DNA from: Streptococcus sp. oral taxon 431
Lineage (GTDB): Bacteria; Bacillota; Bacilli; Lactobacillales; Streptococcaceae
NCBI RefSeq assembly: GCF_001553685.1
Contig: NZ_CP014264.1
Location: forward strand, 876,001 to 940,000
Length of the DNA stretch: 64,000 nt
Reading direction: 5' to 3'
Shown here: positions 1 through 64,000 of the stretch, one piece after another
Numbering within the stretch: the stretch's first letter is position 1
How the letters are laid out: every line of letters begins with the position of its first letter
Position numbers and translations under genes: made by a program
The notes under the pieces: model-generated
The model's input: only the letters and a program-made list of their open reading frames with translations
The model's database searches: none
What the model was told of the DNA's origin: nothing

Positions 1-264
1 CTTGACCAGTCTACAATCGAAGCTAACGCGCGCTTCTTTGAGAAGATTGAAGATGTTCCAACACAAGCTATTTCAATGGGGATTAAAAATATTTTGGATG
101 CTAAATCTATCCTTCTCTTTGCTTATGGGGAATCAAAAGCAGAAGCTATCGCTGGAACTGTTGAAGGTCCTGTGACAGAAAGTCTTCCAGCAAGCAGCCT
201 GCAAAACCATCCAGATGTGACTATTATCGCAGATGCAGCAGCACTCAGCTTGTTAAAGAAATAA
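1..264 (+). CDS. nagB: Glucosamine-6-phosphate deaminase, C-terminal part
   Basis: The reading frame is open from the first base and ends at the TAA at 262-264, so the gene begins before the window. The 87 residues match the C-terminal third of NagB, including the conserved stretch [15 protein letters not shown] and the late [15 protein letters not shown] segment. NagB converts glucosamine-6-phosphate to fructose-6-phosphate and ammonia in amino-sugar catabolism in the cytoplasm. The internal ATG at 76 is not a start. A terminator follows directly, so nagB is probably the last gene of its unit. The family call is firm; the rest of the gene cannot be judged. Confidence 0.93.
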
Positions 265-280
265 GATTTTTTTCATTAAA

Positions 281-315
281 GACCATTCGATCCTATGGAT
301 TGGGTGGTTTTTTGG
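281..315 (+). terminator. Rho-independent terminator of nagB
   Basis: An inverted repeat, CCATTCGATCC and GGATTGGGTGG with G-T pairs, is followed by a run of T. It lies 17 bases after the nagB stop codon. Confidence 0.8.
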
Positions 316-472
316 TCTGGATATGTTCAAAAATGAATACAGTTTTTCTGAAAGTAGTACATTAGTTCTAATAGTAGGGTGTATGATAGATTTTCCCTTG
401 AAAAGAAGAATATATAATCTCCATTTTTTAAGAATTATTAATTCTTGAAAAAGAAATGTTATAGGAATTGAT

Positions 473-717
473 ATGAAGAAGACAAATTTGATTGTTCTGC
501 ACTTTCTGCTTTTTGTCAGTATTTGGCAAAGATAGAAGCTATCAGTTTAGCTCAACTAAAGGGTTCACATTTTATTCAAGAGCAGATACTTAAACATCTT
601 GTCTGGCATTTTGATAGTCAGGATCTGTATATCATTTCTGATTTACCGTCAGATTATCGGGAATATCTAGATTCCATTGAGTGTGAAATAAATGAATTAT
701 TTGGCCGTCTGGAATGA
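473..717 (+). pseudogene. Small unrecognised ORF or gene remnant
   Basis: An open frame runs from a stop at 469-471 to the TGA at 715-717. It has no ATG near its beginning; the only usable starts are weak (TTG at 523). An ATG at 473 opens the neighbouring frame and stops after 20 codons, so one base shift could join the two. The 64-residue part (MAKIEAISLAQLKGSHF onward, ending in INELFGRLE) is acidic, without signal peptide or membrane segment. I do not recognise the family. No ribosome binding site is convincing. I read it as a decayed gene, but a short real gene is possible. The bases from about 320 to 470 hold only a small AT-rich hairpin (430-446) and nothing else I can identify. Confidence 0.3.
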
Positions 718-804
718 ATTTTATAAGTGGAGAACTAGGTTAGGTGTAAGGGGGAAATTTTTTAAAAATCAAATGGAATGATTTGGGAGAATTTCATTTT
801 TTTC

Positions 805-833
805 TTGACAATTTTCTTTATTCCGTGTAAAAT
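805..833 (+). promoter_or_regulatory. Promoter of rpsU
   Basis: TTGACA at 805-810 and TAAAAT at 828-833 are separated by 17 bases. The rpsU start codon lies 34 bases downstream of the -10 box. Confidence 0.85.
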
Positions 834-867
834 AGAATAGATCTTGAACTTGAAGGGAGTGAAAAAA

Positions 868-1044
868 ATGTCTAAAACAGTAGTACGTAAGAATGAATCT
901 CTTGACGATGCTCTTCGTCGTTTCAAACGTGCAGTTACTAAAGCTGGTACTCTTCAAGAAACACGCAAACGTGAATTCTATGAAAAACCTTCTGTAAAAC
1001 GTAAACGTAAATCAGAAGCAGCTCGTAAACGTAAAAAATTCTAA
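868..1044 (+). CDS. rpsU: 30S ribosomal protein bS21
   Basis: Ribosomal protein S21 of the small subunit, which helps initiation on natural mRNAs. The 58-residue product [16 protein letters not shown]... is highly basic, with the typical Lys/Arg tail ([15 protein letters not shown]), and has normal length for the family. The start at 868 is chosen over an upstream in-frame ATG at 844 because AAGGGAG lies at the right distance before 868 and the family begins MSKT. It is monocistronic, with its own strong promoter and a terminator about 10 bases after the stop. Identification is certain. Confidence 0.97.
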
Positions 1045-1053
1045 TTAATAAGA

Positions 1054-1081
1054 AAGGCTAGACTTGTCTAGTCTTTTTTTG
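1054..1081 (+). terminator. Terminator of rpsU
   Basis: The stem GGCTAGAC / GTCTAGTC (one G-T pair) with a short loop is followed by TTTTTTT. Confidence 0.85.
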
Positions 1082-1191
1082 TTAGCTTCTAAGAGTCTGT
1101 TTAATCCCTTTTGATTGTTAAAATTATAAAGGTTACTTTCTTAAATAAATACCTCAAATACTGTTAAAAACATAAACTTCCTACTACAATT

Positions 1192-1200
1192 TGATATAAT
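1192..1200 (+). promoter_or_regulatory. Extended -10 promoter of hprK operon
   Basis: TGATATAAT at 1192-1200 is an extended -10 box (TGnTATAAT). No good -35 box is seen. It lies 31 bases before the hprK start. Confidence 0.7.
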
Positions 1201-1231
1201 AGTAGGGAGAACTCGATTGAAGGAGAAAATT

Positions 1232-2167
1232 ATGTCGGTTTTAGTCAAAGAAGTGATTGATAAGCTCAGACTAGACATTGTCTATGGTGAGCCAGAATTA
1301 CTTGAAAAAGAAATCAATACAGGCGATATTTGTCGTCCAGGTCTCGAAATGACAGGCTATTTTGATTACTATACCCCAGAGCGGATTCAACTACTGGGGA
1401 TGAAAGAGTGGTCTTATCTGATTAGCATGTCTTCTCATAATCGCTACCATATTATGCAGAAATTGTTCCAGCCGGAAACACCTGCAGTTATTGTTGCGCG
1501 TGGTTTAGTAGTTCCAGAGGAAATGCTAAAGGCTGCTAGAGAATGTAAAATCGCTATTTTAACGAGTCGTACAGCAACAAGTCGTCTGTCTGGGGAATTG
1601 TCAAGTTACCTAGATTCTCGTTTGGCTGAGCGTGAAAGTGTACATGGTGTCTTGATGGATATCTATGGTATGGGTGTGTTAATCCAGGGAGACAGTGGTA
1701 TTGGTAAGAGTGAGACAGGTCTAGAACTCGTGAAACGAGGACACCGTTTGGTGGCTGATGACCGTGTAGATATCTTTGCTAAGGATGAAATGACTCTCTG
1801 GGGTGAACCAGCTGAAATCTTGAAGCATTTACTTGAGATTCGTGGTGTTGGTATTATAGATGTGATGAGTCTTTATGGTGCCAGTGCAGTTAAGGATTCT
1901 TCACAAGTTCAGTTAGCTGTCTATCTAGAAAATTATGACACGCAAAAGACTTTTGATCGCCTAGGCAATAATGCTGAGGAATTGGAGATTTCTGGAGTAA
2001 CCATTCCACGTATCCGCATTCCTGTAAAAACAGGACGTAATATTTCTGTAGTTATCGAAGCAGCAGCGATGAATTATCGTGCTAAGGAAATGGGCTTTGA
2101 TGCTACTCGCTTGTTTGAAGAAAGATTGACAAATCTGATTGCAAAGAACGAGGTGAAAGATGATTGA
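1232..2167 (+). CDS. hprK: HPr kinase/phosphorylase
   Basis: HprK phosphorylates HPr at Ser46 and reverses this by phosphorolysis. It links glycolytic state to CcpA-dependent catabolite repression and to the phosphotransferase system. The 311-residue product has the N-terminal HprK domain and a C-terminal kinase domain with the P-loop GDSGIGKS near residue 155 and the family signature [10 protein letters not shown] near residue 200. Length matches the family. The start at 1232 ([12 protein letters not shown]) is preferred because AAGGAG lies just before it; an upstream TTG at 1217 overlaps that site. The stop overlaps lgt by 8 bases, as in related streptococci, so the two are translationally coupled. 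Confidence 0.97.
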
Positions 2168-2948
2168 TCCAATCGCTTTTCAAATTGGTCCTTTAGCTGT
2201 TAGATGGTATGCACTCTGCATTGTTTCAGGTCTTGTTTTAGCGGTATATCTTGCTAGTAAAGAAGCGCCTAAAAAGAAGATTTTATCTGATGATATTTTG
2301 GACTTTATCTTAATTGCCTTTCCTTTATCCATCATTGGTGCTAGACTCTACTATGTTATTTTTAGATTTGATTATTATAGCCAACATCTGGGAGAGATTT
2401 TTGCTATTTGGAATGGTGGTCTTGCGATTTATGGTGGTTTAATTACTGGAGCGATTGTTCTCTATATCTTTGCTGATCGCAAATTAATCAATACTTGGGA
2501 TTTCTTAGATATTGCAGCTCCGAGCGTCATGATTGCTCAGAGTTTAGGGCGTTGGGGAAACTTTTTTAACCAAGAAGCTTATGGAGCAGTCGTTGAAAAT
2601 CTTGATTACTTACCTGATTTTATTAAGAATCAGATGTATATTGATGGCTCTTACCGCCAACCAACCTTCTTATACGAATCTATCTGGAATCTGATCGGTT
2701 TTGCCTTGATTGTCATTTTTAGACGCCGGTTAAAGAATATCCGTCGTGGGCATATCACTGCCTTTTATCTAATTTGGTACGGATTTGGACGTATGATTAT
2801 TGAGGGCATGCGTACGGATAGTCTCATGTTCTTTGGACTCCGAGTATCCCAGTGGTTGTCTGCGCTATTGATTGGCCTCGGTATTTATATCATCTTTTAT
2901 CAAAATCGGAAAAAAGCACCATTTTATAATGTAAAAAAGGAGAATTAA
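2160..2948 (+). CDS. lgt: Prolipoprotein diacylglyceryl transferase
   Basis: Lgt moves diacylglycerol from phosphatidylglycerol to the lipobox cysteine of prelipoproteins, the first step of lipoprotein maturation in the membrane. The 262-residue protein has about seven membrane segments. The Lgt signature [13 protein letters not shown] lies in the middle and the conserved Arg-rich loops are present. The start overlaps the end of hprK. Its substrates in this window include PstS (10180) and the amino-acid binding protein at 15776; the second enzyme of the pathway, LspA, is at 35533. Identification is certain. Confidence 0.97.
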
Positions 2949-2949
2949 A

Positions 2950-3333
2950 ATGTTAGAAGTGGCTTATATTATTGTGGCGATTGCCTTGGTTGTCTTTTTA
3001 GTTTATCTGATTATTACCCTTCAAAAAGTTGGTCGTGTAATTGATGAAACTGAAAAAACTGTTAAAACTTTAACATCAGATGTAGATGTAACTCTTCATC
3101 AAACAAATGAATTGCTTACAAAGGTCAACGTTCTTGTTGATGATATCAATGTCAAAGTTGCTACAATTGATCCCCTCTTTACAGCTGTTGCAGACCTTTC
3201 TGTTTCTGTTTCTGACCTAAATGAACAAGCACGTGTTTTGAGTAAAAAGGCATCATCTGCTGGATCAAAAACTATAAAAACTGGTGCAGGTTTGTCTGCT
3301 ATTCGTGTTGCAAGTAAATTTTTTAAAAAATAA
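2950..3333 (+). CDS. DUF948 domain membrane-anchored protein
   Basis: A 127-residue protein with one N-terminal membrane helix (residues 4-24, VAYIIVAIALVVFLVYLIITL), followed by a region rich in Thr, Val and Asp with heptad-like spacing, and a basic C-terminus (SKFFKK). This is the DUF948 family, commonly paired with a YtxH-type protein in Firmicutes. The function is not known; a stress or envelope role is often assumed. It starts 1 base after lgt stops and has AAGGAG before it, so it belongs to the hprK-lgt operon. Confidence 0.85.
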   Translation: MLEVAYIIVAIALVVFLVYLIITLQKVGRVIDETEKTVKTLTSDVDVTLHQTNELLTKVNVLVDDINVKVATIDPLFTAVADLSVSVSDLNEQARVLSKKASSAGSKTIKTGAGLSAIRVASKFFKK

Positions 3334-3348
3334 AAAAGGAGTTGACTA

Positions 3349-3744
3349 ATGGGAAAACTATCATCTATCCTTTTAGGAACAGTTTCAGGTGTTGCAGCTG
3401 CCTTGTTTCTAACAAGTGACAAAGGAAAACAAGTTAGAAGCCAAGCACAAGAATTTTTAGAAGATCTAAAAGAAGATCCTGAGTATGCTAAAGAGCAGGT
3501 TTGTGAAAAATTAACGGATGTCAAAGAACAAACCAAAGAATTTGTTCTTAAAACAAAAGAGCAGATTGAATCTGGGGAAATTACTCTTGACACTGTTCTT
3601 GATAAAGCAAAATATCATGCTCAACAAGCGACTGAAGCTTCAAAAGAAACCTTGAATCATTTTAAATCACAACTGGAAGAGAAAGTAGTTGTGGAAGAAA
3701 AAGAAACTGGTCAAGAAATTGTCATCGAGCTTCAAGAAAATTAA
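3349..3744 (+). CDS. YtxH-like stress/envelope protein
   Basis: A 131-residue protein with an N-terminal hydrophobic, Gly/Ala-rich segment (SSILLGTVSGVAAALFLT), then SDKGKQVRSQ and a long Lys/Glu-rich helical region. This is the YtxH (general stress protein) pattern: a membrane or surface anchor with a coiled-coil tail. The exact function is unknown. It is the last gene of the hprK-lgt operon, 15 bases behind the DUF948 gene, with AAAAGGAG as ribosome binding site, and a strong terminator follows. Confidence 0.8.
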   Translation: MGKLSSILLGTVSGVAAALFLTSDKGKQVRSQAQEFLEDLKEDPEYAKEQVCEKLTDVKEQTKEFVLKTKEQIESGEITLDTVLDKAKYHAQQATEASKETLNHFKSQLEEKVVVEEKETGQEIVIELQEN

Positions 3745-3750
3745 CATAGA

Positions 3751-3799
3751 ATCACCATTTCTTGGTTTTCTAGAAAATCAAGAATGGTGATTTTTTTCT
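3751..3799 (+). terminator. Terminator of the hprK-lgt operon
   Basis: A long stem, AATCACCATT / AATGGTGATT, with further inner pairing is followed by TTTTTTT. It lies 7 bases after the stop codon at 3744. Confidence 0.88.
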
Positions 3800-3814
3800 T
3801 GAGTGAACTCTTTG

Positions 3815-3833
3815 TGGTATAATAAATACTATG
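3815..3833 (+). promoter_or_regulatory. Extended -10 promoter abutting hemW start (leaderless)
   Basis: TGGTATAAT (3815-3823) is followed by only 7 bases before the ATG at 3831. Transcription would normally start 6-8 bases after the -10 box, at or next to the A of the ATG. No Shine-Dalgarno sequence can fit, so the mRNA is probably leaderless. Confidence 0.7.
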
Positions 3834-4961
3834 CAGAAGAAACCGACATCAGCCTATGTGCATATTCCGTTTTGCACACAGATTTGTTATTATTGTGACT
3901 TTTCAAAGGTCTTTATTAAAAATCAGCCAGTAGACAGCTATTTAGAGCATCTACTGCAAGAATTTCATTCTTATGATATTCAAAAATTGCGTACACTCTA
4001 TATTGGTGGTGGGACACCGACAGCCTTGTCTGCTTCTCAATTGGAAGTTTTGTTAGATGGATTGACTAAAAACCTGGGCTTATCAATGTTGGAAGAGTTG
4101 ACCATTGAGGCTAATCCTGGTGACCTGGATGCTGATAAGATTGCTGTCTTGCAAAACTCTGCAGTTAATCGTGTATCACTAGGAGTTCAGACCTTTGATG
4201 ACAAAATGCTGAAAAAGATTGGGCGTAGTCATACGGAAAAGGATATTTATGAAAATATCAATCGTCTCAAACTTGCTGGTTTTGATAATATCTCTATTGA
4301 CTTAATTTACGCACTTCCTGGTCAGACCATGGATCAGGTCAAGGACAATGTCGCTAAAGCTATTGCCCTTGATATTCCTCATATGAGCCTCTATAGCTTG
4401 ATTTTGGAAAATCATACGGTCTTTATGAACCGTATGAGACGCGGGAAATTACCTCTTCCTAAAGAAGAAGTAGAAGCAGAGATGTTTGAGTATATCATTG
4501 CAGAGCTAGAAAAAGCTGGGTTTGAGCACTATGAAATTTCTAATTTTTCTAAGCCAGGCTTTGAAAGTCGACATAATCTCATGTACTGGGATAATGCCGA
4601 GTACTATGGTATCGGTGCGGGGGCATCAGGCTATGTAGACGGTGTTCGCTATAAAAATCATGGGCCGATCCGCCATTATTTAAAGGCGGTAGAAGAGGGA
4701 AGTGCTCGCATAAATGAAGAACACTTGAGTCAGAGAGAACAAATGGAAGAAGAGATGTTTCTCGGTCTTCGCAAGAAGTCAGGAGTTTCCATGGCACGCT
4801 TTGAAGAAAAATTCGAACGGTCTTTCCAGGAACTGTATGGAGAAATCGTCAAAGACTTGATTCAACAAGGTCTCATGCAGCTTGATGGTGACCGTGTTCG
4901 CATGACCAAGAGAGGTCTTTTTTTAGGAGATACAGTAGCAGAACGATTTATATTGGAGTAA
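3831..4961 (+). CDS. hemW: HemW-type radical SAM protein
   Basis: Radical SAM protein related to coproporphyrinogen dehydrogenase HemN but belonging to the HemW group, thought to carry or insert heme. The 376-residue product has the radical SAM cluster motif C15-x3-C19-x2-C22, the Gly-rich YIGGGTPTA stretch and a HemN C-terminal domain after about residue 290. Streptococci generally lack a full heme pathway, which fits heme handling rather than synthesis. The start at 3831 agrees with the conserved KKPTSAYVHIPFC N-terminus even though no ribosome binding site precedes it. The thioesterase gene follows after 4 bases. Confidence 0.92.
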   Translation: MQKKPTSAYVHIPFCTQICYYCDFSKVFIKNQPVDSYLEHLLQEFHSYDIQKLRTLYIGGGTPTALSASQLEVLLDGLTKNLGLSMLEELTIEANPGDLDADKIAVLQNSAVNRVSLGVQTFDDKMLKKIGRSHTEKDIYENINRLKLAGFDNISIDLIYALPGQTMDQVKDNVAKAIALDIPHMSLYSLILENHTVFMNRMRRGKLPLPKEEVEAEMFEYIIAELEKAGFEHYEISNFSKPGFESRHNLMYWDNAEYYGIGAGASGYVDGVRYKNHGPIRHYLKAVEEGSARINEEHLSQREQMEEEMFLGLRKKSGVSMARFEEKFERSFQELYGEIVKDLIQQGLMQLDGDRVRMTKRGLFLGDTVAERFILE

Positions 4962-4965
4962 AATT

Positions 4966-5703
4966 ATGGGCTTAACTTATCAAATGAAGATGAAAATTCC
5001 TTTTGATATGGCTGATATGAATGGCCATATCAAGTTGCCAGATGTGATCTTGTTGTCCCTGCAGGTCTCAGGGATGCAGTCAATTGAACTGGGAGTGAGT
5101 GACAAGGATGTTTTAGAACAGTATAATCTGGTCTGGATTATCACAGATTATGATATCAATGTGGCTCGTTTGCCTCGTTTTGCTGAGGAAATCACCATTG
5201 AAACAGAAGCTTTGACCTATAATCGTCTCTTTTGCTACCGCCGATTTACTATTTATGATGAAGATGGTCAAGAAATCATTCGCATGGTAGCTACCTTTGT
5301 CCTTATGGATCGTGAAAGTCGAAAGGTTCATCCTGTAGTACCAGAAATTGTCGCCCCTTATCATTCTGAGTTTTCTAAGAAACTGGTTCGTGGGCCAAAA
5401 TATAGAGAGCTGGAAGAAGCGATAAGCAAGGATTATCACGTTCGTTTCTATGACTTAGATATGAATGGTCACGTCAATAACAGCAAATACCTAGACTGGA
5501 TTTTTGAGGTCATGGGAGCAGATTTCCTTACAAATCATATCCCCCAAAAAATCAACCTCAAATATGTCAAGGAAGTTCGACCAGGTGGAATGATTACTTC
5601 TAGTTATGAATTAAATGGATTAGAGAGTAATCATCAAGTCACAAGTGATGGTGACATCAATGCTCAAGCAAAGATAACTTGGCAAGAAATTAACAAAGAT
5701 TAG
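4966..5703 (+). CDS. Acyl-ACP thioesterase
   Basis: A 245-residue acyl-ACP thioesterase, made of two hot-dog folds. It releases free fatty acids from acyl carrier protein in the cytoplasm. Visible marks are the first hot-dog half with [12 protein letters not shown] and the second half with the similar [18 protein letters not shown] at about residue 155, the FatA/FatB-type active-site region. GGAG precedes the ATG. It lies between hemW and the NagD phosphatase with gaps of 4 and 10 bases, so the genes form one operon. Confidence 0.9.
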
Positions 5704-5713
5704 AAAGAAAGAT

Positions 5714-6487
5714 ATGACTTATAAAGGCTATTTAATTGATTTAGACGGAACGATCTATAAGGGGAAAGATAGAATCCCCGCGGGAGAGGCTTTTGTTCAC
5801 GAGTTACAAAAAAGAGAGATTCCTTATCTTTTTGTAACAAACAACACCACTCGTACACCTGAAAGTGTTCAAGAGATGTTAGCCAATCAGTTTAACATTG
5901 ACACGCCTGTATCGACGATCTATACTGCAACTTTAGCGACTATTGATTACATGAATGACCTAGGACTTGAAAAGACAGTCTATGTCATCGGAGAAGCAGG
6001 GCTCAAGGAGGCCATTCAAGCAGCAGGGTATGTCGAAGATAAAGAAAATCCAGCCTATGTAGTTGTTGGTTTGGACTGGCAAGTAGACTATGAAAAATTT
6101 GCTAAGGCAACCCTAGCTATCCATAAAGGTGCTCACTTTATCGGTACCAACCCAGATTTAAATATTCCAACGGAACGTGGACTTTTGCCTGGTGCCGGTT
6201 CACTGATTACTCTTCTTGAAGCAGCAACTCGTGTAAAACCAGTTTATATTGGAAAACCTAATGCGATTATTATGGACAAGGCTGTTGAACACCTAGGACT
6301 TGAACGCCAAGAAATTGTCATGGTGGGAGATAATTATCTTACTGATATTCGAGCTGGTATTGACAATGGCATTCCTAGTCTTTTGGTAACGACAGGATTT
6401 ACAAAACCTGAAGAAGTAGAGGATTTGCCAATTGCACCAACTCATGTCCTCTCAAGTCTAGCGGAGTGGAATTTCGATGAAAACTAA
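5714..6487 (+). CDS. NagD-type HAD-IIA phosphatase
   Basis: A 257-residue HAD hydrolase of subfamily IIA. Motif I is DLDGTIYKG (residues 9-17), motif II lies in [10 protein letters not shown], the conserved Lys is in YIGKPNAI, and motif III is [18 protein letters not shown]. Such enzymes remove phosphate from small sugar or nucleotide phosphates; the substrate here is not known. The gene overlaps the next one by 11 bases, so the two are translationally coupled. Confidence 0.9.
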
Positions 6488-7100
6488 GTTTACTTTTGTA
6501 GGAAGTCTTTTCTTTCTCCTCTCGCTTACGATTTTATTGACTATTTACTTGGCTTGGTTGCTTTATCCTCAGGAAATTTCTTGGTTAAACTTGACAAATC
6601 GTGTTCATCTGCAACCTCAGACCATCCAGCATAATTTTAATGTTTTGATGGATTATTTGACCAATCCATTGACTCAAGTATTGGAAATGCCGGATTTTCC
6701 TTCCTCTGCCTCTGGTATTCACCACTTTGTGGTTGTAAAGGGACTTTTCCATCTTGCTCAAGGAGTAGCAGTAGTAACTCTACCGATTTTCTATCTTTTT
6801 TGGAAGCAAGTTATTCAGAAAGGTTTTCTGCCACTTTATCGTAGAGCACTCTTAATCATACTTTCTCTACCTTTGGTTCTTGGTTTAGTTGGTGTCTTCA
6901 TTGGTTTTGAACAATTCTTTACCTTATTTCATCAGATTCTTTTTGTAGGTGATGATACCTGGCTTTTTGATCCCGCTAAAGATCCAGTCATTCTCATCCT
7001 ACCAGAGAACTTTTTCCTCCATGCCTTTCTCCTATTTTTCTGCTTGTATGAATTGATTTTTGGATTTATGTACCTACAGAGTCGAAAAACAAATAGATAA
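6477..7100 (+). CDS. TIGR01906-type integral membrane protein
   Basis: A 207-residue protein with four or five hydrophobic segments: residues about 7-30, 85-105, 120-145 and 170-195. It has the pattern of the small TIGR01906 membrane family found after NagD genes in lactic acid bacteria. Function unknown. The start lies inside the end of the phosphatase gene, and this is the last gene of the hemW operon. The family name rests on context and hydropathy; the membrane location is clear. Confidence 0.75.
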
Positions 7101-7201
7101 GTGAAGAAAAGTCTTACTGATTCCAAATAAAATGTAGGAAAAAACTATCTTTTGTAACATGAATATGTCTATATTTAAGCAAAACATTCACATTTGATTC
7201 T

Positions 7202-7241
7202 AAAAAACCTATTTTTCTTGAAAAAGTAGGTTTTTTTTTAC
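7202..7241 (+). terminator. Terminator downstream of hemW operon
   Basis: AAAACCTATTTTT and AAAAAGTAGGTTTT form a stem with a CTTG loop, followed by T residues. It lies 100 bases after the stop at 7100 and before the spx promoter. The bases between hold nothing else that I can identify. Confidence 0.8.
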
Positions 7242-7250
7242 GGAAATAAC

Positions 7251-7279
7251 TAGTCAAGCGCTTTATTTTTTTGTATAAT
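7251..7279 (+). promoter_or_regulatory. Promoter of spx
   Basis: TATAAT at 7274-7279 with a weak -35 (TAGTCA, 7251-7256) at 17 bases. The same -35 hexamer precedes pstS. Confidence 0.65.
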
Positions 7280-7312
7280 AGAAATAGAAAAGTATGTAAA
7301 GAAGAGGAAAGC

Positions 7313-7714
7313 ATGATTACACTATTTTTATCACCGAGTTGTACATCATGTCGTAAAGCAAAGGCCTGGCTCGAGAAGCATAAAGTGCCCTTCCAAGAGC
7401 ATAATATTATGACCAGCCCTTTAACGAGAAAAGAACTGCAACATATTCTTTCCTTGACCGAAAATGGTACTGATGACATCATCTCGACTCGTTCAAAGAT
7501 TTTTCAAAAATTGAATATTGATGTAGAGAGTATCTCAGTATCGGAGTTGCTTCATTTAATTGAGCAGTATCCAAGTCTTTTGCGTCGTCCGATTATTATT
7601 GATGCAAAGCGGATGCAAATCGGTTTTAATGAAGATGAGATTCGTGCTTTTCTCCCTCGTAGTTACCGTAAACAAGAACTGAAAGAAGCTACATTGAGAG
7701 CTGGTATTAATTAG
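7313..7714 (+). CDS. spx: Spx family transcriptional regulator
   Basis: A 133-residue ArsC-like Spx protein that binds the RNA polymerase alpha subunit and changes transcription under thiol/oxidative stress. The redox switch C10-x2-C13 is present (SPSCTSCRK), as is the conserved LLRRPIIID motif near residue 90. The start at 7313 with GAGGAAAG before it is chosen over a TTG at 7271 that lies inside the -10 box. Streptococci often carry two Spx copies, and I cannot tell which paralogue this is. UPF0223 follows after the stop without a gap. Confidence 0.93.
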   Translation: MITLFLSPSCTSCRKAKAWLEKHKVPFQEHNIMTSPLTRKELQHILSLTENGTDDIISTRSKIFQKLNIDVESISVSELLHLIEQYPSLLRRPIIIDAKRMQIGFNEDEIRAFLPRSYRKQELKEATLRAGIN

Positions 7715-7993
7715 ATGAATAAACAGTATAGTTACCCACTAGATTTGTCGTGGAGCACTGAAGAACTTGCTTCAGTGCTTTCTTTTTTTAATGATGTTGA
7801 AGCAGCCTATGAGACTAAGGTAGAAGCAAAGAAACTACTAGATTCCTACAAGGGATTCAAAGCAGTTGTTCCAAGCAAAAGTGAAGAAAAACGCCTGGGC
7901 CGTGAATTTGAAACTGCGAGTGGTTATTCCTTCTATCGAGTTGTCCAATTAGCTAAAGAACAAGGGGAAGGGAAGATTTCGCTTGGAAAATAA
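7715..7993 (+). CDS. UPF0223 family protein
   Basis: A small 92-residue soluble protein of the UPF0223 (YktA-like) family, recognised by [19 protein letters not shown] and [23 protein letters not shown]. The function is unknown. It starts directly after the spx stop and overlaps the following inositol-phosphatase gene by 11 bases, so expression is tied to spx. Confidence 0.85.
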
Positions 7994-8750
7994 ATTTGTG
8001 TTTGCCAAAGAGATTGTCAAGGAAGCAGGGGACTATATTCTAGCTCACATGCAGGAAGAATTGCATATTGAGAGAAAATCATCTCCTACAGACTTGGTGA
8101 CTCGTTTGGACAAGGAAGTTCAGAATTTTTTGGTTGATAGGATTCGTTCGCATTATCCTGATGACCAATTTTGTGCAGAAGAGGGCTGTCTGCGTGCTTC
8201 AGTTGGATATGGATCTGTTTGGGTCATTGACCCCATTGATGGTACTAACAACTTTGTCGCCCAAGGTGAAGATTTCGCCATTATGGTAGCGTATTTTGAA
8301 AACGGTGTGGGTCAGTTTGGGATCATTTATGATGTCATGAAAGGTCATTGTTACCATGGAGGAGGTGCTTTTCAGGCCTGTCTCAATGAAGAACCCTTGC
8401 CTAATTTTAAGGATAAGCCCTTGCGTGATTTTCTGATTGCGAGTAATGCTGGTATGTTGGAAACAAACGCTTGGGGTGTAGCAGAATTGGCTAATGCTTC
8501 ACTTGGTGTGCGGATATATGGAAGTGCAGCTATCAGCTTTTCAAAAATCCTCTCAGGTCAGCTATTGACTTATATCACCTACCTCCAACCTTGGGACTAT
8601 GCTGCAGCTAGTATTATAGGAGAAAGTTTAGGGTATCAGATTGTAACCTTAACTGGAGAACCGGTGGATTTTCAGACACGACAACCAATTATGATGGTTC
8701 CAACTGACAAGTTGACAGAAATCCAATCCTATATCTATGAAAGGAAATAA
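7983..8750 (+). CDS. Inositol monophosphatase family protein
   Basis: A 255-residue Mg-dependent phosphatase. Metal-binding motifs are AEEG near residue 63, DPIDGTNNF (about 80-88) and PWDYAAA (about 201). Family members hydrolyse inositol phosphate, PAP or fructose bisphosphate; the substrate here is open. The start is a TTG at 7983 inside the end of the UPF0223 gene, with GGGAAGGGAAG upstream; the next in-frame ATG would remove much of the first conserved helix. The RNA methyltransferase gene follows after 6 bases. Confidence 0.9.
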
Positions 8751-8756
8751 ACTTAC

Positions 8757-10070
8757 ATGCAATTTCCAGAAGGATTTGTAAAAAAATATGAAGCAATATT
8801 GGGAGATGAGGCAAGAGCTTTTCTTGCCTCTTTTGATGATGAGGCAGTTTCCGCCTTTCGCATCAATCCCTTAAAAGAAAGCCAAGTTTCTTTTTCAGAT
8901 GCTATTCCAAATACGCCCTGGGGCTATTATGGCAAGGTTTCAGGGAAATCACCTGAGCATGTAACAGGTTTGGTCTATTCCCAAGAACCTGCTGCACAAA
9001 TGGTTGCACAAGTAGCTCAACCAAAACCGGGTATGAAGGTCTTGGACTTGGCAGCGGCTCCCGGTGGTAAATCCACTCAACTTGCAGCCTATCTTGCAGG
9101 CGAAGGTCTTCTTGTTTCCAATGAAATTTCTAGCAAGCGAGCTAAGATTTTGGTTGAAAATATGGAGCGTTTTGGTGCAACAAATGTTGTTGTAACCAAT
9201 GAATCTGCCGATCGTTTGGCTAAAGTATTTAAGGGATATTTTGACCTAATTGTCCTAGATGCACCATGCTCTGGAGAAGGGATGTTCCGAAAACAGCCAG
9301 ATGCCATGGATTATTGGAGTGTAGAATATCCAAGCCAATGTGCTGACTTGCAGCGTGAAATTCTAGAGGATGCGGTCACCATGTTAGCTGATGGTGGTCG
9401 TTTGGTCTATTCGACTTGTACATGGGCTCCAGAAGAAAACGAAGAAATTGTCAAATGGTTATTGGATAGTTATGATTTTGAATTGATTCCAATCGAACAT
9501 ATTAATGGTATGGCTCCTGGGATTGATTTTCCAGAGACAGCTCGGATGTACCCACATCGTTTTAAGGGAGAAGGTCAATTTGTTGCCCATTTGCAATTTC
9601 GAGGGGAAAATAAAGCCTCTAAGTTCAAGCCTTCAAAGACTAATCTCAGTCGCGAACAGTTGAGTTTATGGCAAGATTTTGAAAAAAAACATCTAAAGAT
9701 TAATTTGCCAGGTATTTTACAGACTTTTGGTGACCAACTGTATCTCTTGCCTGAAGTTCTACCAGATTTGGGTAAACTTAGGATTGCTCGAAACGGACTT
9801 CATCTTGGAACTTTTAAGAAGAAACGTTTTGAACCAAGTTTTGCTCTTGGTTTAGCCTTAAAACCAAGCCAAGTCAAGCAAGTCATTGAAATACATCAAG
9901 AAGACTTCGTTAAATACGTGGCCGGTGAAACAGTTCAGCTGTCTGAAACTTTGTCAAATGGCTGGTATCAAGTTTTGGTTGGTGGGAATGGTTTAGGCTT
10001 TGCAAAAGTGACCGGAAATATCTTGAAGAATTATTTCCCTAAGGGCTTGAGGTTTAAGGTGAAAAACTAG
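8757..10070 (+). CDS. RsmF/NOL-type rRNA (cytosine-C5) methyltransferase
   Basis: A 437-residue SAM-dependent RNA m5C methyltransferase of the RsmB/RsmF/NOP family. The SAM-binding motif is DLAAAPGGKST, motif IV with the first catalytic Cys is DAPCSGEG, and motif VI with the nucleophile Cys is STCTWAPEENE. A C-terminal RsmF-type domain follows from about residue 300. It probably modifies 16S rRNA; the exact base is not visible from the sequence. It is the last gene of the spx unit. Confidence 0.92.
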   Translation: MQFPEGFVKKYEAILGDEARAFLASFDDEAVSAFRINPLKESQVSFSDAIPNTPWGYYGKVSGKSPEHVTGLVYSQEPAAQMVAQVAQPKPGMKVLDLAAAPGGKSTQLAAYLAGEGLLVSNEISSKRAKILVENMERFGATNVVVTNESADRLAKVFKGYFDLIVLDAPCSGEGMFRKQPDAMDYWSVEYPSQCADLQREILEDAVTMLADGGRLVYSTCTWAPEENEEIVKWLLDSYDFELIPIEHINGMAPGIDFPETARMYPHRFKGEGQFVAHLQFRGENKASKFKPSKTNLSREQLSLWQDFEKKHLKINLPGILQTFGDQLYLLPEVLPDLGKLRIARNGLHLGTFKKKRFEPSFALGLALKPSQVKQVIEIHQEDFVKYVAGETVQLSETLSNGWYQVLVGGNGLGFAKVTGNILKNYFPKGLRFKVKN

Positions 10071-10096
10071 TCAAAATCAGTATTCTATGTTATAGT
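10068..10096 (+). promoter_or_regulatory. Possible promoter of the pst operon
   Basis: TGTTATAGT (10088-10096) resembles an extended -10 box, and TAGTCA at 10068-10073 is a weak -35 at 17 bases. I see no clear Pho-type repeated box in the 84 bases before pstS. Confidence 0.45.
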
Positions 10097-10179
10097 GGAA
10101 GTATGGATTTTTTGCATAAAACATAGAAAAATAGGGCGAAATTCCAAGCTATTCATCATTATTTTCAAGGAGACAAATA

Positions 10180-11058
10180 GTGAAAAAATTTAAAAAACTC
10201 ACACTCTCTCTTGCGACTCTTTTACTTGCTGGTTCGCTAGTAGGATGTGCAAGTTGGATTGATCGTGGGGAGTCTATGACGGCTGTTGGTTCAACTGCTC
10301 TCCAACCTTTAGTCGAGGCGGCTGCAGATGAATTTGCATCAGCTCACATCGGAAAAACAGTCAATGTTCAAGGTGGTGGTTCTGGTACAGGACTGTCGCA
10401 GGTTCAGTCAGGAGCAGTAGATGTCGGCAACTCCGATGTATTTGCGGAGGAAAAAGACGGTATTGATGCCTCAGCCTTAGTCGACCATAAGGTAGCTGTC
10501 GCAGGTTTGGCTGTTATTATCAATAAAGAAGTAGATGTTGATAATCTAACGACCGATCAGCTCCGACAAATCTTCACAGGAGAAATTACCAACTGGAAAG
10601 AAGTCGGTGGTAAAGATTTAGCCATCTCTATTATCAACCGTGCGGCAAGTTCAGGTTCTCGTGCTACTTTTGACAGTGTGATCATGGATGGGCAATCAGC
10701 AATGCAAAGTCAGGAGCAAGATTCAAACGGAATGGTCAAATCAATTGTTTCTCAGACCCCTGGAGCTATTTCCTACTTAGCCTTTGCCTATGTTGATGAT
10801 TCTGTTGGGACTATCAAACTCAATGGTTATGAACCCATTTCAGAGAATGTAACCACGAATAATTGGCCTTTGTGGTCTTATGAACATATGTATACACTTG
10901 GTGAGCCAAATGAACTGGTTGCCGAATTCCTAAACTTTGTCCTTTCAGACGAAGCTCAGAATGGAATCGTTAAAGGAATGGGTTATATTTCTGTCAAGGA
11001 AATGAAGGTTGAAAAAGATGCTGCAGGTACTGTGACAGCAATAGAAGGGAGCCAATAA
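10180..11058 (+). CDS. pstS: Phosphate-binding lipoprotein PstS
   Basis: Periplasmic-type phosphate-binding protein of the high-affinity ABC transporter, anchored outside the membrane as a lipoprotein. The 292 residues begin with a Lys-rich signal peptide and the lipobox LVGC. The phosphate-binding pattern follows: [31 protein letters not shown]. The start is GTG at 10180 with AAGGAG 6 bases before it. It is the first gene of pstS-C-A-B-B-phoU; pstC begins in the stop codon. Low-phosphate induction is expected for the family. Confidence 0.95.
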
Positions 11059-11975
11059 TGAATCAAGAAGAATTATCTAAAAAATTGCTCTCTCCTTCAA
11101 AAAACTCTCGTCTTGAGAAATTAGGAAAAGGGCTAACCTTTGCCTGCCTTTCTTTGATTGTCATCATTGTAGCCATGATTTTGATTTTCGTGGCTCAGAA
11201 AGGGTTATCTACCTTCTTCGTCAATGGTGTTAACATTTTTGAATTTTTATTTGGACAGACTTGGAATCCTTCAGGGAAACAATTTGGTGCTCTTCCGATG
11301 ATTTTAGGTTCCTTTATTGTTACCATCCTATCAGCTCTTATTGCAACACCATTTGCCATTGGGGCTGCAGTCTTTATGACAGAAGTATCACCAAAAGGGG
11401 CAAAGATTTTGCAACCTGCTATTGAACTCCTAGTCGGGATTCCTTCAGTAGTTTATGGATTTATCGGATTGCAGGTCGTCGTACCATTTGTACGTAGTGT
11501 CTTTGGTGGAACAGGTTTTGGTATTTTATCAGGGATTTTCGTTCTCTTTGTTATGATCTTGCCGACTGTAACCTTTATGACAACTGATAGCTTACGTGCA
11601 GTTCCTCGTCACTACCGTGAAGCTAGTTTAGCTATGGGAGCTACTCGTTGGCAGACTATCTGGCGTGTAACCTTGAAGGCGGCACGTTCAGGTATTTTTA
11701 CGGCAGTAGTCTTTGGTATGGCGCGTGCTTTCGGTGAAGCACTAGCTATTCAGATGGTGGTCGGAAACTCAGCCGTTGTCCCAACTTCATTGACAACACC
11801 GGCTGCGACTTTGACCTCTGTTTTGACCATGGGTATCGGAAATACTGTTATGGGAACTGTTGATAATAATGTTCTTTGGTCACTAGCCTTAGTACTGCTT
11901 TTGATGAGCTTGGCCTTTAACAGTGTGATTAAATTGATTACGAAAGAAAGAGGAAAGAAAAACTATGCACGCTAA
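11058..11975 (+). CDS. pstC: Phosphate ABC transporter permease PstC
   Basis: Membrane permease of the Pst phosphate transporter, 305 residues with six membrane segments. The inner-membrane ABC coupling loop is visible as EASLAMGATRWQTIWRVTL near residue 190. It pairs with PstA to form the channel. The start overlaps the pstS stop by one base and the end overlaps pstA by 11 bases, so the genes are translated together. Confidence 0.95.
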   Translation: MNQEELSKKLLSPSKNSRLEKLGKGLTFACLSLIVIIVAMILIFVAQKGLSTFFVNGVNIFEFLFGQTWNPSGKQFGALPMILGSFIVTILSALIATPFAIGAAVFMTEVSPKGAKILQPAIELLVGIPSVVYGFIGLQVVVPFVRSVFGGTGFGILSGIFVLFVMILPTVTFMTTDSLRAVPRHYREASLAMGATRWQTIWRVTLKAARSGIFTAVVFGMARAFGEALAIQMVVGNSAVVPTSLTTPAATLTSVLTMGIGNTVMGTVDNNVLWSLALVLLLMSLAFNSVIKLITKERGKKNYAR

Positions 11976-12849
11976 GAAATTAGATAAACTTGCTACAGCT
12001 GTCCTCTATACCATCGCAGGAATCATTGTGACCATCCTTGCTTCCTTGATTCTCTATATCTTGGTTCGAGGCTTACCTCATGTTTCTTGGTCCTTCTTGA
12101 CTGGAAAATCATCTTCTTACCAAGCAGGTGGTGGTATTGGAATCCAGCTCTATAATTCCTTTTTCCTTTTGGTGATTACCTTATTTATCTCAGTACCTCT
12201 ATCAATGGGAGCTGGAATTTACTTGGCTGAATATGCAAAAAAAGGTCGTGTTACCAATTTCGTTCGTACCTGTATTGAAATTTTGTCTTCTCTACCATCC
12301 GTAGTTGTGGGACTCTTTGGTTACCTCATTTTTGTAGTCCAGTTCGAGTATGGATTTTCTATTATTTCAGGTGCCTTGGCTTTGACTGTCTTTAACCTAC
12401 CTCAGATGACTCGTAATGTTGAAGATAGTTTGAAGCATGTTCACCACACGCAACGTGAGGCTGGTTTGGCGCTTGGGCTTTCTCGTTGGGAAACAGTTCT
12501 TCATGTCGTTATCCCCGAAGCCCTACCTGGTATTGTAACAGGTATCGTGCTTGCATCAGGTCGTATCTTTGGTGAAGCTGCGGCTCTTATCTATACGGCA
12601 GGACAATCAGCACCAGCTCTTGACTGGTCAAACTGGAATGTCCTCAGCGTAACCAGTCCAATCTCAATCTTCCGTCAAGCAGAAACCTTGGCTGTTCATA
12701 TCTGGAAAGTCAACAGTGAAGGAACTATTCCTGATGGAACACTTGTTTCAGCAGGTTCTGCTGCGGTGCTCCTCATCTTTATCTTGATCTTTAACTTTGG
12801 AGCACGAAAACTCGGAAGCTATCTACATAAGAAATTAACTGCTGCCTAA
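11965..12849 (+). CDS. pstA: Phosphate ABC transporter permease PstA
   Basis: Second membrane subunit of the Pst transporter, 294 residues with six membrane segments. The coupling loop EAGLALGLSRWETVLHVVIP lies near residue 170. It forms the heterodimeric channel with PstC. The gene overlaps pstC, and pstB follows after 10 bases with AAAGGAG as ribosome binding site. Confidence 0.95.
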   Translation: MHAKKLDKLATAVLYTIAGIIVTILASLILYILVRGLPHVSWSFLTGKSSSYQAGGGIGIQLYNSFFLLVITLFISVPLSMGAGIYLAEYAKKGRVTNFVRTCIEILSSLPSVVVGLFGYLIFVVQFEYGFSIISGALALTVFNLPQMTRNVEDSLKHVHHTQREAGLALGLSRWETVLHVVIPEALPGIVTGIVLASGRIFGEAAALIYTAGQSAPALDWSNWNVLSVTSPISIFRQAETLAVHIWKVNSEGTIPDGTLVSAGSAAVLLIFILIFNFGARKLGSYLHKKLTAA

Positions 12850-12859
12850 AGGAGAAGCC

Positions 12860-13663
12860 ATGTCGAAATATAATTGGGATGAAAGGCATATTATTACTTT
12901 TCCAGAAGAAAAAGTGGCCCTCTCTACTAAGGATTTACATGTTTACTACGGTAAAAATGAATCCATCAAGGGCGTGGATATGCAATTCGAAAAGAATAAA
13001 ATTACAGCCTTGATTGGCCCGTCTGGATCTGGGAAATCAACCTACCTACGCAGTCTCAACCGTATGAATGATACCATTGATATTGCAAAGGTGACAGGAC
13101 AGATTCTCTATCGAGGTATTGACGTTAACCGTCCTGAAATTAATGTTTATGAAATGCGTAAACACATCGGAATGGTTTTCCAACGTCCAAATCCATTTGC
13201 TAAATCTATTTACCGCAACATCACTTTTGCACATGAACGTGCAGGTGTTAAGGATAAGAAGGTCCTTGATGAAATTGTAGAAACCTCTCTTCGTCAGGCT
13301 GCCCTCTGGGACCAAGTAAAAGACGATCTTCACAAGTCAGCCTTGACGCTTTCAGGTGGTCAGCAGCAACGTCTCTGTATCGCGCGTGCTATTTCTGTAA
13401 AACCAGACATCCTCTTGATGGATGAGCCAGCATCAGCCTTGGATCCGATTGCGACAGCTCAGCTTGAAGAAACCATGTTGGAGTTGAAGAAGGACTTTAC
13501 CATTATCATCGTAACTCACAGTATGCAACAAGCTGCGCGTGCTAGTGATTATACAGGATTCTTCTACCTGGGTGACTTGATTGAGTATGATAAAACTTCA
13601 AATATTTTCCAAAATGCCAAGCTACAGTCAACAAATGACTATGTAACTGGACACTTTGGTTAG
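12860..13663 (+). CDS. pstB: Phosphate ABC transporter ATPase PstB (copy 1)
   Basis: ATP-binding subunit of the Pst transporter, 267 residues. All ABC motifs are canonical: Walker [11 protein letters not shown]-loop VFQRPNPF, signature LSGGQQQR, Walker B ILLMDEPASALDP and H-loop VTHSMQQ (His220). It has about 15 extra N-terminal residues compared with copy 2. The next gene encodes a second, divergent PstB, so the transporter probably has two different ATPase subunits, as in pneumococci. Confidence 0.95.
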   Translation: MSKYNWDERHIITFPEEKVALSTKDLHVYYGKNESIKGVDMQFEKNKITALIGPSGSGKSTYLRSLNRMNDTIDIAKVTGQILYRGIDVNRPEINVYEMRKHIGMVFQRPNPFAKSIYRNITFAHERAGVKDKKVLDEIVETSLRQAALWDQVKDDLHKSALTLSGGQQQRLCIARAISVKPDILLMDEPASALDPIATAQLEETMLELKKDFTIIIVTHSMQQAARASDYTGFFYLGDLIEYDKTSNIFQNAKLQSTNDYVTGHFG

Positions 13664-13675
13664 AGAGGAAATAGT

Positions 13676-14434
13676 ATGACAGAACCGATTTTACAGGTTT
13701 CAGACCTGTCAGTCTATTACAATAAAAAGAAGGCCTTGAATAGTGTTTCCTTATCATTCCAACCCAAGGAAATTACGGCCCTTATCGGTCCGTCTGGATC
13801 TGGAAAATCAACACTTCTAAAGGCTATTAACCGAATGGGTGACCTTAATCCTGAAGTGACGACAACTGGATCAGTTGTTTATAACGGTCACAATATCTAT
13901 AGCCCTCGTACGGATACAGTTGAATTACGTAAAGAAATTGGTATGGTCTTCCAACAACCCAATCCTTTTCCTATGTCTATCTATGAAAATGTCGTTTATG
14001 GCCTCCGTATAAATGGAGAAAAGGACAAGCAGGTCTTAGATGAAGCAGTGGAGAAGGCTTTACAACGTGCCTCAATCTGGGATGAAGTCAAGGACCGCTT
14101 GCATGATTCTGCTATCGGTCTTTCAGGTGGGCAACAACAACGTGTTTGTGTGGCACGTGTATTGGCGACTAGCCCTAAAATCATCCTCTTGGATGAACCA
14201 ACTTCAGCCTTGGACCCTATTTCTGCTGGTAAGATTGAGGAAACCTTGTATGGTCTAAAAGACAAATACACCATGCTCTTGGTTACTCGTTCTATGCAGC
14301 AAGCATCTCGAATCTCTGATAAGACAGGCTTTTTCCTCAATGGAGATTTGATTGAATTTAACGATACCAAGGATATGTTCCTCTATCCTCAACATAAGGA
14401 GACAGAGGACTACATTTCAGGTAAATTTGGATAA
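13676..14434 (+). CDS. pstB: Phosphate ABC transporter ATPase PstB (copy 2, H-loop Arg)
   Basis: Second PstB ATPase, 252 residues. Walker [11 protein letters not shown]-loop VFQQPNPFP, signature LSGGQQQR and Walker [13 protein letters not shown] are intact. The H-loop, however, reads VTRSMQQ: the codon at 14288-14290 is CGT, so Arg205 replaces the histidine that contacts the ATP gamma-phosphate in almost all ABC ATPases. A PstB1/PstB2 heterodimer would then have one canonical and one altered site. Twelve bases separate it from copy 1 and 11 from phoU. Confidence 0.93.
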
Positions 14435-14445
14435 GGAGTGAGAAG

Positions 14446-15099
14446 ATGTTACGATCTCAATTTGAAGAAGATTTAGAGAAATTGCATAATCAGTTTTATG
14501 CTATGGGACAAGAAGTTCTTTCCCAAATCAATCGTACCGTACGTGCTTTTGTAACACATGACCGTGACATGGCTAAAGAAGTCATTGAGGAAGATGCAGA
14601 AGTAAACGAATACGAAGTGAAACTTGAAAAGAAATCATTTGAAATGATTGCCCTACAACAGCCAGTTTCACAAGACTTACGTACAGTTTTAACAGTTCTA
14701 AAAGCTGTGTCAGACTTAGAACGTATGGGGGACCATGCTGTATCTATCGCAAAAGCAACGATTCGTATGAAGGGTGAGCAGCGTATCCCTGCAGTTGAAG
14801 AAGAAATTAAAAAAATGGGTCGTGAAGTAAAAAACTTTGTTGAAGCCGCTTTAGAACTTTATTTGAATGGTTCTGTGGATCAAGCCTATGAAGTTGCAAC
14901 CATGGATGAAAATATCAACCATTACTTTGATAATATTCGAGACCTAGCTACAGAAGAAATCAAAAAACATCCAGAAGCTATCGTCACAGGTCGTGATTAT
15001 TTCCAAGTTATTTCTTACTTGGAACGCATCGGTGACTATGCAAAAAATATCTGTGAATGGGTTGTTTACTTTGAAACAGGTAAGATTGTTGAATTGTAA
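14446..15099 (+). CDS. phoU: Phosphate signalling/transport regulator PhoU
   Basis: PhoU, a soluble helical protein that links the Pst transporter to control of phosphate genes and limits phosphate uptake. The 217 residues contain the two PhoU three-helix repeats with the metal-binding signatures DLERMGDHAVSIA (about 85-97) and YLERIGDYAKNICE (about 187-200). It is the last gene of the pst operon. A hairpin follows 24 bases after the stop. Confidence 0.95.
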   Translation: MLRSQFEEDLEKLHNQFYAMGQEVLSQINRTVRAFVTHDRDMAKEVIEEDAEVNEYEVKLEKKSFEMIALQQPVSQDLRTVLTVLKAVSDLERMGDHAVSIAKATIRMKGEQRIPAVEEEIKKMGREVKNFVEAALELYLNGSVDQAYEVATMDENINHYFDNIRDLATEEIKKHPEAIVTGRDYFQVISYLERIGDYAKNICEWVVYFETGKIVEL

Positions 15100-15123
15100 A
15101 GTATTCAAATGATAAAATTATTG

Positions 15124-15155
15124 TGAAAGCTTACTTTTTACTAGAGTAAGCTTTC
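15124..15155 (+). terminator. Hairpin after phoU
   Basis: GAAAGCTTAC and GTAAGCTTTC form a perfect 10-bp stem. The T-rich tail is poor (ATTGTAT), so termination may be partial. Confidence 0.55.
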
Positions 15156-15190
15156 ATTGTATAGATAATTTACTTTGTCAGAGGTGAATA

Positions 15191-15658
15191 ATGAACTACA
15201 TAAAGAATATAAGAAAAAAAGTTGGAAAAGATAAAATTATTTTAAATTTCACATGTGGAATATTAAGTCAATCAGGAAAAATATTATTACAAAAACGAGC
15301 AGATAAAGGAACTTGGGGATTACCAGGCGGAGCTATTGAATTAGGCGAATCGGCTGTAGAAGCGTTAGTTCGAGAGTTTTACGAAGAAACTGGACTGAAA
15401 GTGACAGTGAAAAAACTTTTAAATGTTTATACAAAATATTCAGATAGTTATCCAAATGGTGATGAGGCTCAAGTTCTTACAATTTTGTATTTAGTTGCAT
15501 CTGAAACTTCTATCTCTACAAATGTTTTTACGAGTGACGAAACTTTAGAATTAGGATTTTTTGAACATAGGGACATACAAAATATCACAATTGTAAACCA
15601 GCAACATCGAGATATGATAAATGATTTTTTTGAAAATAAGTTCCCAATAGATAGATAA
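15191..15658 (+). CDS. NUDIX hydrolase
   Basis: A 155-residue NUDIX enzyme that cleaves a nucleoside diphosphate linked to another group. The NUDIX box is complete: G-x5-E-x7-REFYEETGL (GAIELGE, then SAVEALV and REFYEETGL). The substrate is unknown; LPGGAIELGE and WGLPGG are typical of nucleotide-pool or ADP-sugar members. It stands alone between the pst operon and an amino-acid transporter gene and is more AT-rich than its neighbours, which suggests later acquisition. GAGGTG precedes the ATG. Confidence 0.85.
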   Translation: MNYIKNIRKKVGKDKIILNFTCGILSQSGKILLQKRADKGTWGLPGGAIELGESAVEALVREFYEETGLKVTVKKLLNVYTKYSDSYPNGDEAQVLTILYLVASETSISTNVFTSDETLELGFFEHRDIQNITIVNQQHRDMINDFFENKFPIDR

Positions 15659-15715
15659 ACTAACCACTGAATTTCTATATTTTTTAATTATATTTTATGA
15701 AAATGCAAGAAAAAC

Positions 15716-15744
15716 TTGACAAGTATTTCTGGATAAGTTATAAT
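15716..15744 (+). promoter_or_regulatory. Promoter of the amino-acid binding protein gene
   Basis: TTGACA (15716-15721) and TATAAT (15739-15744), both consensus, with a 17-base spacer. Confidence 0.9.
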
Positions 15745-15775
15745 TATACAAAATTAACAGAGAGGTTGTTTATTT

Positions 15776-16591
15776 ATGAATTTTAAAAAATGGATATTTG
15801 TCTTATGTAGTTTTCTTGCAAGCTTCTTATTGGTAGCTTGCCAATCGTCTAGTTCAAGCTCGCAGTCTGCAGTGGAGGCCATCAAGCAAAAAGGAAAATT
15901 AGTGGTCGCAACTAGTCCCGACTATGCTCCCTTTGAGTTTCAAGCACTTGTGGATGGTAAAAACCAAGTCGTAGGTGCGGATATTGACATGGCGCAAGCA
16001 ATCGCTGATGAACTTGGAGTGAAATTGGAAGTTTCAAGCATGAGTTTTGATAATGTCTTGACCAGTCTTCAAACAGGAAAAGCAGACCTAGCAATTGCGG
16101 GAATCAGTGCAACTGAAGAAAGACAAGAAGTCTTTGATTTCTCAATTCCTTACTATGAAAATAAAATTAGCTTCCTTATCAGAAAATCAGATCTTGAAAA
16201 ATACAAGGATTTGGACTCTCTAGCAAGTGCTAATATTGCAGCTCAGAAAGGAACTGTTCCTGAATCTATGGTTAAAGAGCAACTTCCAAAGGCACAGTTG
16301 ACTTCTTTGACAAACATGGGAGAAGCAGTCAACGAGCTCCAATCTGGTAAAGTTGATGCCGTTCATATGGATGAGCCAGTAGCACTAAGCTATGCTGCTA
16401 AGAACTCAGATTTGGCAGTGGCTACAGTAAGCTTGACTATGAAGGAAGGCGAAGCAAATGCTGTAGCTATCAAAAAAGGTAACTCAGATTTGAAGGAAGT
16501 GGTTGATAAGGTCATCCAGAAACTGAAAGATGACGGAACTTACCAAACTTATCTTGAAAAAGCTGCTAAGCTAACAGAAGTAGAGCAATAA
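15776..16591 (+). CDS. Amino-acid ABC transporter substrate-binding lipoprotein
   Basis: A 271-residue SBP_bac_3 family lipoprotein. The signal peptide ends in the lipobox LVAC, followed by a Ser-rich linker (QSSSSSSQS). The binding domain contains the typical starts GKLVVATSPDYAPFEF and GADIDMAQAIADELG. It captures polar amino acids outside the membrane. No permease or ATPase gene follows here, so it must work with a transporter encoded elsewhere or be an orphan receptor. It has a consensus promoter of its own and a hairpin directly after the stop. Confidence 0.9.
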   Translation: MNFKKWIFVLCSFLASFLLVACQSSSSSSQSAVEAIKQKGKLVVATSPDYAPFEFQALVDGKNQVVGADIDMAQAIADELGVKLEVSSMSFDNVLTSLQTGKADLAIAGISATEERQEVFDFSIPYYENKISFLIRKSDLEKYKDLDSLASANIAAQKGTVPESMVKEQLPKAQLTSLTNMGEAVNELQSGKVDAVHMDEPVALSYAAKNSDLAVATVSLTMKEGEANAVAIKKGNSDLKEVVDKVIQKLKDDGTYQTYLEKAAKLTEVEQ

Positions 16592-16599
16592 AAAATAAC

Positions 16600-16776
16600 A
16601 GAGGCTGGGACAAAAGTCCTAGCCTCTCAATTGTCTTTGGATTATCGAGCAAGACGCAGTGGTTGAGTGGGCTGTACTACGCTGATTTCATCAGCTTTTA
16701 CAGCCTTACTCAACTGTGCGGAGGTGGGACGACGAAATCGAATTCTAACGAATTACCAATTTCTGTCCCACTCTCT
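16600..16776. repeat. Composite three-hairpin intergenic repeat
   Basis: Three successive inverted repeats are visible: 16600-16627 (AGAGGCTGGGAC / GTCCTAGCCTCT, which can end the gene before it), 16656-16720 (GGTTGAGTGGGCTGTA / TTACAGCCTTACTCAAC around an inner GCTGAT/ATCAGC) and 16721-16775 (GAGGTGGGAC / GTCCCACTCTC). The layout is that of a small non-autonomous repeat element. I recall closely similar units elsewhere in mitis-group genomes, but no second copy is present in this window. The element runs into the end of the MocR gene and supplies its last codons. Confidence 0.65.
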
Positions 16777-18038
16777 GTTTTTAAATAGCTTAATGTTTCT
16801 TCAATATTTTCTAAGGAAATTTTTGCAAAGTGATAAGGGCAGTTCGCTAGATAGGAAGATTCGAAGAAGTCGAGTTCTAGAGGGCTGTGTTTAAGACTAG
16901 CGATGCTAGGATAGTTCCTGAGATCAAGCAAAAGCCCATCATGAAGTGGATAGTTCGGTAGGGAAATGGGATACCTTTGTAAGAGCTGTTGGATGTGCTC
17001 CTGACTTTTTTCTTGCAGTGCCAGTCGTGCTAGTCTGTTTTTCTCAAAGAGTTGACTATCGATGTAGAGTGATAGAGCCTTTTGCATGATAAGGTTGTTA
17101 TCGTAGTCGAGAATGTTTTTATAGGTCACAAAAGCTTCCTTGATAGTGTTTGGAAGAAGAAGGGCAGTGATTCGAAGGGCAGGAAATAGACTCGTAGAAA
17201 AGGACTTGATATAGATGACCAAATCATGTTGGTCTAAATAATGAAAGGTTTGTCCAATTTTAGGATCCAAGTCCCCCAGATAGTCATCCTCAACGATATA
17301 AATCTGATATTTTGCAGCTAAGTCAAGGATGGCAAGTTTCTCCTCTTCAGAATAGGAATGCCCCAGAGGATAGTGGAAACGTGGAATGGTATAGAAGAAC
17401 TTAATTTTTCCGCTTTTAAACTGTTCCTCAAGTTCTTTCAGGTCAATGCCGTCTACTCGACGGTCAATGGTTTGATAGGGAATATTTTGAGCTAGTAGCA
17501 GCTGGTTCATCCGATGATAGGTCGGTTGTTCGACCAGTATTTCCTGAGCTTGACCTGGAAAATCAATCTGGGAAAGAATAAAGAGTGCTTGCTGGGTTCC
17601 AGACGTCATGACCAACTGGTCTGCCTTACTATAAATCGCTTGATCAAAGAGTAATGTCTGAACGGACTGACGTAATTCTTCTAAACCCTCTTGGTGTTCA
17701 TAGTAGTTGTAGAGATAATTTTCTCGCCCAATCAAGCTCTCATTGACGCACAGACGAAAATCATCATAGGCTGCTGCGTGTTCATCGTTAACTGAGATAA
17801 TTAAGTCTTCATGACTGGTTTGTTGCTCCAATACATAATAACCACTTTGAGGTTTGGAGTAGATATATTTCTGGTATCGAAGTTCTAAGAGTGCGCGCTG
17901 TACGGTGTCTTTGCTACAGTGAAAATCTTGACTGAGTTTTCGGATAGATGGCAGGCGACTTCCAGTTGGTAGTCTACCTGATTCTATCTCATTTTTTAGA
18001 TAGTGTACGACTTGTTCGTACTTGCTTTCTTGCTTCAT
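16710..18038 (-). CDS. MocR-type GntR regulator lacking the PLP lysine
   Basis: A 442-residue protein with a GntR winged helix (residues 1-70: LPSIRKLSQDFHCSKDTVQRAL) joined to an aminotransferase class I fold (about 95-420). MocR regulators normally bind pyridoxal phosphate through a Lys in the pattern GSFSK. Here the stretch is IKSFSTSLFPALR and Thr282 stands at that place; the Asn of the PNFQNPTG-like motif is Tyr223 (RFHYPLG). The Asp of EDDY (residues 250-253) remains. The domain may therefore sense something other than PLP. The last ~21 residues and the stop lie in the repeat at 16600-16776. It stands divergent to budA, with the BOX element between, and could regulate that side. Confidence 0.88.
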   Translation of the reverse strand: MKQESKYEQVVHYLKNEIESGRLPTGSRLPSIRKLSQDFHCSKDTVQRALLELRYQKYIYSKPQSGYYVLEQQTSHEDLIISVNDEHAAAYDDFRLCVNESLIGRENYLYNYYEHQEGLEELRQSVQTLLFDQAIYSKADQLVMTSGTQQALFILSQIDFPGQAQEILVEQPTYHRMNQLLLAQNIPYQTIDRRVDGIDLKELEEQFKSGKIKFFYTIPRFHYPLGHSYSEEEKLAILDLAAKYQIYIVEDDYLGDLDPKIGQTFHYLDQHDLVIYIKSFSTSLFPALRITALLLPNTIKEAFVTYKNILDYDNNLIMQKALSLYIDSQLFEKNRLARLALQEKSQEHIQQLLQRYPISLPNYPLHDGLLLDLRNYPSIASLKHSPLELDFFESSYLANCPYHFAKISLENIEETLSYLKTESGTEIGNSLEFDFVVPPPHS

Positions 18039-18094
18039 CCCAGACCTCCCATGATTTTGTTACATTGTACCTTTTTTTTAGAAGTTTGGCAATG

Positions 18095-18338
18095 TTATAC
18101 TCTTCGAAAATCTCTTCAAACCGCGTCAAGGTCGCTTTGCCGTATATATGTTACTGACTTCGTCAGTCCTATCCACAACCTCAAAGCAGTGCTTTGAGCT
18201 GACTTCGTCAGTTCTATCCACAACCTCAAAACAGTGTTTTGAGCTGACTTCGTCAGTTCCATCTACAACCTCAAAACAGTGCTTTGAGCAACCTGCGGCT
18301 AGTTTCCTAGTTTGCTCTTTGATTTTCATTGAGTATTA
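18095..18338 (+). repeat. BOX element, A-B-B-B-C
   Basis: Pneumococcal-type BOX element. boxA is 18095-18153 (TACTCTTCGAAAATCTCTTC onward). Three boxB units of exactly 45 bases follow at 18154-18198, 18199-18243 and 18244-18288. boxC is 18289-18338, ending TTTTCATTGAGTATTA. The ends are partly complementary (ATACTCTTCGAAAAT against ATTTTCATTGAGTAT). The short ORFs inside it on both strands are by-products of the repeat. It fills most of the gap between the MocR gene and the budA promoter. Confidence 0.93.
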
Positions 18339-18353
18339 AAAGGCAGTCTAGCA

Positions 18354-18382
18354 TTCAATTCTAATCAGAAATGTGATATACT
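18354..18382 (+). promoter_or_regulatory. Promoter of budA
   Basis: TGATATACT (18374-18382) is an extended -10 box; the -35 (TTCAAT, 18354-18359) is weak. It lies 16 bases after the BOX element. Confidence 0.6.
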
Positions 18383-18412
18383 TAGTAAGTAAAATTTTCA
18401 AAGAAGAGTGAG

Positions 18413-19141
18413 ATGATGAAGGTGCAAGAACCAGTTAAATTATTCCAATACAATACTTTGGGAGCCTTGATGGCGGGACTTTACGGTGGAACCATGACCG
18501 TTGGTGAATTACTCCAACATGGAGATTTAGGGCTAGGAACCTTGGACTCTATTGATGGGGAGTTGATTGTCTTAGATGGGAAAGCTTATCAGGCTAAGGG
18601 ATCAGGTGAGAAACCTGAAATTGTGGAAGTTTCACCAGATGCTTTGATTCCCTATGCAGCAGTTGTACCCCACCAGGCAGAAGTTATTTTCCGTCAGCGT
18701 TTTGAAATGACTGATCAGGAACTTGAAACACGTATTGAGTCCTATTATGATGGAGAAAATCTATTTCGTTCCATCAAGATTCATGGTGATTTTAAATACA
18801 TGCATGTTCGTATGATTCCAAAATCAACAAACGAAACGAAGTTTGCTGAGGTTGCGACACATCAGCCTGAATATAGCTGCGACAATGTTTCAGGAACTAT
18901 CGTTGGTTTTTGGACACCTGAAATTTTCCATGGAGTTAGTGTTGCTGGTTACCATCTACACTTTATCTCAGATGACCTAACCTTTGGTGGTCACGTCATG
19001 GACTTTGTCATCAAGGAAGGTATTGTAGAAGTGGGAGCTGTTGACCAGTTGGATCAACGTTTTCCTGTTCAGGATCGTCAATATCTATTTGCTAAGTTTA
19101 ACGTTGACGAGATGAAAAAAGATATCGAACAGGCAGAATAA
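18413..19141 (+). CDS. budA: Alpha-acetolactate decarboxylase
   Basis: Converts acetolactate to acetoin in the cytoplasm, removing excess pyruvate without acid and balancing branched-chain amino-acid synthesis. The 242-residue product has the zinc-binding pattern of the family: GVSVAGYHLHFISDD and FGGHVMDF late in the protein, plus the N-terminal FQYNTLGALMAGLYGG. Two in-frame ATG codons (18413 and 18416) compete; GAAGAGTGAG precedes both. The YhfC gene follows after 12 bases. Confidence 0.93.
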   Translation: MMKVQEPVKLFQYNTLGALMAGLYGGTMTVGELLQHGDLGLGTLDSIDGELIVLDGKAYQAKGSGEKPEIVEVSPDALIPYAAVVPHQAEVIFRQRFEMTDQELETRIESYYDGENLFRSIKIHGDFKYMHVRMIPKSTNETKFAEVATHQPEYSCDNVSGTIVGFWTPEIFHGVSVAGYHLHFISDDLTFGGHVMDFVIKEGIVEVGAVDQLDQRFPVQDRQYLFAKFNVDEMKKDIEQAE

Positions 19142-19153
19142 TAGGAGTCAAAT

Positions 19154-19906
19154 ATGAAAATTCATGTAATAATAACGATGCTGGCCTTGTTTGCCGTTCT
19201 CATTGCAGCAGTTTGGTACGCAAGAAAGAAATACAAGATTAATTTTGCAGTTTTGGGACTTGGGGCAGTTGCATTTTTTGCTTCATCTCAGGTCTTAGAG
19301 AAAATCGTTCATCTCTTGGTTCTTCATCCACAAAAGGATGGGACAGTTCCACTCATGACGGGAAATCCCCTTCTCTATGTGATTTATGGGATCTGTATGG
19401 CTGCTTTGTTTGAAGAAACAGCTCGACTTATTTTCTTTAAATGGTTGGAGAAGAAAAGAACTTTGGAAGATTCAGATGCTCTTGCTTATGGATTGGGGCA
19501 TGGTGGCTTGGAATTGCTCTACCTCGGAATGGGAAGCTTGATTAGTCTTTTGATCCTCTTTTCGTTATTAGAGTCTTCAAATCCAGCTCTGGCAAATCTC
19601 CTTCCCCAAAATACACTTGAAACAGTACAATCTCTATCTGTATGGCAGGTTTATTTACTCGGTTTTGAGCGTGTGCTTGCTCTTGTTATGCAAATCGGTC
19701 TCTCTTTCTGGGTTTATCAAGCAGTTCGCCAAAAGAAATGGATTTACCTAGTAGCTGCTTATGGTTTACACGCACTATTTGATTTGGCTCCGAGCCTATC
19801 TCAAGTTGGCTGGTTGTCAAATCCCCTTCTCGTAGAAGGATTGTTAGCAGTGGAAGTTATTATTTTTATTTACTTTACAAAATCGATCTTTTATAAAAAG
19901 CAATAA
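19154..19906 (+). CDS. YhfC-family intramembrane protease
   Basis: A 250-residue integral membrane protein with seven or eight hydrophobic segments. The putative active-site motifs of YhfC/CPBP-like glutamic intramembrane proteases are present: LFEETARL (near residue 86), GLGHGGLELL (near 115) and a late GLHALFDLAP (near 207). The substrate is not known. AGGAG precedes the ATG and it is probably co-transcribed with budA; a terminator follows. Confidence 0.82.
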   Translation: MKIHVIITMLALFAVLIAAVWYARKKYKINFAVLGLGAVAFFASSQVLEKIVHLLVLHPQKDGTVPLMTGNPLLYVIYGICMAALFEETARLIFFKWLEKKRTLEDSDALAYGLGHGGLELLYLGMGSLISLLILFSLLESSNPALANLLPQNTLETVQSLSVWQVYLLGFERVLALVMQIGLSFWVYQAVRQKKWIYLVAAYGLHALFDLAPSLSQVGWLSNPLLVEGLLAVEVIIFIYFTKSIFYKKQ

Positions 19907-19910
19907 TACA

Positions 19911-19935
19911 AAAAAGAGGTTCATCCTCTTTTTAG
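19911..19935 (+). terminator. Terminator of budA-yhfC
   Basis: AAAAAGAGG and CCTCTTTTT flank a TTCAT loop, 5 bases after the stop codon. Confidence 0.8.
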
Positions 19936-19985
19936 TTTGAGCTTTTGAAAAAGCTAACCAAATCATCGAAAAATAGAGCTAAAAA

Positions 19986-19994
19986 TGGTATAAT
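19986..19994 (+). promoter_or_regulatory. Extended -10 promoter of murB
   Basis: TGGTATAAT at 19986-19994, 29 bases before the murB ATG; no clear -35. Confidence 0.7.
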
Positions 19995-20023
19995 GGAATG
20001 AATTTCATAAAAGGATTAGAAAA

Positions 20024-20929
20024 ATGACTGTATCAGATAAATTAAAAGAAACCTTAGAAGGAATCGATATTCGTTTCGACGAACCATTAAAATCCTATAC
20101 TTATACAAAGGTTGGAGGAAAGGCAGATTATTTAGTTTTTCCACGCAATCGCTATGAGATGGCTCGTGTGGTCAAGTTTGCCAATCAGGAAAACATTCCT
20201 TGGATGGTTCTTGGAAATGCAAGTAACATTATCGTCCGTGAAGGTGGAGTCCGTGGTTTTGTAATCATGTGTGACAAGCTCAATAATGTCTCTGTTGATG
20301 GCTATACCATTGAGGCTGAAGCTGGAGCAAACTTGATTGAGACTACTCGTATTGCCCTTCGTCATAGTTTGACGGGCTTTGAGTTCGCTTGTGGTATTCC
20401 AGGAAGCGTCGGTGGTGCTGTCTTTATGAATGCTGGCGCTTATGGTGGTGAGATTGCTCATGTTCTCCAGTCTTGTCAAATCTTGACTAAGGAAGGTGAA
20501 ATCGAAACCCTATCTGCTAAAGACTTGACCTTTGGTTATCGTCATTCAGCCATTCAAGCGTCAGGGGCAGTAGTCCTATCTGCTAAGTTCGCCTTAGCTC
20601 CAGGTAATCACCAAGTCATCAAGCAAGAAATGGAACGTTTGACCCACCTTCGTGAACTCAAGCAACCTTTAGAGTATCCTTCTTGTGGTTCAGTCTTTAA
20701 ACGTCCGGTAGGTCATTTTGCAGGGCAATTGATTGCAGAAGCTGGCTTGAAAGGTTATCGTATCGGTGGCGTCGAAGTCTCAGAAAAGCACGCAGGTTTT
20801 ATGATTAATGTTGCTGATGGAACTGCTAGAGATTATGAAGACTTGATTGAGTCTGTCATTGAAAAAGTTAAAGAACACTCAGGTGTTACTCTTGAGCGAG
20901 AAGTTCGTATCTTGGGTGAACATGAGTAA
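20024..20929 (+). CDS. murB: UDP-N-acetylenolpyruvoylglucosamine reductase
   Basis: MurB makes UDP-N-acetylmuramate for peptidoglycan synthesis, using NADPH and FAD in the cytoplasm. The 301 residues show the FAD_binding_4 motifs [26 protein letters not shown] and [18 protein letters not shown], and the MurB C-terminal domain with the catalytic Ser region SCGSVFKRP. This is the type with the short C-terminal domain. potABCD follows after a structured gap, the usual streptococcal order. Confidence 0.96.
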
Positions 20930-21083
20930 ATAGTAGAAATAGCTTAGCTGCTACTAACTAGAATGTAGAGGGTGTGAAAGCCTATCGGTAGCGAAGATGC
21001 ATGCAGGAGGTCTAACTCCCTGCAAGAGGTAGTGGCGGCCTGACAGAGCCTTGATCTGTTAATCTATGAAAAAGAAGGAATTT
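20930..21083 (+). other. GC-richer structured leader before potA
   Basis: The 154 bases between murB and the pot genes are richer in G and C than other gaps in the window. They contain several hairpins: TAGTAG / CTACTA around AGCTTAGCT (20932-20957), TGCAGG / CCTGCA (21002-21024) and ACAGA / TCTGT (21043-21059). No protein frame, tRNA or T-run terminator fits. I do not recognise the structure; a regulatory leader for polyamine uptake is possible. Confidence 0.4.
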
Positions 21084-21090
21084 ATGACAA

Positions 21091-22248
21091 TTGAAAAAAC
21101 CAATTATCGAATTCAAAAACGTTTCTAAAGTTTTTGAAGATAGCAACACTACGGTTCTCAAAGATATTAATTTTGAGTTGGAAGAAGGGAAGTTCTATAC
21201 ACTTCTCGGTGCCTCAGGATCTGGTAAATCAACCATCCTAAATATCATTGCAGGTTTGCTAGACGCAACGACTGGAGATATTTTACTGGATGGCGTGCGA
21301 ATCAATGACATCCCGACCAATAAACGTGATGTTCATACGGTCTTCCAGTCTTATGCCTTGTTCCCACATATGAATGTGTTTGAAAATGTTGCTTTTCCAT
21401 TGCGATTGCGTAAGGTCGATAAAAAAGAAATCGAAAAACGCGTATTAGAAGTTCTCAAGATGGTTCAGCTAGAAGGATTTGAAAAACGTTCGATCCGTAA
21501 ACTATCTGGAGGACAACGTCAGCGTGTAGCTATTGCGCGTGCTATCATTAATCAGCCTCGTGTGGTGCTCTTGGATGAGCCTTTGTCAGCACTTGACTTG
21601 AAGTTGCGGACAGACATGCAGTACGAACTACGTGAACTGCAACAACGCTTGGGCATCACCTTTGTCTTTGTTACCCATGATCAGGAAGAAGCCTTGGCCA
21701 TGAGTGACTGGATCTTCGTTATGAATGACGGTGAAATTGTTCAGTCAGGATCACCCGTTGACATCTACGATGAGCCCATCAACCACTTTGTTGCAACCTT
21801 CATCGGTGAATCAAATATCCTGCCTGGAACTATGATTGAGGACTACTTGGTCGAGTTCAATGGCAAACGATTTGAAGCGGTCGATGGTGGGATGAAGCCA
21901 AATGAGCCAGTCGAAGTCGTCATTCGTCCAGAGGACTTGCGTATTACCCTTCCAGAAGAAGGAAAACTTCAAGTTAAAGTCGATACACAGCTCTTCCGTG
22001 GGGTTCACTATGAGATTATTGCTTATGATGAACTTGGTAATGAATGGATGATCCACTCAACTCGTAAGGCCATCGTTGGTGAGGAAATCGGTCTGGACTT
22101 TGAGCCAGAAGATATCCACATCATGCGTCTCAATGAAACAGAAGAAGAGTTCGATGCTCGTATCGAGGAATATGTAGAAATCGAAGAGCAAGAAGCAGGT
22201 TTGATTAACGCTATCGAGGAGGAAAGAGATGAAGAAAACAACCTCTAA
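21091..22248 (+). CDS. potA: Spermidine/putrescine ABC transporter ATPase PotA
   Basis: ATP-binding subunit of the polyamine importer, 385 residues. Walker A is GASGSGKST, signature LSGGQRQR, Walker [13 protein letters not shown] and H-loop VTHDQEEA; a TOBE domain follows from about residue 280. The start is TTG at 21091, giving [15 protein letters not shown]. An ATG at 21084 has the better-placed AAGGAA but reads a different frame that stops after 14 codons at 21128, so PotA translation may be limited by this overlapping small ORF. The end overlaps potB by 20 bases. Confidence 0.94.
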
Positions 22249-23035
22249 ACTCTTTGTAGTGCCCTACATGCTTTGGATTGCACTCTTTGTTTTGGCACCT
22301 TTGGTCTTGATTTTTGGTCAATCCTTTTTCAATATCGAAGGCCAGTTCAGTTTAGAAAACTATAAATCCTATTTTGCGTCACAAAACTTGACCTATCTTA
22401 AAATGAGTTTCAACTCTGTTCTCTATGCAGGGCTTGTGACTCTAGTGACACTCTTGATTAGCTATCCAACAGCCCTCTTTTTGACTCGTCTTAAACACCG
22501 TCAACTCTGGCTCATGCTGATTATCCTACCAACTTGGATCAACCTTCTCCTTAAGGCTTATGCCTTTATCGGAATTTTTGGTCAAAATGGCTCTATTAAT
22601 CAATTCCTAGAATTTATCGGAATTGGTTCTCAGCAGTTGCTCTTTACGGATTTCTCCTTTATCTTTGTCGCAAGCTACATCGAGCTTCCATTTATGATTT
22701 TGCCTATCTTCAACGTTTTGGATGATATGGATAACAATCTCATCAATGCCAGCTATGACCTTGGTGCAACCAAGTGGGAAACCTTCCGTCATGTCATCTT
22801 CCCTCTGTCTATGAACGGGGTGCGAAGTGGAGTCCAATCTGTCTTTATCCCAAGTTTGAGTCTCTTCATGTTGACCCGTTTGATTGGGGGGAACCGAGTG
22901 ATTACTTTGGGGACTGCCATCGAGCAGAACTTCCTGACCAATGACAACTATGGTATGGGTTCAACTATTGGTGTTGTTCTTATCCTGACCATGTTTATCA
23001 CTATGTGGGTGACTAAGGAAAGGAGAGAACGATGA
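22229..23035 (+). CDS. potB: Spermidine/putrescine ABC transporter permease PotB
   Basis: First membrane subunit of the polyamine importer, 268 residues with six membrane segments and the ABC coupling loop [20 protein letters not shown] near residue 175. The start lies inside the end of potA (GGAGGAAAGAG before it). The gene overlaps potC by 4 bases (ATGA). Confidence 0.95.
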
Positions 23036-23805
23036 AAAAATTATCGAATCTTTACCTAGCCTTTGTCTTTATCGTCCTTTATCTGCCAATCTTTTACCTG
23101 ATCGGATATGCCTTCAATGCCGGGGATGATATGAATAGCTTTACAGGCTTTAGTTTGTCTCACTTTGAAACCATGTTTGGAGATGGAAGACTCATGCTCA
23201 TCTTGGTTCAGACCTTTTTACTAGCCTTCCTATCAGCCCTGATTGCGACTGTTATTGGGACTTTCGGTGCTATCTACATCTACCAATCACGTAAAAAATA
23301 TCAAGAAGCCTTCCTATCACTCAATAACATTTTGATGGTTGCACCAGACGTTATGATTGGTGCTAGCTTCTTGATTCTCTTTACCCAACTCAAGTTTTCA
23401 CTTGGATTTTTGACAGTTCTATCTAGTCACGTGGCTTTTTCAATTCCAATTGTAGTGCTCATGGTTCTTCCTCGATTAAAAGAGATGAATGGAGATATGA
23501 TCCATGCAGCCTATGACCTTGGAGCCAGTCAGTTCCAGATGTTCAAGGAAATTATGCTTCCTTACCTAACGCCGTCTATCATTGCAGGTTACTTCATGGC
23601 ATTCACCTATTCCCTAGATGACTTTGCTGTGACCTTCTTTGTAACGGGAAATGGTTTTTCAACCTTGTCAGTTGAGATCTACTCTCGAGCTCGTAAGGGA
23701 ATTTCTCTAGAAATTAATGCTCTTTCAGCCTTGGTCTTTCTCTTTAGTATTATCCTAGTTGTCGGATATTACTTCATTTCACGTGAGAAGGAGGAGCAAG
23801 CATGA
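23032..23805 (+). CDS. potC: Spermidine/putrescine ABC transporter permease PotC
   Basis: Second membrane subunit, 257 residues with six membrane segments; the coupling loop HAAYDLGASQFQMFKEIMLP lies near residue 160. It forms the channel with PotB. It overlaps both neighbours by 4 bases, which shows tight translational coupling. Confidence 0.95.
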   Translation: MKKLSNLYLAFVFIVLYLPIFYLIGYAFNAGDDMNSFTGFSLSHFETMFGDGRLMLILVQTFLLAFLSALIATVIGTFGAIYIYQSRKKYQEAFLSLNNILMVAPDVMIGASFLILFTQLKFSLGFLTVLSSHVAFSIPIVVLMVLPRLKEMNGDMIHAAYDLGASQFQMFKEIMLPYLTPSIIAGYFMAFTYSLDDFAVTFFVTGNGFSTLSVEIYSRARKGISLEINALSALVFLFSIILVVGYYFISREKEEQA

Positions 23806-24872
23806 AACGACTCTATTCATTTTTAGCAGGAATTTTAGCCATTATCCTTATCTTATGGGGAATTTCCTATCATCTTGATAGCAAAATAAATAGTCGCGAT
23901 AGTCAAAAATTGGTTATCTACAACTGGGGAGACTATATCGATCCTCAACTTCTGGAGAAATTTACAGAAGAAACAGGAATCCAAGTTCAGTACGAGACCT
24001 TTGACTCTAACGAAGCCATGTATACAAAAATCAAGCAGGGTGGGACAACCTATGATATTGCCATCCCAAGTGAGTACATGATTAATAAGATGAAGGACGA
24101 AGACCTCTTGGTACCGCTGGATTATAGTAAGATTGAGGGCATTGAGAATATCGGTTCTGAATTTCTCAACCAGTCCTTTGATCCCAACAACCAGTACTCT
24201 ATCCCATACTTCTGGGGGACCCTGGGAATCGTCTACAATGAGACTATGGTGGAAGAAGCGCCTGAACACTGGGACGACCTTTGGAAGCCAGAGTATAAAA
24301 ACTCTATCATGCTCTTTGATGGAGCGCGTGAAGTACTTGGTTTAGGTCTTAACTCACTAGGCTATAGCCTCAACTCTAAAGATCCACAGCAGTTGGAGGA
24401 AACAGTAGATAAACTTTACAAGCTAACACCGAATATCAAGGCTATTGTTGCGGATGAGATGAAGGGTTATATGATTCAGAACAATGCTGCTATTGGTGTG
24501 ACTTTCTCAGGTGAAGCTAGTCAGATGTTGGAAAAGAATCCTAACCTCAAATATGTTGTACCAACTGAAGCAAGTAACCTCTGGTTTGACAATATGGTCA
24601 TTCCTAAGACTGTCAAGAACCAGGATGCAGCCTATGCCTTCATCAATTTTATGTTAAAACCTGAAAATGCTCTAAAAAATGCAGAGTATGTCGGCTATTC
24701 AACACCAAACAATGCTGCTAAGGAAATGCTCCCAGAGGAGACAAAAGAAGACAAGTCCTTCTATCCAGATGCAGACACTATGAAACACCTAGAGGTCTAT
24801 GAGAAATTTGACCATAAATGGACAGGTATCTACAGCGATCTCTTCCTACAATTTAAGATGTATCGGAAGTAA
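23802..24872 (+). CDS. potD: Spermidine/putrescine-binding protein PotD
   Basis: Extracellular polyamine-binding protein of the importer, 356 residues. After an N-terminal hydrophobic segment (residues 5-23) comes the family start LVIYNWGDYIDPQLL and the typical TTYDIAIPSEYMI and IPYFWGTLGIVYNE motifs. I see no lipobox Cys in the hydrophobic segment, so it is probably held by an uncleaved N-terminal anchor rather than by lipid. It is the last gene of the pot operon. Confidence 0.95.
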   Translation: MKRLYSFLAGILAIILILWGISYHLDSKINSRDSQKLVIYNWGDYIDPQLLEKFTEETGIQVQYETFDSNEAMYTKIKQGGTTYDIAIPSEYMINKMKDEDLLVPLDYSKIEGIENIGSEFLNQSFDPNNQYSIPYFWGTLGIVYNETMVEEAPEHWDDLWKPEYKNSIMLFDGAREVLGLGLNSLGYSLNSKDPQQLEETVDKLYKLTPNIKAIVADEMKGYMIQNNAAIGVTFSGEASQMLEKNPNLKYVVPTEASNLWFDNMVIPKTVKNQDAAYAFINFMLKPENALKNAEYVGYSTPNNAAKEMLPEETKEDKSFYPDADTMKHLEVYEKFDHKWTGIYSDLFLQFKMYRK

Positions 24873-24888
24873 TAGATAAACGTAAAAG

Positions 24889-24919
24889 AACGAATCAGTA
24901 ACAGCTGGTTCGTTTTTTG
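24889..24919 (+). terminator. Terminator of potABCD
   Basis: CGAATCAG and CTGGTTCG (one G-T pair) form a stem followed by TTTTTT, 18 bases after the potD stop. Confidence 0.8.
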
Positions 24920-25023
24920 AATAGAAAGTAATTTGTATAGTTGTTTATTTTTACTATCCTATTTGCTTATTTTATAGCCTAGTAGTATACTAAGTTTATA
25001 ATAATAGAAAGCGGTAACAAATC

Positions 25024-25275
25024 ATGAAAATGTCTACTTTTTTCAAAAAAAGTTATTGGCCAACCTTTTTGATTGTTAACGAAACAATTATACTATTTCA
25101 TTTAAAGGATGGCTTGGATCGGCAATATCTAACAACGGATTCCATACATTTGGTGATAGGTTACTTTATATTTGCAAATATTTTCGTATTTATGTATAGC
25201 AATTCGAAAACTTGGAATAAAAGTTGGGATAAAAAGAAAAATGGCAGTAAGAAAAAATATATCCTGAAAAAGTAA
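25024..25275 (+). CDS. Small hypothetical membrane protein
   Basis: An 83-residue protein with two likely membrane segments (residues about 12-28 and 42-58) and a very basic C-terminus (KSWDKKKNGSKKKYILKK). I do not recognise the family. The ribosome binding site is weak (GAAAGCGG, 13 bases before the ATG). It lies alone between potD and the T-box and has no terminator of its own. The coding call rests on the open frame and the plausible membrane pattern. Confidence 0.5.
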   Translation: MKMSTFFKKSYWPTFLIVNETIILFHLKDGLDRQYLTTDSIHLVIGYFIFANIFVFMYSNSKTWNKSWDKKKNGSKKKYILKK

Positions 25276-25320
25276 TCAGGGATGTAGGGAGTTGGTTATT
25301 TAAATGAGGATTATTTCCAG

Positions 25321-25349
25321 TTGACGCAGACTTAAAAAAACGATATAAT
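25321..25349 (+). promoter_or_regulatory. Promoter of the T-box/alaS transcript
   Basis: TTGACG (25321-25326) and TATAAT (25344-25349) with a 17-base spacer, just upstream of the T-box leader. Confidence 0.88.
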
Positions 25350-25354
25350 AAGAA

Positions 25355-25540
25355 AGTTGAGAATTGATTTTCTCTCCATCTTAGTTCAGAGAATTGGCGG
25401 TGCTGCGAGCCATCTAAGATAGAAAATCATGCTACTCAATCTAACAATTGCATAAGAACGAAAGAATGACAAGTTCATTGAATGAAGGTGGTACCGCGGT
25501 TTTTCGCCCTTTGTGATATGGATTTGTCTTTTATTTTTGG
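25355..25540 (+). promoter_or_regulatory. T-box leader, alanine type
   Basis: T-box riboswitch that reads uncharged tRNA. The T-box sequence AAGGTGGTACCGCGG lies at 25486-25500, with the Stem I apical loop pattern GGCGGTGCTGCGAGCC at 25397-25412. In the 3' side of Stem I (AAATCATGCTACTCAAT, 25424-25440) the likely specifier is GCT (25431-25433), an alanine codon, which agrees with alaS downstream. The competing hairpin (GCG / CGC around TTTTT, 25496-25508) has a poor T-run, so the exact off-state is unclear. Confidence 0.88.
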
Positions 25541-25548
25541 AGGTGCTA

Positions 25549-26034
25549 ATGAGAAGATTTCTTGTCAAACAAAAATTTCGCCTAGGTGGTGAACGTTTTG
25601 ATATCAAGGATGAGTTGGGCAATGTCGCCTATCAGGTTGAAGGTTCATTTTTTAAGATTCCTAAAACCTTTACCATCTATGATGTTGCTGGTGAACAGGT
25701 CAGTGAGATTAGTAAGGAAGTCTTAACTTTCCTACCTCGTTTTGAAATTCAACTGAGTAACGGCGATCATTTTTATATTCGGAAGAAGTTGACGTTCTTT
25801 AGAGATAAGTATGAATTTGACAATCTCGGTCTTCGTATCGAAGGAAATGTCTGGGATTTGAATTTTAAATTGCTAGATGACCGCGATCAAGTAATTGCAG
25901 AGATTGCTAAGGAACTTTTCCATTTAACCTCTACCTATACCGTAACCGTTTATGACGAATCTTATGCAGACCTAGTCATTTCCCTCTGTGTCGCTATCGA
26001 CTATGTGGAAATGCTAGAAAGCCAATCAAATTAG
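25549..26034 (+). CDS. LURP-one-related (LOR) family protein
   Basis: A 161-residue protein of the LURP-one-related/tubby-like fold: alternating beta strands with [20 protein letters not shown], then [18 protein letters not shown] and [16 protein letters not shown]. The bacterial function is not known. The ATG at 25549 with GGAGGTG before it is chosen; an in-frame GTG at 25513 falls in the leader. It lies between the alanine T-box and alaS (16-base gap), so it is made when charged tRNA-Ala is short. Confidence 0.85.
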
Positions 26035-26050
26035 TAAAAAGGAGATACAT

Positions 26051-28669
26051 ATGAAACAATTATCTAGTGCACAAGTCCGCCAAATGTGGCTTGATTTCTG
26101 GGCTACAAAAGGCCACTCAGTAGAACCATCCGTTAGCTTGGTTCCAGTAAACGACCCAACACTTTTGTGGATCAACTCAGGGGTTGCCACTCTTAAAAAA
26201 TACTTTGATGGAACTATTATCCCTGAAAACCCACGGATTACCAATGCGCAAAAGGCTATCCGTACCAACGATATCGAAAACGTAGGGAAGACTGCTCGTC
26301 ACCATACTATGTTTGAAATGTTGGGAAACTTCTCAATCGGGGATTACTTCCGTGACGAAGCAATTACATGGGCATATGAGCTTTTAACAAGTCCTGAGTG
26401 GTTTGACTTCCCTAAAGACAAACTTTACATGACTTATTATCCAGATGACAAAGATTCATACAACCGCTGGATTGAAGTGGGAGTGGATCCAAGTCATTTG
26501 ATCCCAATTGAAGACAACTTCTGGGAAATCGGTGCGGGACCTTCTGGCCCTGATACAGAAATCTTCTTCGACCGTGGAGAAGCCTTTGACCCAGAAAACA
26601 TCGGTCTTCGTCTTCTTGCAGAAGATATCGAAAATGACCGTTATATCGAAATCTGGAACATCGTTTTGTCACAATTTAACGCTGACCCAGCTGTTCCTCG
26701 TAGCGAGTACAAAGAATTACCACACAAGAACATTGATACGGGCGCTGGTTTGGAGCGTTTGGTGGCAGTTATCCAAGGGGCTAAGACAAACTTTGAAACA
26801 GACCTCTTCATGCCGATCATTCGCGAAGTGGAGAAATTGTCTGGTAAGGTTTATGACCAAGATGGCGACAACATGAGCTTTAAAGTTATCGCTGACCACA
26901 TCCGTTCTCTTTCATTTGCCATTGGGGATGGTGCCCTTCCTGGAAATGAAGGTCGTGGTTATGTCCTCCGTCGTCTTCTCCGCCGTGCCTCTATGCATGG
27001 TCAAAAATTGGGTATCAATGAGCCTTTCCTTTACAAACTCGTTCCAACTGTTGGAAAAATCATGGAAAGCTACTACCCAGAAGTTCTTGAAAAACGTGAC
27101 TTTATTGAGAAAATCGTTAAGAGCGAAGAAGAGTCATTTGCTCGTACCCTTCACTCAGGTCAACACTTTGCCCAGGACATCGTAACAGACTTGAAAGAAA
27201 AAGGACAATCTGTCATTGCTGGTCAAGATGTCTTTAAACTCTATGATACATATGGATTCCCAGTAGAGTTGACAGAAGAGATCGCTGAAGAAGCAGGAAT
27301 GACTGTAGACCGTGAAGGATTTGAAGCAGCCATGAAGGAACAACAAGAACGTGCGCGTGCGTCTGCTGTCAAAGGCGGATCTATGGGTATGCAAAATGAA
27401 ACCCTTCAAAACATTACTGTTGAGAGTGTCTTCAACTACAATGCTAGTCAATTGTCTTCTAAGTTGGTGGCTATCGTAGCGGACAATGCGGAAGTAGAAG
27501 CTGTAACAGAAGGAACTGCTTCACTTATCTTTGCAGAAACACCATTCTACGCTGAAATGGGTGGACAAGTTGCGGACCACGGTCAAATCTTGGATGCTCA
27601 AGGAAACGTAGTAGCGACTGTGACAGATGTTCAAAAAGCACCAAATGGACAAGCATTGCACACTGTTGAAGTTCTTGCTCCTCTTGCTTTGAACCAAGAA
27701 TACACTTTGGCCATCGATAGCAATCGTCGTCACCGTGTCATGAAGAACCACACAGCAACTCACTTGCTCCATGCGGCCCTTCACAATATCCTTGGCCACC
27801 ATGCAACTCAAGCAGGTTCACTTAATGAAGTAGAATTCCTCCGCTTTGACTTCACCCACTTCCAAGCCGTGACTCCAGAAGAATTGCGTGCTATTGAGCA
27901 ACAAGTCAATGAGAAGATCTGGGAAGCCATCGCAGTGGAAACAGTTGAGACTGATATTGACACAGCTAAAGAAATGGGAGCTATGGCCCTCTTTGGTGAG
28001 AAATACGGTAAAGAAGTCCGTGTTGTAACGATTGGTGACTACTCAGTTGAACTTTGTGGTGGTACTCACGTAGGTAACACTTCTGAAATCGGTCTCTTCA
28101 AGATTGTTAAGGAAGAAGGGATCGGATCAGGAACTCGTCGTATCTTGGCAGTGACTGGGAAGGAAGCCTTCGAAGCTTATCGTGAACAAGAAGATGCACT
28201 GAAAGCAGTCGCAGCAACCTTGAAAGCTCCTCAACTCAAAGAAGTACCTCACAAGGTTGAAGGACTTCAAGAACAACTCCGTCAATTGCAAAAAGAAAAT
28301 GCAGAATTGAAGGAAAAAGCAGCAGCAGCGGCAGCTGGGGATGTCTTCAAGAATGTTCAAGAAGCAAACAGACACCGTTACATTGCTAGTCAAGTTTCTG
28401 TATCAGATGCAGGTGCCCTTCGTACCTTTGCGGATAACTGGAAGCAAAAAGACTATTCTGATGTGCTTGTTCTTGTCGCAGCAATCGGTGACAAAGTCAA
28501 TGTCCTTGTAGCCAGCAAGACAAAAGATGTGCACGCAGGTAATGTCATCAAAGAATTGGCTCCAATCGTCGATGGACGTGGTGGTGGTAAACCAGACATG
28601 GCCATGGCAGGAGGAAGCAACCAAGCAAAAATTCAAGAATTATTGGATGCCGTAGCAGGTAAATTGTAA
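26051..28669 (+). CDS. alaS: Alanyl-tRNA synthetase
   Basis: Charges tRNA-Ala with alanine and edits mischarged Ser/Gly. The 872 residues comprise the class II catalytic domain ([20 protein letters not shown] onset; motif 2 near [14 protein letters not shown]), a tRNA-recognition domain, the editing domain with HTATH and CGGTH zinc-binding motifs near residues 568 and 667, and the C-Ala domain with a DHHA1 end ([14 protein letters not shown]). Full length for the family. It is controlled by the T-box at 25355-25540 through the LOR gene. A terminator follows. Confidence 0.98.
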
Positions 28670-28676
28670 AAAAATA

Positions 28677-28707
28677 AAGATCTATCCACTCGGATAGGTC
28701 TTTTTGT
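28677..28707 (+). terminator. Terminator of alaS
   Basis: AAGATCTATCC and GGATAGGTCTT with a loop ACTC are followed by TTTTT. Confidence 0.85.
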
Positions 28708-28859
28708 TACTTAAAGTGTAGTTTTATTGTAGAGTGATCTGCAAATATAGTGTGTTAGAAGACTCTTGAAACTCATGAAAATGTTGAAGGGGGATTTAAT
28801 TTAATAAGTAGCTTATGATTATCAACTCCTTTAAAATCTGTAGGGTGAACTTAAATGAA

Positions 28860-28888
28860 TTGATTTTAGAAAAGAAAAATAGTACAAT
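28860..28888 (+). promoter_or_regulatory. Promoter of the C39-like peptidase locus
   Basis: TTGATT (28860-28865) and TACAAT (28883-28888) with a 17-base spacer. The bases from 28708 to here hold nothing I recognise. The transcript would have a leader of about 200 bases, in which I see no ORF of note. Confidence 0.7.
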
Positions 28889-28893
28889 CAAGA

Positions 28894-28907
28894 TGTAAAC
28901 GATTACA
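28894..28907 (+). promoter_or_regulatory. cre site (CcpA operator)
   Basis: TGTAAACGATTACA fits the consensus TGWNANCGNTNWCA at every position. It covers the expected transcription start of the promoter at 28860-28888, a position at which CcpA represses. The HprK gene in this window belongs to the same control circuit. Confidence 0.75.
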
Positions 28908-29098
28908 TTATAAAATTAGTAGTAAACTTGGCAAGGGAAGTAGCTTTTTTCTGCATATGTGTATCTTTTCCTGTTTCGTATTTATTATTTAAAAGGGTGA
29001 GGAAAGGAAACAAAAATGTTGCTAAAGTTAGAGTTTTTCTAAAGAGAATTCAAGAAAAAGAATTTTGAATTTAAAAATTAGAAAGGAAGACGTAGCTT

Positions 29099-29419
29099 AT
29101 GAACAGTAAGATAATTTGGAGTATTATAGTTTTATTCTCTATAATTTTAACTTGTATTGCTTTGCTCTTGCTACGCAAAGAAAATCCAGGATACAAAGAT
29201 GATAAGATAAAGGAGGACGCTAAAAGCTCTAAAACAATAGAAAAAACAACAGAGAGTAGTTTAAGGAAAAATTTTGACGATGAGTCTACAATTATCCAAA
29301 AGCCACAAGAAGAATCTTCCCAAAAAATAGAAGATATTGAACAAAGTAATCCAGATGAAGAGCCCGCTCCCAAAGTAAATACACCAAGTACACAAAAAAC
29401 AATTGATAAACCAGTCTAA
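29099..29419 (+). CDS. N-terminal part of a split C39-like peptidase
   Basis: A 106-residue frame with a short N-terminal membrane anchor (residues 4-24, IIWSIIVLFSIILTCIALLLL) followed by a hydrophilic linker rich in Lys, Glu, Ser and Pro (KPQEESSQKIEDIEQ). It has no domain of its own. GAAAGGAAG precedes the ATG. The frame ends at 29419, 16 bases after the C39-like frame begins; the two are one base out of step next to a run of six A (29394-29399). I read both as halves of one surface-anchored peptidase broken by a single-base change. Confidence 0.6.
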   Translation: MNSKIIWSIIVLFSIILTCIALLLLRKENPGYKDDKIKEDAKSSKTIEKTTESSLRKNFDDESTIIQKPQEESSQKIEDIEQSNPDEEPAPKVNTPSTQKTIDKPV

Positions 29420-29981
29420 TGTAGGAGAGAAAATCCTACTCAATGTATCCCCACAAGTTCAACATTCCTGGAATATGTGTGCTCCTACAACTGTAAGTAT
29501 GATACTTTCTAGTCAAGGTATTACAGTTTCTCAACAGTTATTGGCAAAAGAAATGCAAACGGATGAGACATTTGGAACTCATAATGTAAATGCTATTCAG
29601 ATTTTAAATTACCATTTATTTGGTTATGTTACACCACAAGATAGTCAAACTGGCTATCGATTAGAAACCGTAACAACATCTGATGTAAACTCTAAACAAA
29701 TGCATCTTTTTAAAAAACGTTTGAAACAAAATATAGCAGACGGATATCCAATGTACTATACATTCGACTGTGCAAAGATTTATCCAGCTAGTTACGGTGA
29801 ACATAATGTTATCGGTATTGGTTACCAATTGTCTGAAGATGGTTCTGATATTGCTTATCTATACTATATCGATCCATCTTATACTAAACAGGATCCAATT
29901 TATGGTGGCCTAAAGAAAGTAACTCCAGAAGAATTATTTGAAGCCATGCTATCATGTGTTGAACCTAACTATGCATGGTGA
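29403..29981 (+). CDS. C39-like cysteine peptidase domain (probably frameshifted)
   Basis: A 192-residue Peptidase_C39_2-type domain. The likely catalytic Cys is in QHSWNMCAPTTVSM, the His in YGEHNVIGIGY and the Asp in YYIDPSY, the normal order for papain-like C39 enzymes. It would act outside the cell if joined to the membrane anchor coded by 29099-29419. Its only start is TTG at 29403 without a good ribosome binding site, which supports a frameshift in the A6 run. Deleting one A would give one protein of about 290 residues. The gene ends before the repeat terminator at 30041. Confidence 0.7.
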   Translation: MINQSNVGEKILLNVSPQVQHSWNMCAPTTVSMILSSQGITVSQQLLAKEMQTDETFGTHNVNAIQILNYHLFGYVTPQDSQTGYRLETVTTSDVNSKQMHLFKKRLKQNIADGYPMYYTFDCAKIYPASYGEHNVIGIGYQLSEDGSDIAYLYYIDPSYTKQDPIYGGLKKVTPEELFEAMLSCVEPNYAW

Positions 29982-30040
29982 AAGTTAGATAGTGCTATAG
30001 TGCTAGATCTATGCCTTTTTAATGATAAGGAGATTACACA

Positions 30041-30124
30041 AAAAGTCTTTAAAATAAGAAAAACGCATATTATCAGGTGTTCAAAAATCTTGATAATATG
30101 CGTTTTATAATGGAAAGATTTACT
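30041..30124 (+). repeat. Terminator-like dispersed repeat, copy A
   Basis: An 84-base unit with a long hairpin: AAAACGCATATTATC and GATAATATGCGTTTT (30060-30106), starting AAAAGTCTTT and ending GAAAGATTTACT. The reverse complement of 52209-52289 is a second copy with the same ends and the same core TATCAGGTGTT. Here it lies 59 bases behind the C39 gene and probably ends its transcript. Confidence 0.75.
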
Positions 30125-30151
30125 CAATTTCATATTCAAATTGAGTTTTTA
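30122..30151 (+). terminator. Second hairpin after the C39 locus
   Basis: ACTCAATTT and AAATTGAGT with a short loop are followed by TTTTT. It points away from the C39 gene and towards convergent gdhA. Confidence 0.65.
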
Positions 30152-30176
30152 CCTAGTCTACTTTTTAAATCAACAC

Positions 30177-30208
30177 AAAAATCCCCAATCAACGTGATTG
30201 AGGATTCA
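30177..30208 (-). terminator. Terminator of gdhA
   Basis: On the minus strand, AATCCTCAATCA and TGATTGGGGATT are followed by TTTT; it lies 13 bases behind the gdhA stop. Confidence 0.82.
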
Positions 30209-30220
30209 GCATATTTTATC

Positions 30221-31654
<1,434 letters not shown>

Positions 31655-31730
31655 CTAAAAATTCTTTCAATTTAAAATGACTGATTCAAAACATGCTAAA
31701 AAACGAACCTTTTCTATGGAAATGGTTTTA

Positions 31731-31761
31731 TTGAAAAGCAAAAGTCAAAGTATGGTATAAT
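31731..31761 (+). promoter_or_regulatory. Promoter of pyrD-holA
   Basis: TTGAAA at 31731-31736 and extended -10 TGGTATAAT (31753-31761) with a 19-base spacer. Confidence 0.75.
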
Positions 31762-31796
31762 AATAGACATAAAAAGGAATCTGGAGGAACAGAATC

Positions 31797-32732
31797 ATGG
31801 TATCAACTAAAACACAGATTGCTGGTTTTGAGTTTGACAATTGCTTGATGAATGCGGCAGGAGTTGCTTGTATGACAGTTGAGGAGTTGGAAGGTGTCAA
31901 AAACTCAGCAGCAGGAACCTTTGTCACTAAAACAGCAACCTTGGAATTTCGTCAGGGAAATCCTGAACCACGTTATCAAGATGTTCCACTCGGTTCAATC
32001 AACTCTATGGGTCTACCAAATAATGGTTTAGATTATTACTTAAACTATCTTTTAAAGTTACAAGAAAAGGAAGCAAATCGTACCTTCTTTTTATCATTAG
32101 TTGGAATGTCTCCAGGGGAAACTCATACCATTTTGAAAAAGGTTCAAGAAAGTGATTTTCGAGGTCTAACTGAACTCAATCTCTCATGTCCAAATGTTCC
32201 TGGTAAACCTCAGATTGCCTATGACTTTGAAACTACAGACCGTATCTTGTCAGAAGTCTTTGAATATTTTACAAAACCATTAGGAATTAAGCTTCCACCT
32301 TATTTTGATATTGTGCATTTTGACCAGGCTGCAGCGATCTTTAACAAATATCCGCTCAAGTTTGTCAATTGTGTCAACTCTATTGGAAATGGTCTTTATA
32401 TAGAAGACGAGTCAGTCGTGATTCGTCCTAAGAATGGCTTTGGTGGGATTGGTGGAGAATACATCAAACCAACAGCTCTTGCTAATGTCCATGCTTTTTA
32501 TCAACGCTTGAATCCAGAAATTCAAATCATTGGAACAGGTGGAGTATTAACAGGACGTGATGCCTTTGAACATATCCTATGTGGTGCCAGCATGGTGCAG
32601 GTAGGAACTACCCTGCACAAAGAAGGTGTAGGTGCTTTTGATCGCATTACAAACGAACTCAAAGAAATTATGACGGAAAAAGGTTATGAAAGCCTTGAAG
32701 ATTTCCGTGGTAAATTGAATTATATTGATTAA
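31797..32732 (+). CDS. pyrD: Dihydroorotate dehydrogenase A (class 1A)
   Basis: Oxidises dihydroorotate to orotate in pyrimidine synthesis; class 1A enzymes are soluble dimers that use fumarate. The 311 residues have the FMN-binding TIM-barrel, the catalytic Cys in [17 protein letters not shown] (about residue 130) and the phosphate site [25 protein letters not shown] precedes the ATG. There is no pyr operon here; the gene is linked to holA and sodA, the streptococcal order. Confidence 0.95.
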
Positions 32733-32764
32733 ATAAAAGCGAAACTAAAAAGAAAGGAGAAATG

Positions 32765-33802
32765 ATGCTAGCAATAGAAGAAAGCCAAAAGCTATCTTTA
32801 TCAAACTTACCTAGTTTGACCTTGTTTACAGGCGCTGATCAAGGACAGTATGAAGTCATGAAAACTCAGGTGCTAAAACAAATCGGCTACGATTCTGCTG
32901 ATTTGAACTTTGCTTATTTTGATATGAAAGAAGTAGACTACAAAAGCTTGGAACTAGAGCTGGTCAGTCTTCCTTTCTTTGCGGATGAAAAGATTGTTAT
33001 TTTAGATCATTTTCTCGATATAACAACAGCTAAAAAACGCTATCTATCTGATGACGAGCTTAAGGCTTTTGAAGAATATTTGGAAAATCCATCTCCGACG
33101 AGTAAATTAGTCATTTTTGCGGAAGGGAAGCTGGATAGTAAGAGACGTCTAGTCAAATTACTCAAGAGGGATGCCAAGATTTTTGAAGCCCTTGAACCAA
33201 AAGAGCAAGAGATGCGAGCTTATTTTCAAAAGTGGTCTCAGGAACAAGGACTGACCTTTGATGGAAAATCCTTCGAACAGTTGCTTATTAAATCTAGTTT
33301 TCAATTCAGTGAAATTCAGAAAAATCTACTCTTCTTACAGTCTTATAAGGATGATGACTGGATTACCGAAGAAGACATTGTTGAAGCTATACCAAAGACT
33401 TTGCAGGATAATATTTTTGATTTGACCCAATTAATATTGACTAAGAAGATTGATCAGGCACGTGATTTAGTGAAAGATTTGACTTTGCAGGGAGAAGATG
33501 AGATTAAACTGATTGCCATTATGTTGGGGCAGTTCAGACTCTATACACAAGTGAAAATTTTGCAAGAATCTGGTCAGACAGAGTCCCAGATGGTCAGCAG
33601 TTTGGGTCACTATCTTGGTCGCAATCCGAATCCCTACCAAATCAAATTTGCCCTTCGTGATTCTCGAAGACTATCCCTTGATTTTCTCCAGAATTCTATT
33701 CGTTATCTCATCCAAGCTGATTACCAAATTAAGACAGGAGTTTATGAGAAAGGCTACCTGTTTGAGAAGGCTCTATTACAGATTGCCAGCCAGTCAAATT
33801 GA
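32765..33802 (+). CDS. holA: DNA polymerase III delta subunit
   Basis: Clamp-loader delta subunit, which opens the beta sliding clamp. The 345 residues have the AAA-like domain (LTLFTGADQGQYEVMKTQV) without a functional P-loop, as normal for delta, the conserved KLVIFAEGKLDSKRRLVK segment, and the collar domain with LQDNIFDLTQLIL and a late GRNPNPYQIKFALRDSR. Two ATG codons (32762, 32765) are in frame. The second is preferred because AAAGGAG ends 5 bases before it and only 2 before the first. Confidence 0.93.
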   Translation: MLAIEESQKLSLSNLPSLTLFTGADQGQYEVMKTQVLKQIGYDSADLNFAYFDMKEVDYKSLELELVSLPFFADEKIVILDHFLDITTAKKRYLSDDELKAFEEYLENPSPTSKLVIFAEGKLDSKRRLVKLLKRDAKIFEALEPKEQEMRAYFQKWSQEQGLTFDGKSFEQLLIKSSFQFSEIQKNLLFLQSYKDDDWITEEDIVEAIPKTLQDNIFDLTQLILTKKIDQARDLVKDLTLQGEDEIKLIAIMLGQFRLYTQVKILQESGQTESQMVSSLGHYLGRNPNPYQIKFALRDSRRLSLDFLQNSIRYLIQADYQIKTGVYEKGYLFEKALLQIASQSN

Positions 33803-33811
33803 GCAAATAAC

Positions 33812-33840
33812 TTGAAAAAATAGGATGATTGCGTTATCAT
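33812..33840 (+). promoter_or_regulatory. Promoter of sodA
   Basis: TTGAAA (33812-33817) and TATCAT (33835-33840) at 17 bases. Confidence 0.75.
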
Positions 33841-33871
33841 CATTATATAGAAAGAAAAAGAGGTATTACAG

Positions 33872-34477
33872 ATGGCTATTATCTTACCAGATCTTCCATA
33901 CGCTTACGATGCATTAGAACCATACATCGATGCTGAAACAATGCACTTGCACCATGACAAACACCACCAAACTTACGTTAACAATGTAAATGCAGCTCTT
34001 GAAAAACACCCTGAAATCGGTGAAGACCTTGAAGCTTTGCTTGCTGACGTAGAATCTATCCCAGCTGATATCCGTCAAGCGCTTATCAACAATGGTGGTG
34101 GACACTTGAACCACGCTCTTTTCTGGGAATTGATGACTCCTGAAAAAACAGCTCCTTCAGCAGAACTTGCAGCAGCAATCGATGAAACTTTCGGTTCATT
34201 CGAAGAATTCCAAGCAGCCTTCACTGCAGCAGCAACAACTCGTTTTGGTTCTGGATGGGCTTGGTTGGTTGTTAACAAAGAAGGTAAACTTGAAGTGACT
34301 TCAACAGCAAACCAAGACACACCAATCTCAGAAGGTAAAAAACCAATCTTGGGCTTGGATGTTTGGGAGCATGCTTACTACGTGAAATACCGTAACGTGC
34401 GTCCTGACTATATCAAAGCTTTCTTCTCAGTTATCAACTGGAATAAAGTAGACGAACTCTACGCAGTAGCGAAATAA
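33872..34477 (+). CDS. sodA: Superoxide dismutase (Mn/Fe)
   Basis: Converts superoxide to hydrogen peroxide and oxygen. The 201 residues contain all four metal ligands of the Mn/Fe family: His27 in HLHHDKHH, a His in [11 protein letters not shown], and Asp and His in [20 protein letters not shown]. The ligand surroundings and the streptococcal setting favour manganese. Codon use is strongly biased to preferred codons, as in highly expressed genes. It has its own promoter and terminator. Confidence 0.97.
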
Positions 34478-34487
34478 TATTGAACCT

Positions 34488-34532
34488 AACACCTTTGCTT
34501 AGACCTTAGTCTAATCTGAAAGGTGTTTTTTG
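34488..34532 (+). terminator. Terminator of sodA
   Basis: AACACCTTT and AAAGGTGTT with inner pairing are followed by TTTTT. Confidence 0.82.
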
Positions 34533-34570
34533 TTTGCTTTGCGAAGATATCTGTGACTCATGATTTTCCT

Positions 34571-34600
34571 TTGTTAGATAGGCTTGATTTATGGTATAAT
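34571..34600 (+). promoter_or_regulatory. Promoter of the LysR-lspA-RluD operon
   Basis: TTGTTA (34571-34576) and extended -10 TGGTATAAT (34592-34600), spacer 18. Confidence 0.75.
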
Positions 34601-34627
34601 GATAAGATAGAAATCGAAGGAGAAATC

Positions 34628-35536
34628 ATGAATATTCAACAATTACGCTACGTTGTAGCTATTGCTAATAGTGGTACTTTTCGTGAAGCGGCTGAGAAAA
34701 TGTACGTTAGCCAACCCAGTCTATCTATTTCTGTAAGAGACCTGGAAAAAGAGCTTGGCTTTAAGATTTTTCGCAGAACCAGTTCTGGAACTTTCCTTAC
34801 TCGTCGCGGTATGGAATTTTATGAAAAGGCACAAGAGTTGGTCAAAGGATTTGATGTTTTCCAGAACCAGTATGCCAATCCTGAAGAGGAGAAAGATGAG
34901 TTTTCAATAGCCAGCCAGCACTATGATTTCTTGCCACCAACCATTACAGCTTTTTCGCAACAATATCCTGACTATAAGAATTTCCGTATTTTTGAATCAA
35001 CAACTGTTCAGATTTTGGATGAAGTAGCTCAAGGACATAGTGAGATTGGGATTATTTATCTCAATAATCAAAACCAAAAGGGAATTATGCAACGGGTTGA
35101 AAAGTTAGGACTTGAAGTGATTGAGTTGATTCCTTTCCAAACCCATATCTATCTGCGTGAAGGACATCCGTTAGCCAAGAAAAAAGAGTTAGTTATGGAG
35201 GATTTGGCAGATTTACCAACAGTTCGATTTACACAGGAAAAGGATGAGTATCTTTATTACTCAGAGAACTTTGTGGATACCAGTGCTAGCTCTCAAATGT
35301 TTAATGTAACTGACCGCGCTACCTTAAATGGGATTCTTGAAAGAACAAATGCTTATGCGACTGGTTCTGGATTCTTAGATAGCGACAGTGTGAACGGGAT
35401 TACCGTTATTCCATTAAATGATAATCTCAATAATCGCATGGTTTATGTAAAACGTGAGGAAGTAGACTTGAGCCAAGCAGGGACTTTATTTGTAGAGGTT
35501 ATGCAAGAGTATTTTGATCAGAAGAGGAAAGCATGA
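34628..35536 (+). CDS. LysR family transcriptional regulator
   Basis: A 302-residue LysR-type regulator. The N-terminal helix-turn-helix is clear: [40 protein letters not shown] with the usual conserved Ala, Ser, Gln and Pro. A substrate-binding domain follows from residue 90. It resembles the CysB/CmbR-type group that controls sulfur amino-acid genes, but the target cannot be seen here. The ATG at 34628 with GAAGGAG is chosen over a longer frame from 34523. It overlaps lspA by 4 bases. Confidence 0.93.
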
Positions 35537-35994
35537 AAAAAAGAGGAATAATTGCAGGGATTATAGCAGCCTTGATTGTCTTAGATCAATTTGTAAAGGC
35601 GTACGTCGTTCAAAATATTGCTCTTGGTGAAATCAAGTCATGGATCCCAAATCTAGTTAGTTTAACCTATCTGCAAAATAGGGGTGCAGCCTTTTCTATA
35701 CTTCAAAATCAACAGTGGTTTTTTGCAGTGATTACCTTAGTGGTCATGGTAGGAGCTATCTGGTATTTGCATAAGCATATAGAGGATTCCTTCTGGACAG
35801 TCTTTGGATTGGTTTTGATTATTGCAGGTGGTCTGGGAAACTTTATCGATCGCATCAGTCAAGGATTCGTTGTGGATATGTTTCACTTAGACTTTATCAA
35901 TTTTGCGATTTTCAATGTGGCTGATAGTTATCTGACAGTAGGAGTCGTTGTGTTATTGCTTGCAATGCTAAAAGAGGAAATGAATGGAAATTAA
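35533..35994 (+). CDS. lspA: Signal peptidase II (lipoprotein)
   Basis: Cleaves the signal peptide of lipoproteins after Lgt has modified the Cys. The 153 residues have four membrane segments and the two catalytic Asp: [18 protein letters not shown] (about residues 103-120) and [11 protein letters not shown]. Start by ATGA overlap with the LysR gene; the end overlaps the pseudouridine synthase gene by 11 bases. Confidence 0.96.
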
Positions 35995-36874
35995 AATTGA
36001 AACAGGTGGACTACGCTTAGATAAGGCTTTGTCAGATTTAACAGAACTGTCGCGAAGTCTCGCCAATGAACAAATCAAGTCAGGCCAAGTCTTGGTCAAT
36101 GGTCAGGTCAAAAAAGCAAAGTATACGGTCCAAGAGGGCGATGTCGTTACTTATCAGGTGCCAGAACCAGAAGTTTTGGAGTATGTAGCTGAAGATATTC
36201 CTCTAGAAATCATTTATCAAGATGAGGATGTAGCAGTAGTCAATAAACCTCAAGGAATGGTTGTTCATCCAAGTGCTGGTCATACCACTGGTACCTTGGT
36301 TAACGCCCTTATGTATCATATCAAAGATCTCTCTGGAATCAACGGTGTGTTGCGTCCAGGGATTGTCCATCGTATTGATAAGGATACTTCAGGTCTCTTG
36401 ATGATTGCTAAAAACGATGAAGCCCACTTAGCACTAGCTCAGGAATTGAAGGACAAGAAGTCTCTTCGTAAGTATTGGGCCATCGTTCATGGCAATCTCC
36501 CAAATGACCGTGGAGTCATTGAGGCACCAATCGGACGTAGCGAAAAAGACCGCAAGAAACAAGCTGTGACTGCCAAAGGTAAACCAGCAGTGACACGTTT
36601 CCAAGTCTTGGAGCGCTTTGGTGATTATACCTTGCTGGAATTGCAACTGGAAACTGGAAGAACTCACCAAATCCGTGTACACATGGCTTACATCGGTCAT
36701 CCTGTCGCTGGGGATGAGGTTTATGGTCCTCGTAAAACTCTGAAGGGGCATGGACAATTTCTTCATGCAAAGACTCTTGGATTTACCCATCCAAGAACAG
36801 GGAAAACCATGGAATTTACTTCCGAAATCCCAGATATCTTTAAAGAGACTCTGGAAAAACTTCGAAATAACTAA
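35984..36874 (+). CDS. RluA/RluD-type rRNA pseudouridine synthase
   Basis: A 296-residue enzyme with an N-terminal S4 RNA-binding domain (RLDKALSDL... residues 8-60) and a catalytic RluA domain with the active-site Asp in [16 protein letters not shown] (about residue 137). It probably modifies 23S rRNA; RluD targets positions 1911-1917 in other bacteria. Its stop codon lies within the 8-base target duplication of the IS that follows, so the gene is intact, but the native terminator is now 1.4 kb away. Confidence 0.93.
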
Positions 36875-36877
36875 AAA
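36870..36877 (+). repeat. Target site duplication, left copy
   Basis: ACTAAAAA directly before the left inverted repeat of the IS; an identical copy is at 38292-38299. It includes the stop codon of the upstream gene. Confidence 0.9.
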
Positions 36878-38291
36878 GGCTCTATAATATTTGTAGTGGG
36901 TAAATCCCCTATAGATATTATGGAGCCTATTTTGTGTAGAAAAAAAGTCCCATAAGATCTATAATGAAAAGCGACTAAACAACTCATTAGAAAGAATCAT
37001 ATGGAACAATTACATTTTATCACAAAACTGCTTGATATCAAAGACACAAATATCAAGATTCTAGATATCATCAATATGGATACACACAAGGAAATTGTCG
37101 CTAAACTGGACTATGACGCCCCGTCTTGCCCTGAGTGCGGATGTCAAATGAAGAAATATGATTTTCAAAAACCGTCGAAAATTCCTTACCTCGAAACGAC
37201 TGGTATGCCTACTAGAATCCTCCTTAGAAAACGCCGTTTCAAGTGCTATCATTGCTCGAAAATGATAGTCGCTGAAACCTCTATCGTTAAGAAGAATCAT
37301 CAAATTCCTCGTATTATCAACCAAAAGATTGCTCAAAAGTTGATTGAAAAGACTTCTATGACTGATATTGCACATCAGCTATCCATTTCAACTTCAACTG
37401 TCATTCGTAAACTCAATAACTTTCACTTTAAGCATGATTTTTCTCGTCTTCCAGAGATTATGTCTTGGGACGAGTATTCTTTTACCAAGGGAAAGATGAG
37501 TTTTATCGCACAAGATTTTGATCAGCTCAATATCATTACTGTTCTTGAGGGAAGAACACAAGCTATCATCCGCAATCACTTTCTTCGCTACGATAGAGCG
37601 ATCCGATGTCGAGTGAAAATCATTACTATGGATATGTTTAGTCCGTACTATAACTTGGCTAAACAGCTTTTTCCATGTGCTAAAATCGTTCTAGATCGTT
37701 TTCACATTGTTCAACATCTTAGCCGAGCTATAAGTCGGGTTCGTGTCCAAATCATGAATCAATTTGAGCGAAAATCTCATGAATACAAGGCTATCAAGCG
37801 CTATTGGAAACTCATCCAACAAGATAGCCGTAAACTGAGTGATAAACGTTTTTATCGCCCTACTTTTCGCATGCACTTAACTAATAAAGAGATTCTAGAC
37901 AAGCTTTTGAGCTATTCCGAAGAGTTGAAACACCACTATAATCTCTATCAGCTCTTGCTTTTTCACTTTCAGAATAAAGAGCTCGAGAAATTTTTCGGAC
38001 TTATTGAAGACAATCTAAAAAAGGTTCATCCTCTTTTTCAGACTGTCTTTAAGACATTTCTCAAGGACAAAGAGAAAATTGTCAACGCCCTTCAATTGCC
38101 CTATTCCAACGCTAAATTGGAAGCGACTAATAATCTCATTAAACTCATCAAACGAAATGCTTTTGGTTTTAGGAACTTTAACAACTTTAAGAAACGAATT
38201 TTCATCGCTCTGAATATAAAAATGGAGAGGACAACGATTGTCCTCTCCAGATGTTAGCTTTTATTCAACCCACTACAGTTGACAAAGAGCC
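36878..38291 (+). mobile_element. ISL3-family insertion sequence, complete
   Basis: A 1414-base element with imperfect terminal inverted repeats of about 25 bases. The left end starts GGCTCTATAATATTTGTAGT and the right end, read inward on the minus strand, GGCTCTTTGTCAACTGTAGT. It carries one intact transposase gene and is bounded by the perfect 8-base duplication ACTAAAAA, as usual for ISL3. The left end folds into a hairpin (36877-36927, GGCTC.ATAATAT against ATATTAT.GAGCC), which would stop transcripts entering from outside. It is related to IS1167/IS1193-type elements; the exact name needs a search. Confidence 0.93.
37001..38257 (+). CDS. ISL3-family transposase
   Basis: A 418-residue transposase. 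The N-terminal zinc-binding part has CPECGCQMK and a second CYHCSK pair, followed by a helix-turn-helix (MTDIAHQLSISTSTVIRKL). The DDE core is visible: Asp in MSWDEYSF, Asp in ITMDMFSPYY, and Glu in NAKLEATNNLIKLIKRNAFGF. The C-terminus FIALNIKMERTTIVLSR is complete, so the enzyme is probably active. The start at 37001 lies 123 bases inside the element; no strong ribosome binding site precedes it. Confidence 0.95.
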   Translation: MEQLHFITKLLDIKDTNIKILDIINMDTHKEIVAKLDYDAPSCPECGCQMKKYDFQKPSKIPYLETTGMPTRILLRKRRFKCYHCSKMIVAETSIVKKNHQIPRIINQKIAQKLIEKTSMTDIAHQLSISTSTVIRKLNNFHFKHDFSRLPEIMSWDEYSFTKGKMSFIAQDFDQLNIITVLEGRTQAIIRNHFLRYDRAIRCRVKIITMDMFSPYYNLAKQLFPCAKIVLDRFHIVQHLSRAISRVRVQIMNQFERKSHEYKAIKRYWKLIQQDSRKLSDKRFYRPTFRMHLTNKEILDKLLSYSEELKHHYNLYQLLLFHFQNKELEKFFGLIEDNLKKVHPLFQTVFKTFLKDKEKIVNALQLPYSNAKLEATNNLIKLIKRNAFGFRNFNNFKKRIFIALNIKMERTTIVLSRC

Positions 38292-38299
38292 ACTAAAAA
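38292..38299 (+). repeat. Target site duplication, right copy
   Basis: ACTAAAAA directly after the right inverted repeat, identical to 36870-36877. Confidence 0.9.
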
Positions 38300-38320
38300 A
38301 AGAACTCAAGCGAGTCCCTT
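38296..38320 (-). terminator. Terminator of ffh, formerly shared with the RluD-type gene
   Basis: On the minus strand GGGACTC, loop GCTT, GAGTTC, then TTTTTTT. It starts directly behind the ffh stop. Before the IS insertion it lay a few bases behind the convergent pseudouridine synthase gene and could serve both. Confidence 0.75.
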
Positions 38321-39886
38321 TTATTTGCGTTTTTTCTTAGCTTTTTTCATTTTATTGGCCATGCGTTTCATGGATTGCTTCATGGCAAATTCCCCGATTT
38401 TGCCCTTGAGACCTCCACCGAACATCTGGCTCATATCTGGCATTCCTGCTCCACCAAGAGCTGACAAGTCAGGCATACCACCTTGTCCCATCATACCTTC
38501 AAGGGCTGACATATCCATACCCCCAGGCATATTTTTAGGAAGATTGTTAGGGTTGATGCCCATCTGTTTCATCATCTTGTTCATGTCACCAGACATGACA
38601 CCTTGCATGAGTTGTTTAGCTTGGTTGAAGTCCTTGATGAACTTGTTGACTTCGATAAAGGTATTACCAGAACCGGCAGCGATACGACGACGGCGACTTG
38701 GAGTAAGCAAGTCTGGGTTTTCACGTTCTTCAGGAGTCATAGAAGAGACGATGGCACGTTTACGAGCAATTTGTTTTTCATCCACCTTCATATTTTGAAG
38801 GGCAGGATTGTTGGCCATACCTGGAATCATCTTGAGCAAATCTTCCATTGGTCCCATATTTTGCACCTGATCCAACTGATCGATGAAATCGTTGAAATCA
38901 AAGGTGTTTTCTCGCATCTTTTCAGCCATTTCAATGGCTTTTTGCTCATCGTATTCTTGGGAAGCTTTCTCAATCAGAGTCAGCATATCCCCCATACCGA
39001 GAATACGGCTAGCCATACGATCAGGGTGGAAGGTTTCAATGTCGGTAATCTTTTCACCAGTACCAGTGAACTTGATTGGTTTTCCAGTGATGTGACGAAC
39101 AGAAAGGGCAGCACCACCACGAGTATCACCATCAATCTTTGTAAGGATGACACCAGTAACTTCTAACTGAGCGTTGAATTCACGCGCAACGTTTGCAGCT
39201 TCCTGACCAATCATGGCATCGATGACCAAGAGAATCTCATTTGGTTGAGCAAGTGCTTTAACATCACGGAGCTCATTCATGAGAAGTTCATCAATTTGCA
39301 AACGACCGGCCGTATCGATCAAGACATAGTCGTTATGGTTAGCTTTCGCTTGCTCCAAACCTTGGCGAACAATCTCAACTGCAGGAACTTCAGTACCAAG
39401 AGCAAATACGGGAACATCAATCTGTTGTCCAAGTGTTTTCAACTGGTCAATAGCAGCAGGACGATAGATATCGGCCGCAATCATCAAAGGACGAGCATCC
39501 TCTTCCCTTTTAAGTTTGTTAGCAAGTTTACCTGCAAAAGTTGTTTTACCAGCCCCCTGCAAACCGACCATCATGATAATGGTTGGGATTTTTGGTGACT
39601 TGACAATCTCAGCAGTGTCTGAACCAAGAACTTCCGTCAATTCTTCATTGACAATCTTGATGATTTGTTGGGCTGGATTGAGGGTGTCAATAACCTCATG
39701 CCCAATCGCACGTTCGCGAACCTTTTTGATAAAGTCCTTGACTACAGGAAGAGCAACGTCGGCTTCTAAAAGAGCCAGACGGATTTCCTTGGTTGCTTCT
39801 TGGATATTACTCTCTGTGATTTTTCCTTTTTTACGTAGGTTTTTAAAAACGTTCTGCAAACGTTCTGTTAAATTTTCAAATGCCAT
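38321..39886 (-). CDS. ffh: Signal recognition particle protein Ffh
   Basis: SRP54 homologue that binds signal sequences and 4.5S-type RNA and docks with FtsY. The 521 residues comprise the N domain, the GTPase domain with GLQGAGKTTFAGKLA, DTAGRLQ and TKIDGDTRGG, and the Met-rich M domain from about residue 300 (GGMDMSALEGMMGQGG), which ends in a Lys-rich tail. It is the third gene of the minus-strand unit ylxM - 71-residue gene - ffh. FtsY is at 48975. Confidence 0.97.
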   Translation of the reverse strand: MAFENLTERLQNVFKNLRKKGKITESNIQEATKEIRLALLEADVALPVVKDFIKKVRERAIGHEVIDTLNPAQQIIKIVNEELTEVLGSDTAEIVKSPKIPTIIMMVGLQGAGKTTFAGKLANKLKREEDARPLMIAADIYRPAAIDQLKTLGQQIDVPVFALGTEVPAVEIVRQGLEQAKANHNDYVLIDTAGRLQIDELLMNELRDVKALAQPNEILLVIDAMIGQEAANVAREFNAQLEVTGVILTKIDGDTRGGAALSVRHITGKPIKFTGTGEKITDIETFHPDRMASRILGMGDMLTLIEKASQEYDEQKAIEMAEKMRENTFDFNDFIDQLDQVQNMGPMEDLLKMIPGMANNPALQNMKVDEKQIARKRAIVSSMTPEERENPDLLTPSRRRRIAAGSGNTFIEVNKFIKDFNQAKQLMQGVMSGDMNKMMKQMGINPNNLPKNMPGGMDMSALEGMMGQGGMPDLSALGGAGMPDMSQMFGGGLKGKIGEFAMKQSMKRMANKMKKAKKKRK

Positions 39887-39903
39887 ATTTTTCTCCTATT
39901 TTT

Positions 39904-40119
39904 TCAATTCAGTGGAAATCGTCCGAAATGTTGCAAACACTCTAGTTCTTCGGGTGTGACTTCTTTCATGATTTCATTTGGATATCCCCAACAGCTAAAA
40001 CCTATTTGCATAGCTTTAGAGATATCATTGGGCGAGGTAATCTGTAGTCGACTAGGAAATGGTTCCTCTGCAGCTAATAATTTACAGGGTATCCCTTTAT
40101 AGACGACAAGATTTTCCAT
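39904..40119 (-). CDS. Small conserved protein between ylxM and ffh
   Basis: A 71-residue soluble protein (MENLVVYKGIPCKLLAAEE... ending LECLQHFGRFPLN). It has four Cys (residues 12, 43, 60 and one other nearby) and no membrane segment. I do not recognise a family. It begins 2 bases behind the ylxM stop and ends 17 bases before ffh, so it is tied to SRP expression. GGGAGTAAT precedes the ATG. The tight operon position supports a real gene. Confidence 0.7.
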   Translation of the reverse strand: MENLVVYKGIPCKLLAAEEPFPSRLQITSPNDISKAMQIGFSCWGYPNEIMKEVTPEELECLQHFGRFPLN

Positions 40120-40121
40120 GA

Positions 40122-40454
40122 TTACTCCCTATTATCAATACTGGTCAAAATCTCAATTTGCTCTTGCAGAAAAGTATCCTCTGGATAACGCTCCAAAATC
40201 TGATCAAAAATCTGACTGCGAACAATGTAGTCAGAGTACATATGGAGCTTCATTTCATAATCTTCCAGTATCTTTTCTGTACGTTTGATATTGTCATAAA
40301 CAGCCTGGCGACTAACGCCGAATTCTTCAGCGATTTCAGCCAAACTATAGTCGTCTGCATAGTAGAGTTCGATATAGTTCATCTGCTTATCAGTCAAAAG
40401 GGCTGCATAAAATTCAAACAGAGCATTCATTCGATTGGTTTTTTCAATTTCCAT
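40122..40454 (-). CDS. ylxM: YlxM, putative SRP-associated HTH protein (UPF0122)
   Basis: A 110-residue UPF0122 protein with a sigma-70 region 4-like helix-turn-helix ([23 protein letters not shown], residues about 36-58). YlxM sits in front of ffh in most Firmicutes and has been linked to SRP GTPase activity in streptococci. Its ATG lies only 7 bases after the -10 box TGGTATAAT on the minus strand, so its mRNA is probably leaderless; no Shine-Dalgarno sequence is possible there. Confidence 0.93.
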
Positions 40455-40470
40455 AAGATTTATTATACCA
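40452..40470 (-). promoter_or_regulatory. Extended -10 promoter abutting ylxM start (leaderless)
   Basis: On the minus strand TGGTATAAT (40470-40462) is followed by AAATCTT and the ATG at 40454-40452. The geometry is the same as at hemW, and 17 of 19 bases agree between the two regions. A GC-rich inverted repeat (AGCCC / GGGCT, 40477-40499) lies just upstream. Confidence 0.7.
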
Positions 40471-40564
40471 AAAAAAAGCCCAATCCGCTAGCTGGGGGCT
40501 GATTTTAGCTAGAAGTTAGAAAATAAGCTTTTCACTGTTCTTTTCTGACTATGAAGGCTTTTTT

Positions 40565-40573
40565 TGATATAAT
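40565..40573 (+). promoter_or_regulatory. Extended -10 promoter of rnc-smc
   Basis: TGATATAAT at 40565-40573, 34 bases before the rnc ATG, divergent from ylxM. Confidence 0.7.
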
Positions 40574-40607
40574 GGATAGGATTATAATGATTTAGAAAGA
40601 GGTAATC

Positions 40608-41306
40608 ATGAAAGAATTAGAATCAGTGTTACAAGACCGTTTTGAGCTTGTTTTTGCAGATAAAAGCTTACTTGAAACAGCTTTTACCCATACCAGTTAT
40701 GCCAATGAGCACCGCCTCTTAAAAATTTCACACAATGAACGCTTGGAATTTTTAGGAGACGCTGTTCTGCAATTATTGATTTCAGAATATCTGTTTAAAA
40801 AATACCCTAAAAAACCAGAAGGGGACCTGTCAAAACTACGAGCTATGATTGTCCGTGAGGAGAGTTTGGCTGGTTTTGCCCGTGATTGTCAGTTTGACCA
40901 GTTTATCAAGCTTGGTAAGGGTGAGGAAAAATCGGGAGGCCGTAACCGAGATACGATCTTGGGCGACGCCTTTGAAGCCTTTTTGGGTGCCCTGCTTTTA
41001 GATAAGGATATAAAAACTGTTAAAACCTTTATCTACCAAGTCATGATTCCAAAGGTTGAAGCTGGCGATTTTGAGATGATCAAGGATTATAAGACTCACC
41101 TTCAAGAATTGCTCCAAGTTAATGGTGATGTTGATATTCGTTATCAAGTGATTTCAGAGATTGGGCCAGCCCATGATAAGATGTTTGAAGTTGAAGTCCT
41201 TGTTGAGGGGCAAAGTCTAGGTTCAGGTAAAGGACGCTCTAAAAAATTGGCCGAGCAGGAAGCCGCTAAAAATGCAGTTGAGAAAGGGCTGGATTCATGT
41301 ATTTAA
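40608..41306 (+). CDS. rnc: Ribonuclease III
   Basis: Cuts double-stranded RNA, with roles in rRNA processing and mRNA decay. The 232 residues have the RNase III domain with [15 protein letters not shown] (signature, catalytic Asp near residue 50) and [16 protein letters not shown] (catalytic Glu/Asp near residue 120), then a dsRNA-binding domain ([15 protein letters not shown] to [14 protein letters not shown]). AGAAAGAGG precedes the ATG. The end overlaps smc by 10 bases. Confidence 0.97.
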
Positions 41307-44300
41307 AGGAAATTGAGATCCAAGGGTTTAAGTCCTTTGCTGACAAGACCAAGGTTGTTTTTGACCAAGGGGTGACGGCGGTTGTAGGACCAAATGGCTC
41401 TGGGAAATCAAATATTACTGAAAGCCTCCGTTGGGCACTTGGAGAATCCAGTGTCAAGAGTCTGCGTGGTGGTAAGATGCCAGATGTCATCTTTGCAGGA
41501 ACAGAAAGTCGGAAACCTTTAAATTATGCATCTGTTACTGTTACTCTGGATAATCAAGATGGCTTTATCAAGGATGCAGGACAGGAAATCAAGGTGGAGC
41601 GCCATATCTATCGGAGCGGAGATAGTGAGTACAAGATTGACGGCAAAAAAGTTCGTCTTCGTGATATTCATGACCTCTTCTTAGATACTGGACTTGGACG
41701 TGATTCCTTCTCCATCATTTCCCAAGGGAAGGTCGAAGAAATCTTTAACTCTAAGCCTGAAGAACGTCGCGCTATTTTTGAAGAAGCTGCCGGAGTTTTA
41801 AAATATAAAACCCGTCGCAAAGAAACTGAAAGTAAACTGCAACAAACTCAAGACAATTTAGATCGCTTGGAAGACATCATCTATGAGTTGGATAATCAAA
41901 TCAAACCATTAGAAAAGCAAGCAGCAACAGCCCGTAAATTTATAGAACTAGACGGACAACGTAAAGCCATCTACTTGGATGTTTTGGTCGCACAAATTCA
42001 AGCCAATAAGGCTGACTTGGATCTAACAGAAGTGGAATTAAACCAAGTTCAGGAACTTTTGACCAGCTATTATCAAAAACGCCAGTCACTAGAGCTTGAA
42101 AATCAAACTCTCAAGAAGCAGAGACAAGATTTACAAGCAGAGATGGCTAAAGATCAAACTAGTTTGATGGATTTGACAAGTTTAATCAGTGATTTGGAAC
42201 GTAAGTTGGCCTTGTCTAAACTTGAGACTGAGCAGGTTGCTCTTAATCAACAAGAGGCACAGGCTCGTTTGGCTAGTTTGGACGAAAAGAGAAATGTTCT
42301 CATTCAAGAGAAGGAAGAAAAAGAAACAAATCTCAGTCAGTTAGAAGAAAATCTAGCTGTCAATACTAAGGAAGTCAATCGTTTAGAAGCTGAGTTGTTA
42401 GCTTTTTCTGATGATCCAGACCAAATGATTGAGCAATTGCGTGAACGTTTCGTTGCCTTTTTACAAGAAGAAGCTGATGTGTCTAACCAGCTGACACGTA
42501 TTGAAAATGACCTTGAAAATAGTCGCCAACAGACTCAAAAGCAGGAAGAACAATTAGTATCCTTGAAGGAACAATTGGCTACTGCCAAGTCTAAGGCTGC
42601 TGACCAAGAGCTTGCCCTAAAGTCTGCTAAAGAAGAAGTACAGAACTTACTCGCTGACTATCAAACCAGTGCCAAAGAAGAAGAAGCACAAAAGCAGGCT
42701 TATCAAAGCCAGCAAAATCAACTATTTGACCGCTTGGATAGTCTGAAAAACAAGCAGGCCAAGGCGCAAAGTTTGGAAAACATTCTTAAAAACCATAGTA
42801 ATTTCTATGCTGGTGTTAAGAGTGTTTTACAAGAGAAAAATCGCCTAGGAGGTATTGTTGGAGCTGTTAGTGAACATTTAACCTTTGATGTTCGTTATCA
42901 GACAGCACTTGAAATTGCTCTTGGTGCAAGTAGCCAACACATTATCGTTGAAGATGAACAGGCAGCAACAAAGGCCATCGATTTTCTTAAGAGAAACCGA
43001 GCTGGTCGCGCTACCTTCCTACCTTTGACAACGATTAAGGCTCGTAGCATTTCTGGTCAGAACCAAGATGTGATTGCCTCAAGTCCAGGTTTTCTTGGTA
43101 TGGCAGATGAACTGGTTACCTTTGATGCCAAACATGAAGCAATATTTAAAAACTTGCTAGCTACAACAGCAATCTTTGATACGGTAGAGCATGCGCGTGA
43201 TGCAGCTCGTAAGGTACGTTATCAGGTTCGTATGGTAACTCTCGATGGTACAGAATTGCGAACAGGTGGTTCTTATGCTGGTGGTGCTAATCGTCAGAAT
43301 AACAGTATTTTCATCAAGCCTGAATTAGAACAGTTGCAAAAAGAGATTGCTCAAGAAGAAAAACTTCTTCGTCAAGAGGAAGAAAATCTGAAATCTGTTC
43401 AAGAAGGCTTGACAGCCCTCAGTCAAACTTTGGAGACTATTAAGTCTCAAGGAGAGCAAGCTCGTATAGAGGAGCAGGGCTTATATCTTGCTTATCAACA
43501 AACTTGCCAGCAAGTCGAAGAACTCGAAACACTTCTAGAACTTCAGGAAAAAGAATTAAACAATCTCAGAGATGGAGATTGGCAAGCTGAAAAAGAAAAA
43601 TGCCAAGAACGTCTTTCAATCATTGCAACTGAAAAGCAAAAGCTAGAATCAGAAATTGAAGAAATCAAGTCCAATAAAAATGCTATCCAGGAACGTTATC
43701 AAAACTTGCAGGATAAACTTTCCCAAGAACGTCTGCTCAAAACAGAAATGATAGGGCGAAAACGTTACGAAGTTGCAGATATTGAACGGATTAACAAGGA
43801 ACTTGAGAACCTCAATATCGAGCAAGATGAAATCGAACGTCTTCTCCAAGAAAAGGTAGACAATCTTGAAAAAGTTGATACAGAACTTTTGGCCAAGCAG
43901 GAAGCAGAAGCCAAGAGTCAGAAGGAAGAAATTCAACAAGGGCTCATTCGTAAGCAGTTTGAACTAGATGATATTGAAGGTCAGTTGGATGATATTGCCA
44001 GTCATTTGGATCAAGCTCGTCAGAAAAATGAAGAATGGATTCGTAAGCAAACACGTGCAGAGGCAACTAAAGAGAAGATTACGGACCGCCTTCGCTATCT
44101 TCAAGGTCAACTGACTGAAGAATACCAGATTAGTTATACTGAAGCATTAGAACAAGCCAACCAATTGGAAGACTTGGCTGTCGCTGAACAAAAGGTCAAG
44201 GATTTGGAAAAATCCATTCGTTCACTTGGTCCAGTCAATTTGGATGCCATTGAACAGTTTGACGAAGTTCACGAACGCTTGGAATTCTTAAATAGTCAGC

Positions 44301-44836
44301 GAGATGATATTCTTTCTGCTAAAAACTTACTTCTTGAAACCATTACAGAGATGAATGATGAAGTGAAAGAACGCTTTAAGTCAACATTCGAAGCTATTCG
44401 TGAGTCCTTTAAGGTGACCTTCAAGCAGATGTTTGGTGGTGGTCAAGCGGATCTAATCTTGACCGAGGGAGATTTATTGACAGCAGGTGTTGAAATCTCT
44501 GTTCAACCGCCAGGTAAGAAAATCCAATCTCTCAACCTCATGAGTGGTGGAGAGAAGGCCTTGTCAGCTCTTGCTTTGCTTTTCTCAATCATTCGTGTCA
44601 AGACCATTCCATTTGTTATTTTGGATGAAGTAGAGGCTGCACTCGATGAAGCTAACGTTAAACGCTTTGGAGATTATCTCAACCGATTTGACAAGGATAG
44701 CCAGTTTATCGTCGTTACCCACCGTAAGGGTACCATGGCGGCCGCAGACTCTATCTATGGGGTGACCATGCAAGAATCTGGTGTCTCTAAGATTGTGTCT
44801 GTTAAACTAAAAGACTTAGAGAATATGGATGCTTAG
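41297..44836 (+). CDS. smc: Chromosome segregation protein SMC
   Basis: SMC ATPase that compacts and separates the chromosome together with ScpA and ScpB. The 1179 residues are the full family length: N-terminal Walker [11 protein letters not shown] (residues about 32-41), coiled coil to about 500, hinge ([19 protein letters not shown] to about 680), second coiled coil, and C-terminal head with [18 protein letters not shown] and Walker [16 protein letters not shown]. It starts inside the end of rnc, the usual streptococcal pair. Confidence 0.98.
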
Positions 44837-44924
44837 TTTGTTTTCGATACAACATTTCAAGCTAAAGTATTTAGAATGACCTTCAAGAAGTCGGAGGGTT
44901 ACAAAAATAAATTGAGGAGCTTAT

Positions 44925-45584
44925 ATGGATTTCGATCTATTCCTAATGATCTGTAATTATATTGGGACTATAGCCTTTGCTGCTTCAGGTGCTATCAAAG
45001 GATTTGGTAAACGATTAGATATTTTTGGAATTAGTTTATTGGCAATTGTAACGGCAGTAGGCGGAGGGATTTTGAGAGATTCTATTATCAGTCGTTTTCC
45101 TTCCTCTCTTGCTGATCCCAGCCCGATTTATGTCTCTATCCTTGTAGCGGTTATCATGTATGTCTTTGTAACTTCAAAACAGGCCAATGCTAGTCATGAA
45201 AAAAAGTTCTATAAGTGGCTGAGAGAAGCTTACCTCATCTTTGACTCCATTGGGCTGATTATCTTTTCCTTGATTGGAGCGACAGCCTTAGTGGATAGTA
45301 AGCTAAATTTGATGTCTGCAGGTCTTTTAGCCTGCTTAACTGGTGCTGGTGGAGGTATTATCCGAGACCTCCTGATCAATGAAGTACCAAGTGTTCTAAA
45401 AGAAGATATTTATGCCCTTCTATCTTTCGTAATTGGAGTTATTTATTATTGGTTGGCCTTTGTCCTTCACTTTCCAAGAATCACTGTCTTTATCATTGTT
45501 TCTATTGTTGGTTTTGTGATTCGACTCTGCATCATTAAATTCCGACTCTCTTTGCCAAATATGGATAAGAGAACCTTGAATTGA
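44925..45584 (+). CDS. TRIC-type cation channel (UPF0126, YadS-like)
   Basis: A 219-residue membrane protein with seven membrane segments built as two repeats. Each repeat carries the Gly-rich kinked helix of the prokaryotic TRIC family: VGGGILRDSI (about 48-57) and GAGGGIIRDLLIN (about 132-144). It forms potassium-permeable trimers in other bacteria; earlier proposals called the family glycine transporters. GAGGAG precedes the ATG. It stands 88 bases behind smc. Confidence 0.88.
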   Translation: MDFDLFLMICNYIGTIAFAASGAIKGFGKRLDIFGISLLAIVTAVGGGILRDSIISRFPSSLADPSPIYVSILVAVIMYVFVTSKQANASHEKKFYKWLREAYLIFDSIGLIIFSLIGATALVDSKLNLMSAGLLACLTGAGGGIIRDLLINEVPSVLKEDIYALLSFVIGVIYYWLAFVLHFPRITVFIIVSIVGFVIRLCIIKFRLSLPNMDKRTLN

Positions 45585-45642
45585 TGAATGGCTGAAAGTT
45601 TGATTCTAAACCCGTAAATAAGTTTAAAATAGTCATTTTATC

Positions 45643-45681
45643 AGCGTCTAATCTCATGTGGATTAGGCGTTATTTTTTTGC
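45643..45681 (+). terminator. Terminator after the TRIC gene
   Basis: CGTCTAATC and GATTAGGCG are followed by TTATTTTTTT. Confidence 0.8.
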
Positions 45682-45756
45682 AAATACGGGAAATTAATGA
45701 TGTAAAGATTAATTTTTGCTATTATATTTGTAATTTAGAATAAGGTAGGAATAGCA

Positions 45757-46335
45757 ATGAGTAATTTGAAACATTCAGTTGATTTTATTAAAGAAATAGA
45801 GAAATTAAAGTCAGTGACAAGATTTAATAGAACTCTTGATGGCAGATTTGAAAATAGTGCCGAGCATTCCTGGCAGGGTGCCATAGCTGCGATGGTTCTT
45901 CAAGATTATTATCCTAAAAAATTGGATATGGAAAAAGTGATTCCTATGTTATTGATTCATGATTTAGGTGAGATTTATGCCGGAGATACTTGGGTTTTTG
46001 ATGATGAAAAAAAGCTTCATTCTCATGATAAAGAACTAGCATCTATAGAAAAAACAATGAGCCTCCTTCCAGAAGAGAAATATTTGAATATGAAAAATTT
46101 GTGGTTGGAATTTGAAAAAGGGCAGAGTGCTGAAGCAAGATATGCAAGAGTGATCGACGCCTTGGTACCACTGATAAATCACTTAGAAGTGTCAGAATTC
46201 AATTATAATCCTGATAATATCAGTGCAGAAATGGTATTAGAAAAGAAAAAGTTCATAAAAAGTGAATCGGAAGAATTATGGAAATTGACGGAAGACTTGA
46301 TTCAGGAAAGTGTGGAAAAGGGCTTATATTTTTAA
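45757..46335 (+). CDS. HD-domain phosphohydrolase (YfbR/HDDC2-like)
   Basis: A 192-residue HD protein. The metal-binding residues are visible: His in NSAEHSWQGA (about residue 35), HD in LLIHDLGEIYAGD (about 70-71) and Asp in YARVIDALVPLINH (about 130). Relatives are 5'-nucleotidases acting on deoxynucleoside monophosphates. It is AT-rich and alone, between smc-TRIC and a NUDIX gene on the other strand. AAGGTAGGAA lies before the ATG. Confidence 0.85.
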   Translation: MSNLKHSVDFIKEIEKLKSVTRFNRTLDGRFENSAEHSWQGAIAAMVLQDYYPKKLDMEKVIPMLLIHDLGEIYAGDTWVFDDEKKLHSHDKELASIEKTMSLLPEEKYLNMKNLWLEFEKGQSAEARYARVIDALVPLINHLEVSEFNYNPDNISAEMVLEKKKFIKSESEELWKLTEDLIQESVEKGLYF

Positions 46336-46449
46336 TAACAGTTAGCCCAATAGAAGATAGAATTTTAACCGGAGAATGGAAATATATATGATTAAACTTG
46401 TCACAACTGAAATCGGAATAAGGAAATTGATACAGTAAAATACAAAGAA

Positions 46450-46482
46450 AGCCTTGGAAACAGCTTATTCCAAGGCTTTTTA
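46450..46482. terminator. Terminator between convergent HD and NUDIX genes
   Basis: AGCCTTGGAA and TTCCAAGGCT form a perfect 10-bp stem with an 8-base loop, followed by TTTT; the upstream AAAG gives some T on the other strand too. Confidence 0.82.
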
Positions 46483-46560
46483 GCTATCTATAGATATAAG
46501 GAAAAAGTTGTTAGAGTAGATGATTTTTATTAGATAGCCTTGATTATACCGTAGAGAATA

Positions 46561-47028
46561 TTAGTCAAATAAAATTGTTTTGTTTTCACTAATGCATTTT
46601 TTATTATCATCCCAATAGTTAATACTTTCAAAGCTTCCTTTTCTTAAATAAAGTGGTAGCCTTTTTCTTATTTCATCTTGCATTGGTATTTTATCAATAT
46701 CTTTTAGATTCCACCATTTTGGCTCACCTTCAGCAGATGTGCTTAGTTCACCAGTAAACTGAGTACATAAAAAGTCATAGAAGACAAATCTCTCATTACC
46801 AATTGAATTAGTAAAGCCTGAAATTCCTTTTAATTCAAGATTTAATGCAGTGAGTCCAGTTTCTTCCTTTAGTTCCCGTAATGCAGCTTCAAAAAAACTT
46901 TCAGGGAATTCAACTTTTCCCCCCGGTGGAATCCAGCCAGGAAAATTATCGTGCTGTCTATTAAGTAATAAAATTTCTTGATTTTTCAAAACGCAAATAT
47001 TAACCCAGTTTTTGATTTTTTCAGTCAT
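46561..47028 (-). CDS. NUDIX hydrolase (8-oxo-dGTPase-like)
   Basis: A 155-residue NUDIX enzyme with the full box GGKVEFPESFFEAALRELKEETGL split here as G-x5-E-x7-RELKEETGL. IPPGGKVE and the late WWNLKDIDKIPM are typical of nucleotide-pool cleaning enzymes. The substrate is unproved. The ATG at 47028 with GGAGG 8 bases before it is chosen; an in-frame ATG at 47064 would add 12 residues (MLMKKYLLEVNN) without a better ribosome binding site. It is AT-rich like the neighbouring HD gene. Confidence 0.85.
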   Translation of the reverse strand: MTEKIKNWVNICVLKNQEILLLNRQHDNFPGWIPPGGKVEFPESFFEAALRELKEETGLTALNLELKGISGFTNSIGNERFVFYDFLCTQFTGELSTSAEGEPKWWNLKDIDKIPMQDEIRKRLPLYLRKGSFESINYWDDNKKCISENKTILFD

Positions 47029-47093
47029 ATTATTAACCTCCAACAAGTATTTTTTCATAAGCAAGATTATATGTCAAGAACTATATACTATTT

Positions 47094-47269
47094 ATGGTTG
47101 TGACAAATGTATCTCAGCCAAAGATTGATAATTTTTACGCAATAGCTGATGAACTCTCAGAATAGACTTCAATCAAGAATTTTGGAAGAAAAGTGTTGAG
47201 AGGTTGGATATAAAAGAAGATAAGCAAATCAGCCTGGCCTTTAAATTGGCCCTACGGGATTATTTATAG
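47094..47269 (+). pseudogene. Remnant of an unidentified gene
   Basis: Two short frames one base apart read MVVTNVSQPKIDNFYAIADE (from the ATG at 47094, stop at 47163) and then FNQEFWKKSVERLDIKED, KQISLAFKLALRDYL (stop at 47269). Joined by a single-base shift they would make one helical, charged segment of about 58 residues. There is no ribosome binding site. I do not recognise the parent gene. A terminator follows directly. Confidence 0.35.
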
Positions 47270-47273
47270 AAGA

Positions 47274-47308
47274 CAAAGACGTGTCAATTCAGCACGTCTT
47301 TTTTTACT
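47274..47308 (+). terminator. Terminator before the HAD genes
   Basis: AAGACGTG and CACGTCTT are followed by TTTTT. Confidence 0.8.
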
Positions 47309-47315
47309 TTTTCTA

Positions 47316-47324
47316 TGGTATAAT
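47316..47324 (+). promoter_or_regulatory. Extended -10 promoter of the HAD-HAD-ftsY operon
   Basis: TGGTATAAT at 47316-47324, 37 bases before the chosen start at 47362. It lies immediately behind the terminator T-run. Confidence 0.75.
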
Positions 47325-47361
47325 AGAAGGTAGATTTATTAATTGGAGTATGAAGAATTTT

Positions 47362-48153
47362 ATGATTAAATTAGTAGCAACGGATATGGACGGTACTTTT
47401 TTGGATGGTGCCGGTCAATTTGATATGGAGCGTCTGAAAAAGTTGCTCCATTCTTATAAAGAAAAAGGAATCTATTTTGCTGTTGCATCTGGTCGTGGGC
47501 TTTTGTCACTTGAAAAGCATTTTGCGGATGTCAAAGATGAGATAATCTTTATTGCTGAAAATGGTAGTTTGGTTCGTTTTCATGGAGAGGACCTTTATGA
47601 AGCAACCATGCCTCGTGATTTTTACCTATCAACATTTGAAAAGCTAAAGACTTCACCTTATTTTGATGAGAAGAAGATGCTCTTGACTGGTAAGAAAGCT
47701 TGTTATGTATTAGACACAGTAGACGAAACCTATCTTATGTTTAGCCATCATTACAATGAAAATATCAAAAAAGTAGCTAGTTTAGAAGATATTACCGATG
47801 AGATTTTCAAATTCACAACTAACTTCACTGAAGAAACGGTTGACGCTGGAGAAGCTTGGGTCAATGAACATGTTCCTGGTGTCAAGGCTATGACGACAGG
47901 CTTTGAATCCATTGATATCGTTTTAGACCATGTTGATAAGGGAGTCGCTATTGTCGAATTGGCTAAGAAATTGAATCTAGATATGGACCAGGTGATGGCC
48001 TTTGGTGATAATCTTAATGACCTGCACATGATGCAAGTTGTAGGGCACCCAGTCGCACCTGAAAATGCTCGTCCAGAGATTTTAGAACTAGCTGAAACAG
48101 TTATCGGACATCACAAAGACCAATCAGTTATTGCTTATATGGAGGGATTGTAA
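47362..48153 (+). CDS. Cof-type HAD phosphatase
   Basis: A 263-residue HAD-IIB phosphatase. Motif I is ATDMDGTFLDG (residues 6-16), motif II lies in VASGRG, and motif III/IV is MAFGDNLNDLHMMQVVGHPVAPENA. Cof-type enzymes act on sugar or flavin-like phosphates; the substrate is unknown. Two in-frame ATG codons compete: 47350, which is only 1 base from GGAG, and 47362, which gives the family N-terminus MIKLVATDMDG. The second is chosen. It overlaps the next HAD gene by 1 base. Confidence 0.9.
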   Translation: MIKLVATDMDGTFLDGAGQFDMERLKKLLHSYKEKGIYFAVASGRGLLSLEKHFADVKDEIIFIAENGSLVRFHGEDLYEATMPRDFYLSTFEKLKTSPYFDEKKMLLTGKKACYVLDTVDETYLMFSHHYNENIKKVASLEDITDEIFKFTTNFTEETVDAGEAWVNEHVPGVKAMTTGFESIDIVLDHVDKGVAIVELAKKLNLDMDQVMAFGDNLNDLHMMQVVGHPVAPENARPEILELAETVIGHHKDQSVIAYMEGL

Positions 48154-48971
48154 TGGCAGATATTAAATTAATTGCCCTAGACTTAGATGGGACTTTGCTG
48201 ACGACAGACAAGAAATTGACTGATCGTACTAAGGCAACTTTAAAGGCTGCGCGTGATCAAGGAGTCAAAGTGGTACTGACAACTGGACGTCCCCTCAAGG
48301 CTATGGATTTCTTCCTCAAAGAGCTTGGAACAGACGGCCATGATGACGAGTATACTATCACTTTTAATGGTGGATTGGTTCAGAAAAATACGGGTGAAAT
48401 CCTCGATAAGACAGTATTCTCTATTGATGATGTGACACGTATTTACGAGGAAACTGAAAAACTAGGCATTCCCTTAGACGCCATTTCAGAAGGTACAGTT
48501 TACCAAATCCAATCAGATCAAGAGAGTCTGTATGCTAAATTTAATCCTGCTCTGACTTTTGTTCCAATTGACTTTGGAGATTTGTCTAGTCAAATGACTT
48601 ATAATAAATGTGTGACAGCCTTTGCCCAAGAACCGCTGGATGCAGCAATTGCTAACATTTCATCAGACTTGTTTAACAATTATGAAATTTTTAAATCTCG
48701 CGACATGCTTTTGGAATGGTCACCAAAGAACGTTCATAAGGCTACTGGATTAGCTAAATTGATCGACCATCTAGGAATTGACCAAAGTCAGGTGATGGCT
48801 TGTGGAGATGAGGCCAATGACCTTTCTATGATTGAATGGGCAGGACTAGGTGTTGCTATGCAAAATGCTGTGCCTGAGGTCAAGGAAGTTGCAAATGTGG
48901 TGACCCCTATGACCAATGACGAGGAAGCTGTTGCTTGGGCCATTGAAAAATATGTACTGAAGGAGAACTAA
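48153..48971 (+). CDS. Cof-type HAD phosphatase
   Basis: A 272-residue HAD-IIB phosphatase, YidA-like. Motif I is ALDLDGTLLTTDKK, motif II VLTTGRPL, motif III/IV MACGDEANDLSMIEWAGLGVAMQNA. YidA-type enzymes hydrolyse sugar phosphates. It is a distant paralogue of the gene before it, with which it overlaps by 1 base. ftsY follows after 3 bases, with AAGGAG at the end of this gene as its ribosome binding site. Confidence 0.92.
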   Translation: MADIKLIALDLDGTLLTTDKKLTDRTKATLKAARDQGVKVVLTTGRPLKAMDFFLKELGTDGHDDEYTITFNGGLVQKNTGEILDKTVFSIDDVTRIYEETEKLGIPLDAISEGTVYQIQSDQESLYAKFNPALTFVPIDFGDLSSQMTYNKCVTAFAQEPLDAAIANISSDLFNNYEIFKSRDMLLEWSPKNVHKATGLAKLIDHLGIDQSQVMACGDEANDLSMIEWAGLGVAMQNAVPEVKEVANVVTPMTNDEEAVAWAIEKYVLKEN

Positions 48972-48974
48972 AGC

Positions 48975-50420
48975 ATGGGATTATTTGACCGTTTATTTGG
49001 TAGAAAAGAAGAACCAAAAATCGAAGAAGTCGTTAAAGAAGCTTTGCAAAACTTGGATCTGACAGAACCTAGCGAGGAAGTTGAAGCACTTGGAACTGAA
49101 GAAGTTGAAGTGAAAAATACTGAAGAAATCGACCAAAGTTCAGAAGTTGAGGAAACTTATTCTAAAGAAGCTAGTGAGTCGGAAGAACCAGTAGCAGAAA
49201 CAACTCTAGAAACAGTTGAACCAATAGTAACTCCTCATGAAGAAATTCAGCTTGAAGAAGAAACTGAATGCCATTGTTGTCAGGAAGAGTCAACAAAAGT
49301 TGAAGAAACTGAAGAAAGAGTTCAAGAGGTAGCAGAGTTTGTTGCAGAAGAACCTGAGTCACCAGTCGAAGAAGTACCTTCAAGTGATAGCGACGAGGAA
49401 GAAGCTAATCAAGCTCAATCAGACGAGACGGAGTCAGATACTTCTGAAGAAGTGGAAGAAGATCTAGTAAGCGAAGAAACTCCTCAAGTTCAAGAGACTG
49501 TACAGGAAAAGTATGACCGTAGTCTCAAGAAAACTCGTACGGGATTTGGTGCTCGTTTGAATGCCTTCTTTGCTAACTTCCGCTCTGTTGATGAAGAATT
49601 CTTCGAAGAACTAGAAGAACTCTTAATCATGAGTGACGTTGGTGTACAGGTAGCTTCAAATCTCACTGAAGAATTGCGTTATGAAGCCAAGCTTGAAAAT
49701 GCCAAGAAACCAGATGTTCTCCGTCGTGTGATCATCGAAAAATTGGTAGAGCTTTACGAAAAAGATGGACAATACAATGAAAGCATTAACTTCCAAGATG
49801 GCTTGACAGTCATGCTCTTTGTAGGTGTTAATGGTGTCGGGAAAACAACTTCAATCGGTAAATTAGCTCACCGCTACAAACAAGCTGGCAAGAAAGTCAT
49901 GCTTGTTGCTGCGGATACCTTCCGTGCCGGTGCGGTAGCTCAGCTAGCAGAATGGGGCCGTCGTGTAGATGTTCCTGTGGTTACTGGGCCTGAAAAAGCA
50001 GATCCAGCTAGTGTTGTCTTTGATGGGATGGAACGTGCAGTAGCAGAAGGTGTTGACATTTTGATGATTGATACAGCTGGCCGTTTACAAAACAAGGAAA
50101 ACTTGATGGCAGAGTTGGAAAAAATTGGTCGTATCATTAAACGTGTTGTGCCAGAAGCTCCGCATGAAACCTTCCTAGCTCTGGATGCCTCAACAGGTCA
50201 AAACGCTCTTGTACAAGCCAAAGAGTTTTCAAAAATTACTCCTGTTACAGGAATTGTCTTAACCAAGATTGATGGAACTGCCCGAGGTGGTGTTGTTCTG
50301 GCTATCCGTGAGGAACTCAATATTCCTGTTAAGTTGATTGGTTTTGGTGAAAAAATCGATGATATCGGTGAATTTAACTCTGAAAACTTTATGAAGGGCC
50401 TTCTAGAAGGTTTGATATAA
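48975..50420 (+). CDS. ftsY: Signal recognition particle receptor FtsY
   Basis: SRP receptor GTPase that brings ribosomes to the membrane. The 481 residues consist of a long acidic A region (about 15-180, mostly Glu, Val, Ser and Thr), then N and G domains with GVNGVGKTTSIGKLA (about 288-302), DTAGRLQNKENL and TKIDGTARGG. The A region contains an unexpected CHCC cluster (TECHCCQEES, about residue 97). Partner Ffh is encoded at 38321. Acidic A regions are normal in this family. Confidence 0.96.
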   Translation: MGLFDRLFGRKEEPKIEEVVKEALQNLDLTEPSEEVEALGTEEVEVKNTEEIDQSSEVEETYSKEASESEEPVAETTLETVEPIVTPHEEIQLEEETECHCCQEESTKVEETEERVQEVAEFVAEEPESPVEEVPSSDSDEEEANQAQSDETESDTSEEVEEDLVSEETPQVQETVQEKYDRSLKKTRTGFGARLNAFFANFRSVDEEFFEELEELLIMSDVGVQVASNLTEELRYEAKLENAKKPDVLRRVIIEKLVELYEKDGQYNESINFQDGLTVMLFVGVNGVGKTTSIGKLAHRYKQAGKKVMLVAADTFRAGAVAQLAEWGRRVDVPVVTGPEKADPASVVFDGMERAVAEGVDILMIDTAGRLQNKENLMAELEKIGRIIKRVVPEAPHETFLALDASTGQNALVQAKEFSKITPVTGIVLTKIDGTARGGVVLAIREELNIPVKLIGFGEKIDDIGEFNSENFMKGLLEGLI

Positions 50421-50423
50421 ACG

Positions 50424-50457
50424 AAAATCCTGCAAGAATTCTTGCAGGATTGTTTTT
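50424..50457. terminator. Bidirectional terminator between ftsY and zwf
   Basis: AATCCTGCAAG and CTTGCAGGATT form a perfect palindromic stem, with TGTTTTT on the plus side and TTTTCG on the minus side. It serves both convergent genes. Confidence 0.88.
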
Positions 50458-50459
50458 GA

Positions 50460-51947
50460 TTATTCTAAACGACCATCTTTACGATAGGCGATATCTGGTT
50501 GCCAAGTCCACTCAGCTCCGTATTTTTCAAGGAGATCAAAGCTAGCTTGAGGTCCCATGCTACCAGCCTTGTAGTCATGAAGTGGAGCCCCGTTTTCAGC
50601 CCAAAGCTTTTCAATACGGTCAATCAATTTCCAAGAAGCGCTAACTTCTTCCCAGTGGCTAAAGTTAGTTGAATCGTTATTCAATACATCGTAGATTAGC
50701 TTTTCATAAGGATCTGGTGAAGCACCTGTAGCTGTAGCATCAGTTCTGTAGTCAAGCGAATTATGTGCAAGTTTGAACTCTTCTCCAACTTCTTTACCGT
50801 TAAGGCTAAGAGAGAATCCTTCCGTCGGTTGGATGTAGATGGTAAGCACATTCGGTGCTAATGGTTCTCCGAAAATAGAATCCATTTGTTTGAAGACAAT
50901 GTTCACGTGTGTTCCTTTTTCAGTTAGGCGTTTACCTGTACGGAAGAAGAAAGGTACACCACGGAAGCGATCAGTATCTACAAAGAAGGCACCTGAAGCA
51001 AATGTTTCTGTCATAGATTCAGGGTTGACATTTGGTTCGCTACGGTAAGAAATGTATTTCATGCCATCGACTTTACCAGAACGATATTGGCCACGGATGA
51101 AGTGCTCTTTAAGCTCCTCATCTGTAGGGTGGTAAAGGTTCTTGAAGACCTTAATTTTCTCTGCGCGAATGTCATCCTTTGTAAAGCTAGCAGGCTTGTC
51201 CATAGCAAGAAGTGACAGAAGCTGTAGGGTATGGTTTTGAACCATATCACGAAGGGCACCAGACTCATCATAGTAGCCACCACGTTCTTCAACACCTAGA
51301 CGCTCTGCAAAGGTAATCTGAACATTATCGATGTGCTCACGATTCCAAACATTTTCAAAAATCATATTGGCAAAGCGAATGGCAAAAATGCTTTGAATCA
51401 TTTCCTTACCAAGATAATGGTCGATACGATAGATTTGCTCTTCGTTAAAAGTAGCAAGGAGTTCTTCGTTTAGTTTGCTTGCAGTTTCATAGTCTGTTCC
51501 AAAAGGTTTCTCAACAATCAAACGTTCAAAGCCTTTACCGTCAACGATTTGCTCTGACTTGAGGTGTTTGGCGATGGTACCAAAGAACTGAGGTGCCATT
51601 GAGAGGAAGAAGAGTTTGTTGTGCTCAGTCTGATATTTTTCGTTTAATTCAGCCTGAAGCTTACGTAATTCAATATAGTGCTCAGTGTCATTAACATCGT
51701 GACTTTGGTAGTAAAAATGACTAGCAAATGCTTGAGCCTCTTCTGCGCTATCTGCCAAGTCCAAAATAGATTCGACAACAACAGATTCGAAATACTCTTT
51801 ACTCCAAGGACGACGAGCAGTTCCAATCACTGCAAAATGATCAGATAGATTACCACATTTGTAAAGTCTAAAAAGTGAAGGGTAGAGCTTGCGTTTAGCC
51901 AAATCTCCACTTGCACCGAAAATTGTAACAATAACTTTAGATGACAT
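50460..51947 (-). CDS. zwf: Glucose-6-phosphate 1-dehydrogenase
   Basis: First enzyme of the oxidative pentose phosphate pathway, making NADPH. The 495 residues have the N-terminal NADP fold TIFGASGDLAKRKLYPSLF and the active-site signature RIDHYLGKEM (about residue 176) with the catalytic His further on. Full length for the family. The start MSSKVIVTIFG lies behind GTAGCTGG, a weak ribosome binding site. It has its own promoter on the minus strand. Confidence 0.97.
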   Translation of the reverse strand: MSSKVIVTIFGASGDLAKRKLYPSLFRLYKCGNLSDHFAVIGTARRPWSKEYFESVVVESILDLADSAEEAQAFASHFYYQSHDVNDTEHYIELRKLQAELNEKYQTEHNKLFFLSMAPQFFGTIAKHLKSEQIVDGKGFERLIVEKPFGTDYETASKLNEELLATFNEEQIYRIDHYLGKEMIQSIFAIRFANMIFENVWNREHIDNVQITFAERLGVEERGGYYDESGALRDMVQNHTLQLLSLLAMDKPASFTKDDIRAEKIKVFKNLYHPTDEELKEHFIRGQYRSGKVDGMKYISYRSEPNVNPESMTETFASGAFFVDTDRFRGVPFFFRTGKRLTEKGTHVNIVFKQMDSIFGEPLAPNVLTIYIQPTEGFSLSLNGKEVGEEFKLAHNSLDYRTDATATGASPDPYEKLIYDVLNNDSTNFSHWEEVSASWKLIDRIEKLWAENGAPLHDYKAGSMGPQASFDLLEKYGAEWTWQPDIAYRKDGRLE

Positions 51948-52017
51948 CCAGCTACCTAATTTCTATTTACTTTCCTAGATATCCTAGGCATGAGGAATCC
52001 CCATTTTCATATCCTTT

Positions 52018-52046
52018 ATTTTATCATAATTTTCTAAAAAAACCAA
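52018..52046 (-). promoter_or_regulatory. Promoter of zwf
   Basis: Minus strand: TTGGTT (52046-52041), 17 bases, TAAAAT (52023-52018), with TGA just before the -10 box. Confidence 0.65.
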
Positions 52047-52090
52047 AAATCCAATACGTCTATACTAAGAGGTTAGGCAAAACTCAATTT

Positions 52091-52197
52091 CATACTCTTC
52101 GAAAATCTCTTCAAACCACGTCAGCGTCGCCTTACCGTACTCAAGTACAGCTTTCGGCTAGCTTCCTAGTTTGCTCTTTGATTTTCATTGAGTATTA
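52091..52197 (+). repeat. BOX element, A-C without boxB
   Basis: boxA (ATACTCTTCGAAAATCTCTT onward, 52091 to about 52148) is joined directly to boxC (CGGCTAGCTTCCTAGTTTGC to GAGTATTA, about 52155-52197). No 45-base boxB unit is present. Orientation is the same as the BOX at 18095. It lies between the zwf promoter and the end of the glutamine transporter genes. The remainder of this gap holds the repeat at 52209 and nothing else. Confidence 0.9.
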
Positions 52198-52208
52198 GGA
52201 GCAACCGA

Positions 52209-52289
52209 AGTAAATCTTTCTACAATAAAACGCATAATATCAAGCTTTTAACACCTGATACAATGCGTTTTTTGATTATAAAGACTTTT
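52209..52289 (-). repeat. Terminator-like dispersed repeat, copy B
   Basis: The reverse complement starts AAAAGTCTTTATAATC and ends GAAAGATTTACT, like copy A at 30041-30124, with the same TATCAGGTGTT core and hairpin arms AAAACGCAT / ATGCGTTTT. On the minus strand it directly follows the ATPase gene at 52300-53040 and probably ends that transcript. Confidence 0.75.
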
Positions 52290-52299
52290 AGCCCTGCCT

Positions 52300-53040
52300 C
52301 TAGGCGTTTAGAACCTTGTCTAAAAATTCTTTAAGACGAGGATGTTGTGGGTTATCAAAGATTTGGTCGGGTGTTCCGTCCTCGAGGAATTCACCGTCAG
52401 CAGTAAAGATTACACGATTGGCAACCTTGCGGGCGAATCCCATTTCGTGGGTTACGATGATCATAGTCATGCCTTGTTCAGCCAATTCCTTCATAACGTT
52501 AAGAACGTCGCCGACCATCTCAGGGTCAAGGGCAGAAGTGGGTTCGTCAAAGAGCATGATGTCAGGATTCATAGCCAAGCCACGAGCGATAGCCACACGT
52601 TGTTTTTGTCCACCTGATAGACTTTCAGGATTTGCATTAGCCTTATCAGCCAATCCAACTTTTTCAAGGAGTTCCATTCCCAATTTTTCAGCTTCGGCCT
52701 TAGTCATCAACTTATGCTCCACTGGAGCGAAAGTGATATTTTCTAATACCGTCATATGTGGGAAAAGATTGAAGTGCTGGAAAACCATTCCGACATTTTC
52801 ACGAACGTGGTCCACGTTGGTTGCTTTATCCGTCAAATCATAACCATTAACCGTGATATGACCTTTTGTACCTTCCTCAAGGAGATTCAAGCTACGCAAG
52901 AAAGTTGATTTACCTGAACCAGAAGGTCCAATGATACAAACAACATCTCCTTCATAGAATTTTGCTGAAATTCCTTTAAGGACTTTGTTTTTACCATATT
53001 GCTTATGTAAATTATCGACATCGATTTTTAATTTAGCCAT
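52300..53040 (-). CDS. Polar amino-acid ABC transporter ATPase (GlnQ type)
   Basis: A 246-residue ABC ATPase of the glutamine/polar amino-acid group. Walker A is [13 protein letters not shown]-loop [13 protein letters not shown], signature LSGGQKQR, Walker [14 protein letters not shown] and H-loop VTHEMGFAR. It energises the fused receptor-permease gene directly upstream; start and stop overlap by 1 base. Confidence 0.95.
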
Positions 53041-55214
53041 TATTGAATCCTCTTTTCTAAGCGTTTTGCAAGTCTAGTAAGAAGAGTGATAATCACAAGA
53101 TAGAAGACTGCGAGAATTGCATACATTTTGAAACTTTGGTAGTTACGGGCGATGATAATCTTACCAGTCTGGAAGAGCTCTACTAGCCCGATTGCAGATA
53201 CGATAGTTGTATCTTTAAGTGCGATAACAAATTGGTTGACAAAGTTTGGAAGCATAAGTTTGGTTGCTTGTGGCAAGACAATCTTACGCATGGTTTTACT
53301 GTAAGAGATACCAAGGCTTCGACTAGCTTCCATTTGTCCGATAGGAACAGCCTTAATACCACCACGAACAATTTCAGCGATGTAGGCAGCTGAGTTTAGC
53401 GAGAGGGCGATTGTACCAGCGACAAAGTCATTGATTGGACTCTGTTGACCTGTAAGGGATTCGATAAAGTTAGGAATTCCCCAGAAGATAAAGGCAGCAA
53501 GAATCATCAATGGAATACCACGAATCACATCGACAAAGATTTCCGAAATGAGACGAAGTGATTTATAAGGACTAACGCTAAACATACCAAAGATAATCCC
53601 AATAACAATCGCAATTGCAAAGGAAATTAGAGCTAGAGAAAGGGTAATTCCTAGTCCGCTGAGGAGTTGTTTATAGTTGTTTTTCAACAAGCCCCAAATA
53701 GTAGTTTCGTCAACAGTTGATGATTCACTTGTTGAATCAGTTGCAAGGTATTTATCAAGAATCTTTTGGAATTCACCGCTTGCTTTAAGATTTGCAAGAC
53801 CGTTGTTGAACATTTCAATCAATTCAGGATTGCTTCCCTTTTTAACTGCAAAAGCAGTTTCACCAATTGGAGTACCTTCGATTGGTGTTTTTAATTTTTG
53901 ACCCTGACTGATAGAGTATTTAAGAACGGGTTCGTCATCCATCACAGCATCAACTGCACCAGTATTCAAGCTGTCATACATAGATGAACCATCTGCAAAG
54001 GTTTTAATTTTATAACCATATTTGCTTTGATTTTCAGTTAGGAAGGTTTGAGAAGCCGTCCCGTTTTTTACACCAACGGTTTTACCCTTCAAATCTTCAT
54101 AAGAAGAAATCGTACTTGATTCCTTAACTCCAAGAATAGTATTAGCTGTATAGTAAGAATCAGAGAAATCAAAGGTTTCTTTACGAGCGTCTGTAACAGA
54201 CATACCAGCAATCATACCATCAGCTTGACCAGATTGAACTGCGTTAATAGCAGCGTCAAAACCTGGGTTGGTGATTTCAATTTCAAAACCTTGGTCTTCG
54301 GCAATAGCCTTGATCAAGTCCATATCAATACCAGTGTACTGGTTGCTTGAGTTCTGGAAGACAAATGGTGCAAATGAAGAATCACTAGCGATAACGTATT
54401 TTGATTTAACTGGAGTAGCTTTTTGACCTGCGCTTGTAGTAGAAGTGAGAGAAGTCACTTGTGAACTAGTTTTAGAAGAGTTTGTCCATTTATTGATAAT
54501 TTTGTCCAAGCTACCATCTTTTTTCATCTGAGCTAAAGCTTCGTTAAATTCTGTAACTAGGTATTCGTACTTGCTGCCTTTTTTAACACCGAAAGCAAAG
54601 CTTCCAACGGCTTCTCCGTCCATGTTGATACTGAGATCTTGCCCTTGGTTAATAGCGTACTCGATAACTGGTTTGTCATCCATGATGGCATTTACAGCAC
54701 CTGTACTGAGACTGTTATTCATCAAATCCCCAGTATCAAAGGTTTTGATAGTGAAACCATATTTATCTTTGATACTTTCTAGGAAACGTTGTGCAGCAGT
54801 ACCGTTTTTAACACCAACAGTTTTACCACTTAGTTCTTCATACTTAGTGATTTTATTAGACTTAGTCGTTGCGATGACAACTTTTGTATCATAGTATGTA
54901 TCAGACATGGTAAAGACGTTTTCACGTTCTTTGGTTTTTGTCATACCAGCCATGATCGCATCTGCTTGCCCTGCTTGGACCGCATTGACAGCAGCATCAA
55001 AGCCTGGATAAGACATTTGGATATTCCATCCTTTTATCTCAGCGACTTTATTGATGATGTCGACATCAATTCCTTTATAAGTCTGGTCTGTATCTTTAAA
55101 CTCAAAGGGCGCATAAGCAGTATCACTAACAATCTTGATAGTGTCCGCATTAACATAGCCTAGAGAGAATAAGGGAAATAAAAATAATAAAAATGCAAGG
55201 ATTTTTTTCTTCAT
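53040..55214 (-). CDS. Fused double-receptor/permease of a polar amino-acid ABC transporter
   Basis: A 724-residue protein of the GlnHP type. After a signal peptide (1-23) come two SBP_bac_3 receptor domains (about 24-250 and 273-495), both with the same landmarks (TAYAPFEF / [19 protein letters not shown] / [11 protein letters not shown]), then a permease domain with membrane segments from about 512 to 720 and the coupling loop [20 protein letters not shown]. It imports glutamine or similar amino acids. The tandem receptors may raise affinity or widen the range. The following gene supplies the ATPase. Confidence 0.95.
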
Positions 55215-55243
55215 GTTTAGTCTCCTTTTTAGAATATTTAACC

Positions 55244-55272
55244 ATTATAGCAGAAACTAAAAAAGTTGGCAA
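55244..55272 (-). promoter_or_regulatory. Promoter of the glutamine-type transporter operon
   Basis: Minus strand: TTGCCA (55272-55267), 17 bases, extended -10 TGCTATAAT (TATAAT at 55249-55244). Confidence 0.85.
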
Positions 55273-55355
55273 ATATTTAGTGCTTTTATGTAAGAAGATG
55301 TGACATGAGATACTAAATGGCAAGAAGTTGAGAATCAGTAAGTCGATCCTTTTTA

Positions 55356-55364
55356 TGGTAAAAT
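55356..55364 (+). promoter_or_regulatory. Extended -10 promoter of uvrB
   Basis: TGGTAAAAT at 55356-55364; -35 not clear. Divergent from the transporter promoter. I see no clear LexA-type or DinR box. Confidence 0.6.
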
Positions 55365-55394
55365 AGAAGGATAGAAAAGATGTATGAGGCAATT

Positions 55395-57383
55395 ATGATC
55401 AATAGAATTACAGACAACAAATTTAAACTCGTATCTAAATACCAACCGTCTGGGGATCAACCGCAGGCTATTGAGCAGTTGGTAGATAACATTGAGGGTG
55501 GAGAAAAGGCCCAAATCCTGATGGGGGCGACTGGTACAGGAAAGACCTATACCATGAGCCAGGTGATTTCTAAAATTAATAAACCAACCCTAGTCATCGC
55601 CCACAATAAGACGCTAGCAGGCCAGCTCTATGGGGAGTTTAAGGAATTTTTCCCTGAAAATGCAGTTGAGTACTTCGTATCTTACTATGATTACTACCAG
55701 CCGGAAGCTTATGTTCCATCGAGCGATACCTACATCGAAAAAGATAGTTCAGTCAACGATGAGATTGATAAACTTCGTCACTCCGCGACTTCAGCACTCT
55801 TGGAGCGTAACGATGTCATCGTTGTAGCATCTGTATCTTGTATTTATGGTTTGGGTTCGCCTAAGGAATACGCTGATAGTGTCGTTAGTCTCCGTCCAGG
55901 TCTTGAGATTTCTCGAGATAAACTGCTCAATGACTTGGTTGATATTCAGTTCGAACGCAATGACATTGATTTTCAGCGTGGAAGATTCCGTGTTCGTGGA
56001 GATGTGGTGGAGATTTTCCCAGCCTCTCGTGATGAGCATGCCTTTCGCGTAGAGTTTTTCGGCGATGAGATCGATCGCATCCGTGAAGTCGAAGCTTTAA
56101 CTGGTCAAGTTCTGGGCGAAGTGGATCATTTGGCTATTTTTCCAGCTACTCACTTTGTGACTAATGATGACCACATGGAAGTAGCTATTGCTAAGATCGA
56201 GGCCGAGTTGGAGGAGCAGTTAGCTATCTTTGAGAAGGAAGGCAAACTCCTCGAAGCGCAACGCTTGAAACAACGGACAGAGTACGATATCGAGATGCTA
56301 CGTGAGATGGGTTATACCAATGGTGTCGAAAACTACTCACGTCACATGGATGGACGAAGCGAAGGAGAGCCACCGTACACCCTTCTTGATTTCTTCCCGG
56401 ATGATTTTTTGATTATGATAGATGAGAGTCACATGACTATGGGGCAAATCAAAGGAATGTATAATGGAGACCGTTCACGTAAGGAAATGTTGGTTAACTA
56501 CGGTTTCCGTTTGCCGTCTGCCTTGGACAACCGTCCCCTCCGTCGTGAAGAGTTTGAAAGTCATGTCCACCAAATTGTCTACGTTTCAGCGACACCTGGT
56601 GATTACGAGATGGAACAAACGGACACCGTGATTGAGCAAATCATTCGTCCAACAGGTCTTTTGGATCCTGAGGTAGAAGTGCGTCCAACCATGGGACAGA
56701 TTGATGACCTCCTGGGGGAAATCAATGCCCGAGTTGAAAAGAACGAGCGTACCTTTATTACAACCTTGACCAAGAAAATGGCAGAAGACTTGACAGACTA
56801 CTTCAAGGAAATGGGGATCAAGGTCAAGTACATGCACTCGGATATCAAGACTTTAGAGCGGACAGAGATTATCCGAGATTTACGATTAGGAGTCTTTGAT
56901 GTCTTGGTTGGAATCAATCTCCTTCGTGAAGGGATTGACATTCCTGAAGTAAGTCTGGTTGCTATTCTCGATGCTGACAAGGAAGGCTTCCTCCGAAATG
57001 AACGTGGTCTTATTCAGACCATTGGACGTGCAGCTCGTAATAGTGAAGGGCATGTCATCATGTATGCTGATACTATGACTCAGTCTATGCAAAAAGCCAT
57101 TGATGAAACAGCTCGTCGTCGTAAAATTCAGATGGCCTATAATGAAGAACATGGCATTGTCCCACAAACTATTAAGAAGGAAATCCGAGACCTTATCTCT
57201 GTCACAAAAACTGTGGCTAAAGAAGAGGACAAGGAAGTCGATATCAATAGCCTCAATAAACAAGAACGCAAAGAACTAGTCAAGAAACTGGAAAAACAAA
57301 TGCAAGAAGCCGTCGAAGTGCTTGACTTTGAGTTGGCAGCGCAAATACGTGATATGATGTTGGAAGTCAAGGCGTTGGGTTAG
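55395..57383 (+). CDS. uvrB: Excinuclease ABC subunit B
   Basis: Damage-verification helicase of nucleotide excision repair; works with UvrA and UvrC. The 662 residues have Walker [13 protein letters not shown], the damage-binding hairpin region [12 protein letters not shown], Walker B IDESHMT, motif [10 protein letters not shown] and the C-terminal UVR domain ([18 protein letters not shown]). The start at 55395 (MINRITDN) with GAGG before it fits the family; an in-frame ATG at 55380 adds 5 residues. The last 89 bases plus the stop region are repeated at 59315-59409. Confidence 0.96.
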
Positions 57384-57389
57384 ATAGGA
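57295..57389 (+). repeat. Direct repeat, left copy (functional uvrB 3' end)
   Basis: Ninety-five bases that end 6 bases after the uvrB stop codon. They recur at 59315-59409 exactly 2020 bases downstream with one difference (G57302 against A59322). The inner 87 bases (57303-57389) are identical. This copy completes uvrB and carries on into the ribosome binding site of the cassette gene. Confidence 0.95.
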
Positions 57390-57396
57390 GGAGCTT

Positions 57397-59286
57397 ATGA
57401 AGATTACAGAAAATAATGAATTTCCATGCTGGGGTCAATATCCAAAAGAGAATCCCAAATTTAAATATGTTAGAGCTAAACTCAATGATAAAATTATTCC
57501 TGAGATTTCTGATGAAGATTTTAGAGCACTATCTGACTTTCCTTTGATATATATTTATATATCTCCTATTCAAAGTGATGGAAGAAAGTATTACATTGGT
57601 CAGACTATTGATGTGAGTAGAAGAACTGAAGAGCATAGTAAGAAAATAGAGAGATATCTTATAAAAGAAGGTAAAGAAGAATTAAATAAAAAGTATGATA
57701 AACGATTTGAATCTTTTAAAGGTGGCGACTATATTGCTTTTTATGGGGAGAATATATCTCAAAACTTAAACTATATTGAAAAAATTTTAATTTTAACTTT
57801 TATTGAAGAATTTAATTTTTTAAATTTTGTAAACATGAATAAAGATGGAGATTACGTTGGTAAATTACTTGCAAACAAAGATAGAGGTAATGAGTCAGGA
57901 AAAAATCAATATTCAAGAGAAGAACTTGAAAAAAATGTAATCAACAATATTCTTAATTTTTTAAAGAAGAGTAAATTTATTGATGATAAACTTAACTTAG
58001 AGAGGGTTACTTCATGTCTATTTGCAGAGAGTCCATTCTTTGAACTCACGAAAAATCAAAATGCCATTTTAAAAAAGATTTTAAAACCAAGTGGTAAGCG
58101 TGTTCATTTTATTAAAGGAGGAGCTGGAACAGGAAAAACTGTACTATTATTACATATTATTGCTCATTTAAAATTAGAAAGACCTAATTCTCAAATTGCT
58201 ATATTTGTAAGGAATATACATAGAGATCGATTTGAAAAAATTTTAACTAGTTACGGATTGAAACTGGACGATAACAATATTGATATAGTTACATTTAATC
58301 AATTAACAGAACCAAAAAAGAAGTATGATTATATAATTATTGATGAAGCCCAGAGAACAACTAGAATAACAACGGATTTAATGTATCCTACAGGTGCAAA
58401 GCTTGATACAGATCTTTTGAAAAAAATTAATGGAATTTCTAATAATAAAAAATATTTAACTAAGGAAGAGTTTGAAAAACTACCGTGTCCATCTGTTTTA
58501 GACTATATCAAAAAAGAATTCGATGATTCACAGTTAATAATTTCTTATAATAATACTCAATGTTTAAGAAAAGTTGATAATAAATATGTTGAAAAAACTT
58601 TTAAAGATGTACAGAGTGTTGTTAATAATACTCCTGAATTAGAACCACAGCTCAGAATTTTAAAAGGTAATGATAGTAAATTTGCAAATAAGTTTATAAA
58701 ATTTATAAAAGATCTGTTAGGAATAGAATCTCAAAAAGAATTGGATGATCACTTTGTTTCTAAATATAAAGATTTAGGAGAAAAAGAATATTTTAAAATT
58801 GCAAGAAATATAGAAGAATGGGTGAAATATGTTCCAGATAAGCAGTTTAAATTTTCCGAAAAAAAATCACTTCGTTTGGCTGGGTACTGCAAACCAGTAA
58901 AAAAAGCAAATGATTATGAATTTATTAAGATTGAATCTACTGGAGAGGTACTACAATGGAGTATGAAAGGAAAAGAATTTAGAGAATATTCAACTCATTC
59001 TAAGAGAGTGGGAAGTGTCTATGATATTCATGGTTATGATGTAGATTTTACATCTGTCTTTATTGGCAAAGATATAAGTCTAAATTGTGAAACACAACTT
59101 ATCACAGTTAATAGAGATTGTTTTTTTGATAGAGGAGCTAAAAAGGGAGTAGAAGAAATTGATGAATATGTCAAAAATGCTTATTATATTTTATTAACAA
59201 GAGCAGTATATGGGCAAATGGTTTATATTGAGGATGATAAACTAAGGGAGTTTTTACTCAAAATATTTCCTGCTGACAAAAATTAA
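57397..59286 (+). CDS. GIY-YIG nuclease-like / DUF2075 helicase-like protein
   Basis: A 629-residue protein of two parts. Residues about 48-150 look like a GIY-YIG nuclease: IYIYISP (51-57), KYYIGQT (64-70), Arg75/76, His80 and a Glu at 128 in YIEKILI. Residues about 215-625 form a DUF2075 P-loop domain: Walker A GGAGTGKT (241-248), Walker B DYIIIDEAQR (311-320), then late SVYDIHGYDVDF and NAYYILLTRAVYGQM, which resemble superfamily 1 helicase motifs. The likely role is cutting foreign nucleic acid; this is inference. GGAGGAG stands 5 bases before the ATG. The gene is far more AT-rich than uvrB and depends on uvrB transcription or on read-through. Confidence 0.85.
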   Translation: MKITENNEFPCWGQYPKENPKFKYVRAKLNDKIIPEISDEDFRALSDFPLIYIYISPIQSDGRKYYIGQTIDVSRRTEEHSKKIERYLIKEGKEELNKKYDKRFESFKGGDYIAFYGENISQNLNYIEKILILTFIEEFNFLNFVNMNKDGDYVGKLLANKDRGNESGKNQYSREELEKNVINNILNFLKKSKFIDDKLNLERVTSCLFAESPFFELTKNQNAILKKILKPSGKRVHFIKGGAGTGKTVLLLHIIAHLKLERPNSQIAIFVRNIHRDRFEKILTSYGLKLDDNNIDIVTFNQLTEPKKKYDYIIIDEAQRTTRITTDLMYPTGAKLDTDLLKKINGISNNKKYLTKEEFEKLPCPSVLDYIKKEFDDSQLIISYNNTQCLRKVDNKYVEKTFKDVQSVVNNTPELEPQLRILKGNDSKFANKFIKFIKDLLGIESQKELDDHFVSKYKDLGEKEYFKIARNIEEWVKYVPDKQFKFSEKKSLRLAGYCKPVKKANDYEFIKIESTGEVLQWSMKGKEFREYSTHSKRVGSVYDIHGYDVDFTSVFIGKDISLNCETQLITVNRDCFFDRGAKKGVEEIDEYVKNAYYILLTRAVYGQMVYIEDDKLREFLLKIFPADKN

Positions 59287-59314
59287 TTGATTGTAAAATA
59301 GTATATTAATTTTT

Positions 59315-59409
59315 AACAAATACAAGAAGCCGTCGAAGTGCTTGACTTTGAGTTGGCAGCGCAAATACGTGATATGATGTTGGAAGTCAAGGCGTTGGGT
59401 TAGATAGGA
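59315..59409 (+). repeat. Direct repeat, right copy (uvrB 3' remnant)
   Basis: Second copy of the last bases of uvrB, including its stop codon and TAGATAGGA, with one difference from 57295-57389. Here it has no coding function. It leads into TAAAGCGAATG, the start region of the GNAT gene. Confidence 0.95.
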
Positions 59410-59417
59410 TAAAGCGA

Positions 59418-59915
59418 ATGAAGATTATCATTAAAACAATGGAAACTCCTGAAGAGATAGAAGGGAAGTCCCTCGTTCACTGGCAAAAGTGGAGAGAAGC
59501 TTATGACGATCTTTTACCCGCGGAATTTCAGGAGACGATGACATTAGATAGATGTCGTTTCTTTAGTCAAAAGTATCCAGAAAATACCTTGATTGCGATG
59601 GATGGAAAGAAGGTCGTTGGATTTATCAGCTATGGAAATTTTCGTGATGAGGCCATTCAAGCTGGTGAAATCATTGCCTTATATGTTTTAAAAGATTACT
59701 ATGGAAAAGGTGTGAGTGAACAGTTAATGCATGCTGCATTTGTTGCTCTTGATCATTTCTCTGAAATTTATTTATGGGTATTGAAAGATAATAAGCGAGC
59801 TATTGCTTTTTATCAAAAAATGGGTTTTACTTTTGATGGCCAAGAAAAAATACTTAAACTTGGAAAGCCTGTTAAGGAATTGAGGATGATGTGTTCTTCA
59901 AATAAAAATTCCTAA
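59418..59915 (+). CDS. GNAT family N-acetyltransferase
   Basis: A 165-residue GNAT acetyltransferase. The acetyl-CoA site is IIALYVLKDYYGKGVSEQLM (about 93-112; the RxxGxG/A pattern is here YYGKGV) and the late LWVLKDNKRAIAFYQKMGF motif is typical. The substrate is unknown. The gene was probably next to uvrB before the cassette arrived: the right repeat ends 9 bases before its ATG. The ribosome binding site is weak (GGATAAAG). Confidence 0.88.
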   Translation: MKIIIKTMETPEEIEGKSLVHWQKWREAYDDLLPAEFQETMTLDRCRFFSQKYPENTLIAMDGKKVVGFISYGNFRDEAIQAGEIIALYVLKDYYGKGVSEQLMHAAFVALDHFSEIYLWVLKDNKRAIAFYQKMGFTFDGQEKILKLGKPVKELRMMCSSNKNS

Positions 59916-60009
59916 AGAACGTATCTATCAATCTTTGAACCATTATCAACTAATAAGGTATAAAAAGTGAAATAGATAGAATGAAACAAAGAGATGAAGG
60001 AGAAGATGA

Positions 60010-60636
60010 ATGAAAATTCTAGTCATCAATGGACACCCGGATAAGGAAAGTTATTGTCAGGCTATTTTTCAAACCATTGTAGAAAATATTGACTCAAGGC
60101 ATCATGAGCTTGAAGTCATCAATCTTAATGAAGAAGATTTTGACCCTGTTTTACGTTATGGTTATCGAAAACGTATGGAAGAAGATTCTTTTATCCTTCA
60201 TTCTCAGGAATTAATCCAATGGGCAGATCATTTCATCTTTATTTATCCTATCTGGTGGAGTAGTATGCCTAGCCTCATGAAAGGCTGGATTGATCGTGTC
60301 TTCACACCTGGAATTGCCTACTTTGCCAATGACCAGGGAAGTTTTATCTGGAATTATCTAAGAGGCAAGCAGTTTAAAAAGTTATTAAAAGGGAAAACAG
60401 CCAGTATTTACGCAACCTCCATGGCGCCCACTTGGTGGTACAAGATCTTTTCGGGTCCTATCAACATTCCAGATAGCTATGGCATCTCTGTTTTGAAAAA
60501 TGCGGTCTTGAATCACTGTGGGATTAAAACCAAGCGCGTGTGCGTACTAGGTGAAGTTGGACGGGATGTGAATACAGCAAGTATGCGTGAAGAGCATCTC
60601 CAAAAAGTAGCAGAAGAAGTTAAAAAACTATCATGA
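60010..60636 (+). CDS. NAD(P)H-dependent quinone reductase (flavodoxin fold)
   Basis: A 208-residue protein of the NQO1/MdaB-like flavodoxin-2 family. The FMN phosphate loop is INGHPDKESYCQAI (residues 6-19) and the second flavin contact YPIWWSSMPSLMKGWIDRVF (about 78-97). It reduces quinones with NAD(P)H in the cytoplasm. GAAGGAGAAG precedes the ATG. It overlaps the membrane-protein gene by 4 bases (ATGA). Confidence 0.9.
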   Translation: MKILVINGHPDKESYCQAIFQTIVENIDSRHHELEVINLNEEDFDPVLRYGYRKRMEEDSFILHSQELIQWADHFIFIYPIWWSSMPSLMKGWIDRVFTPGIAYFANDQGSFIWNYLRGKQFKKLLKGKTASIYATSMAPTWWYKIFSGPINIPDSYGISVLKNAVLNHCGIKTKRVCVLGEVGRDVNTASMREEHLQKVAEEVKKLS

Positions 60637-61184
60637 AACAAAAAAGTAAGAGACAGAAAATATTAAAAAAACACCAGAAATCAAATCGAAAGATTGGTTT
60701 ACTAGACCGCATGAATCTGTGGTTTGTGCAACATTCAACAATTGCCTGGATCCTTGATGCAAGCGTTCTGTTCTTTTCTGCTCTAGGAATATTATATTTA
60801 TTGTACGGAACAACCCTTATTCCAAGTCCCTATCGGGAACTGCATTATAGTTTTCCACTTTATTTAAATATCGTTCTTTTGGTGAATGCATCTTATCATA
60901 CTTTCCTTCGTAACTTTAGGAAAGACTGGATTTCCTTGCGAAATTTTGCAGAAGTGTTTTTATATTCTAACGGAATTGCTTGTGTATTACAGTTAACGAT
61001 TGGGATGACCTCTAAAAGAGGAAGAAGACTACTTCCGATATGGGCATTAGACTATCGCTATATCTGGTTTCCCCTCGTTACTTATTTCATTTTCTTTCTA
61101 GTGCCTATTGTGACAATTATAATTTCCAAGTATATTGAAAAGAAAAAGAGAAAAGAAGAAAATGGGAAAAATACAATCAAATAA
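60633..61184 (+). CDS. Hypothetical membrane protein, paralogue 1
   Basis: A 183-residue protein with a strongly basic N-terminus (KQKSKRQKILKKHQKSNRK) and four membrane segments (about 38-58, 72-90, 110-130, 148-168). It shares IPSPYRELHYSFPLYLN and LDYRYIWFPLVTYFIFF with the next gene, so the two arose by tandem duplication. I do not recognise a family. It overlaps both neighbours, which points to a translationally coupled set with the quinone reductase. Confidence 0.75.
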   Translation: MKQKSKRQKILKKHQKSNRKIGLLDRMNLWFVQHSTIAWILDASVLFFSALGILYLLYGTTLIPSPYRELHYSFPLYLNIVLLVNASYHTFLRNFRKDWISLRNFAEVFLYSNGIACVLQLTIGMTSKRGRRLLPIWALDYRYIWFPLVTYFIFFLVPIVTIIISKYIEKKKRKEENGKNTIK

Positions 61185-61686
61185 AAGTAACAAAAGAAAG
61201 TCAAATACAAAAAAGATTCTTTCAAGGAAAGAAAATCTTCAGCTTTGGATGAATTCTCATAAATTATTAGGTTTCTTCTTGGTATTTGGTCTAATCTTAG
61301 GAATAGGGCTAGGTGTCAATCTTGTTTTTAAACTCCTTCCTATTCCGTCGCCATACAGAGATATCAACTATAGTTTTCCAATATATATAAATCTTTTTTG
61401 TCTAGTGTATCGATTATTTGACTATTGGTTCCTAGACTTGACTAGGACAAGAATGACGATAAAAAGATATGCAGATTTATTTATCTATCTTAATAGTATC
61501 GGTCTAGTGGTTCATCTTTTTATTGGTATTGGCGGGAAAAATAGTAAAGGAATTTTACCTTCTCTCTTATCCCTAGATCACCGTTACATTTGGTTTCCAA
61601 TAGCAACTTATCTGATCTTTTTCAGTTTGGCATCTATTATAACTATAGCGATGAAATATATTGAAAAGAAAAGGAGTCAATCATGA
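61162..61686 (+). CDS. Hypothetical membrane protein, paralogue 2
   Basis: A 174-residue protein, paralogue of the gene before it: IPSPYRDINYSFPIYIN and LDHRYIWFPIATYLIFF match in order and spacing. The N-terminus is basic (GKIQSNKSNKRKSNTKK) and four membrane segments follow. The ATG at 61162 is preferred to 61135, which would add Lys/Arg-rich residues read from the paralogue-1 tail; AGAAGAAA precedes it. It overlaps the next gene by 4 bases. Confidence 0.75.
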   Translation: MGKIQSNKSNKRKSNTKKILSRKENLQLWMNSHKLLGFFLVFGLILGIGLGVNLVFKLLPIPSPYRDINYSFPIYINLFCLVYRLFDYWFLDLTRTRMTIKRYADLFIYLNSIGLVVHLFIGIGGKNSKGILPSLLSLDHRYIWFPIATYLIFFSLASIITIAMKYIEKKRSQS

Positions 61687-62114
61687 TGAAACATCTAACT
61701 GTATTTAGGTTTATTTATCTTTTGTGCCTGGTATTTGTACTGATTCATTTTATCTTAGGGCTTTTTGGTTTAGCCTTTACACCAGTCTTGTGGAATCTCT
61801 GGTTTTTTGGTCTTTGCTTGACCTTATTTATCCATCCGTGGACTATCTTTTATAAATCTAGAATCTTTCAATGGCATCATCTAATTTTTCAGACTCTCAG
61901 CGGCTTCATTGCACTCTTGATCTGGTTTATGACATTTTTCTTCTTTTCCATGGTCCCAGATTCATCTATGCCTATCAATATAGACTATCAGGTGAATAGT
62001 AAAGAAAAGGAAATTAGAATTATTAGAGGATCTTTGCTCCATGAAATTCATGAATATCACGACTTAGTTAATCCTTTGATTATGAAGTCTAAAGTTAAGT
62101 ATGTGGAAAATTAA
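61683..62114 (+). CDS. Hypothetical membrane protein
   Basis: A 143-residue protein with three or four membrane segments (about 7-27, 31-50 and 62-93) and a hydrophilic C-terminal part (VNSKEKEIRIIRGSLLHEIHEYHDLVNPLIM). It is not clearly related to the two genes before it. AAGGAG lies 6 bases before the ATG at 61683. It is the last of the three overlapping membrane genes. Family and function unknown. Confidence 0.75.
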   Translation: MMKHLTVFRFIYLLCLVFVLIHFILGLFGLAFTPVLWNLWFFGLCLTLFIHPWTIFYKSRIFQWHHLIFQTLSGFIALLIWFMTFFFFSMVPDSSMPINIDYQVNSKEKEIRIIRGSLLHEIHEYHDLVNPLIMKSKVKYVEN

Positions 62115-62136
62115 ACATTAGAAAGTGAGTCTATGT

Positions 62137-62604
62137 ATGTCTCGAGCACAATTAACCATTCTAACTAATATTTGTCTAATAGAAGACCTTGAAAATCAGC
62201 GCGTGGTTATGCAGTATCGATCGCCTGAAACCAATCGCTGGTCTGGCTATGCCTTTCCAGGAGGTCATGTTGAAAATGGAGAAGCTTTTGCAGAATCTGT
62301 TATTCGTGAAATTTACGAGGAAACAGGTCTGACTATTAAAAATCCTCAACTGGTCGGTATAAAAAATTGGCCTTTAGACTCAGGTGAGCGCTACATTGTC
62401 TTTTGTTATAAAGCGACTGAGTTCACCGGTACTCTCCAATCATCTGAAGAAGGAGAAGTGTCCTGGGTGCAAAAAGACCAGATTCCAAATTTGGATCTGG
62501 CCTATGATATGTTACCTTTGATGGAGATGATGGAAGCTCCTGATAAGTCAGAATTTTTCTATCGTCACCGTACAGAAGATGGATGGGAAAAGAAAACCTT
62601 CTAA
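62137..62604 (+). CDS. mutX: MutX/MutT-like 8-oxo-dGTP pyrophosphatase
   Basis: A 155-residue NUDIX enzyme that removes oxidised GTP from the nucleotide pool. The box is complete: GGHVENGEAFAESVIREIYEETGL split as G-x5-E-x7-REIYEETGL, behind WSGYAFPG. It closely follows the streptococcal MutX pattern (LTILTNICLIEDLE). The ATG at 62137 with GAAAGTGAG before it is chosen over a GTG at 62125 that lies within that site. The stop overlaps the convergent niaR stop by 4 bases (62601-62604). Confidence 0.9.
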   Translation: MSRAQLTILTNICLIEDLENQRVVMQYRSPETNRWSGYAFPGGHVENGEAFAESVIREIYEETGLTIKNPQLVGIKNWPLDSGERYIVFCYKATEFTGTLQSSEEGEVSWVQKDQIPNLDLAYDMLPLMEMMEAPDKSEFFYRHRTEDGWEKKTF

Positions 62605-63116
62605 TCCTTTACTAAATAACCTAACTTATCCAAGGCCTTCTCGATATAGAGGAGGTCTTGTTCATTTTCAGCTTCGACTAGGTGATAATGGACGCCATCT
62701 GTTAATTCAGAAAGTGGTCTAAAGTCAGACCTTTCGACTTGCTCTAAAAAATGCTGAACGTCCCGGCGACAAGAGAGTTTGAGCAAGGTTTCAATTTCAC
62801 CGTAGACAGGATGATCAATCAAGGTATTCTGAACACGTCCCCCATTATCGACGATAGCTAGAAGTTCTTGACCAATTTCTTCCATCTCGTGCTTAACTTT
62901 AAAAAGTTTGTGAACATAAGGATTGGTTTTATTTTCTTTATAAATATAGCCACGATTGCTTGATAAGATCGGAGCACCATCAGCACGCAGTACTGCAATG
63001 TCCTGAACGATAATCTGGCGGGTTACATGAAAACGGTCTGCTAAAGTTTGACCATTTAGAGGTTTTTGAGACTCCTTTAACAGTTGTAAAAGTGCTTCTT
63101 TTCGATTTTTTGTCAT
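62601..63116 (-). CDS. niaR: Niacin-responsive repressor NiaR (HTH and 3H domains)
   Basis: A 171-residue repressor of niacin uptake and NAD synthesis genes. Residues 1-60 form an HTH_11 winged helix (LNGQTLADRFHVTRQIIVQDIAVLR); the rest is the 3H domain with its spaced His residues (PYVHKLFKVKHEME, DHPVYGEI, GVHYHLVEAENEQ) that binds nicotinate. The gene lies 18 bases behind niaX on the same strand, so it probably controls its own operon through the operator at 63677. Confidence 0.92.
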   Translation of the reverse strand: MTKNRKEALLQLLKESQKPLNGQTLADRFHVTRQIIVQDIAVLRADGAPILSSNRGYIYKENKTNPYVHKLFKVKHEMEEIGQELLAIVDNGGRVQNTLIDHPVYGEIETLLKLSCRRDVQHFLEQVERSDFRPLSELTDGVHYHLVEAENEQDLLYIEKALDKLGYLVKD

Positions 63117-63134
63117 ATTCTTCTTTCTTAACGC

Positions 63135-63662
63135 TTAACGGCGTTTTCTCAATGCTTTATAAACAGCCAAGGCTAGGTAATAGTCTACCATACTATGGAT
63201 AATAGTACCAAATCCAACTAATACAAACAAGACATAGAACATATTTTTTAAGTCAGTTCCAGTACTAGCATAAAAGATCATACAAGCCAAAACTTCAGCA
63301 ATAGCATGAACCAAACCAAGTACAAAGTTAAAAATCAATGAAGATTTCTTATTGTCCAAGGTTTGAGGATGTTTTTGAAGATAGAAAGCACCCAGACTTC
63401 CAAAAAAGATATGGGAAAAGGCGCGAAGTACAATGACAATCGGATACCCAGCCATGAGAAATCCTAAACTAGAAGCTATAATAACAAAGATAGCCATCCA
63501 TGGCGAGAGAAACATAGCTATAAAAATAGCAACGTGACTTCCTAAAGTGTAGGAAGCGGGAGGAATGACAATTTTAAAGGGCATCACCAAAGGAATGAAA
63601 ATAGCGATAGCTGTTAGCAATGCGGTTAAGGTCATGAATTGTGTTTTCTTTTGTGTATTCAT
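63135..63662 (-). CDS. niaX: Niacin ECF transporter S component NiaX
   Basis: A 175-residue integral membrane protein with six membrane segments, the substrate-binding S subunit of an energy-coupling factor transporter. It uses a shared EcfAAT module encoded elsewhere. The N-terminal LTALLTAIAIFIPLV and the late FVLGLVHAIAEVLACMIFY fit the NiaX family, and linkage to niaR supports niacin as substrate. The ATG at 63662 with AAGGAG before it is chosen over a TTG-type start at 63722, which lies upstream of the operator. Confidence 0.92.
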   Translation of the reverse strand: MNTQKKTQFMTLTALLTAIAIFIPLVMPFKIVIPPASYTLGSHVAIFIAMFLSPWMAIFVIIASSLGFLMAGYPIVIVLRAFSHIFFGSLGAFYLQKHPQTLDNKKSSLIFNFVLGLVHAIAEVLACMIFYASTGTDLKNMFYVLFVLVGFGTIIHSMVDYYLALAVYKALRKRR

Positions 63663-63676
63663 AATAACTCCTTTTA

Positions 63677-63690
63677 ACTGTATATACAGT
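63677..63690. promoter_or_regulatory. Palindromic operator before niaX (likely NiaR box)
   Basis: ACTGTATATACAGT is a perfect 14-base palindrome, 14 bases before the niaX ATG. On the minus strand a -35/-10 pair (TTGTTT, 17 bases, TACAAC) ends next to it, so a bound repressor would cover the start of transcription. Confidence 0.7.
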
Positions 63691-63805
63691 TGTATAGTAC
63701 AATAAAAAATCAAACAAGTCAAGAACTAAAATTGATTTTTGATGAGATTATCTTGAAATAAGGTTAAAAAATAAATAAATTTTTTAAAAAATAAGAAAAA
63801 AACTC

Positions 63806-63834
63806 TTGCACTAAACAAAGTAGTGTGGTATACT
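63806..63834 (+). promoter_or_regulatory. Promoter of the rplJ-rplL transcript
   Basis: TTGCAC (63806-63811) and extended -10 TGGTATACT (63826-63834) at 17 bases. The AT-rich bases from 63723 to here hold nothing else I recognise. Confidence 0.85.
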
Positions 63835-63839
63835 TATAT

Positions 63840-64000
63840 ACGGTTTGAAAAAACTGCCTAAGACAGTAGGGGAGCTCGACTCATAAATATCCTACCGAGG
63901 ACAAAACGTATCATGTAAAAAGAAGCGTATTGTACTTTCGTGTCTAGGTTTGGGCGCGTTTTTCTTTTGGAAAAATTCCCCAAGCAAAATAATTACGGAG
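63840..64000 (+). promoter_or_regulatory. Ribosomal protein L10 leader (rplJ leader)
   Basis: The core pattern of the Firmicute L10 leader is present: CTGCCTAAGACAGTAGGGGA (63854-63873) and AATATCCTACCGAGGAC (63886-63902), with the pairing CTAC-type arms GTAGG / CCTAC. The L10(L12)4 complex binds such leaders and limits its own synthesis. A T-rich stretch behind GGGCGCG (63952-63968) may be the attenuator. The window ends at GGAG, which should be the ribosome binding site of rplJ. Confidence 0.85.

Follow-up and report, generated by a model that had tools for sequence, protein, structure and literature searches.

The window analysed here, the whole 64,000-nt stretch of the Streptococcus sp. 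oral taxon 431 genome, contains a foreign gene set between two copies of the 3' end of uvrB, and repeats of the same kind surround unrelated genes in other streptococci. In our view, with a probability of about 0.6, homology-facilitated illegitimate recombination (HFIR) gave rise to this unit, most probably in the course of natural transformation. Mitis-group streptococci are competent, and transformation, already put forward in a sequence-only reading of this DNA, is the most economical explanation.

All features of the unit are on the plus strand. uvrB is intact (55395..57383; 662 aa from MINR, the likely start at 55395 of an ORF listed at 55380-57383) and groups with its counterparts at 128 other Streptococcus loci; its frame is open to the stop at 57383, and the insertion has left the gene whole, in line with the initial reading. 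The left repeat copy (57295..57389) consists of the last 89 nt of uvrB, including the stop, plus 6 nt. It is followed by the cargo gene (57397..59286), by a spacer of 28 nt (59287..59314), also 28 nt long in S. oralis DD24, where the same cargo gene lies behind uvrB, and by the right copy (59315..59409), which aligns with the left one and is a uvrB 3' remnant running into the native uvrB-GNAT junction. Outside the cargo gene, the DNA of the unit amounts to only 7 and 28 nt. The GNAT acetyltransferase gene (59418..59915), recognised by ORF, profile and locus comparison, is the native gene 3' of uvrB in empty-site relatives. Locus comparison also delimits a variable interval from uvrB to a NUDIX hydrolase gene (57384..62604), whose gene content turns over between genomes and which carries other defence-like genes.

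The 95-nt repeat, first noticed by inspection with its offset of 2020 nt and single mismatch, was recovered at the same coordinates by a repeat search, as the top direct-repeat pair in 54000-63000. Its copies are 99% identical, differing at position 8 only (ATG left, ATA right), and the pair is far beyond chance, since the runner-up family is a 30-nt pair of 77% identity. It matches the 2.18-Mb genome at these two places only. In 448 kb of this genome (the 64-kb window plus 384 kb), a gene-3'-end repeat within 8 kb was found only at uvrB, the remaining repeat pairs being intergenic, internal to long repetitive genes, shared by similar genes or placed around a transposase gene, ISL3-like as judged by eye. 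The pair is real and not the assembly artefact that had been envisaged, because like repeats, with the same or other cargos, are present in eight further genomes, of which five (G022, G060, G118, G151 and G222) are single-contig. Folding of the uvrB tail into a hairpin or attC-like structure was also considered and dropped, six folded sequences having no common structure.

Between the copies lies, as first described, one AT-rich gene: a single ORF of 629 aa with 27.0% GC, against 44.5% for uvrB and 38.8% for the window. In line with its early description as lacking a promoter, no promoter-like site is present in the 13 nt from the uvrB stop to the cargo start; such sites number 17 in 57200-59500, compared to 12.3 (sd 3.7) in shuffles. 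The ORF, profiles and alignment identify a GIY-YIG nuclease region joined to a Schlafen-group-3 (SLFN-g3) helicase domain. The GIY-YIG region (residues 51-148; 57547..57840) gives a weak Pfam match at residues 51-89 (PF01541, 18.3 bits, under the cut-off of 22.6), a distant homologue of the cargo exceeds this cut-off (25.6 bits), and an alignment of 30 sequences keeps Y52, Y66-I67-G68, R75/R76, H80, E128 and N143/N146/N148 invariant. The helicase domain (residues 234-613; 58096..59235) matches PF09848 (E 4.8e-34, 118.6 bits, cut-off 24), and its motifs GGAGTGKT (241-248) and DEAQ (316-319) are invariant in the same alignment.

Judging by these domains, the cargo probably acts as a one-gene phage defence system of the nuclease-helicase type. 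Like AbiO and Nhi, the latter described in the consulted text as a nuclease-helicase defence protein (PMC12904381), it combines nuclease and helicase in one gene, and its helicase core matches both PADLOC profiles (AbiO, 4.6e-17 over residues 212-327; Nhi, 9.2e-16 over 209-324). Unlike them, its nuclease domain is GIY-YIG-like, and neither profile was matched over its full length, the match being confined to about 115 residues (212-327). Domain and defence profile searches revealed no methyltransferase in the cargo, and the comparison with solved structures gave no useful homology. With a threshold of E <= 1e-30, the gene was found in 2 of the 284 genomes of Streptococcus, in 2 of 395 genomes of a sample drawn from the order at 1e-25, own genome included, in the own genome only among 398 drawn from the class at 1e-20, and in none of the phages, plasmids and viral contigs searched.

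The initial reading had called for a comparison of uvrB junctions in search of empty sites and of other genes within the same kind of repeats, and both were found. uvrB-tail repeats surround a cargo at 9 of 129 Streptococcus uvrB loci, a non-random set made of all nine two-copy genomes and then of loci in order of match score; 220 genomes matched, 91 of them outside this set, and the second batch comprised only ~1 kb of uvrB. Four unrelated cargos are involved, namely the GIY-YIG/SLFN gene (two loci), an acyltransferase gene (five), a PIN_8 gene (one) and a DUF2971 gene (one), and the foreign genes within the repeats have a GC content of 26-32%. The left edge of the repeat varies with the cargo (-88, about -92, -109 and -200 nt, with -88 for GIY-YIG/SLFN and -200 for the acyltransferase), while the right edge is always near the uvrB stop. 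Repeat lengths lie between 21 and 201 nt depending on the cargo, and all repeats include the final 21 nt of uvrB. Both the recurrence of one topology with four unrelated cargos and the variation of the left edge opposite a common right edge favour HFIR.

The sequences of the two ends point in the same direction. The left copies of the five acyltransferase units all terminate in ...TAAACTGA (or CTAAACTGA), a type of uvrB end absent from the compared loci with another first gene, while the right copies have the common TGGATTAG-type end. As the two copies differ in this way, the left end appears to be linked to the donor and the right end to be native. The uvrB remnants decay, four of the nine right copies bearing indels (12, 39, 1 and 12 nt).

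Right junctions are native. The right copy of the window with its downstream DNA is 96.9% identical over 589 nt to the empty-site locus L044, in agreement with the native look first ascribed to the GNAT junction, and the right junction of L034 is 93.9% identical over 589 nt to that of L135, a different native allele. Of the five acyltransferase loci, four likewise gave a native match, with identities of 92-97% or 83-84%; L038 and L043 had none among the matches listed. Such matches to native empty sites are a further argument for HFIR. The description of the unit as self-restoring holds as geometry, since the empty site would be recreated if the DNA from one copy to the other were deleted.

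Traces of uvrB tails are also visible in a flavodoxin-fold oxidoreductase gene, which has its native 3' end in the window (60010..60636; locus comparison, with family PF02525 taken from a relative). In 18 of 61 copies, its last 21 nt are uvrB-like, at a distance of 0-5 of 21 compared to 9-16 in the other 43 (the Fisher test leaves out 3 of the 61 rows). All 18 uvrB-tailed copies have unusual right neighbours (GNAT, GNAT2 or lipo genes), whereas 40 of the other 43 precede the usual membrane-protein genes, two are at a contig end and one has another neighbour. This co-occurrence also favours HFIR. At the oxidoreductase-uvrB fusion point, GAAGT is common to both parents; the ancestral flanks of cargos without repeats do not align past the stop, so microhomology can be read at this join only. 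In addition, three genomes (L033, L035 and L036) have two uvrB remnants in series, which, together with remnant decay and a cargo younger than the split of its hosts (see below), is also in favour of HFIR.

The mechanism we propose is as follows. A donor fragment carrying uvrB and a gene X would enter by transformation and pair with the recipient uvrB, with a crossover in the uvrB body; the long one-sided homology needed is present, uvrB running on into the cargo at the left. The far end of the donor, without homology to the downstream DNA of the recipient, would be joined illegitimately and imprecisely at a point p in the recipient uvrB tail. The product would be uvrB (recipient, then donor), X, the recipient uvrB tail from p to the stop, and the native neighbour Z. 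uvrB would thereby be kept whole, X would enter the operon through transcription and translation spacing, and Z would retain its native junction. Later, ordinary recombination could carry the unit from species to species, one candidate homology arm being the uvrB remnant.

One competing class of explanation is site-specific integration. The unit could be a CIME-like, cis-mobilizable element of the uvrB site, whose integrase is lost or acts in trans and whose repeats are attL and attR. A cargo homologue with 29% identity in G501, from another family of the order, stands alone between two 125-nt repeats (94.4%) that start within the final ~17 nt of rpsI. This unit immediately adjoins a tyrosine-integrase element, so that the GIY-YIG/SLFN family does travel in att-flanked one-gene units. 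rpsI is a listed ICE/IME insertion site, whereas uvrB does not occur in the consulted text of a survey of 18 streptococcal ICE target genes and of an IME review (PMC5704250, PMC4701971). Also consistent with a dedicated site, the most silent-site-constrained 10-codon stretch of uvrB, in a profile computed without L038 and L043, begins at codon -29, where the window repeat has its left edge. Against it, no integrase (PF00589 or PF07508) was found within 20 kb of uvrB in any of the nine repeat-bearing genomes, in agreement with its initially noted absence, nor among the 42 of 72 uvrB-NUDIX gene-cluster representatives scanned with profiles, the other 30 being judged by eye. Repeat lengths change with the cargo, right copies bear indels, the rpsI unit has 280 and 338 nt outside the gene instead of 7 and 28, and the 95-nt repeat has no match in phages, plasmids or viral contigs. 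We regard a CIME-like origin as improbable, and the earlier suggestion of a recombinase acting in trans at uvrB is not supported; the absence of an integrase near uvrB in turn favours HFIR. Similarly doubtful is the broader idea that members of the GIY-YIG/SLFN family are true one-gene mobile cassettes that settle at conserved genes, at the 3' end of uvrB in streptococci and of rpsI in another family, with a copy of the target tail that restores the gene. Other defence genes at uvrB would share the uvrB-tail format, and movement would rely on recombinases in trans or on transformation acting on the carried tail.

The same homologue raises the question of whether the nuclease-helicase drives its own insertion, like a free-standing homing gene, as all three sampled contexts (uvrB twice, rpsI once) are repeat-flanked gene 3' ends. 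We find this extremely unlikely: acyltransferase, DUF2971, PIN_8 and oxidoreductase genes have the same uvrB repeats without the GIY-YIG/SLFN gene, and an integrase accounts for the repeats at rpsI. Tandem duplication, between chromatids or by template switch, followed by deletion and without illegitimate joining of incoming DNA (merodiploid-type), is also very improbable. Transformation-linked cases have been shown in S. pneumoniae, as repeat-dependent duplications of ~100-900 kb according to the text consulted (PMC3784515); here, the duplicated part of uvrB measures just 21-201 nt and flanks foreign genes of 26-32% GC.

Once formed, the units seem to have travelled. The S. oralis and window units have the same left edge and the same 28-nt spacer, each upstream of a different native junction allele, and their same-amino-acid codon identity is 81.6% for the cargo compared to 60.5% for uvrB. 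The acyltransferase unit (edge -200) lies upstream of DUF2971 in two genomes and of the oxidoreductase in three, with cargo codon identity above that of uvrB in 10 of 10 pairs of repeat-bearing units. As cargo codon identity exceeds that of uvrB, the cargo is younger than the split of its hosts, and silent sites show that two cargos moved between species after their origin. Spread by ordinary recombination is proposed because the same unit fronts different native neighbours. All this would also fit a portable cassette that arose once by some duplication and spreads through two crossovers, the first within the body of uvrB and the second within the uvrB remnant that it carries, a functional homology arm giving entry in front of any neighbour. 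However, a later swap of the downstream gene gives the same picture, and there is no signal of uvrB co-transfer. The origin itself is left unexplained, so that this scenario, unlikely as the sole account, complements HFIR more than it opposes it.

Several observations also count against HFIR. A longer co-transferred uvrB tract associated with a shared first gene gave no signal (400 same-gene versus 1806 different-gene pairs, pairs with a baseline identity above 0.9 being left out), 272-500 of 500 permutations being at or above the observed uvrB 3'-end similarity; no long co-transferred tract is thus visible. All five left edges are inside the last 201 of the 1989 nt of uvrB (~1e-5 under a uniform join point), so that HFIR needs an added bias or a later loss of long repeats. 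Cargo codon identity exceeds that of uvrB in only 43 of 78 oxidoreductase pairs, little beyond half, and the distant homologue is in an integrase-type unit. A donor with uvrB and this cargo but without the repeat was not found, both known loci having it.

The pattern, first thought to be unprecedented for a one-gene unit at uvrB, does have close precedents, and that statement needs softening. One is provided by Vibrio cholerae, whose T6SS immunity-gene arrays arise through HFIR in a Kirchberger-type model (PMC5361080, as far as the consulted text goes). Both systems have one-sided homology, a new module upstream with the old neighbour shifted behind a conserved-gene 3' remnant, stacking, and later spread by homologous recombination without integrase. 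In the arrays, however, the anchor is the effector gene and the old effector is displaced, whereas the anchor here is housekeeping uvrB, kept whole, and most cargos are single genes of a defence-like nature. Insertion of restriction-modification genes with long, variable target duplication (Nobusato 2000 and Furuta 2010, cited in PMC3031569) similarly gives long direct repeats of the target around a mobile defence-type gene without terminal inverted repeats; our cargo is no restriction-modification system, and the repeats derive from a single gene, whose 3' end recurs around several cargos. The same molecular route, known in the genus, would be the HFIR of pneumococcus, Acinetobacter and Pseudomonas stutzeri (Prudhomme 2002 and others, through citing literature including PMC5361080); those were laboratory events with selected foreign DNA, whereas the additive one-gene products at uvrB are natural. 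Finally, CIME/IME accretions at gene 3' ends, with att cores of 2-60 bp in the consulted text (PMC5704250, PMC4701971), share the targeted 3' end, the direct repeats, the whole target gene and the lack of an own integrase, but not repeats of 21-201 nt that depend on the cargo, the absence of an integrase-bearing relative at uvrB or that of intergenic arms.

The locus illustrates how defence genes can be added singly to a housekeeping operon in transformable bacteria, with no integrase involved and with anchor and neighbour intact, the uvrB tails being a readable record of each addition. The uvrB-NUDIX interval stands out as a compact region in which to search for defence genes of streptococci, and the uvrB locus offers a natural system in which to test HFIR and the portability of a cassette by means of the gene tail that it carries.

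A 95-bp direct repeat at the 3' end of uvrB had been proposed from the sequence alone, and direct-repeat comparison of the window establishes that it is real. The left copy (57295..57389) completes an intact uvrB (stop at 57383), as judged from the ORF listing, and the right copy (59315..59409) precedes the GNAT gene (59418..59915), as confirmed by sequence and ORF listing. The single AT-rich gene announced between them is also present, as one 629-aa gene of 27% GC (57397..59286, forward strand). In the whole genome, the uvrB repeat occurs at this place only.

When 247 Streptococcus genomes were searched with the repeat, 220 gave matches, and nine, the window's genome included, gave two. In total, 129 uvrB loci were compared, each uvrB tail being aligned with its own downstream DNA; to the nine two-copy loci, the window's among them, 120 others were added by order of match score. 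Long uvrB-tail repeats are found at the nine two-copy loci and at no other among the 129, and they enclose four cargos, so that other genes do lie between such repeats, as the sequence-only reading had suggested checking. The GIY-YIG cargo is shared by the window and S. oralis DD24 (G099; proteins 79% identical), an acyltransferase-3 protein is the repeat-flanked cargo in five genomes, and the others are one PIN_8 and one DUF2971 protein. Relative to the uvrB end, the right copy starts at -88 nt in both GIY-YIG loci, at -200 nt in all five acyltransferase loci, at about -92 nt for PIN_8 and at -109 nt for DUF2971. The 129-locus comparison reveals no remnant behind uvrB in five other acyltransferase loci and most DUF2971 loci; such remnant-free members of these cargo families are compatible with a join past the end of uvrB, or with arrival in some other way.

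On sequence comparison, the right junctions are native. Empty uvrB-GNAT sites, another suggested check, exist: the window's right copy and the next 500 nt match one of them (L044) at 96.9% over 589 nt, in keeping with the native look ascribed to this junction, and the S. oralis right copy resembles that of a second native site, the allele of L135, with 93.9% identity across 589 nt. Matches to native sites reach 97.3% (L033), 96.8% (L035) and 92.8% (L036), with a lower group at 84.5% (L032) and 83.5% (L037); L038 and L043 have no native counterpart among the matches listed. Relics like the long repeats also occur in a shorter form, as the uvrB-like end of a flavodoxin-fold oxidoreductase gene that frequently sits after GNAT. 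Its 3' end differs from the uvrB end by 0-5 of 21 nt in 18/61 copies, and by 9-16 of 21 nt in the remaining 43. The right neighbours of the former are GNAT, GNAT2 or lipo genes (18/18), and those of the latter membrane-protein genes in 40, a contig end in two and a different neighbour in one (Fisher 2e-15, a value that overstates independence because the copies are related by descent). At L033, L035 and L036, -200 and -21 relics stand in series and record two additions.

Other arrangements were observed as well. L080 and L117 carry, immediately behind uvrB, an ORF of 677-678 aa for an AT-rich protein; comparison of the L117 copy with Pfam, PADLOC and NCBIfam gave nothing at E 0.01. L142 has G5 and mucin-binding domain ORFs downstream of uvrB on the opposite strand and is therefore rearranged. 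L175 (2543-5022; G000:340543-343022) contains a 160-nt direct repeat (96%), copy one lying over the beginning of a transposase-like ORF of 437 aa and copy two starting an 81-aa ORF; this repeat is probably insertion-sequence related.

The GIY-YIG and acyltransferase cargos moved between species after the split of their hosts, since codon agreement at identical residues is higher in them than in uvrB. Between the window and S. oralis, it is 81.6% for the cargo and 60.5% for uvrB, and position-3 identity agrees. The acyltransferase cargo exceeds uvrB in 10/10 pairs from the five repeat-bearing loci, and in 16/21 pairs when acyltransferases without repeats are included. DUF2971 does so in 21/28 pairs, and the oxidoreductase in only 43/78, with no signal of later movement.

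Homology-facilitated illegitimate recombination (HFIR), described, in the accessible literature, for pneumococcus and other competent species, probably produced this architecture. Donor DNA, which we infer entered by transformation, would carry uvrB followed by a donor gene; the constant right edge would be the point where it diverges from the recipient's uvrB and native neighbour, and the variable left edge the site of the illegitimate join. HFIR would also account for an undamaged uvrB, a neighbour that is native, and the lack of any integrase. It is proposed, in the accessible part of PMC5361080, as the origin of V. cholerae T6SS arrays, whose 3' remnants and stacked immunity genes would be formed by a like route. 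Against HFIR, no co-transferred uvrB tract is visible in pairwise uvrB comparison across loci, and the join points all fall inside the last 201 of 1989 nt of uvrB (probability about 1e-5 for uniform joins), a clustering that may well reflect recombination removing long repeats. The strongest silent-site constraint of uvrB (10-codon windows, 67 genomes, codon bias corrected) sets in at codon -29, where the window's repeat has its left edge (57295-57324), which also speaks against HFIR; a second constrained block lies in the last 10 codons, and folding of six uvrB-tail sequences yielded no hairpin common to them.

The weightiest point against HFIR comes from G501, of another family of the order, where a cargo homologue (29% identical; L188, 9054-11746) lies alone between 125-nt repeats at the 3' end of rpsI, adjoining a tyrosine-integrase element. 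This arrangement fits accretion of a cis-mobilizable element, as presented in the accessible parts of PMC5704250 and PMC4701971. However, the rpsI unit duplicates about 17 nt of the gene end and no more, its intergenic DNA measures 280 and 338 nt against 7 and 28 in the uvrB unit, and the nearest PF00589/PF07508 match is >20 kb from uvrB in all nine repeat-bearing genomes. The accessible parts of the same ICE survey and IME review do not mention uvrB, and the literature covered, mostly outside subscription papers, held nothing relevant on uvrB as a streptococcal integration site or hotspot, or on HFIR in S. mitis.

As to function, the window cargo matches PF09848 (118.6 bits, cut-off 24), and PF01541 under the cut-off, which the G501 homologue exceeds. 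Walker A, DEAQ and GIY-YIG-type residues are invariant in an alignment of 30 sequences, and in PADLOC the helicase core is matched in part by the AbiO and Nhi models. As Nhi is a single-gene nuclease-helicase defence (accessible part of PMC12904381), these domain and motif matches make a defence role a good guess for the cargo. The DUF2971 gene matches the candidate PADLOC model PDC-S31. More broadly, the uvrB-NUDIX interval (window 57384-62604; loci L032-L166) forms a short region of gene turnover that includes defence-like genes: AbiL-like and RloB-like ones in L147 (L149 has a similar pair by cluster), AbiN-like (L101), DUF2971, PIN_8 and an ATPase near the candidate model PDC-S49 (L083).
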